From Nitrosomonas sp. (GTDB lineage Bacteria; Pseudomonadota; Gammaproteobacteria; Burkholderiales; Nitrosomonadaceae), in the NCBI GenBank assembly GCA_017879645.1, contig JAAEXZ010000019.1, forward strand, positions 1 to 34,211: 34,211 nucleotides of DNA, in the 5' to 3' direction. Every line of letters begins with the position of its first letter. Position 1 is the first letter of the stretch. The position numbers and the translations under genes are program-made. Shown piece after piece: positions 1-34,211 of the stretch. The notes beneath the pieces were generated by a model. It had not been told where the DNA came from and did not search any database. It worked only from the letters and a program-made list of their open reading frames with translations.

Positions 1-25
1 GCAAATGACAACCGTTGTCATTTGC
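1..25. repeat. Perfect 12-bp inverted repeat at the window edge
   Basis: Bases 1-12 (GCAAATGACAAC) are the exact reverse complement of 14-25, with one central base at 13. The repeat lies inside the reading frame of the chemoreceptor. It may be chance, or a fold-back artefact if the window begins at a contig end. Confidence 0.6.
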
Positions 26-913
26 CAGTGTGTTGTAAGCAAAAATGCCGTCGATCGTTCGAGTATATTCAGTGAAATATTCACTGGACAACATTTTGAG
101 TTCTTTTACCTGGATCAGGTTTTGGGTGGTCATGAGCAGGGTTTTATCGATCATCATTTTCAATTCCTGCTCTTTGCTTCCCAAAGTAGCCTTCAAGGTA
201 GCATCGGATTGCATGGCTTTTTCCAGATAACGCGTGAATTCTGTAAAAAACATGTTGACGTTATTCATCAGTCCTGTCAGTTTGGTACGACCTTCATCGG
301 TTATATTTCCGTTAGCAAGTAAATTGGCACCAACCGCACGCATTTGCCCCAGGTATTCAGTCAATTTTGGCGCATTGATCATGGTGGCATTCATCAGGAA
401 ATAAGTCCCAATGACGGGATCCAGCAACAGATCAGATGCTTCCAGAAGTTCGTCGCCGGTTTGTATCAGATCTGCAATCAGCGTGGTGTGTTGTGCAAAG
501 CTGTCAGCTGGTTTGAGTTGGCGTGCAATGACAGCTTGCTTGATATTTCCGATACGTTGTTTCTGAGCGGACCAGCGTAATACGATTTGCGATGAGGAGT
601 TGGCTTCCTTTAATTTGGCATCGGTTATTTCGATGGCTTTATCGAGTTCACCCTGAATTTCCGATAAGCGTGCGGCCATCAAATCATTGCCGTTCAATAG
701 TGCTGCCGAGGTACCACGGTGCTGTTGCAAATATTGCATGACTTTTTGCATGGCGATGACTGGTGGAGTACCGACTACTTCACGTTGTACAAAATCGAGA
801 TCGGAATTGACTTTATGGATATACAGTGACATCGGTACTGCTGCAATGAGCACCAACATCAAAGTCAGGATGGTCAATTTATGTGACATATTCATGCGAT
901 CTAGTAATGTCAT
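1..913 (-). CDS. Methyl-accepting chemotaxis protein, N-terminal part (cut by window edge)
   Basis: The reverse strand is open from an ATG at 913-911 to the left edge, about 304 codons without a stop. The start is preceded by a GGAGAG ribosome binding site. The protein begins MTLLDRMNMSHKLTILTLM, with one hydrophobic segment at about residues 12-32. A long, mostly helical, presumably periplasmic region follows. It contains the pattern QQHRGTSAALLNGN, typical of the four-helix sensor modules of chemoreceptors and NIT-type sensors. The second membrane segment, HAMP and signalling domains would lie beyond the window, so the receptor assignment rests on the sensor part only. A histidine kinase or diguanylate cyclase with the same sensor is possible. 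Confidence 0.7.
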   Translation of the reverse strand, partial: MTLLDRMNMSHKLTILTLMLVLIAAVPMSLYIHKVNSDLDFVQREVVGTPPVIAMQKVMQYLQQHRGTSAALLNGNDLMAARLSEIQGELDKAIEITDAKLKEANSSSQIVLRWSAQKQRIGNIKQAVIARQLKPADSFAQHTTLIADLIQTGDELLEASDLLLDPVIGTYFLMNATMINAPKLTEYLGQMRAVGANLLANGNITDEGRTKLTGLMNNVNMFFTEFTRYLEKAMQSDATLKATLGSKEQELKMMIDKTLLMTTQNLIQVKELKMLSSEYFTEYTRTIDGIFAYNTLANDNGCHL

Positions 914-1373
914 GGATCTCTCCGCGGTAAAAATTTTGTTATCAAATTGGACTTGATTATTTGCAGGCTAAGTAAATAAATAGCTCGTATTTAGTCCTTC
1001 TGGTTTCCGTTTGTAGGAATTGATAACGAACAAACAGTAATTTTCTTAATGGCGATTCGCTAAATTTTATGATAATTGCCTGAACAAAGGGCTGCCATGA
1101 ATCTGGATCGGCCTGAATTTCTAAGCGGGTATAACCAGTTTTTTTGCTGGTTTGAGATATAGCCGAATTGGCAAAGCCAAATTTGCTGTCTTTTCAAAAA
1201 TAGGTGCAGGTTAAACCGGCCGGAACCGGATCTATTGGCGGAACATGAAGTGAAAAGAAGAGTAGATTGGTTTATTGGGATGAAGTTTTTACTGGACGAC
1301 TGTCAAGTGTCAGGATATCCGGTGTGATTTGACGTACAGCAATCTCAGACAGTCATATTTCGCCACGGTTTTG
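914..1373. other. Non-coding stretch, 460 bp
   Basis: No convincing gene was found on either strand. The reverse strand next to 913 must hold the chemoreceptor promoter, but I see no clear sigma-28 or sigma-70 match. Two small hairpins can be drawn: AACCAG/CTGGTT at 1133-1152 and TTGGC/GCCAA at 1168-1180. Neither is followed by a convincing T run on the strand where it would terminate a gene. The stretch may include remnants of lost genes, but nothing is recognisable. Confidence 0.5.
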
Positions 1374-1571
1374 CTATTTTTTATCCTTTTCGACACCGGA
1401 CATCAGAAATTTGACCAGCAGGGCAAAAATGAACGGAACGACACTCAGGGTGGTGACCATGTAATGTTCGGTAGTAAACTGATCGCCTTCATCCATGATG
1501 ATGTAACCTAGAAAGATCGACACCGGTGTGATGATCGATAGTGCGATAACTAGATTGAAAAGTCCTTTCAT
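1374..1571 (-). CDS. Small two-helix membrane protein, unknown function
   Basis: This 65-residue frame starts at ATG 1571-1569. A GAGGA ribosome binding site lies about nine bases upstream. Two hydrophobic segments (about residues 5-25 and 38-58) flank a short acidic loop (MDEGDQFTTEH), and the protein ends in a charged tail (EKDKK). This is the layout of a small inner-membrane protein. I do not recognise a family. The ribosome binding site and clean membrane pattern argue that it is real. The antisense frame at 1329-1511 is a shadow. Confidence 0.6.
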   Translation of the reverse strand: MKGLFNLVIALSIITPVSIFLGYIIMDEGDQFTTEHYMVTTLSVVPFIFALLVKFLMSGVEKDKK

Positions 1572-1723
1572 AATTTAAATCCTCATTGGTCTTGATTTGT
1601 CTGTAACAAGTATAAGCTGATTGCCAAGGCATTCACAGCCTGTTCGGCATGGCCGCTGTTGTCTGTCCATCATACCGATTGGCAGTGGTAAAATTGCAAT
1701 TTGAATATCAATGCGTAACGCAT

Positions 1724-2047
1724 ATGGAAGCAATATTGATCATTTCCAATTTACCAGACAAGAAGTCTGCCATAACCTTGGCTGAAGCCTTGATTGATCA
1801 GCGGCTGGCAGCCTGTGTCAATATCCTGGGTGCCTGTACTTCGGTTTACCGCTGGCAGGGTGCCACTGAGTCAGCGGAGGAAATTCCTGTTCTGATCAAA
1901 ACCCGGCGCCAGCATTTTGAGCGGGTTGAACAGTTGATCAAGTTAATGCATCCTTATGAACTTCCGGAAGTGATCATGGTTCCTATATGCGGTGGACTGC
2001 CAGCTTATTTGCAGTGGATCTCCGATGAAACTTCCCTTTCTGATTAA
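1724..2047 (+). CDS. cutA: Divalent-cation tolerance protein CutA
   Basis: CutA is a small trimeric protein with a ferredoxin-like fold, linked to divalent-metal (copper) tolerance. The 107-residue product beginning MEAILIISNLPD matches the usual family length. It carries the family core LAACVNILGACTSVYRWQG, the ILIKTR-like strand (VLIKTRRQHFE) and the HPYELPEVI motif. The frame is open upstream to an ATG at 1649, but those 25 extra residues are not CutA-like, so the internal ATG at 1724 is preferred. No strong ribosome binding site precedes either start. dsbD follows after 16 bp, the same pairing as in enterobacteria. Confidence 0.9.
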   Translation: MEAILIISNLPDKKSAITLAEALIDQRLAACVNILGACTSVYRWQGATESAEEIPVLIKTRRQHFERVEQLIKLMHPYELPEVIMVPICGGLPAYLQWISDETSLSD

Positions 2048-2063
2048 ATAGTACTGAATACCG

Positions 2064-4001
2064 ATGCGATTTATCCAATTATTGTTACTGATTTTATGTT
2101 TAGTGAATACGCCTGTCTTTGCACAGGAAGGTGGATCACCCAGCTTGTTCAAGAAACTGCAGGGGCTGGGTATCAGCCTTGGACAGAGTAATCCGCAAGA
2201 ACTTCTACCGCCTGATGAAGCGTTTAAAATCGTTGTGGAAGCACGGGATGGTAATACGCTGATTGCGACTTTGACACCCGCGAAGGATTACTATCTGTAT
2301 CGCGATAAAATTGCCTTCGAACCCAAACAGGCTGGTGCCGTGATCGAGAAAATCGTTCTGCCGCCTGGGAAAATGAAGGAAGACCAGACATTTGGTCAGA
2401 CTGAAGTTTATTACAGTCCGATTCAGGCCGTCATTTCACTCAAGCGCGATGATCCCGGGACAGAAGAAGCGCTATCTTTATCCGCGAGTTATCAGGGTTG
2501 CAATGAGCCGGTCGGTGTATGTTACGCCCCGATTAGCAAAGTGATTGATCTGACCCTGCCAGCTGTCAAAGTAGCCCTGGATACCGTGGCAGATGTGGTG
2601 AGTGGCAAGGCAGTGGCAGCAGAGGCCGATGCGACCAAAGAATTGTTTCAGATGTCATCCAAAGCTCCGGCCATTGAAACCGAAGCCTACAAGATCGACC
2701 AGATGTTCAAAACCGGCGATTATGTCATGATTCTGAGCGGTTTTTTTGGTATCGGCTTGTTGTTGGCGTTTACGCCCTGTGTGTTTCCGATGTTTCCGAT
2801 TCTGTCCGGGATCATTGCCAATCGCGGTAAGCAAGTCACCAAAGGCCATGGTTTCATTCTGGCGCTGGCTTATGTCATGGGCATGGCGATTACTTATGCC
2901 ATTGCCGGTGTGGCGGCTGGATTATCCGGTGCAATGTTGTCGGCGGCACTGCAAAATGCCTGGGTATTGGGAACATTCGCCGTGATTTTTATTTTGCTGT
3001 CTTTTTCAATGTTTGGTTTTTATGAACTGCAATTGCCGGGTTCATTGCAAACCAAGCTATCCGAGGAAGCAGGCCAGATCAAAGGTGGGCATCTAACCAG
3101 TGTGTTTGGCATGGGTGCCTTGTCGGCATTGATTGTCGGCCCTTGCGTTGCAGCTCCACTAGCCGGTGCATTGCTGTACATCAGCCAAACCCGCGATGTA
3201 GTGTTGGGTGGATCGGCATTGTTTGTGATGGCTCTGGGCATGGGGGTGCCGTTATTGTTGCTCGGCACTTCAGCGGGCGCCTTGCTGCCCCGGGCCGGTG
3301 CATGGATGGAATCCATCAAGCGGTTTTTTGGTGCATTGCTGTTGGGCGTGGCTATCTGGATCATTTCTCCGGTGATCAATGAGGTGGTGCATATGCTGTT
3401 ATGGGCGGCACTGCTCATTATTTCGGCAATCTATTTGCACGCTATTGATCCACTACCGGAGCGCGCCTCGGGCTTGCAGAAATTTCTGAAGGGAATGGGT
3501 GTCATTGCACTGCTTCTGGGTGTTGCTTTGCTGATCGGTGTATTGTCTGGTAGTCGCGATGTTCTGCAACCATTGTCCAAGATCAGTCTGGCTAGTACGG
3601 AAGGTCCCGGCACCGGTGCTGGAATGGCTACCGATATTGAACCTTTACCTTTCCAGCGTATTAAAACGGTTGCGGAGCTGGATCAGCAGATCCAGCAGTC
3701 CAGAGACAAGTACATCATGGTCAAGTTTTATGCGGACTGGTGTATTTCGTGCAAGGAAATGGACCGATTCACGCTGTCCGATACCAAAGTGCGTTCGCGT
3801 TTAAAGGATGTCGTGCTGTTACATATCGATGTCACTGAGGGTACGGCGGATGATACAGCGTTGCTCAAACGGTTTAAATTGTTTGGTCCGCCAGGAATTT
3901 TATTTATCGATCGCCAGGGTAATGATGTACCGGATATCAAGGTCATTGGTTTTATGAATAAGAGTGATTTTCTGACGGTATTGAATGCAGTAATGATTTA
4001 A
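2064..4001 (+). CDS. dsbD: Thiol:disulfide interchange protein DsbD
   Basis: DsbD passes electrons from cytoplasmic thioredoxin across the inner membrane to periplasmic disulfide isomerases and cytochrome c maturation thioredoxins. All three modules are present in the 645 residues. A signal peptide (1-20) leads into the periplasmic alpha domain with the Cys pair C146/C153 (QGCNEPVGVCYAP). The multi-helix beta domain has membrane cysteines C239 (TPCVFPMFPILSG) and C361 (GPCVAAPLAG). The C-terminal thioredoxin domain has C560/C563 (ADWCISCKEM). No catalytic cysteine is missing. It follows cutA and precedes a TlpA-like thioredoxin, a plausible electron acceptor. Confidence 0.96.
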   Translation: MRFIQLLLLILCLVNTPVFAQEGGSPSLFKKLQGLGISLGQSNPQELLPPDEAFKIVVEARDGNTLIATLTPAKDYYLYRDKIAFEPKQAGAVIEKIVLPPGKMKEDQTFGQTEVYYSPIQAVISLKRDDPGTEEALSLSASYQGCNEPVGVCYAPISKVIDLTLPAVKVALDTVADVVSGKAVAAEADATKELFQMSSKAPAIETEAYKIDQMFKTGDYVMILSGFFGIGLLLAFTPCVFPMFPILSGIIANRGKQVTKGHGFILALAYVMGMAITYAIAGVAAGLSGAMLSAALQNAWVLGTFAVIFILLSFSMFGFYELQLPGSLQTKLSEEAGQIKGGHLTSVFGMGALSALIVGPCVAAPLAGALLYISQTRDVVLGGSALFVMALGMGVPLLLLGTSAGALLPRAGAWMESIKRFFGALLLGVAIWIISPVINEVVHMLLWAALLIISAIYLHAIDPLPERASGLQKFLKGMGVIALLLGVALLIGVLSGSRDVLQPLSKISLASTEGPGTGAGMATDIEPLPFQRIKTVAELDQQIQQSRDKYIMVKFYADWCISCKEMDRFTLSDTKVRSRLKDVVLLHIDVTEGTADDTALLKRFKLFGPPGILFIDRQGNDVPDIKVIGFMNKSDFLTVLNAVMI

Positions 4002-4067
4002 TATTTGTTCAGGATGATCAAGCCAAGAAACTGATTCGTCCGTAATTTTCAAATCAAGGATGTAACA

Positions 4068-4646
4068 ATGTCAAAATTCATACAGATTCTGATCTTCGTC
4101 GGTATAGCGGTTCTCGCAATATCTGCTGGTTTTTATTTTCGTACTCAATTGCAGGAAGGGGTTCAAAATGAAATGGCCAGTGAGGCAAAAAAGCTGAGTG
4201 CAGAATCGCTTTTCTCGGCGAGCTTGCCCGATGTGCAGGGACAGAACCAAGCCATTTCTCAGTGGCAGGGAAAAGTCATCGTTGTGAATTTTTGGGCGAC
4301 TTGGTGTACACCTTGTCAGGAGGAAATTCCGGAATTTATCGAGTCACAGAAGAAATTTCACGATCAGGGCTTGGTTTATCTGGGGATTGCGCTGGATCAA
4401 GCCAACAAGGTGAAAACGTTTAGTGAAGAATTCGGCATTAACTATCCGGTACTGGTTGGGGGATTGAATGCCTGGTCGCTGGCCGAAGCAACAGGCAACC
4501 GGATGTCGGTTTTGCCTTATACGGTTGTGATCAATCGCTCTGGCATGATCGTTGAAACCTATGTCGGTCGAGTGAACCTGAAAAAGCTTGAGAAACTGGT
4601 CATACCTCTGTTGAAAGAACAACCGCAAACGCAACCTTCAACATAA
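4068..4646 (+). CDS. TlpA/ResA-like membrane-anchored thioredoxin
   Basis: This 192-residue protein has an N-terminal membrane anchor (about residues 5-24). A periplasmic thioredoxin fold with the redox pair C80/C83 (FWATWCTPCQEEIPEF) follows, as does the cis-proline region SVLPYTVVI. TlpA/ResA proteins reduce disulfides in the periplasm, often for cytochrome c or copper-site assembly. The start has an AAGGA site nine bases upstream. It lies 66 bp after dsbD, which could supply its electrons. The specific substrate cannot be told from sequence. Confidence 0.9.
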   Translation: MSKFIQILIFVGIAVLAISAGFYFRTQLQEGVQNEMASEAKKLSAESLFSASLPDVQGQNQAISQWQGKVIVVNFWATWCTPCQEEIPEFIESQKKFHDQGLVYLGIALDQANKVKTFSEEFGINYPVLVGGLNAWSLAEATGNRMSVLPYTVVINRSGMIVETYVGRVNLKKLEKLVIPLLKEQPQTQPST

Positions 4647-4905
4647 ATCCACTCTGCATTTCACTTGTTGTCTCGGTTGAAGATAATCAGGTAATATCGT
4701 TGGTAGGAATGGAATGCTTTGTATAGGCATACAGACACACGAGCTACTCTGTCCTTGTTGATGCCACATTCTGTTTTTGCTAAAACTAACCAAAAAATCA
4801 ATGACATCGTAAACATCTGAATGAAGTATTCAAGGTAGTCAAGCAAAAGCTCTTCTATGAATGTGGTGAAGTTATTTTTCCATCGAACATTGGGAGAGAT
4901 TTATC

Positions 4906-5235
4906 ATGACAGAATTGAATAGCCGTTTTATTGCCACACTGATTGCACTCGTTCTTTTCTCGGGTTGCGCAACCAAGGGAACGCCGCAAGTTGATATGCG
5001 GGCACAGTATGATGACATTCTGATAACTACACAGGTACATGAAGCCATTCTGGATGAACCTGCACTGAGACCCTTCGATATCAATGTACGAACCACGAAA
5101 GGTGTCGTGGAATTAAGCGGTATCGTTAATTCCCGCGATGATATGGATAGAGCCATTTCGATAACCCGATCCATCCGAGGTATCAAGTTCATCAGAAATG
5201 ATATGCGCACGCCAGGTACCGGAGACTACAATTAA
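4906..5235 (+). CDS. BON-domain lipoprotein
   Basis: This 109-residue protein has a signal peptide ending in the lipobox LFSGC, with C21 the likely lipidated cysteine. A single BON domain follows (about residues 33-100), including VHEAILDEPAL, DINVRTTKGVVELSGIV and a final IRGIKFIRNDM strand. BON domains are small alpha/beta modules found in OsmY- and DolP-like envelope proteins, thought to bind phospholipid or stabilise the envelope. A GGGAGAG ribosome binding site precedes the ATG. The gene appears intact and has a decayed tandem copy directly downstream. Related osmY-type genes are stress-induced, but no promoter was identified here. Confidence 0.85.
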   Translation: MTELNSRFIATLIALVLFSGCATKGTPQVDMRAQYDDILITTQVHEAILDEPALRPFDINVRTTKGVVELSGIVNSRDDMDRAISITRSIRGIKFIRNDMRTPGTGDYN

Positions 5236-5333
5236 GATGGGTAATTAGGCAGAAAGGCAGGTTGAACGGTGCTAGCTGTCTGCACTGCACTGTTCAACTT
5301 GCGAGTCTATCAGGACAAGATGAGGGTTATAAG

Positions 5334-5615
5334 ATGTTTTTGATAGAAAATCGTTTTTTTCAAGCAGGCGCGGTAATTGTTCTTGTACTTGTCACAGGGT
5401 GCATCGCCACTCACAAGCCGCCGGGTGGAATGGAGGAGCAGTACAACGAATGGCCATTTTCATCCGAATTCATGAGGCCATACTGGATGTACCGGCACTA
5501 AGAACTTACGAGATCAATGTCAATACGTTACAAGGCAATGGCGCGCCGTAACATTACCATGTCCAAGCTGGTGCGTAATCGTCTGGTGATTCATCCCGTA
5601 GGAGGCGATTATTGA
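5334..5615 (+). pseudogene. Decayed tandem copy of the BON-domain lipoprotein
   Basis: Frame 1 starts at 5334 with a signal peptide and lipobox (VLVTGC), then reads EEQYNEWPF and stops at 5501. Frame 3 from 5450 reads RIHEAILDVPALRTYEINV, matching VHEAILDEPALRPFDINV of the intact neighbour. Between the shared Gln-Tyr codons and the shared His-Glu codons the copy has 32 bases where the neighbour has 33, so one base was lost. Further on, part of the central BON domain is missing. A final piece in another frame (RNITMSKLVRNRLVI...GGDY, stop 5613-5615) resembles the neighbour's C-terminus (AISITRSIRGIKFI...GDYN). A short lipopeptide could still be made, but the domain is broken. Confidence 0.82.
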
Positions 5616-5675
5616 TTGCTTGGTTGATTTTGTTGCAATGGGGTGTGCGCGAAGAATAAGGCGGTGAGAGATGAC

Positions 5676-6053
5676 ATGTTACTGGCAGACGTAATCCTTA
5701 TCGTGCATTTTCTCTATGTCACGTTTGTCGTTGGCAGTTTGCCGCTGATCTGGCTTGGAGCATGGCTGGGATGGGCATTTGTAAGAAATCGATGGTTTCG
5801 TTGCTTGCATCTTGGTTCGATTCTATTCGTGGTGATCGAATCCTTGATGGGGATCGTTTGTCCGCTAACTCGGTGGGAGAATGTCTTGCGGCAAACAGGA
5901 AGCGACGCCAGTTTCGTACAACGCGGACTGCATGCAATCATGTTCTACACCGTACCGGAAGTGGTTTTAACGTTTATTTATGTTGTTTTTGCTGCTTTGG
6001 TTGTGGTGACATTTAAGTGGGTTCCACTGATACCGCGAGCGAGGAATCGCTGA
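5676..6053 (+). CDS. DUF2784 family membrane protein
   Basis: The 125-residue product starting MLLADVILIVHFLYV has about four hydrophobic segments. It also has the DUF2784 hallmark ICPLTRWEN, here GIVCPLTRWENVLRQ at about residues 68-82. This is a family of small inner-membrane proteins of unknown function. The ATG at 5676 is chosen because a GGTGAGAG site lies just upstream and the family begins here; an in-frame start at 5643 would add 11 uncharacteristic residues. It ends directly against the 3' end of ttcA on the other strand, so the two genes converge with no spacer. Confidence 0.82.
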   Translation: MLLADVILIVHFLYVTFVVGSLPLIWLGAWLGWAFVRNRWFRCLHLGSILFVVIESLMGIVCPLTRWENVLRQTGSDASFVQRGLHAIMFYTVPEVVLTFIYVVFAALVVVTFKWVPLIPRARNR

Positions 6054-6959
6054 TCATCCCGCTGCTAAACGATTTTCGTCGGTTTCCTCGGTAATGGGTG
6101 CAAGCATTTCTTCGACATTGGGTTCGAAAGTTTCTTCATCAAATGCGATGTCGCCATCGATCACGGGTTGGTCCTGTGTTTTCAGATTGTAAAAATCGTA
6201 ACGGACAGGATCGGCAAGGTGTGATAGCTGTACATTCTGCAGTGCACGAAACATGGTTTCCAGGCGACCCGGGAATTTTTTGTCCCAAAGTTGCATCATT
6301 TCCTTGATGACCTGGCGTTGCAGATTTTTTTGTGATCCACACAGGTTGCAGGGAATGATAGGAAAATCGGCAACGGCTGCGTAAGCCTCCAGATCCTTTT
6401 CCTTGCAATATGCCAGAGGCCGGATAACGATGTGCTGGCCATCGTCACTGACCAGTTTTGGCGGCATCGCTTTGAGTTTGCCACCGTAGAACATGTTCAG
6501 GAATAATGTTTCCAGAATATCATCACGATGATGGCCCAGTGCAATTTTAGTGGCGCCGAGTTCCTTTGCGGCGCGATACAGTACTCCCCGACGCAATCTG
6601 GAGCACAGACTGCAAGTGGTTTTTCCTTCAGCAATGACCCGTTTCACGACACTGTATGTATCCTGTTCAACGATACGAAAGGGCATGCCGATGCGGGTCA
6701 GGTATTCGGGGAGCACTTGCTCCGGAAAACCAGGTTGTTTTTGATCCAGATTCATGGCAATTAACTCGAATTGCAGTGGTGCATGAGACTGGAGATTACG
6801 CAAGATATCCAGTAATGTATAACTGTCTTTGCCACCGGATAGGCATACCATGATCTTATCGCCGGCCTCGATCATGTTGAAATCCGCAATGGCTGTTCCT
6901 ACTTGGCGCCGCAACCGCTTTTGCAGCTTGTTAGCGTTGTATTGTTCCTTTTTTTGCAT
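6054..6959 (-). CDS. ttcA: tRNA 2-thiocytidine(32) synthetase TtcA
   Basis: TtcA installs 2-thiocytidine at position 32 of certain tRNAs, using ATP and an iron-sulfur cluster. The 301-residue protein has the PP-loop SGGKDS at residues 41-46. It has the cluster-binding pair C116/C119 ([12 protein letters not shown]) and a further C204/C207 pair ([10 protein letters not shown]). It also has ALGHHRDD, characteristic of this ATP-pyrophosphatase group. Length and motifs are complete. The gene stands alone on the reverse strand, converging on the DUF2784 gene. Confidence 0.96.
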
Positions 6960-7112
6960 GATTTATCGGATTGAGTTATCGAGAATAATTTGAATTGCTC
7001 GGCTTAAGGTCATAACTTGTGCGTAAAATTTAGACAAGTTTTTTGGAACAAATTAGCACGACGGAATTCTAAAGATTGGTGGTTAAGGCTCGGAATTTTT
7101 CGGGAGAATCCT

Positions 7113-7574
7113 ATGCGTAAATTCGATACGATTATATCACTTGTGACATTCATCTTGCTTTCTTCAGATGTATACTCGGATTCCAAGAATTCAAGCGAAG
7201 CAGATGTTACAGGTCAACCAGGGGATGCCAAGCAGGTATCCCGCACGGTCAAGTTGACGCAGGTGGATAATCTATTTTTGCCTGATGAAATTACCCTCAA
7301 AGAGGGTGAGACAATACGTTTTGTCGTCAAAAATGGGGGTAACAAAAAACATGAAATGCTTATAGGTTCCAAAGAAGATCTCAAAAAAGCTGCACATGTA
7401 CGGCGAAAGTATCCAGACAGGGAACATACTGAATCTCACCTGCTGCAACTTGAGCCGGGTGAGCAGAAAGAGTTAATATGGCATTTTGCGCAGGCAGGAA
7501 CTATTGAATATGCCTGTCCGTTGCCAGGTCATTTCAAGAAGATGCGCGGAACAATCATTGTGGAGAAGAAATGA
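7113..7574 (+). CDS. Exported cupredoxin-like copper protein
   Basis: The 153-residue product has an N-terminal signal peptide (about residues 1-22) and a cupredoxin fold. Likely type-1 copper ligands are H80 (KKHEM), C135, H140 and M144 (YACPLPGHFKKM). The ATG at 7113 is preferred because CGGGAGAAT lies just upstream and the signal peptide starts here; the frame is open to 7017. Its TGA overlaps the ATG of the DUF411 gene (ATGA), so the two are translationally coupled. Such proteins may carry electrons or deliver copper. Given the neighbours, copper handling is the better guess. Confidence 0.87.
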   Translation: MRKFDTIISLVTFILLSSDVYSDSKNSSEADVTGQPGDAKQVSRTVKLTQVDNLFLPDEITLKEGETIRFVVKNGGNKKHEMLIGSKEDLKKAAHVRRKYPDREHTESHLLQLEPGEQKELIWHFAQAGTIEYACPLPGHFKKMRGTIIVEKK

Positions 7575-8116
7575 GTAAAAAAGTAGGGGGTCGCTTTGCA
7601 AGCGGCATGATGGCATTGGGCATGTTGTGTGCAGCAGCGCAGGTTGCCGCCACAACTACGGTTGAAGTATATAAAAGCCCAACCTGTGGATGTTGCGCAA
7701 AATGGGTGGATCATATGCGTGATAATGGTTTTACTGTCAACACGCATGACGTGGGAAATAAAGAGGCTAGGAAAAAAGCGGGCATATCCAGTACACTGGG
7801 TTCGTGTCATACGGCTTTGATCAATGGTTATGCGATCGAAGGTCATGTCCCTGCAGCGGACATCATTCGCTTGCTGAAAGAAAAGCCCAAGGCAGTGGGG
7901 CTGGCGGTTCCGGATATGCCGCATGGCACTCCAGGTATGGAAGGTGCTCGTAGTGATCCCTACAATGTTTTGCTGATCAAGGAGCGTGATGAAGAGCGCA
8001 AGGATACTACGATCTATAATCGATATGATCCTTATGCCAAAAAAGCTGAGCAAACACAGCCAGCGCCACAACCGGATGCAGGAAAAGATAATAATTCCGT
8101 GATGCGTTTGAAGTAA
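7571..8116 (+). CDS. DUF411 (CopG-like) periplasmic metal-binding protein
   Basis: DUF411 proteins are small thioredoxin-like exported proteins often found in copper-resistance loci. The 181-residue product has a signal peptide (about 1-27), the cysteine cluster C39/C41/C42 (SPTCGCCAKWVDHM) and the SCHTA motif. It also has the domain end GLAVPDMPHGTPGME. A C-terminal tail of about 35 residues is charged and proline/glutamine-rich. It starts inside the stop codon of the cupredoxin gene and is followed after 12 bp by a cytochrome c gene, forming a likely operon. Confidence 0.88.
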   Translation: MSKKVGGRFASGMMALGMLCAAAQVAATTTVEVYKSPTCGCCAKWVDHMRDNGFTVNTHDVGNKEARKKAGISSTLGSCHTALINGYAIEGHVPAADIIRLLKEKPKAVGLAVPDMPHGTPGMEGARSDPYNVLLIKERDEERKDTTIYNRYDPYAKKAEQTQPAPQPDAGKDNNSVMRLK

Positions 8117-8128
8117 TAGTTTTGTTAC

Positions 8129-8599
8129 ATGATAAAACAACTGATTGTGTGGCTGGGTGTCGCCGTTGCTGTTTCAGGCTGCACGGATTCTTCAGCGTTG
8201 CGAGCCTTAACTGGAAAACCTCAAATCAATAGCAAAACCGGCTTGATTGAACGTAATTTCGATAAGGAGCAGATCAAGCGGGGCGAGGTTGTTTATACAG
8301 CCAATTGTGTCGGATGCCACGGTGTTGCCGGTGCAGGCACACCGGATTGGCGCAAACCCAATGCAGACGGCAAGTATCCTCCGCCTCCACTGGATAGCAC
8401 GGCACATGCCTGGCACCATTCGACTGCGGTACTGAAGAAAACCATTCTGAAAGGTACTCCGCCTGAAATCGGATCGATGCCAGCCTGGGAAGGAAAGTTG
8501 ACAGAGCAACAGGTCGATGATGTGATCGTGTGGATCAAATCACTTTGGTCCGACGAAATCTATGATACCTGGTACAAAAATTTTGAAGGTAAGTCGTAA
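8129..8599 (+). CDS. Lipoprotein cytochrome c
   Basis: This 156-residue class I cytochrome c has one haem-binding CVGCH at residues 60-64. A likely methionine ligand is M117 (IGSMPAWEGKL), and the last helix is typical (EQQVDDVIVWIKSLW). The N-terminus is a signal peptide ending AVSGC, a lipobox, so the protein is probably lipid-anchored facing the periplasm. There is no clear ribosome binding site before the ATG. Translation may depend on the preceding gene 12 bp upstream. It probably works with the cupredoxin and DUF411 protein, either as an electron carrier or in copper redox handling. Confidence 0.88.
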   Translation: MIKQLIVWLGVAVAVSGCTDSSALRALTGKPQINSKTGLIERNFDKEQIKRGEVVYTANCVGCHGVAGAGTPDWRKPNADGKYPPPPLDSTAHAWHHSTAVLKKTILKGTPPEIGSMPAWEGKLTEQQVDDVIVWIKSLWSDEIYDTWYKNFEGKS

Positions 8600-8636
8600 T
8601 CCATTCAAACACTCATTTTTGTGGTACTAAAAACGA

Positions 8637-9869
8637 TTGAAAATTTATCTGGTGGGTGGGTCCGTTCGTGATGAGCTGCTGGGACTGCCCGTAAAAGATC
8701 AAGACTATGTCGTTGTCGGTGCTACTCCGGAAGAAATGGAGTACTTGGGTTACCGTCCTGTGGGTAAGGATTTTCCGGTATTTCTACATCCGATTACGCA
8801 AGAACAGTATGCCCTGGCTCGAACAGAGCGAAAGATTTCTCGTGGTTACAGAGGATTCGAGGTATTCACTTCACCTCATGTAAGTCTACAGGAAGACCTG
8901 GCTCGACGCGACTTGACTATCAATTCGATAGCCAAGGATGAGGCAGGTAGCATCATCGACCCTTTCGGTGGTGTTGCAGACTTGGAAGCCGGGATTTTGC
9001 GTCATGTCAGTCCGGCGTTTGCCGAGGATCCCGTGAGAATTCTGCGTGCAGCCCGGTTTGCTGCACGCTTCGGTTTTCGTATTGCTCCGGAAACATTGAC
9101 GCTAATGAATGAGATGGTGCATAACGGTGAGGTTGATGCTCTGGTCCCCGAGCGGGTCTGGCAAGAGCTTTCTAAAGGATTAATGGAAAATCATCCTTCG
9201 AGAATGTTTCATGTCCTGCGTGACTGTGGTGCATTGGCGCGCATCCTGCCGGAAGTCGATGTATTGTTTGGTGTGCCGCAACCCGCACATGCTCATCCGG
9301 AGATCGATACGGGTGTACATGTCATGCTGGCTATCGATTTTGCTGCATCGAAAAATTTTTCCCTGTCAACGCGTTTTGCAGTGCTGACGCATGATCTGGG
9401 GAAAGGCACGACTCCCCCTACAGAGTGGCCACGCCATATTGGTCATGAAGCCCGAAGTGTTACCTTGACGCAAAATATGTGCGAGCGTATCCGCATTCCT
9501 CGGGATTGTCGCGATCTTGCGGTACTGACTGCTCGCTATCATGGTGATGTGCATCGTGCACTGGAACTCAAACCTTCGACAATTGCCGATATGTTCCAGG
9601 CTGTTGATGCCTATCGTAAACCTCAGCGCTTCGATGAATTTCTGCAGGCATGTGCCAGCGACTTTTTTGGAAGACCAGGTTTTGCTATCAAGCCTTATCC
9701 ACCAACAGAGCACCTGAAAAAAGCCTTAGCGGCTGCCACGAGTGTCGATGCCGGTTCCATTGCATTCGAATTGCAGCAAAAGTATATCGATTCAAAAACA
9801 CTTCCTGCCATGATTCATTCGAAAGTGCGGGAAGCACGTGTCAATAAAATCAAAGCAACATTAGCTTGA
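8637..9869 (+). CDS. cca: CCA-adding tRNA nucleotidyltransferase with HD domain
   Basis: This enzyme builds or repairs the CCA end of tRNAs. The 410-residue protein has the GGSVRD motif, catalytic D21/D23 (KDQDYVV), the RRDLTINSIA motif and ARFAARFGF. A C-terminal HD domain (LTHDLGKGTTP) is typical of the multifunctional proteobacterial form. The start is TTG at 8637: an in-frame TAA lies at 8628-8630, and the family begins exactly at MKIYLVGG. No other start is possible without losing conserved sequence. Confidence 0.96.
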   Translation: MKIYLVGGSVRDELLGLPVKDQDYVVVGATPEEMEYLGYRPVGKDFPVFLHPITQEQYALARTERKISRGYRGFEVFTSPHVSLQEDLARRDLTINSIAKDEAGSIIDPFGGVADLEAGILRHVSPAFAEDPVRILRAARFAARFGFRIAPETLTLMNEMVHNGEVDALVPERVWQELSKGLMENHPSRMFHVLRDCGALARILPEVDVLFGVPQPAHAHPEIDTGVHVMLAIDFAASKNFSLSTRFAVLTHDLGKGTTPPTEWPRHIGHEARSVTLTQNMCERIRIPRDCRDLAVLTARYHGDVHRALELKPSTIADMFQAVDAYRKPQRFDEFLQACASDFFGRPGFAIKPYPPTEHLKKALAAATSVDAGSIAFELQQKYIDSKTLPAMIHSKVREARVNKIKATLA

Positions 9870-10105
9870 TTTCGTTTTACTGTCTCGTTTTTTCATAAAT
9901 TTCTTCGATCGTTTTCTGGTTTCTATTCCAGAGCATATACGCTTGTAAATTTTGTACCGGATCAATTTACGAAATCAGGTTGAGTACTATTTCGTATTAC
10001 ATATAACTAATAAGCATATTTATTTAAATAAATATTATTTTTTTTTATATCATAAAGCTGATATTGTTCGCACCTATTGATATTTTTTTCAATCAGGTGA
10101 AGTAG
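9870..10105. other. AT-rich spacer before the sulfate-uptake cluster
   Basis: This 236-bp gap is much more AT-rich than its neighbours. It contains an inverted repeat GTAAATT/AATTTAC (9945-9951 and 9964-9970) and a perfect 20-bp palindrome at 10016-10035, followed by a long T run to about 10046. It is the only sizeable gap upstream of the 7-kb cluster, so the promoter probably lies here. Individual -35/-10 boxes cannot be assigned with confidence. Confidence 0.5.
10016..10035. repeat. Perfect 20-bp AT-only palindrome
   Basis: ATATTTATTT is followed immediately by its exact reverse complement, then by T-A and a run of T. It lies 70 bp upstream of the DUF2292 gene. It could be an operator, or an AU-only terminator for cca, which would be weak. 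Confidence 0.6.
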
Positions 10106-10330
10106 ATGGATACCAACGCACAATTAGACTTAGAAGCACCTCTTGCCATCAGAGATACAAGTAAACGGGTACCGGTGGAAATTGCCCAGGAAATTTTGCG
10201 GGCCATTGCAGCAATCGAATATGGATCGGTCGAGGTAGTTGTGCATGAAGGTAAGGTCATGCAAATCGAATGTCGGGAGAAAATTCGCTTGAGTCAGGGT
10301 GGATCTGTCCGCAAGGCAACCAAATCTTGA
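10106..10330 (+). CDS. YezD-like DUF2292 small protein
   Basis: The 74-residue product has the DUF2292 pattern: a helix (VPVEIAQEILRAIAAIEYGSV) followed by strands EVVVHEGKVMQIECREKIRL. In Bacillus, the relative YezD belongs to the sulfur-metabolism regulon. Similar small proteins sit with sulfate and cysteine genes in many bacteria, which agrees with the sulfate transporter genes downstream here. The start has an AGGTGAAG site nearby. There is no signal peptide, so it is cytoplasmic. Its molecular role is unknown. Confidence 0.82.
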   Translation: MDTNAQLDLEAPLAIRDTSKRVPVEIAQEILRAIAAIEYGSVEVVVHEGKVMQIECREKIRLSQGGSVRKATKS

Positions 10331-10349
10331 ATCCAGGTAATCAATTCCG

Positions 10350-10445
10350 GTGATCAAGTTCGATTGATCGCGAAAGCAGAACACCGACCCGTAAAAAGGG
10401 GGTGCTACAGAATAAAAATAAACGGTGACCCAACCAGATTGCTGG
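10350..10445 (+). promoter_or_regulatory. Candidate structured leader upstream of the porin gene
   Basis: The 135-bp gap between the DUF2292 gene and the porin can form three hairpins in a row. First is GTGATCAA with TTGATCGC (10350-10357 and 10364-10371, one G-U pair, loop GTTCGA). Second is CACCG with CGGTG (10382-10386 and 10423-10427), enclosing ACCC/GGGT around a GTAAAAA loop. Third is CCAG/CTGG (10434-10445), ending just before the AGGAG at 10458. No known riboswitch class is recognised. The idea that it regulates translation of the porin or the downstream genes is inference. Confidence 0.35.
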
Positions 10446-10465
10446 AGGGATCATTCAGGAGAACA

Positions 10466-12160
10466 ATGGTGAAGTTTTTTGAAATGTCCTTGAAGTTGTT
10501 ATTACATGTGGCGGTAGCGGGCGCGATTGCATCAGGTTCAGCAAGAGCATCCACAGAAACAGCAGGAGATAAAAAATTTCTGGATTTTCAGGCTATGCAA
10601 CAGAATGTTGTGCAATTGGTTCAGCAGATGTCCGATGAAACGGCCAAGCCCTCAACGGATAACTCAGCCACACGATCCAAACCGTTGGATCAGGAAAAAT
10701 CTTTGCCAGCCATTGTGCCGAAAGCCAGTAATCAGTCTACTAGTTATCATCGGCGCTCAAACAGCTATGCCACCAATCCTGATTCCGATCCGCCACGATA
10801 TGTACGCCGCCTGAGTGATATCGGCGTCGAAGCTTTTAAGGATATTACCTGGCTGGATATCGGCTTTGAATCACGGATGCGCTATGAACATCGCCACAAC
10901 GATATTCGGCGTATTGAGGGTGGTAATGATGATCCATTTTTTCTACGTAATCGCGCATGGATAGGGATTAGGGATATTCTCGATCCGTTTCGCTTTGCAG
11001 TCGAATTTCAGGATTCCCGAGTTTATAACAACCGATTTGTATCAACCGACCAGGAAAGGAATGAGTTCGATTTGATCAATGCTTATGGTGAACTCTATTT
11101 CAAGAGTGCTCTTGGTGCCGATGATCGTGGCAATAACCGGCCGATCCGGTTCCGGGTTGGTCGATTTGCCTATGAAGCAACTGACCGGCGCTTCATTGCA
11201 CGTAACGAGTGGCGCAACACGACCAATTCATTTGAAGGTTTTCGTCTTAATTTAGGCCGGGAAGCCAATGACTGGGAACTGGATTTGTTTGGCATGCAGC
11301 CGGTACGACGCTTACAAACCAGATTTGACGAAGCTAATGATCACCTTTGGACATTTGGTGCAATCGCTACATGGCGAAGATGGTCAGACATTATCACCAT
11401 TCAACCTTATTATTTGGGACAAAAACAAACGGCTGACCCTAATGGTTTTACAGCGACCAATAAGCTAGATCGGGAAATCCACATGCCTGGATTTCGTGCA
11501 TACGGGAATGTTGGAAGTTGGTTTGACTACGATGTCAGCTATAACCATCAGCTAGGATTTAGTGGGCCACGCAGACAAGATGCTCAGGGTTATACCGTTG
11601 AAGTAGGAAAAACATTCAATCATTCCTGGAAACCGAGATTAGGTCTGTTTTACGGATATGCCAGTGGTGACAAGGATCCCAATGATAATGTCGATAACCG
11701 TTTTGATCGTTTCTTCGGATTTGCCCGTCCCTGGTCAGCCGATCACTATGTCATTTATGAGAACTTGAAAGCCCCTAAAATCCGGTTTGAATTCAGCCCG
11801 ACACAAAAGCTGGGTTTTGAGTTGGGATATGGCGGTTATTGGTTAGCCAGTAGCACTGATCGTATGTTTGATACTCTTGATGGCAATATTAGCAATACAA
11901 TCAAGGATCCAGGGTTTAATCGTGATCGTACTGGTAAAAGCGGTGACTTTGCCGGCCACTCATTTGAAGGACGTATCCGCTATCAGCCTACTTCACGCAT
12001 CAGCACCATTCTCGGGTATACACATTTCACTGCCGGTGAATTCGTAAAGAATCGTATCGCTGCAACTTCTTGCGCTGTGTTAAATAAAGAGCCTTGCACC
12101 GATCAACGCTCAGGTGACACCGACTTTATATATTTCGAAGTACTCATCAGTCTTTTATAA
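10466..12160 (+). CDS. Alginate-export-family outer-membrane porin
   Basis: The 564-residue product has a signal peptide (about residues 1-28, ending SGSARA). A polar linker of about 85 residues follows, then a long beta-barrel region starting near [21 protein letters not shown] and running to the end. The barrel shows alternating aromatic/polar strands and motifs such as [23 protein letters not shown], resembling the Alginate_exp family. The start at 10466 follows a strong CAGGAGAACA site; an in-frame TTG at 10364 would add an unlikely N-terminus. Members of this family are general anion-type porins as well as alginate exporters. Its place directly before sbp suggests passage of sulfate or organosulfur compounds; no alginate genes are present here. 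Confidence 0.8.
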
Positions 12161-12189
12161 CCCTTTTTATTGAATTTTGGAGAATCATC

Positions 12190-13191
12190 ATGAAAATCAG
12201 AAATTGGCTTACCACCACCCTGTTAGCGACGAGCTTGTTGACCAGTGCGCATGCAGTGGCAGAAAAAACCTTGCTGAATGTATCTTATGATCCCACGCGG
12301 GAACTGTATCAGGAATTCAACAAAGCTTTTGCCAAACACTGGCAGGAAAAAACCAAGGAAGCTGTGTCCATCAAGCAATCACATGGCGGTTCCGGAAAGC
12401 AGGCGCGCTCCGTTATCGATGGATTGGAAGCCGATGTGGTTACACTGGCGCTGGCCAATGATATCAATGCCATTGCCGAAAAGGCCAAGCTGTTACCCGA
12501 AGACTGGCAAAAACGTCTGGCGCTCAATAGCACACCATACACTTCGACGATCATTTTTCTAGTGCGCAAAGGCAATCCCAAGGGAATAAAAAACTGGGAT
12601 GATCTGGCGCGTCCGGGTGTTTCTGTCATCACGCCAAATCCGAAAACTTCCGGTGGTGCGCAGTGGAATTACCTAGCGGCATGGGAATATGGCAAACGCC
12701 GCTTTGGTGAAGACAAGGCACAGGATTTCGTCAGGGATATTTACAAAAATGTTCCGGTTCTGGATTCAGGTGCTCGTGGATCGACCACGACATTCGTCGA
12801 GCGTGGCGTCGGCGATGTTTTCATTTCGTGGGAAAACGAGGCTTTTCTGGCCCTCAAGGAATATGGTGCGGACAAGTTTGAAATCGTCGTACCGTCATTG
12901 AGCGTGCTTGCTGAACCACCCGTCGCTATCGTGGATAAAGTCGTTGATAAACGCGGTACACGTCAGGTTGCCGAAGCCTATCTCGAATATCTCTATTCGG
13001 AAGAAGGTCAGGAAATTGCAGCCAAGCATTTTTACCGCCCTACCAATGAAATAGTTTCCAAGAAATATATCAAGCAGTTTCCGCAGATCGAATTATTCAA
13101 AATCGATGAGGCTTTTGGTGGCTGGAAAAATGCGCATAAAACGCATTTTGCCGATGGCGGCACATTCGATCAGATTTACTTGAAGCAATAG
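12190..13191 (+). CDS. sbp: Sulfate ABC transporter substrate-binding protein
   Basis: The 333-residue protein has a cleavable signal peptide (about 1-24, SAHAVA). It shows sulfate-binding family motifs: [51 protein letters not shown] and [16 protein letters not shown]. It captures sulfate (or thiosulfate) in the periplasm for CysTWA. A TTGGAGAATC ribosome binding site precedes the ATG. It lies 29 bp after the porin and is separated from cysT by two accessory genes. Confidence 0.95.
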
Positions 13192-13229
13192 CCTGGTCAT
13201 ATCGGGTTTGCTTTTCTAGCAAAGGATAA

Positions 13230-13580
13230 ATGATGACAGTTCTGATAGTCGGTGGGGATTATGTCAGTTCGTTCAAGCAACTGATCGCCTCAAAGCGCAA
13301 TGTACAGGTCGAGCACTGGAATGGTCGCAAAAAAGGATATGGCAAGCGGGCACTACCCAATGAAACCAAGCTGGTCGTACCGGTGTGCGATTATGTCAGC
13401 CATAGCCTGGCGCATGCTGTGAAGGAAAAAGCGAATCGCAACAAGATTCCCCTGCTGTATTGCCATCGCTCGGTCAACGAGCTGAAACACAAGCTGATAC
13501 AAAACGAGGAGCTGGCTGATGCAACGGGTTGTTGTCCTTATGCCTGTCGTACCCCCAAACCTATTCGGAGATTGCACTAA
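13230..13580 (+). CDS. DUF2325 family protein in the sulfate operon
   Basis: This 116-residue protein starts MMTVLIVGGDYVSSFKQ and has the DUF2325 layout. An N-terminal VLIVGG strand is followed by a central VVPVCDYVSHSLAHAVKEKA and then IPLLYCHRS. The C-terminal tail contains two adjacent cysteines (CCPYAC) and is basic. DUF2325 proteins are small, cytoplasmic and of unknown function. An AAAGGA site lies six to seven bases before the double ATG. It sits 38 bp after sbp and 50 bp before the EAL-like gene, all on one strand, so it is probably co-transcribed with the transporter. Confidence 0.78.
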   Translation: MMTVLIVGGDYVSSFKQLIASKRNVQVEHWNGRKKGYGKRALPNETKLVVPVCDYVSHSLAHAVKEKANRNKIPLLYCHRSVNELKHKLIQNEELADATGCCPYACRTPKPIRRLH

Positions 13581-13630
13581 TGCCTGATGAATAATGTGGA
13601 TCGCACGATCCATAAATGAAGGAGTATTTC

Positions 13631-14482
13631 ATGAATAAAACCGGCATCAATACCAGTATCAAAAACGAATTCGAGCTGATTCAATCCGCTACGGATTACG
13701 CACTCAAACGAGACGAAAAGGGTTGGATCAGCGGCCAGTTTTATCAATGCGAATTGACCAGTGTGTTTCAGCCGGTTTGGGGTATTGATCAGGGCATCAC
13801 TTTGGGGCACGCAGCTTATGTACGCTCCAAGGCTCATGGACAGGTTGCATTATGGCCGTGGCAGGTTTTTGCCCTGGCATCGAAGGATGAGCAACTGATC
13901 GATCTGGATCGGCTATGCCGGGCCATTCATGCCTTAAATTATTATTTCAACAATACTTCCAAGGCAAACACCGTGTTGTTTGTTGATGTTCATCCCCGTT
14001 TACTGGAAAGCGTCAAGGACGATCACGGTCGGGCCTTCGAGAATTTTCTCGATCTGATCGGTGTGAGAACCTCGCAGGTGGTGATCGAGATTCCGGCCAT
14101 CGTCAACCGTAACTGGAAATTGCTACAGCATGTGATTACCAACTATCGCTCGCGAGGCTACCGTATTGCCGCCAACTATACCGGCAGCCGGATTGACTGG
14201 ATGACTGAGCTGGGCAGTCTGTATCCCGATTTCGTGCGGATCGAAGCGGGCGATCTGCAGCGGCATGAAGCCGTTGCCGCGCTGGTGGATACGATACACA
14301 GCTATGGCGGCAGTTTGCTGGTGCGAGATGTGGAAACGCCAGCACAATTGTCCGCAGCCATCAGGGCAAAGGCAGATTATTTGCAAGGCAATTTGATCGG
14401 CAAACCGCAAAACCTGATTAAAGAAGCCGAATTATTACCTATTTCGGAATTGGCTGATTCGACTGTCAATTCCAAGCCATGA
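13631..14482 (+). CDS. Degenerate EAL-domain protein in the sulfate operon
   Basis: The 283-residue protein has the overall pattern of an EAL (cyclic-di-GMP phosphodiesterase) domain with its active-site residues replaced. The EAL motif position reads HAAYVR, the FxNxSP strand reads LFVDVHP, the DDFG position reads ANYTGS, and EGVE reads RDVE. The closing [10 protein letters not shown] is kept. It is therefore predicted to lack phosphodiesterase activity but could bind a nucleotide or a partner. The start at 13631 is chosen because GAAGGAG lies just upstream, overlapping an alternative ATG at 13616. cysT follows after 22 bp. Confidence 0.78.
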
Positions 14483-14504
14483 CCGTGACATACAGGAGTG
14501 TGCA

Positions 14505-15338
14505 ATGTATCCACTAAAACAACATAGCATTTTGCCGGGCTTCAATCTGGCATTGGGTTTTACCCTGCTCTATCTGAGCCTGATCGTATTGATTCCATTA
14601 TCGGCTGCATTCATACGCACAGCGGAACTCAGTTGGCCCGATTTCTGGTCCATTGTTACGACACCGCGTGTGCTGGCGTCATATCGTTTGACTTTCGGTG
14701 CGTCATTTGCCGCAGCCTTGGTGAATGCGCTATTTGGCTTGCTGGTGGCGTGGGTGCTGGTGCGTTACCACTTTCCTGGCAAGAAATTCGTCGATGCCTT
14801 GGTGGATCTGCCCTTTGCTTTACCCACCGCCGTCGCAGGTATCGCACTGACCGCGCTGTATGCCGGCAATGGCTGGATAGGCCAGTATCTCGAGCCACTG
14901 GGTATCAAGGTGGCTTTTACTCCATTGGGAATTTTTGTGGCGTTGACTTTCATCGGATTGCCCTTTGTCGTGCGTACGGTGCAGCCGGTTCTGGAAGATG
15001 TCGAAGCCGAACTGGAAGAAGCCGCTGCGACGCTGGGCGCCAATCGTTGGCAAACGTTTACGCGGGTGATATTTCCGGCAATTTTTCCGGCACTGATGAC
15101 CGGATTCGCGTTGGCATTTGCACGGGCGATCGGTGAGTACGGTTCGGTAATTTTCATTGCCGGAAACATGCCGATGATTTCCGAAATCACACCGCTGCTC
15201 ATCATCACCAAGCTGGAACAATACGATTACGCGGGTGCTACGGCACTTTCCGTGGTGATGCTGGTTATTTCCTTTATCTTGTTGCTGATCATCAACCTGT
15301 TGCAATGGTGGAGTCGGCAACGCAGTAGCAAAGCCTGA
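14505..15338 (+). CDS. cysT: Sulfate ABC transporter permease CysT (CysU)
   Basis: The 277-residue inner-membrane permease has about six membrane segments. The binding-protein-dependent EAA loop is [21 protein letters not shown] (about residues 173-193), which docks on CysA. The segment [15 protein letters not shown] and the run [14 protein letters not shown] are typical of the CysT family. An AGGAG site precedes the ATG. It lies seven bases before cysW, with which it forms the membrane channel. Confidence 0.94.
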
Positions 15339-15345
15339 GGTCAAG

Positions 15346-16221
15346 ATGACAACCATAACTTTCCCCTCCCTGTCCCCTGCTGCACAGCAGCATGCAACGC
15401 AGGAACCGAGATGGGTGCGCTGGACGCTGATCAGCATCGCCTTGCTGTTTCTGACGCTATTTCTATTCATTCCACTGATTTCCGTTTTTTATGAGGCTTT
15501 CAAGAAAGGAGTGGAGGTGTATGTGGCGGCGATCACCGATCCCGATGCCCTGTCAGCCATCAAGTTGACATTGACAGTGGCTGCCATTGCTGTGCCTTTG
15601 AATATGATCTTCGGCATTGCAGCTGCTTGGGCCATTGCCAAGTTTGAATTCCGTGGCAAGAATCTGCTGATCACTCTGATCGATCTGCCTTTTTCGGTAT
15701 CGCCCGTCGTTTCGGGTTTGATTTATGTGCTGGTTTTTGGCCTGCAAGGCTGGCTGGGGCCGTGGCTGTCTGAGCATGACTTCAAAATCATTTTCGCTGT
15801 GCCCGGGATTGTTCTGGCAACGGTGTTCGTCACGGTGCCTTTCATCGCCCGGGAATTGATTCCGCTGATGCAGGCGCAGGGTACGGAAGAGGAGGAAGCT
15901 GCCGTGGTGTTGGGCGCAAATGGCTGGCAAACTTTTTTCAAGATTACTTTACCGAATATCAAATGGGGCCTGCTCTACGGCGCCATTTTGTGTAACGCAC
16001 GGGCAATGGGTGAATTCGGAGCGGTTTCGGTCGTATCCGGCCACATTCGTGGCAGTACCAATACCATGCCGCTGCACGTGGAAATCCTTTACAACGAATA
16101 CAATTTCGCCGCCGCATTTGCCGTGGCTTCACTGCTGGCATTACTGGCTCTGGTGACACTGGCTTTGAAAACACTGATTGAATTTCGTAATCGACAACAT
16201 CAACAACGAGGTCACGAATGA
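15346..16221 (+). CDS. cysW: Sulfate ABC transporter permease CysW
   Basis: This 291-residue partner permease of CysT has about six membrane segments. Its EAA loop reads [19 protein letters not shown], and the CysW-type motif [17 protein letters not shown] follows. It has a longer hydrophilic N-terminus (about 24 residues) than CysT. Its stop overlaps the start of cysA (ATGA at 16218-16221), indicating coupled translation of the permease and ATPase. Confidence 0.94.
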
Positions 16222-17318
16222 GTATTGAAGTTTTGAATCTATCCAAGCAGTTCGGCACATTTACAGCGCTGCACAATGTCAGTTTGCAAGTGCATTCGGG
16301 CGAATTGCTGGCTTTGCTCGGTCCTTCCGGTTCGGGTAAAACCACGCTGCTACGGGTCATTGCCGGGCTGGAAACTGCGGATAGCGGGCAAGTATTGTTT
16401 CATGGCGAGGATGCAACCGATCAGCACGTGCGCGAACGTCAGGTTGGTTTCGTTTTTCAGCATTACGCGCTGTTTCGCAATATGACGATTTTCGAGAACG
16501 TTGCATTCGGATTGCGAGTGCGGCCGAAAAAATTCCGGCCTTCCAACGACGAGATACGTGATCGTGTCATGAAATTGCTGCATCTGGTGCAGTTGGACTG
16601 GCTGGCGGATCGGTATCCGCATCAACTTTCGGGCGGGCAGCGGCAGCGGATTGCGTTGGCACGCGCGTTGGCAGTGGAACCCAAAGTATTGCTACTGGAT
16701 GAGCCTTTCGGTGCCCTGGATGCCAAGGTGCGCAAGGAATTACGGTCGTGGTTGCGGCGACTGCATGACGATATGCATATCACCAGTGTATTCGTAACCC
16801 ATGATCAGGAAGAAGCACTGGAAGTCGCGGATCGTGTGGTGGTCATGAACGAGGGGCGTATCGAGCAGATTGGTACGCCAGACGAAGTGTACGAACAACC
16901 CGCCAGCCCTTTCGTGTACGAATTTCTGGGTAATGTAAATCTGTTTCATAGCCGGCTGCATCGTGGTCGGGCGTGGATCGGTGATATCGAACTGGAAGCT
17001 CCCGAGCATGCTGAAGCCGAAGAGCAAGCCGCAGTAGCTTATGTCCGCCCCCATGAAATCGAAGTCGAGCGTACGGCTAGTGGCGCCGCAGCAATATCTG
17101 CACTGGTCGTGCATGTTCTGACTGTGGGACCCATCGTACGTCTCGAACTGGTGCGCAAGGATGACGTGGATATTACACCGATCCAGGTTGAGCTGAGCAA
17201 GGAGCGCTTTCGCGAATTACAACTGGTGAAGGGCGACGAAGTATTCATTACGCCACGCCGCCTGGATGTGTTTCCAAGCCGGAAAGCGCATGTCGATGTG
17301 CAGTCGCAGATACTTTGA
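16218..17318 (+). CDS. cysA: Sulfate/thiosulfate import ATPase CysA
   Basis: CysA powers sulfate import. The 366-residue protein has Walker [10 protein letters not shown] (residues 35-43), Q-loop [11 protein letters not shown] signature [15 protein letters not shown], Walker [12 protein letters not shown] and the switch histidine in VTHDQEEA. The C-terminal domain (about residues 235-355, containing [14 protein letters not shown]) is typical of CysA and absent from short ABC ATPases. It is the last gene of the cluster and overlaps cysW by four bases. Confidence 0.96.
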
Positions 17319-17326
17319 TTATTTAC

Positions 17327-17355
17327 GAAATGAATAAACCACCACAATTCATTTC
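17327..17355 (+). terminator. Inverted repeat after cysA, possible terminator
   Basis: GAAATGAAT (17327-17335) and ATTCATTTC (17347-17355) are perfect reverse complements with an 11-base loop, nine bases after the cysA stop. The stem is AT-rich and no T run follows, so it may act as a 3' stabilising hairpin rather than an intrinsic terminator. Confidence 0.4.
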
Positions 17356-17606
17356 AAACTGGCGTGGATCCTGTTGCTTGCTGGTGTAGTCATGCTGGGT
17401 CTGTCATTTATGGAGTGGTATCGACTGGCTTTCTGGCATTTGATGCTATGACTTTTCCGGGATCGATTTCCAGGTAATCAGTGCGGTTCTGCTGTAAGAC
17501 GGAGTATTGATTAAAGCATGGGATGATGAAATTCCGGTTTAATTACTTTTCGTCCCGTTTTCCATGATCCTGACCATCTTCTTCGCTGTCATCCTCAGGC
17601 TTACAG

Positions 17607-19319
17607 TCATGGTGATGGTACAGAATCCTGCGACAGTAATTCCGCTACGCCATTCGATAAAATGAAAACGCGATCTGCTGCATTGATCACAGCGGGTTGA
17701 TGCGAAACGGCGATGATGGTGAGGCTGTTGGACAATTGCTGTAACGTTTCGCAGATGGTTTGTTCGCTTTCCGGATCCAGTGCGCTGGTGGGTTCATCGA
17801 GAATCAGGAACGATGGATTGTGTGCCAGCGCACGTGCAATCGCGATGCGTTGTCGCTGACCTCCGGAGAGTAAACCGCCACGTTCGCCCACGACGGTTTG
17901 CAATCCGTCCGGCAAGGCGCTGACAAATTCCCAGGCGCCGGCCTGACGAAGTGCGCGTTCGGCATCTTCCGCTGTCAATGCGGGCTCGCCAACCAGAATA
18001 TTGTTCATCACACTATCGTGCAGCAGGATCGTGTCCTGCGAAACATAACCGATCATGTGGCGCCACTGACGCAAATTGAGGTCGTGCAATGATACACCGT
18101 CGATTTGTACTTCTCCCGATTGAGGTTCGGTCAGTCCGCACAGCAGATCCAGCAGTGTGCTCTTGCCGACCCCGGAGGGTCCCATGACTGCAGTGAACGT
18201 ATTGATCGGTATGGTGATGTTCAGGTCCTTGAATATCGATTTCTGACCATAATCAAATTTCACGTGATCCAGCGTGATACCCTGCTGCAATTGCGGTTGC
18301 AATGTCCCCGTTGCCCGTTCCGCTGCTGCACGCGCGTCTTCCGCTGCTTTGCGCAAGGCCCAGAAAGCGCTTTCCTGTGCGACCAGCTGCTGGTGCCGGC
18401 GTTGTGTTTTGTTGAGTAATCCCAGAATCCGGGTCAGCAGAAAAACCATCAGCATGACTTCCGGCAGTGATAATTCCCATATCACGAGGGCAATGTACAA
18501 ACCACTGGCAGTCAAGGCGGCCAGTATCGGTTCCTGCAATGCCGTCAGGGCGGCGCGATTCATGACTTCGCGCCGTGTCGCTTTTTCCAGGAATTGTGTC
18601 TGTTCATGCAGAATGGCATCGGCCACATTATCGCGCGCCATGGCCTTGAGGGATTTGACAGAGCTGAGTACATCGGACAGATAGGCGAGCAGATCCCGCA
18701 GCAGGTGTGTTTGTTTGTTACCGGCGCGACGTGTTGCACTGACCAGGCGATTGAGGGCAATCAGCAGAAACAGGCCGATAAACAGGGAGGCCAGCGTGGC
18801 TTCCCAGGAAATGAACAGCGCCACAATTGCATAAACGATGACCTGGATGGCCAGTGCCAGAACATTGACGCTATGTTCAAACCCGTTGGCGGCACGGTAT
18901 GCCTCGGTAGCCACGGAATTCGCCAGTGAGCCTACGGATTGTCGCAGATAATACTGCCATCGGCTGGCCAGCAGGGCTTCGATCAAATCCAGCCTCAAGG
19001 CGGTAGCTACATGTGCAACGGTATATCCTACCTGCCGGTTGGCCAATAAGAGTACGATGCCTTTAAAAAACATCCCGCCGACAATGATGATCAGGATCGT
19101 ATCCAGTGCCGGTTCGATACCGATGTTTTGTAGTGCATTCTCGATAAACCGGCCGACACCGGAATCATTCGAACTATCCGACTCGCCGACGGCAATGGAT
19201 ATAAGTGGCAACAAAGCGGTCAGGCTCAGTCCTTCTGCTATTCCTGCAATTAGCAGCGCCAGTAAAACAAATGCGCTGCGCCGCGGAAAGACCATGATAT
19301 ATGTGAACAGGGTGCGCAT
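17607..19319 (-). CDS. ABC exporter with fused membrane and ATPase domains
   Basis: The 570-residue protein is a half-transporter. Its N-terminal membrane domain (about residues 1-320, six segments) joins a nucleotide-binding domain with Walker A GPSGVGKST (380-388), signature [15 protein letters not shown] (from about 484) and Walker B FLILDEPTSALD (from about 504). This architecture exports lipids, glycolipids, peptides or drugs. It lacks the N-terminal sequence expected of type I protease exporters of the PrtD kind, so I do not link it to the nearby metalloprotease. It lies 34 bp after lolD on the same strand and may be co-transcribed. The substrate is unknown. Confidence 0.87.
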   Translation of the reverse strand: MRTLFTYIMVFPRRSAFVLLALLIAGIAEGLSLTALLPLISIAVGESDSSNDSGVGRFIENALQNIGIEPALDTILIIIVGGMFFKGIVLLLANRQVGYTVAHVATALRLDLIEALLASRWQYYLRQSVGSLANSVATEAYRAANGFEHSVNVLALAIQVIVYAIVALFISWEATLASLFIGLFLLIALNRLVSATRRAGNKQTHLLRDLLAYLSDVLSSVKSLKAMARDNVADAILHEQTQFLEKATRREVMNRAALTALQEPILAALTASGLYIALVIWELSLPEVMLMVFLLTRILGLLNKTQRRHQQLVAQESAFWALRKAAEDARAAAERATGTLQPQLQQGITLDHVKFDYGQKSIFKDLNITIPINTFTAVMGPSGVGKSTLLDLLCGLTEPQSGEVQIDGVSLHDLNLRQWRHMIGYVSQDTILLHDSVMNNILVGEPALTAEDAERALRQAGAWEFVSALPDGLQTVVGERGGLLSGGQRQRIAIARALAHNPSFLILDEPTSALDPESEQTICETLQQLSNSLTIIAVSHQPAVINAADRVFILSNGVAELLSQDSVPSP

Positions 19320-19353
19320 TCAGATTCGGAATTAGTAATTAGAGATCGGTGGG

Positions 19354-20046
19354 CTAGGGTACTTCGGAAACATCGCATAACACGCCATCGATCAATTGCT
19401 TTATGCGTTGAGCGCGATGTGCAAGCTGTGTGTCATGGGTCACAATGATCAGGCTGGCGTTGATTTTCTGGTTCAGTTCCAGCATCAAATCGAAAACACT
19501 TTCGGCGGTGTGCCGATCCAGATTGCCGGTAGGTTCGTCGGCCAGAATGCACGCGGGATTGGTGACCAGGGCACGGGCAACGGCAGCGCGCTGGCGCTCG
19601 CCTCCGGATAGCTCGCCTGGGGTGTGCGTCAGACGATGACCCAGTCCGACTTGCTGCAAAATATCGGCAGCACGATCATAGGCGTCTTGTGTCGCCAGGC
19701 GGCGAATCAGCAACGGCATGGCAACATTTTCCAGGGCGCTGAATTCGGGCAATAAATGATGAAATTGATAGATGAATCCCAGCGAGCCGTTACGCAACCG
19801 GCAGCGCTGCTCCTCACTGGTTTTGGCGATGTCCTGATCCAGAATGCGGATTTCTCCACTGGTTGGGGCATCCAATCCACCCAGCACGTGCAATAACGTG
19901 CTTTTACCGGAACCGGACGTGCCAACGATAGCGAGTATTTCTCCCCGTGCCAGATCGAGATTGACTCCTTTGAGAACGGAGACGATCTGGTTGCCCTGGG
20001 AAAATTGTTTGTACAGTTCACGGCAGGCAATGACGATGTCACTCAT
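19354..20046 (-). CDS. lolD: Lipoprotein-releasing system ATPase LolD
   Basis: LolD powers release of outer-membrane lipoproteins from the inner membrane. The 230-residue product has Walker [10 protein letters not shown] and the LolD-specific segment [25 protein letters not shown]. It also has signature [15 protein letters not shown] and Walker [12 protein letters not shown]. The ATG at 20046-20044 is chosen because the family begins [13 protein letters not shown]; an upstream start would add 12 residues that overlap the permease gene further. Its start overlaps the 3' end of the LolC/E gene by eight bases. Confidence 0.95.
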
Positions 20047-21286
20047 AGCGCAAGGCCTCCGCGGGATTGACCTTGGAGGCACGATAGCTGGGGTAGAGTG
20101 TCGCCAGCAGGCTTAGAATGAACGATGTCACGGCGACTGTCGTGATATCGGATATTTGTGGGTCGGTTGGAATCTTGCTGATGTAATACACTTCGCGTGA
20201 CAAAAACTGCACTTTGAACAAGCTTTCGATGAAGGCGACGACTTCGCCCACGTTATATGCCAGCAGCATTCCGCCAGCAACACCAAGAATGGTACCGAAC
20301 ACACCGATGAAGGTTCCTTGTACGATGAAGATTTTCATGATGCTACGAGGGCTTGCACCAAGGGTGCGCAAAATGGCGATATCGGATTGTTTGTCGGTAA
20401 CGGCCATAACCAGTGTGGAAACGATATTGAATGCAGCAACAGCGATGATTAACGCCAGAATCAATGACAGCATGCGTTTCTCGATTTGGATAGCGCGAAA
20501 ATAATTGGCGTGCTGCTGCGTCCAGTCACTGATGAAGTGGTCGGAAGTCAGCAATGCCGGCAATTCCTGCACGACTTGGGGAGCCTGAAACAGATCCTTG
20601 AGTTTCAAACGCACGCCGGATACGTCGTCATTTTCCATGCGATACAGTTTTTGTGCGTCAAACATATGTATCAGTACCAATCCCGAATCGTATTCGAAAT
20701 GACCGACTTCAAAAATGCCGACGACGGTAAATTGCCTTAGCCGCGGCAGGATACCGGCGGGAGTGACCTGACCTTGCGGGGAGATGAGGACGATTTTGTC
20801 CCCGACGAAGATTCCCAGCGTGCGAGCCAGTTCCATGCCAATGACGATACCAAACTCACCCGGTACCAGATCTTCGAGTTTGCCGCTAACCATGGTTCTG
20901 GAAAAATCGGCCACCTTGTCTTCTAGCGCAGGGAGAATGCCACGCACGACAACGCCTTGCACCACCTGATTGTGTGACAGCATGCCTTGCGCATTGACGT
21001 ACGGAGCAGCAGCTTCGACTGCTGGGTGTTTGGAGGCCTCCTGTGCAGTTTGCTGCCAGTGATTCAGATTTCCGTGGATGCTGCCGATCTGAACATGTGA
21101 TGCAACACCCAGGATACGCGAGCGAACTTCCTTCTGGAAACCATTCATGACCGACATCACGGTGATCAGTGCGGTCATGCCAAGCGTGATTCCCATCAGG
21201 GAGATCAACGAAATGAATGAAATGAAGTGATTGCGTTTTTTGGCACGTGTATACCGTAAGCCAATGAAAAGTTCGTAGGGAGACAC
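20039..21286 (-). CDS. Lipoprotein-releasing permease, LolC/LolE family
   Basis: The 415-residue inner-membrane protein has the family start [33 protein letters not shown] large periplasmic domain follows (about residues 45-260), then three further membrane segments, and it ends in [19 protein letters not shown]. The start codon is GTG at 21286, with no ATG in a suitable place. Only one LolC/E-type permease lies next to lolD, so it may work as a homodimer or pair with a copy elsewhere. For that reason I do not choose between LolC, LolE and LolF. Confidence 0.93.
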
Positions 21287-21482
21287 GGATGTTTACCGGT
21301 AATAAATTATTTAATTTGTGGAATGGCTGGAGTTTGCCACAATTGACCGAACTTACCAAATGAAACACACGTCATCCCTACTGTATCAGAATGTAGCTTG
21401 AGCTGATTTGGAGCAATCCGGTTCTGACGTGTCAAGTAATCGCAATCAGTCAGTATTTTCCGAAGCGTATTGAATAAACGAA

Positions 21483-22919
21483 TTATAAAATAAAATCCTC
21501 AACACCAAGATTGATGGTACCGGTCAGGTGAATGGTCATGTCTGCGATTTTATTGCCATCAATATCGACTTGTACATTGGTGAAATTTTGAACGGTATTT
21601 TTAAAATACCGTATTTCGGCACCTGCACCGGTGAATGCTGATTTTCCAAGGAATGTGAAGGCCGCGTTGCCAGCTGCCGGACCATTTGCATCGATTGCCG
21701 CAACATCGATATCATCCAGGGAGTGTACAAAGTCATTGATGGTGTCGAACTGGCTGTTAGCGCTGTCGGTGGTTGCAGTATAAACAAAATCATCTGCACC
21801 TCCTCCGCCTATCAAAATGTCAGCTCCGGAACCGCCATTGATTTTATCTGCTCCGCCCAATCCACTGATTCGATCATTTCCGGCATTGCCACTCAATGTA
21901 TTGGCAGCAGCATTACCAGTAATGTTGTCGATAGCGCTTCCCCCGGTTGCATTTTCAATCGTGACACCATTGGCAATGGTGAAACCACCATTGATTCCAT
22001 GGACGAATGAGATGAATCCACCTCCACCTGCAGCATGCTGGAGCGTTGCAGCACGCAAGTCCATGATGGAATTGGACGCGGTGGTGTTCTGGATGGTGTC
22101 GATTCCCCCTGTATCCCATATGCATGAATAAAAAGTTCCGGCTGCATTGACGGCGCTGAGTGTGTAAAGATCGTTTCCAGAATGAAAAATGGGATTTGCG
22201 CCATAGAGAAATTGCAATGCAGCAATGTCAAAAGCCATCGGCGTGCCTTCGTAGCCGTAACCAGAAGTGCTGGAGGGATCGAGTGGTCCTGAGGGTGCAG
22301 TTTTCCAGCCATCATTGTAAGACATCATGGTAAAAACACCCTGGTTGAGGTTGAAATCCCCATAATCGTCAAATGCTGAGGTGACACCAGGAAAATTTGG
22401 CCTGCCTCCCCCGCCCGAATCATGCGGATGCTTTAATCCAATGGCATGTCCAAGCTCGTGAATGAAAGTCGCAAAATCATATCCACCGGGTTGCAGGCTG
22501 GAGTAATCCGTAGAAAAATAACTATCGAAATTGATAATTACCGAACCTTGTTGACTTTTGACGGGGCCTGTATCTTCCCCAGGGGGAACCGAGGTGCCCA
22601 GACCCCCTCCGGCATCAATATTATTAACTGCACCTAGGATAAGATCGGCATTCGTTTGACTGTTTGTAGCAATGAAATCTATATTGCATATATTCTCAAT
22701 GAGTTGCATTGCATTCCGGAATGCAATGATTTCTTGAGATACAGTATGGGCTGTTACCGGAATACCGCCAAAGTCGAATGTTTCATTGCCTTGTTGGCCC
22801 GCGATATAAACGCTTAAACGTGTACCGCTGGCTGGGTCATTCCAGTGCTTTCCCCAAAGTAAACCATTGATATAGCTATTGCTAGATACAGGGCTTGGGA
22901 TTGGATTGGAGAACGCCAT
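21483..22919 (-). CDS. Secreted serralysin-like M10 metalloprotease with RTX repeats
   Basis: The 478-residue protein has a metzincin zinc site HELGHAIGLKH (H154, H158, H164; catalytic E155) and the Met-turn MMSYND near residue 199. A C-terminal half follows with RTX nonapeptides (SGNAGNDRISGLGGADKINGG and more, about residues 336-372) that bind calcium. There is no N-terminal signal peptide, and the protein ends in EDFIL, like the C-terminal signals of type I secretion substrates. It should be exported by a three-part type I system; none is adjacent. A GAAGGAAA ribosome binding site precedes the ATG. Its target is unknown. Confidence 0.9.
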   Translation of the reverse strand: MAFSNPIPSPVSSNSYINGLLWGKHWNDPASGTRLSVYIAGQQGNETFDFGGIPVTAHTVSQEIIAFRNAMQLIENICNIDFIATNSQTNADLILGAVNNIDAGGGLGTSVPPGEDTGPVKSQQGSVIINFDSYFSTDYSSLQPGGYDFATFIHELGHAIGLKHPHDSGGGGRPNFPGVTSAFDDYGDFNLNQGVFTMMSYNDGWKTAPSGPLDPSSTSGYGYEGTPMAFDIAALQFLYGANPIFHSGNDLYTLSAVNAAGTFYSCIWDTGGIDTIQNTTASNSIMDLRAATLQHAAGGGGFISFVHGINGGFTIANGVTIENATGGSAIDNITGNAAANTLSGNAGNDRISGLGGADKINGGSGADILIGGGGADDFVYTATTDSANSQFDTINDFVHSLDDIDVAAIDANGPAAGNAAFTFLGKSAFTGAGAEIRYFKNTVQNFTNVQVDIDGNKIADMTIHLTGTINLGVEDFIL

Positions 22920-23080
22920 GATTTAATTTCCTTCTATTAATTCTGCTGCTATACACATGAATCAATATAAGCTGTGAATCGGCGTTTGTATAATACTTTT
23001 TGACCAAACCTTAATATTGATCGGATTATCGTTGTTTTTTTACTGTCACTGCCTTGCTTTTATTCTTGGGCGGATAATTC

Positions 23081-23464
23081 TCATCTTCCCATTCTCAATG
23101 CTTGATAGTCAGACAGTTTCGATGGTTGTTCCCAAACGAAAACTGGATCAGGACTGGGAAAAGTGGGAAGCCAGAAGGTAATGAAATCAAGTGCGCCGTT
23201 ACCAGTACGGGCAGCTACATGGTATACCCCCCATAGCAGTCCCTCGGGTAAGCCGATAATAAAGCTGTCGTTCTTGGCACTCCAATATGAAATATTTTTG
23301 GGTAACTCCATCCATCCGGTGGCAACATTGGCTATTCCGCTTATGATTTTGGTTCCAGCCCGATTTACATATATATCACTGGTGATTTCCTCGCTGGCGT
23401 GAGCCTGCATGGATAAAAAGAAACCAAACCACAGTACTAAAATGAATTGTCCGAATACCTTCAT
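23081..23464 (-). CDS. Small exported protein resembling TIGR04073 (exosortase-associated)
   Basis: The 127-residue product has a signal peptide (about 1-23, MQAHASEE). Its mature part has the run KIISGIANVATGWMELPKNISYWS, then several glycines and AARTGNGALDFITFWLPTFPSPDPVFVW. This resembles the TIGR04073 family, small exported proteins found in bacteria with exosortase/PEP-CTERM systems. The function is unknown. A GAGGT site lies eight bases before the ATG. The gene points the same way as the metalloprotease 161 bp downstream, and diverges from the Crp/Fnr gene. Confidence 0.7.
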   Translation of the reverse strand: MKVFGQFILVLWFGFFLSMQAHASEEITSDIYVNRAGTKIISGIANVATGWMELPKNISYWSAKNDSFIIGLPEGLLWGVYHVAARTGNGALDFITFWLPTFPSPDPVFVWEQPSKLSDYQALRMGR

Positions 23465-23664
23465 GTATAGACCTCATTATTATTGAAATTGGAATGAATT
23501 GGAGTGTATGTCGACCACAACAGCATTATTTTCTGTTTCTTTGTATGGTTGTATTCATTCCTATTTATACCACACTCGATCAAAAGCATCGCGGCTTCTA
23601 AGGTCAAATTATTTTTGTTTTTTTCAGATTCAATTTATCATCGATACGTGAAACAGTTCTTCCG

Positions 23665-23687
23665 GTATTGAATATGAAATTCAATAC
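23665..23687. promoter_or_regulatory. Perfect inverted repeat upstream of the Crp/Fnr gene, candidate operator
   Basis: GTATTGAAT and ATTCAATAC are exact reverse complements separated by five bases, 73 bp before the regulator's ATG. It lies in the 296-bp divergent gap between the regulator and the TIGR04073-like gene. The size and symmetry suit a dimeric DNA-binding protein, possibly the regulator itself. It matches neither the Crp (TGTGA-N6-TCACA) nor the Fnr (TTGAT-N4-ATCAA) consensus. Confidence 0.5.
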
Positions 23688-23760
23688 TGCTGATCGGTAG
23701 TCAAATTTATGAATCGGGTCGGCTCAAATCTGGACCGGTTCGGAAGGTTAGGAAGCAAAG

Positions 23761-24462
23761 ATGAGACACATATTGCCGGAAAATGCCTGTGAATTACTGG
23801 AAGTCATCAAAGAATTCAAAGGATTGACTTTTTATGATCTGGAGGCGATTTCACAAGTCTGTTATTGGTATCAATTTGATGCAGGAGAGGCAATCCTTCG
23901 CTATCACGATGATTCCAACAGTGTATATTTCGCTGCTCAAGGTGTGGTGCGAGTGAATTATTATTCGATATCGGGCAAGGAAGTCATTTTATGTGATTTG
24001 CCCGCGGGTGAGATCTTCGGTGAATTGACTGCCATCGATGGCCGTTCCAGGTCCGCTATGGTTGTAGCCAAAACCGATTGCTTACTGGGTTCGATTTCTT
24101 CACTCGCTTTTCAAGAGTTGATTTTTAACAACCGTCAGATTGCTATGAACATATTGCAGAGACTGGTTGGACAGATTCGGCGCCTTACCGAACGAGTCAT
24201 CGAGTCAGACACGCTGAAGGTACCCAATCGGGTTCGAGCGAAATTGCTTCATCTGGCTGAATCGCAAACGTCAGTGAGCGATAATCGGGCTGTAATCACA
24301 ACTGCGCCGACGCATGTTGAACTCGCATGCCTGATCGGTACACACCGCGAAGCGGTTACACGGGAGTTGAATTATCTGGAAAACGAGAAAATTATCTTGC
24401 GTAAGGGTCAAGAGCTGCACATTCTCGACGTGGGTAAATTGAAGAGTATGATCGAAGATTGA
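23761..24462 (+). CDS. Crp/Fnr family transcriptional regulator
   Basis: The 233-residue protein has an N-terminal cyclic-nucleotide-binding-type beta-barrel (about residues 20-125; GEIFGELTAIDGRSRSAMVVA). A dimerisation helix (about 130-155) and a C-terminal winged helix-turn-helix (about 165-225; ACLIGTHREAVTRELNYLE) follow. The N-terminal cysteine cluster of Fnr is absent, so it is not an Fnr oxygen sensor. GEL and R-S-A residues near the barrel resemble a nucleotide-binding pocket, but the ligand is unproven. An AGGAAG site precedes the ATG. A perfect inverted repeat upstream suggests self-regulation. Confidence 0.9.
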   Translation: MRHILPENACELLEVIKEFKGLTFYDLEAISQVCYWYQFDAGEAILRYHDDSNSVYFAAQGVVRVNYYSISGKEVILCDLPAGEIFGELTAIDGRSRSAMVVAKTDCLLGSISSLAFQELIFNNRQIAMNILQRLVGQIRRLTERVIESDTLKVPNRVRAKLLHLAESQTSVSDNRAVITTAPTHVELACLIGTHREAVTRELNYLENEKIILRKGQELHILDVGKLKSMIED

Positions 24463-24504
24463 ACGCGGGTCCGTGCTTTTGAGTACAAGCCACCGTCCAA
24501 AAAT

Positions 24505-24532
24505 AAAAAGCACACCTTCGAGTGTGCTTTTT
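24505..24532. terminator. Bidirectional intrinsic terminator between the Crp/Fnr gene and hppA
   Basis: AAAAAGCACAC pairs with GTGTGCTTTTT around a six-base loop CTTCGA. The A run on one side and T run on the other serve both strands. It sits between two convergent genes, 42 bp after the regulator stop and 17 bp after the hppA stop. Confidence 0.9.
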
Positions 24533-24549
24533 ATTGGGTAAAAACTAAT

Positions 24550-26607
24550 CTACAGCAATGGGATAATCAATAATGCAACAATATTGATAATCTTGATCAA
24601 TGGATTGATCGCAGGGCCAGCGGTATCCTTGTAAGGATCACCAACAGTATCACCTGTAACTGATGCTTTGTGAGCTTCACTGCCTTTGCCACCAAAGTGA
24701 CCATCTTCGATATGTTTTTTCGCATTATCCCAAGCACCACCACCCGTGGTCATGGAAATCGCTACGAACAGACCGGTAATGATGGATCCCATCAATACAC
24801 CTCCCAGTGCCTGAGGACCCAGAATAACACCAACCAGCAGAGGAATCAGTACGGGTAACAACGACGGGGTCATCATTTCCCTGATTGCTGCTTTCGTCAG
24901 CATATCGACAGCTCTGGAATAATCCGGCTTGGCCGTTCCTTCCATGATGCCAGGGATTTCCTTGAACTGACGACGCACTTCGATTACGACGGAGCCGGCA
25001 GCGCGGCCGACAGCTTCCATAGACATGGCACCAAACAGGTAAGGAATCATGCCGCCAATGAACAGGCCGATAATGACCATATGATTGGAAAGATCAAAAG
25101 TCAGCGTGTGACCTGCATGTTCCAGTGCATGGGTATAATCGGCGAACAGTACCAGAGCGGCCAGCCCGGCGGAACCAATCGCGTATCCCTTGGTTACTGC
25201 CTTGGTGGTGTTACCTACGGCATCCAGCGGATCGGTAATGGCGCGAACAGAATCTGGCATTTCAGACATTTCGGCGATACCGCCAGCATTGTCGGTAATT
25301 GGACCATAAGCATCCAGTGCAACGATGATACCTGTCATGGATAACATGGCCGTTGCGGCAATGGCAATACCGTACAAGCCAGCCAGTGCATAGGCCAGCA
25401 GGATACTGATACATACAGCCAGTACTGGTGCTGCAGTAGCACGCATGGAAACGCCCAAACCAGCGATGATATTGGTCGCATGACCTGTCGTCGATGCTTC
25501 AGCAACGTGTTGAACTGGAGGGAAATCTGTTGAGGTGTAGTATTCTGTGATGACCACCATCAATCCGGTCAGTACTAAGCCGATCGTGGCCGCCAGGAAT
25601 ACACGCATGACCAGCATGCCGCCTGCAACTTCAGTGCCATCGATATTCAGAGACATGTCGCCCATGAACCAGACGGTTACCGGAAGGTAAGTAAATAATG
25701 CGATACCGCCAGCAACGGCCAGTCCACGATACAGTGCATTCATGATCTTGCCGCCTTCGCGCATTTTGACATAATAGCAGCCGACGATGGATGCAATGAT
25801 TGAAACCGCGCCAAGCATCAAGGGGTAGATCACAGCGTCAATAGCATTGGTTGAAAATAGCAATGCACCTAGGATCATGGTAGCGATGATGGTAACTGCG
25901 TAAGTTTCAAACAGATCAGCTGCCATACCGGCGCAGTCTCCAACGTTGTCGCCCACATTGTCAGCAATAACGGCTGGATTACGAGGATCGTCTTCAGGAA
26001 TTCCTGCTTCCACCTTACCAACCAGATCGGCACCGACGTCAGCACCCTTGGTGAAAATACCGCCACCCAGACGTGCGAAAATCGAAATCAGGGATCCACC
26101 AAATGCAAAACCGATCAGGGGTTTGATGATATCACTGACAGGTTGATTGGGATCCGCACCATCAAACAGCATGGCGCAATATCCTGCGACGCCCAATAAA
26201 CCGAGTCCGACAACCAGCATGCCGGTTACGGCACCACCGCGGAAAGCGATGGCAAGTGCTTCATTCAAACCGGTAGTGGCAGCTTGTGCTGTACGGACAT
26301 TGGATTGAACCGAAACATTCATGCCAAGAAAACCGGCCGCACCCGACAAAATAGCGCCCAGTGCGAAGCCAATGGCTGTATCCAAGCTAAGTGCTATTGC
26401 CAGGGCAACAAACAGAATTGCACCAACCGCAGCAATAGTCATATATTGACGCTTCAGGTATGCAGATGCACCCTGTTGAATTGCACTTGCAATTTCTTGC
26501 ATGCGCTGATTACCCGTCGATTGAACATAAATGCCCCTAATCCAAATACCGCTGAATATCAGGGCTAAAATCGCACTACCAATTGCGATAACAAAACCAC
26601 TAGCCAT
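24550..26607 (-). CDS. hppA: Membrane-bound proton-pumping pyrophosphatase, K+-independent type
   Basis: This enzyme couples pyrophosphate hydrolysis to ion pumping across the inner membrane. The 685-residue protein has about 16 membrane segments and the active-site loops [20 protein letters not shown] (from 181), [22 protein letters not shown] and EYYT (355). GNTTKA places a lysine at residue 469, where K+-dependent members have alanine; that lysine is known to remove the K+ requirement. The ATG at 26607 follows a GGAG site; an upstream in-frame TTG overlaps that site and is rejected. It is the last gene of the adk-pfp-hppA group. Confidence 0.95.
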
Positions 26608-26725
26608 AAAGAACTCCAATTAAAGTCAGACCACAAAATCACATGTGAAACCCGGCCTAATAATTCCACATAATTAAACACTTGTCCAAAAATAAAATTT
26701 ATATCAGGACGTATTTTATCTTTTC

Positions 26726-26745
26726 TTGATACTTGAATGTATCAA
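26726..26745. promoter_or_regulatory. Inverted repeat in the pfp-hppA gap
   Basis: TTGATAC and GTATCAA are perfect reverse complements around a six-base spacer, about 120 bp before the hppA start. It could be an operator for hppA or a hairpin after pfp. No T run follows on the reverse strand, so a terminator is less likely. Confidence 0.35.
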
Positions 26746-26839
26746 AAATGAATGAAAAATGGGTTGCAGTTTGTTCCAACTGGGGCTGATTGGCTTCATT
26801 ACAACACTTACCCAGTCGGTTGCAGCAATCCAAATGATT

Positions 26840-28099
26840 TTAAAGTTTGAATTCGCTCAATTTCTTGGCAACCGCTACATTTTTGAGGCGAACATAGTCC
26901 GGTAGTCCATTTTTGTAGGGTGGATAATCTTCACCTTCGATGAGCGGTGTCAGATAATCGCGGCACGCTTGGCTGATGCCAAATCCATCTTCGCTGATAT
27001 AGTCGGCAGGCATCATTTTTTCCACATTGGCTACGTTTGAGAGTTGTGCCATGCCTACTGACCAACGATAGGGTGAATTGGATTCACGCACGATCGTTGG
27101 CATCACTGAATTGTGTCCGGCTATGGCATATTCCACGGCGGCCTTGCCCATCGCGTAGGCTTGTTCGACGTCCGTTTTGGATGCAACGTGTCGTGCTGCA
27201 CGCTGTAGGTAGTCTGCGACCCCCCAGTGGTATTTCAGGCCCAGTCCTTCCTTGATGATATTGGCCACGACAGGCGCGACACCACCTAGTTGCGCATGAC
27301 CAAACGCATCACGCAGTCCTTGATCGGAAAGGAAATTGCCATCGCTGCCCTTGACACCCTCGGACACGACAACCGAACAGTAACCGAATTCCTTGACGCA
27401 ATGATCAATCTTGGCCAAGAATTTTTCCTTGTCGAACGTGATTTCAGGGAACAGGATCACGATCGGAATCTCGCAATCGGGGCTGGAAGCCAATCCACCT
27501 GCTGCAGCAATCCATCCTGCATGGCGGCCCATGACTTCAAGTACAAAAACCTTGGTCGATGTCTTGGACATGCTTGCCACGTCAAAGCTGGCTTCGCGTG
27601 TCGAGACTGCAATGTACTTGGCTACGGAACCGAATCCTGGACAGCAGTCGGTGATCGGCAGGTCATTGTCGACAGTTTTAGGGACATGGATGGCTTGGAT
27701 CGGATAACCCAAGGTATCGGCCAATTGTGAAACCTTCAGGCAGGTATCGGCTGAGTCACCACCACCATTATAAAAGAAGTAACCGATATTGTGTGCTTTG
27801 AAAACCTCGATCAGGCGTTCGTATTCGCGACGGTTTTGCTCTAGGCTTTTCAGTTTGTAGCGACAGGAACCAAACGCACCCGATGGTGTATGCCGCAGTG
27901 CGGCAATGGCAGCCGCAGACTCTGCACTGGTATCAATCAGATCTTCGGTCAGTGCGCCGATGATTCCGTTGCGGCCGGCGTATACGGTGCCGATTTTGTC
28001 GGGATGCTGACGTGCCGTTTCCAAAACACCCGCTCCCGAGGCGTTGATTACTGCAGTAACCCCTCCGGATTGAGCATAAAAAGCATTTTTTATTGCCAT
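26840..28099 (-). CDS. pfp: Pyrophosphate-dependent 6-phosphofructokinase
   Basis: The enzyme interconverts fructose 6-phosphate and fructose 1,6-bisphosphate using PPi/Pi instead of ATP. The 419-residue protein has GGGDS (residues 112-116), where ATP-dependent enzymes have GGDGS. It also has PKTVDND (140-146), where the lysine marks PPi use; ATP enzymes have PGTIDND. MGRHAGWIAA is also present. The ATG at 28099 has an AGGAGAG site just upstream; an in-frame start seven codons earlier is rejected. With adk upstream and hppA downstream it suggests linked PPi metabolism. Confidence 0.93.
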   Translation of the reverse strand: MAIKNAFYAQSGGVTAVINASGAGVLETARQHPDKIGTVYAGRNGIIGALTEDLIDTSAESAAAIAALRHTPSGAFGSCRYKLKSLEQNRREYERLIEVFKAHNIGYFFYNGGGDSADTCLKVSQLADTLGYPIQAIHVPKTVDNDLPITDCCPGFGSVAKYIAVSTREASFDVASMSKTSTKVFVLEVMGRHAGWIAAAGGLASSPDCEIPIVILFPEITFDKEKFLAKIDHCVKEFGYCSVVVSEGVKGSDGNFLSDQGLRDAFGHAQLGGVAPVVANIIKEGLGLKYHWGVADYLQRAARHVASKTDVEQAYAMGKAAVEYAIAGHNSVMPTIVRESNSPYRWSVGMAQLSNVANVEKMMPADYISEDGFGISQACRDYLTPLIEGEDYPPYKNGLPDYVRLKNVAVAKKLSEFKL

Positions 28100-28189
28100 A
28101 TTTCTCTCCTGATTAATCAAATCGTAAATCTGCTATTTGTATTTCAGTATTCCACTGATGAGACAAGTACTCGTACTCAAAACAAAATC

Positions 28190-28211
28190 CGGGTATGAGC
28201 AGCCATACCCG
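28190..28211 (-). terminator. Intrinsic terminator after adk
   Basis: On the reverse strand, CGGGTATG and CATACCCG form a perfect 8-bp stem with a six-base loop, followed by the T-rich tract GATTTTGTTTTG. It lies 30 bp after the adk stop and before pfp, so adk and pfp may be separate transcripts or only partly joined. Confidence 0.65.
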
Positions 28212-28241
28212 ACTCTATTGCAAGATGAAACAAAACGGGGG

Positions 28242-29112
<871 letters not shown>

Positions 29113-30150
29113 ATGGACGAAAACAGAAGCAAAGCGCTGGATGCTGCACTTGCCCAAATTGAAAAGCAATTCGGCAAGGGTTCGATCATGCGATTGGGTG
29201 CGAACGATGTCGCTTATGATATACAAGTGGTTTCTACTGGTTCGCTGGGGCTCGATATAGCGCTGGGTGTGGGTGGTTTGCCACGGGGGCGTATCATCGA
29301 GATTTATGGTCCCGAGTCGTCAGGAAAAACGACACTGACGCTACAGGTCATTGCAGAAATGCAAAAAGTGGGTGGAACCGCAGCTTTTATCGACGCCGAA
29401 CACGCACTCGACCCATTGTATGCCCAAAAGATCGGTGTCAATGTAAAGGATCTGCTGATTTCCCAACCGGATAATGGTGAGCAGGCACTGGAAATCGCTG
29501 ACATGTTGGTACGCTCGGGTTCTGTTGACATCATTGTTGTGGATTCAGTGGCAGCGCTGACACCACGGGCAGAAATTGAGGGTGACATGGGGGATCCGCA
29601 AATGGGGCTTCAGGCTCGGCTGATGTCACAGGCGCTGCGCAAGCTGACGGCCAACATCAAGCGCAGCAATACAATGGTGATTTTCATCAATCAGATTCGC
29701 ATGAAAATCGGTGTAATGTTTGGTAATCCCGAAACCACCACAGGGGGAAATGCGCTGAAATTCTATGCTTCCGTGCGCCTGGATATTCGCCGTACCGGTT
29801 CCATCAAGAAAGGCGAGGAAACCATTGGTAATGAAACACGTGTGAAAGTGGTCAAGAACAAGGTTGCTCCGCCCTTCAAGCAGGCCGATTTTGATATTCT
29901 GTACGGCGAAGGAATCTCGCGCGAAAGCGAAATCATCGAACTGGGTGTACTGCACAAGCTGATTGACAAATCCGGTGCCTGGTATGCCTATCAGGGTGAG
30001 AAAATCGGTCAGGGCAAGGACAATGTGCGTGAATTCCTTAAAGAACACAAGGAAATGGCGCAGGAAATAGAGCAAAAGATCCGTTCGATCGTTGGCATCG
30101 CCGATCCCGGTAAAAATGCTGGCGAAAAAAAAGCAGATAAAGATAACTAG
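29113..30150 (+). CDS. recA: Recombinase RecA
   Basis: RecA forms filaments on single-stranded DNA for homologous recombination and SOS signalling. The 345-residue protein begins [22 protein letters not shown] and has Walker A GPESSGKT (66-73). The conserved blocks [25 protein letters not shown] and [14 protein letters not shown] follow, with a lysine-rich acidic tail. An ACAGGA site precedes the ATG. recX follows after five bases. Confidence 0.98.
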
Positions 30151-30155
30151 ATCTC

Positions 30156-30614
30156 ATGGATTCGCGATCAGACCTGGAGAATCGTGCCTTGCGCTATCTT
30201 GCCCGGCGTGAATATTCACGTCTGGAATTGCGGCAAAAACTTTCCACGCATCCTCATGGTCATGCACCTGAAGTGCTTACCGAGGTGCTGGACAAGCTAG
30301 AGCAAGCGGGTTATCTATCTGCACAGCGCGCGGTCGAACAGATCATCCGTAATCGCAGGTCGCGTTTTGGTAGCCAGCGCATTCTACACGAGCTGAAAAC
30401 CAAGGGATTTGATGATCACACCATCGACATGGCCCTGTCCGGGTTGCACGCTACTGAAACAGAGGCAGCCGTAGCGGTCTGGCAAAAAAAATTTGGAGTG
30501 CTGCCCGGTAGCAGGGAAGAACGGGCTAAGCAGATTCGTTTCATGATGAGCAGAGGGTTTTCGATGAAAATGATCAATCAGGTCTTTAGTCAGGTGAGTG
30601 AGGGCGGTAGATGA
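30156..30614 (+). CDS. recX: RecA regulatory protein RecX
   Basis: RecX limits RecA filament growth. The 152-residue, highly basic and helical protein shows the repeated three-helix pattern: RALRYLARREYSRLELRQKL, VLDKLEQAGYLSAQRAVEQIIRNRRSRFG and IRFMMSRGFSMKMINQVF. Length and position directly after recA agree with the family. Its TGA overlaps the ATG of the next gene (ATGA at 30611-30614). Confidence 0.95.
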   Translation: MDSRSDLENRALRYLARREYSRLELRQKLSTHPHGHAPEVLTEVLDKLEQAGYLSAQRAVEQIIRNRRSRFGSQRILHELKTKGFDDHTIDMALSGLHATETEAAVAVWQKKFGVLPGSREERAKQIRFMMSRGFSMKMINQVFSQVSEGGR

Positions 30615-30970
30615 AGAAATCACTGATGTTCATGTGCTTGGGCATGCTGTGGATGATCCATCCGGTTCAGGCGGATGGCATTGTTTCGGTTCAGCAGATC
30701 CAGACTGCACCGGTCAATTATGATGGTAAAGAAGTAAAGTTGCGGGGGATTGCAAAAAATGCTACGCGCTTGCCCATGGTCGATCTGAAATCCTATGTGC
30801 TGGCAGACAGTAGCGGGGAAATCACTGTGTTGACCGAATCTGATCTGCCGAGAATGAATGAAGAAATCACCATCAGAGCCAAGGTCAAAATCCTCGCCAT
30901 CGTCAAGGGTGAAGCCATGGGATTGACCGTTACCGAATTGGAACGATACGAGCAGCAACAAGAATTATGA
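30611..30970 (+). CDS. Exported OB-fold-like hypothetical protein between recX and alaS
   Basis: The 119-residue protein has a signal peptide (about 1-21, HPVQADG). A small beta-rich domain follows: [40 protein letters not shown] and [31 protein letters not shown]. The pattern resembles bacterial OB-fold envelope proteins, but I cannot assign a family. It overlaps recX at its start and alaS at its stop by four bases each (ATGA). It is therefore translated in line with a DNA-repair regulator and a tRNA synthetase, though it seems to be exported. Confidence 0.75.
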
Positions 30971-33564
30971 AAAGCAGTGAAATCAGAAAGCAATTCCTGG
31001 ATTTTTTCGCATCGCATGGGCATGCGATCGTAGCTTCCAGTCCGCTGGTTCCCGGCAATGATCCGACATTGCTGTTCACCAATGCCGGTATGGTACAGTT
31101 CAAGGACGTGTTTCTGGGACAGGACACACGCCCTTACGTACGGGCAGCCAGCTCACAGCGTTGTGTGCGTGCTGGCGGTAAGCATAACGACCTGGAAAAT
31201 GTCGGCTATACGGCGCGACACCATACGTTCTTTGAAATGCTGGGTAATTTCAGTTTCGGCGATTACTTCAAACGCAATGCCATCCTTTTTGCCTGGGATT
31301 TCCTGACTCAAGTGCTCAAAATACCGCACGACAAACTTTGGGTTACGGTATATGCGGAAGACGATGAAGCCGCAGACATCTGGTTGAATGAAGTGGGTGT
31401 TGAGGCGGAGCGAGTGGTGCGTATCGCCACCATGGATAACTTCTGGCAAATGGGAGATACCGGTCCATGCGGACCATGTTCCGAGATTTTTTATGATCAT
31501 GGCCCGGAAGTTGCCGGCGGTCCGCCCGGCTCACCCGATGCCGACGGCGATCGCTATATCGAGATCTGGAATCTGGTATTCATGCAATATAACCGCGACA
31601 GCTCAGGTACGTTGCATCCGTTACCGAAACCATCGGTGGATACCGGTATGGGATTGGAGCGGATTTCCGCAGTCATGCAGCATGTGCACAGCAATTACGA
31701 TATTGACCTGTTCCAGAGCCTGATCCAGGCTGCGGCTCGGGCCACGAATACGCGTGATCTGACTGATAATTCCCTTAAGGTCATTGCCGATCACATTCGT
31801 GCTTGCGCCTTCCTGATTACCGATGGCGTTATCCCGGGCAGTGAAGGCCGGGGTTATGTGTTGCGCCGGATCATTCGTCGTGCCATTCGTCATGGCTATA
31901 AGCTGGGGCAGAAACAGCCTTTTTTTCATCAACTGGTCGAGGATTTGAGCTTGGCGATGGGACAGGCTTATCCGGAACTGGTTGCCGCCAAAGTGCGGGT
32001 AACCGCTGTCTTGCTTCAGGAAGAGGAACGTTTTGCGGAAACACTGGAGCATGGCATGCAAGTGCTAGAAGGTGCTCTGAAGGAGGGTTTCAGCGTACTG
32101 GATGGTGAAACGGCATTTCGTCTGTATGACACCTTTGGTTTTCCCATCGATCTGACTGCCGATATTGCCCGTGAGCGGGGAATTACGGTTGATCAGGCCG
32201 GATTTGACAAAGCCATGGCGCGGCAGCGCGAACAAGCCCGGGCAGCTAACAAGTTCACCATGCAGGAAGGCATCGACTATTCGGGGAGTCAAACAACCTT
32301 TCGCGGTTATGATGCCTTGCAATACGAGGGGCAAGTCCAGGCCATCTACAAGCAGGGTAGCGCAGTCGATTTCATTGAAGCTGGCGATGAGGCGGTGGTA
32401 GTGCTCGATCAAACGCCATTTTATGCTGAATCGGGTGGACAGGTCGGCGATAGTGGCGAGCTGTTGACAACCAATGGTACCTTTGCGGTGACCGATACGC
32501 AGAAAGTCCAGATGGGCGTGTTTGGGCACAAGGGGCTGTTACGTAGCGGACGTCTAGTAGTACGCGATACAGTGCAGGCAAGGGTCAATCCGGTTACGCG
32601 TGTGAGTATCGCCAACAATCACTCGGCGACGCATTTGCTGCATGCCGCTTTGCGTCAGGTACTGGGTACGCATGTTACCCAAAAGGGTTCTCTGGTCGAT
32701 GCCAATCGTGCGCGTTTTGATTTTTCGCATAATGCGCCATTGACTGTTGAAGAGATTCGCGAAACCGAGCGTCTGGTCAATGAACAGGTTCGCAATAACT
32801 GCGTCGTTGAAGCTTCAACCATGAAGTACGATGATGCCATCAAGCGCGGTGCCATGGCACTGTTTGGTGAAAAATATTCGGATGTGGTGCGCGTCATCGG
32901 CATGGGCGAGTTTTCCACCGAATTGTGTGGCGGTACGCATGTACCGCAGGTCGGCCAGATCGGTTTGTTCAAAATCATCAGCGAATCCGGTGTGGCGGCA
33001 GGTATTCGCCGGGTGGAAGCCGTAACCGGAAAGTCGGCTGTGGAATATGTGCAGCAACGTGAGGCGCAGTTGCAGGAGATCGCACAAACCCTGAAAACCA
33101 ACCCTCAGGAAATCACAAACAAAATTGCCCAGATGCTGGAGCATGCGCGGCAAGCTGAGAAAGAACTCATGCGTCTCAAATCCAAGCTGGCCAGTTCCCA
33201 GGGCAATGACCTGACTGCACAAGCCAGGGAGATAAACGGCATTCAGGTGCTGGCTGCACAACTGGATAATGCGGATGCCAAGGTTTTACGTGAAACCCTG
33301 GATCAGTTGAAAGACAAATGGCCAACCTGTGCAATTGTTCTGGGTGCTGTTGCAGATGACAAAGTAGTTTTGATTGCAGGCGTCAGTGCCGATGTCACGC
33401 AACGCATCAAGGCAGGTGAGCTGGTCAATTTTGTTGCCCAGCAAGTCGGCGGCAAAGGAGGGGGGCGCCCCGATATGGCACAGGCGGGCGGAACTCAACC
33501 GGAGCACTTGACGACAGCATTAACCAGTGTGCAGGACTGGGTTACCCAAAAATTGGCATCATGA
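30967..33564 (+). CDS. alaS: Alanyl-tRNA synthetase
   Basis: The 865-residue enzyme has the catalytic core beginning [27 protein letters not shown], with class II motifs including [43 protein letters not shown] (about residues 58-100). The editing domain has the zinc/editing histidines in [10 protein letters not shown] and the CGGTH motif ([14 protein letters not shown]). A C-terminal coiled/DHHA1 domain ends with [23 protein letters not shown]. It is full length. Its ATG overlaps the preceding stop. Confidence 0.97.
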
Positions 33565-33595
33565 GTTCCCACTACTGTTCTTTTCTGAATATTTC

Positions 33596-33929
33596 ATGAA
33601 AAATCTACTGAGCATCGGAATCTTTTGTATGGCTCTATCGCTAATGACTGGATGCGGTACGGTCAATACAGTAATCCGTGATGATTCGGTGGCAAAGTAC
33701 AATCTTAAGCAAGCCAGAACTTCCTGTGAAGCAATACCTCGGGTTTATAGTGGGGTTGCTTACGATATTTGCATTTTGCGTGGCAAACCGTCACGGACGA
33801 CGCTGTGGTTTGGGTCGATACCCGGAGCTCATATTCATTGATTTGGCGCTATCCGGTGTACTGGATACGGTTGCTCTGCCTTTTACAGTTTTTGGGCAAA
33901 TGTGGACGGGCTCGATTCCTGTGCAGTAA
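33596..33929 (+). pseudogene. Frameshifted YceK/YidQ-like lipoprotein
   Basis: Frame 1 from ATG 33596 encodes a signal peptide with lipobox LMTGC, then CEAIPRVYSGVAYDICILRGKPS, and stops at 33841. The remainder of the family, IDLALSGVLDTVALPFTVFGQMWTGSIPVQ, is in the +1 frame and stops at 33929. Joining the two gives about 110 residues, the usual length of YceK/YidQ lipoproteins. The break lies between about 33795 and 33835 and is consistent with one inserted base (or two lost). It may be a true mutation or a sequencing error; no slippery heptamer was seen there. It lies 31 bp after alaS. Confidence 0.7.
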
Positions 33930-33947
33930 CCATGTGGGCTATTGATT

Positions 33948-34211
33948 TTAGTAAGTGGTGGATTTGAAATGAGAATTTCTCCGGGATAACTTGCGAGCAT
34001 GATATAAAGTAATCGTGCTCATGATGGTCCGATGACTGGATGACATTTCGAGGGATTGGAATCCTGCGTGAGCGATATAAAGTGGTATTCGTCCGAGAAC
34101 ATGATCGTATATCTCTTCAAACCAGCGTATACCCCAGGAGATCAACCCCATGATGCGGTCTTGTGGGGGACCGAAATCCGCAATGTGTAACTGGCCGCCG
34201 GGTTTCAGCAC
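33948..34211 (-). CDS. SAM-dependent methyltransferase, C-terminal part (cut by window edge)
   Basis: The reverse-strand frame enters from the right edge and stops at 33948. It starts in the middle of a class I methyltransferase: MLKPGGQLHIADFGPP is the motif after strand 4-5 (LKPGG) found in UbiE-like enzymes. The last 70 residues are the C-terminal cap. The SAM-binding part lies outside the window, so the substrate cannot be named. Confidence 0.72.
   Translation of the reverse strand: MLKPGGQLHIADFGPPQDRIMGLISWGIRWFEEIYDHVLGRIPLYIAHAGFQSLEMSSSHRTIMSTITLYHARKLSRRNSHFKSTTY

Follow-up and report, generated by a model that had tools for sequence, protein, structure and literature searches.

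The window, by which we mean the whole stretch of 34,211 nucleotides analysed here, carries on its forward strand a row of eight genes (10106-17318) in the order DUF2292, porin, sbp, DUF2325, EAL, cysT, cysW and cysA. A preliminary description had reported this same-strand row, and every gene was recovered in its place and assigned to its family by profile search. The genes are separated by gaps of 135, 29, 38, 35, 22, 7 and -4 bases, counted with the porin from 10466 and the EAL frame from 13616. For both of these genes we prefer an internal start preceded by a Shine-Dalgarno-like stretch, at 10466 for the porin (AGGAG ahead of the ATG) and at 13631 for the EAL protein.

The importer genes are sbp for the sulfate-binding periplasmic protein (12190-13191, +; NF008022, 519 bits; TIGR00971, 487 bits), the permease genes cysT (14505-15338, +; TIGR02139, 437 bits) and cysW (15346-16221, +; TIGR02140, 432 bits), and the ATPase gene cysA (16218-17318, +; TIGR00968, 399 bits). 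All exceed the cut-offs of their sulfate-subfamily models, and CysA also carries its C-terminal regulatory domain (67 bits). A binding protein, two permeases and an ATPase thus lie in a single row and in the order of the sbp-cysTWA importer operon, from which the window differs by the DUF2325 and EAL genes between sbp and cysT and by the OscA-like and porin genes at the front. As judged from these assignments, the row may well be a sulfate-uptake operon in extended form, from a Nitrosomonas-type bacterium, sulfate transport itself being predicted.

The first gene (10106-10330, +) encodes a small OscA-like protein of 74 aa, which belongs to the DUF2292 family (PF10055, 57 bits against a cut-off of 22) and falls below the OscA equivalog model (NF033785, 41.7 bits against 85). 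A transcriptional unit oscA-sbp is known in Pseudomonas corrugata 28 (PMC3596284, citing Viti 2009), and the window resembles it in having a small DUF2292/OscA gene ahead of the sulfate-binding gene; the two differ in that the window protein stays under the OscA cut-off and that the excerpt of that source mentions no porin, DUF2325 or EAL gene for Pseudomonas. The second gene (10466-12160, +; longest frame from 10364) encodes an Alginate_exp-type outer-membrane porin of 564 aa from the ATG, and its score (PF13372, 325 bits against a gathering score of 25.2) establishes family membership while saying nothing on alginate as a substrate.

Directly 5' of the OscA gene lies an AT-rich element (10001-10072, +; bounds set by eye), likely the promoter region of the operon. 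This block is conserved across 41 aligned upstream stretches, the window included, whereas the DNA farther upstream is not, and no match of the block to CysB or another regulator could be assigned. Scans of the window gave no clear signal: no Rfam family matched at gathering scores, and neither promoter-like sites (9, with 12.6 expected from shuffles, sd 3.1) nor terminator-like sites (14, with 10.2 expected, sd 3.7) were clearly above expectation.

The DUF2325 gene (13230-13580, +) encodes a protein of 116 aa with a cysteine-containing C-terminus (PF10087, 51 bits against a gathering score of 33.6) and a predicted alpha/beta, Rossmann-like fold. Sequence searches with this protein gave matches that were absent or at chance level. 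Its predicted structure was dropped as a guide to function, as the model reached a pLDDT of 75 and the search against solved folds returned nothing at E <= 0.001.

The fifth gene (13631-14482, +) encodes a degenerate EAL-fold protein of 283 aa from the second ATG (288 aa for the frame from 13616). Membership of the fold is supported by the profile (PF00563, 86.3 bits against a gathering score of 31.3) and by a structure model that forms an EAL barrel (pLDDT 85) and matches solved EAL structures with a best E of 1.5e-14. The closest solved relative by both sequence profile and fold is YkuI of Bacillus subtilis (2bas, 2w27); the 2w27 structure contains c-di-GMP and Ca, and the window protein is shorter than YkuI and degenerate. 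YkuI chains have about 400 residues and include a further C-terminal domain. A YdiV-type identity was considered by sequence and rejected, the YdiV structure codes being absent from its 47 solved-structure matches.

To describe catalytic competence we used eight positions (E, N, E, D, D, K, E, Q) that we take to be the catalytic and metal-binding set of EAL domains. The window protein retains two of the eight, the second E and the Q, with the remainder changed (first E to A, N to D, first D to N, second D to Y, K to R, third E to R), so that it does not have the residues of an active c-di-GMP phosphodiesterase and its earlier reading as an inactive EAL protein is borne out by its sequence. Among 29 EAL rows of the window type, the first E is kept in one, N in two and the first D in four, while the second D, K and third E are kept in none. 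On the other hand, the positions FQP-Q, EALxR-R and QG-Q, presumably the ligand contacts of EAL domains, are retained in the window protein and in 29, 27 and 29 of these rows, respectively, although kept single residues are not proof of ligand binding.

Such erosion could reflect a decaying gene without function, and a few loci do contain broken-looking EAL copies (L008, the second copy of L056, L074). However, in most relatives the gene is a long open frame of conserved sequence, and the closest pair gives a dN/dS of 0.049 for EAL against 0.046 for Sbp; three more pairs gave 0.054 to 0.077 for EAL at saturated synonymous sites (dS > 2), and two were not computable. The dead EAL protein is, by this pairwise estimate, under purifying selection like Sbp, which rules out functionless decay within the limits of such estimates and leaves that explanation hardly credible. 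A protein that is conserved and, by its residues, catalytically dead fits a role in control.

We compared the gene order with that of related genomes, a check set beforehand, and DUF2325, EAL and porin genes accompany sbp and cysT in most related loci. The named relatives are the best 80 of 130 confirmed. Among 46 related loci selected by their EAL gene, sbp is present in 44, cysT in 44, the porin in 42, OscA in 40 and DUF2325 in 31. The gene upstream of the matched EAL is DUF2325 in 28, sbp in 12 and another EAL in four, with a contig end in two; downstream lie cysT in 29, an encapsulin in 16 (one of them a 25-residue remnant) and another EAL in one. Because the order recurs in most related genomes examined, it does not reflect chance in a single genome. 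Two conserved stretches of the EAL protein, LDRLCR.. and LL.SV.D.H, served as search patterns for gathering L033-L111, so that their conservation is partly by construction; the first is also present, with variation, in most of the matches L003-L032 from a pattern-free search. Among 33 named EAL loci at greater distance, 14 had no sulfur gene in the flanking DNA obtained, and some of these lie on short contigs.

Counting from cysT instead, 25 loci within the genus, a set that overlaps in part with the named loci, contain EAL in 17, DUF2325 in 13 and neither in eight. OscA accompanies 16 of the 17 loci with EAL and one of the eight without it. DUF2325 occurs in none of the 25 without EAL, but it is missing from four of the 17 loci with EAL, of which one is cut by a contig end. 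The two proteins may form a single control unit, as the preliminary description proposed. Since eight loci manage with neither gene, the module is an add-on, and both genes are dispensable for transport as such.

The association extends to whole genomes. In a sample of 200 genomes of the order, the window left out, a strong EAL match was found in 25 of 79 genomes with cysT and in none of 120 without it; these counts use complete E-value bins only, the 1e-15 to 1e-6 bin being left out, and the genomes are kin, so that Fisher values overstate their independence. The 25 strongest EAL matches, again without the window, come from 25 genomes and 12 family codes, every genome bearing cysT, under a threshold (E < 1e-26) set after viewing the list. 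Of these, 19 lie within 15 kb of cysT, compared with four of the 25 next weaker matches in cysT genomes, and the other six are not within that distance. Within the genus the association with cysT is weaker (15 of 22 genomes with cysT, three of 14 without), and DUF2292 is found in 15 of 18 EAL genomes against two of 18 without EAL. Two of the three EAL genomes without a cysT match are less than 90% complete, and the third, G573, is put at 100% completeness over some 200 contigs. A sample of the class also held several EAL profile matches of 300-400 aa (three in G500, one each in G325, G353 and G463) in genomes without a cysT match. The kept gene order, together with the tracking of cysT and DUF2292 by EAL, sustains the proposal that sbp-cysTWA and the additional genes belong together.

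Some of the related loci carry a further neighbour, a family 2A encapsulin with cysteine desulfurase cargo, which places a sulfur-linked nanocompartment in the same cluster as import. The EAL protein might then serve sulfur storage and merely share the import operon. The full-length encapsulin is found in 16 of the 46 loci, directly 3' of EAL in 15 (L049 has the 25-residue remnant at that position), the desulfurase in 16 of 46, and the two together near a linked EAL in L166 and L177, which represent two distant families. Against this, 30 of the 46 loci have no full-length encapsulin, the sulfate row of the window contains none, and none was found in the window's genome, a weak negative given an assembly 90.6% complete and a control search that was itself matchless. 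We consider a storage role very unlikely.

A literature search that mostly fell short of subscription papers returned none on a sulfate-linked EAL pseudoenzyme, the one finding being the location of PA0285. This Pseudomonas GGDEF-EAL phosphodiesterase is encoded beside cysAWT-sbp and, according to the excerpted source, regulates attachment and biofilm architecture (PMC10874727). The likeness is one of gene location, with PA0285 a dual GGDEF/EAL enzyme and the window protein a stand-alone dead EAL. By analogy, the latter could be a passenger, expressed with the sulfate genes and acting elsewhere, in motility or biofilm. A quick tree bears on this point. It was built from 94 rows after 37 of 131 prepared rows had been thinned, with L008, two pieces of the second L056 EAL, L070 and L074 dropped beforehand. 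Sulfate-linked, catalytically intact EAL enzymes, such as those of the L027 and L089 type, branch early, as a passenger origin would have it, and the tree implies at least two losses of catalysis; yet in the window's own clade the sulfate link was retained after catalysis had gone, and EAL presence tracks cysT and DUF2292, which makes a passenger unlikely.

At the level of sequence, the comparison shows a clade of predicted dead EAL proteins linked with sulfate-import genes across many families. It may form a sulfur-dedicated branch, present in many families of the order to which the window belongs and in a few genomes from other parts of the class, in which a c-di-GMP phosphodiesterase became a pseudoenzyme that acts as a receptor, gating a nutrient ABC importer and coupling sulfate uptake to c-di-GMP or a different nucleotide, the sulfate linkage having preceded catalytic loss. 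We regard this history as doubtful. The intact-to-dead series inside one linked clade offers a natural set for studies of how an enzyme becomes a receptor.

Taken as a whole, the best explanation is that the EAL pseudoenzyme acts as a ligand-dependent, protein-binding switch on sulfate import or on the sulfur-starvation response, to which we assign a probability of about 0.5. The eight genes would be transcribed as one unit induced by sulfur limitation, the porin would pass the substrate, perhaps sulfate or organosulfur compounds, through the outer membrane, and the EAL protein, co-produced with the transporter, would bind a protein partner depending on its ligand in the manner of FimX or LapD. 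It would thereby adjust import by way of CysA or of the permeases, or act on a CysB-family sulfur-starvation regulator, with DUF2325 as an optional partner. FimX and LapD share with it the EAL fold and the loss of catalysis, and the fold search recovered EAL structures of FimX; the window protein differs in having neither a GGDEF domain nor a membrane part, and its ligand binding is putative. Control of sulfate importers beyond transcription is, to our knowledge, poorly described, and the dead EAL proteins in sulfate-import rows of ammonia oxidisers and their relatives suggest an undescribed control step in sulfur uptake. A dead signalling-enzyme fold within sulfate operons also provides a direct way into the question whether sulfur uptake is set by c-di-GMP or some other nucleotide.

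The target of the switch could also lie wholly in transcription. YdiV binds FlhDC, and by that model the EAL protein would be an anti-regulator that binds a CysB-family protein and tunes the whole sulfur-starvation regulon rather than the transporter. CysB-like genes occur in 11 of the 46 related EAL loci and in five of the 33 at greater distance, and L180 has the order cysA, EAL, cysB, with a cysB above its cut-off (423 bits). The genome of the window also encodes a second dead EAL, beside and divergent from a gene that best matches the CysB family (311 bits, below the cut-off of 402), a neighbourhood that also speaks for the broader switch. The window EAL itself, however, sits inside the transporter row with no adjoining CysB gene, and we rate a purely anti-regulatory role as possible, though somewhat improbable.

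As to the ligand of the proposed switch, it may still be c-di-GMP because FQP-Q, EALxR-R and QG-Q are kept, and naming this nucleotide is a guess. Counting against the switch, a second EAL type, found beside cysA or cysB, has also lost FQP-Q and EALxR-R. With 22 EAL and 24 GGDEF matches in the window's genome, the cell probably contains c-di-GMP.

Eight genes, all on the forward strand, occupy positions 10106-17318 of the window, and family searches identify them in order as DUF2292 (OscA-like), an Alginate_exp porin, the sulfate-binding protein, DUF2325, EAL, CysT, CysW and CysA, bearing out the preliminary description of eight same-strand genes. The intergenic gaps along the row are 135, 29, 38, 35, 22, 7 and -4 bases, and the genes may form one transcription unit; judged by the ribosome-binding site, the better starts are 10466 for the porin and 13631 for the EAL gene. 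A conserved AT-rich block lies 5' of the OscA gene at 10001-10072 and has a TGnTA-like stretch close to its end. The porin gene (10466-12160) is 82% identical, with a dS of 1.42, to its nearest counterpart (L033:4750-6522), while the genes flanking it in the same comparison are 97–99% identical with dS values of 0.13–0.31, which suggests from sequence that the porin gene was exchanged. The window's genome carries a further DUF2325 gene, with a frame of 212 aa, away from the sulfate cluster, on contig C9 (L001).

The EAL protein is predicted to be inactive, as had been claimed: compared with intact relatives, it retains two of the eight positions that we take to be catalytic in EAL enzymes, E2 and Q only. 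In the closest pair, the EAL, Sbp and DUF2325 genes have dN/dS values of 0.049, 0.046 and 0.054, respectively, synonymous sites being saturated in more distant pairs; by these measures the protein is dead yet not decaying. Its nearest named relative, in a Nitrosomonas metagenome-assembled genome (L033), is 97% identical. The structure model, built from 51 sequences, has a mean pLDDT of 85.2 and an alpha/beta barrel layout, and the protein's nearest match, among solved folds and by sequence profile alike, is YkuI of B. subtilis; one of the matched YkuI entries contains c-di-GMP and Ca.

The FQP-Q, EALxR-R and QG-Q positions, presumably ligand contacts in EAL proteins, are kept in 29, 27 and 29 of the 29 window-type rows, where the catalytic positions E1, N, E2, D1, D2, K and E3 survive in 1, 2, 27, 4, 0, 0 and 0. 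Across all 72 degenerate rows, these three positions are kept in 58, 58 and 67, D2 in none and E3 in two. This pattern fits a role in binding rather than cutting.

One genome per species was scanned for relatives of this EAL protein (84,980 species), and the best 80 of 130 confirmed relatives gave 79 named loci. Of the 46 closest (L033-L078), 40 bear the name Nitrosomonas, Nitrosospira or Nitrosovibrio, and six are MAGs lacking one of these names. Among these loci, which were selected through EAL, sbp and cysT are each present in 44, the porin in 42, OscA in 40 and DUF2325 in 31. Immediately 5' of the matched EAL stands DUF2325 in 28 loci, sbp in 12, a further EAL in four and a contig end in two; immediately 3' of it stands cysT in 29 loci, encapsulin in 16 (in one case a 25-residue putative remnant) and a further EAL in one.

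The reverse count, selected by cysT within the genus (n = 25), finds an upstream EAL in 17, DUF2325 in 13, OscA in 17, Sbp in 24 and the porin in 22. DUF2325 is absent from all eight loci without EAL, and OscA from seven of them; thus, one genus holds two forms of the operon, short and extended. The gene order singled out in the preliminary description therefore recurs as an extended row, but not at every cysT locus. In 36 genomes of the genus (the window's left out), DUF2292 occurs in 15/18 with EAL versus 2/18 without, and cysT, more loosely, in 15/18 versus 7/18. Tandem EAL genes lie between sbp and cysT at five loci (L042, L058, L059, L061, L067), and in N. communis (L061) the DUF2325-EAL pair is repeated there. 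A second OscA-porin pair follows a second EAL gene 3' of cysA at L036:12835-14809 and in L218.

The link between EAL and sulfate uptake extends beyond the family. In 199 genomes of the order (the window's left out), 79 have cysT; the EAL matches below 1e-26 number 25, each in a different genome; these genomes span 12 family codes and all have cysT. Nineteen of the matches lie within 15 kb of cysT, compared with 4/25 of the next weaker matches in cysT genomes, and eight have a DUF2325 gene within 15 kb. DUF2325 linkage is looser in this sample, with 9/80 of the compiled DUF2325 matches within 20 kb of cysT. At the 33 more distant named loci, a sulfur gene is seen in the retrieved flanks of 19 and none in those of 14. 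Across 369 genomes sampled from the class, with distances taken from place lists, a stand-alone EAL of about 300–340 aa adjoins cysT in three genomes, at about 0.5 kb in G227 and G372 and about 3 kb in G446, and lies 57 kb from it in G334. EAL matches of 300–400 aa also occur in four genomes of this sample without a cysT match (G500, G325, G353, G463), and in G348, G443 and G459 longer EAL relatives are accompanied by cysT elsewhere in the genome.

A quick tree was built from 94 EAL rows; its several long branches leave details unsure. In it, the linked proteins group with their close relatives in a branch of 80 (SH-aLRT 96). Intact EAL proteins near sbp or cysT branch early (L019, L024, L026, L027, L089, L090, L094), and the intact and degenerate labels need two changes, with or without the eight catalytic columns; well-supported branches force one change in the first tree and two in the tree without these columns. 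The sulfate link is therefore probably older than the catalytic loss. Rhodocyclus-type genomes (L089:4595-8954 and L090:7953-9552) carry an intact and a degenerate EAL gene near sbp or cysTWA, the two lying on opposite strands.

Most likely, the operon responds to sulfur limitation and the EAL pseudoenzyme acts in it as a ligand-dependent switch: it would be produced along with the transporter, and the bound ligand would decide whether it turns a partner, possibly the importer or CysB, on or off. The DUF2325 protein and the porin may also contribute. In Pseudomonas, two reports describe OscA as likewise preceding the sulfate-binding protein gene (PMC3596284) and PA0285, a GGDEF-EAL phosphodiesterase, beside cysAWT-sbp (PMC10874727). 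Our searches of open-access literature turned up no account of an EAL pseudoenzyme family linked to sulfate uptake, and we therefore regard the row as a known operon in a new form, together with a new branch, linked to sulfur, of an established domain family.

The window's genome has 22 EAL and 24 GGDEF matches in total. It also has a second, more degenerate EAL gene on a different contig (L178:6896-8873, contig C37), divergent from a CysB-like regulator gene and scoring 20.7 bits with the EAL model, under the cut-off; its kin sit 3' of cysA in several Nitrosomonas loci.

Other sulfur genes accompany EAL at the 46 loci: a full-length family 2A encapsulin shell gene in 16 (immediately 3' of EAL in 15), the gene for its cysteine desulfurase cargo in 16, cysE in nine and a CysB-like regulator gene in 11. 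Two distant families (L166, L177) also have this encapsulin set in the vicinity of linked EAL genes. According to two studies, family 2A encapsulins are induced by sulfur starvation and serine O-acetyltransferase is enriched nearby (PMC8049743, PMC8346489); a term search of both main texts found neither EAL nor Nitrosomonas. No family 2A encapsulin was found in the window's genome, a weak negative. At L034:8909-11450, the encapsulin and desulfurase genes stand between EAL and cysT within the sulfate-uptake row, an arrangement also present in L037, L038, L040-L043, L047, L048, L051, L053, L070 and L077. Between EAL and cysT in L049 (8909-8983), a 25-residue stretch matches the shell protein at 80% and may be what is left of an encapsulin gene since lost.
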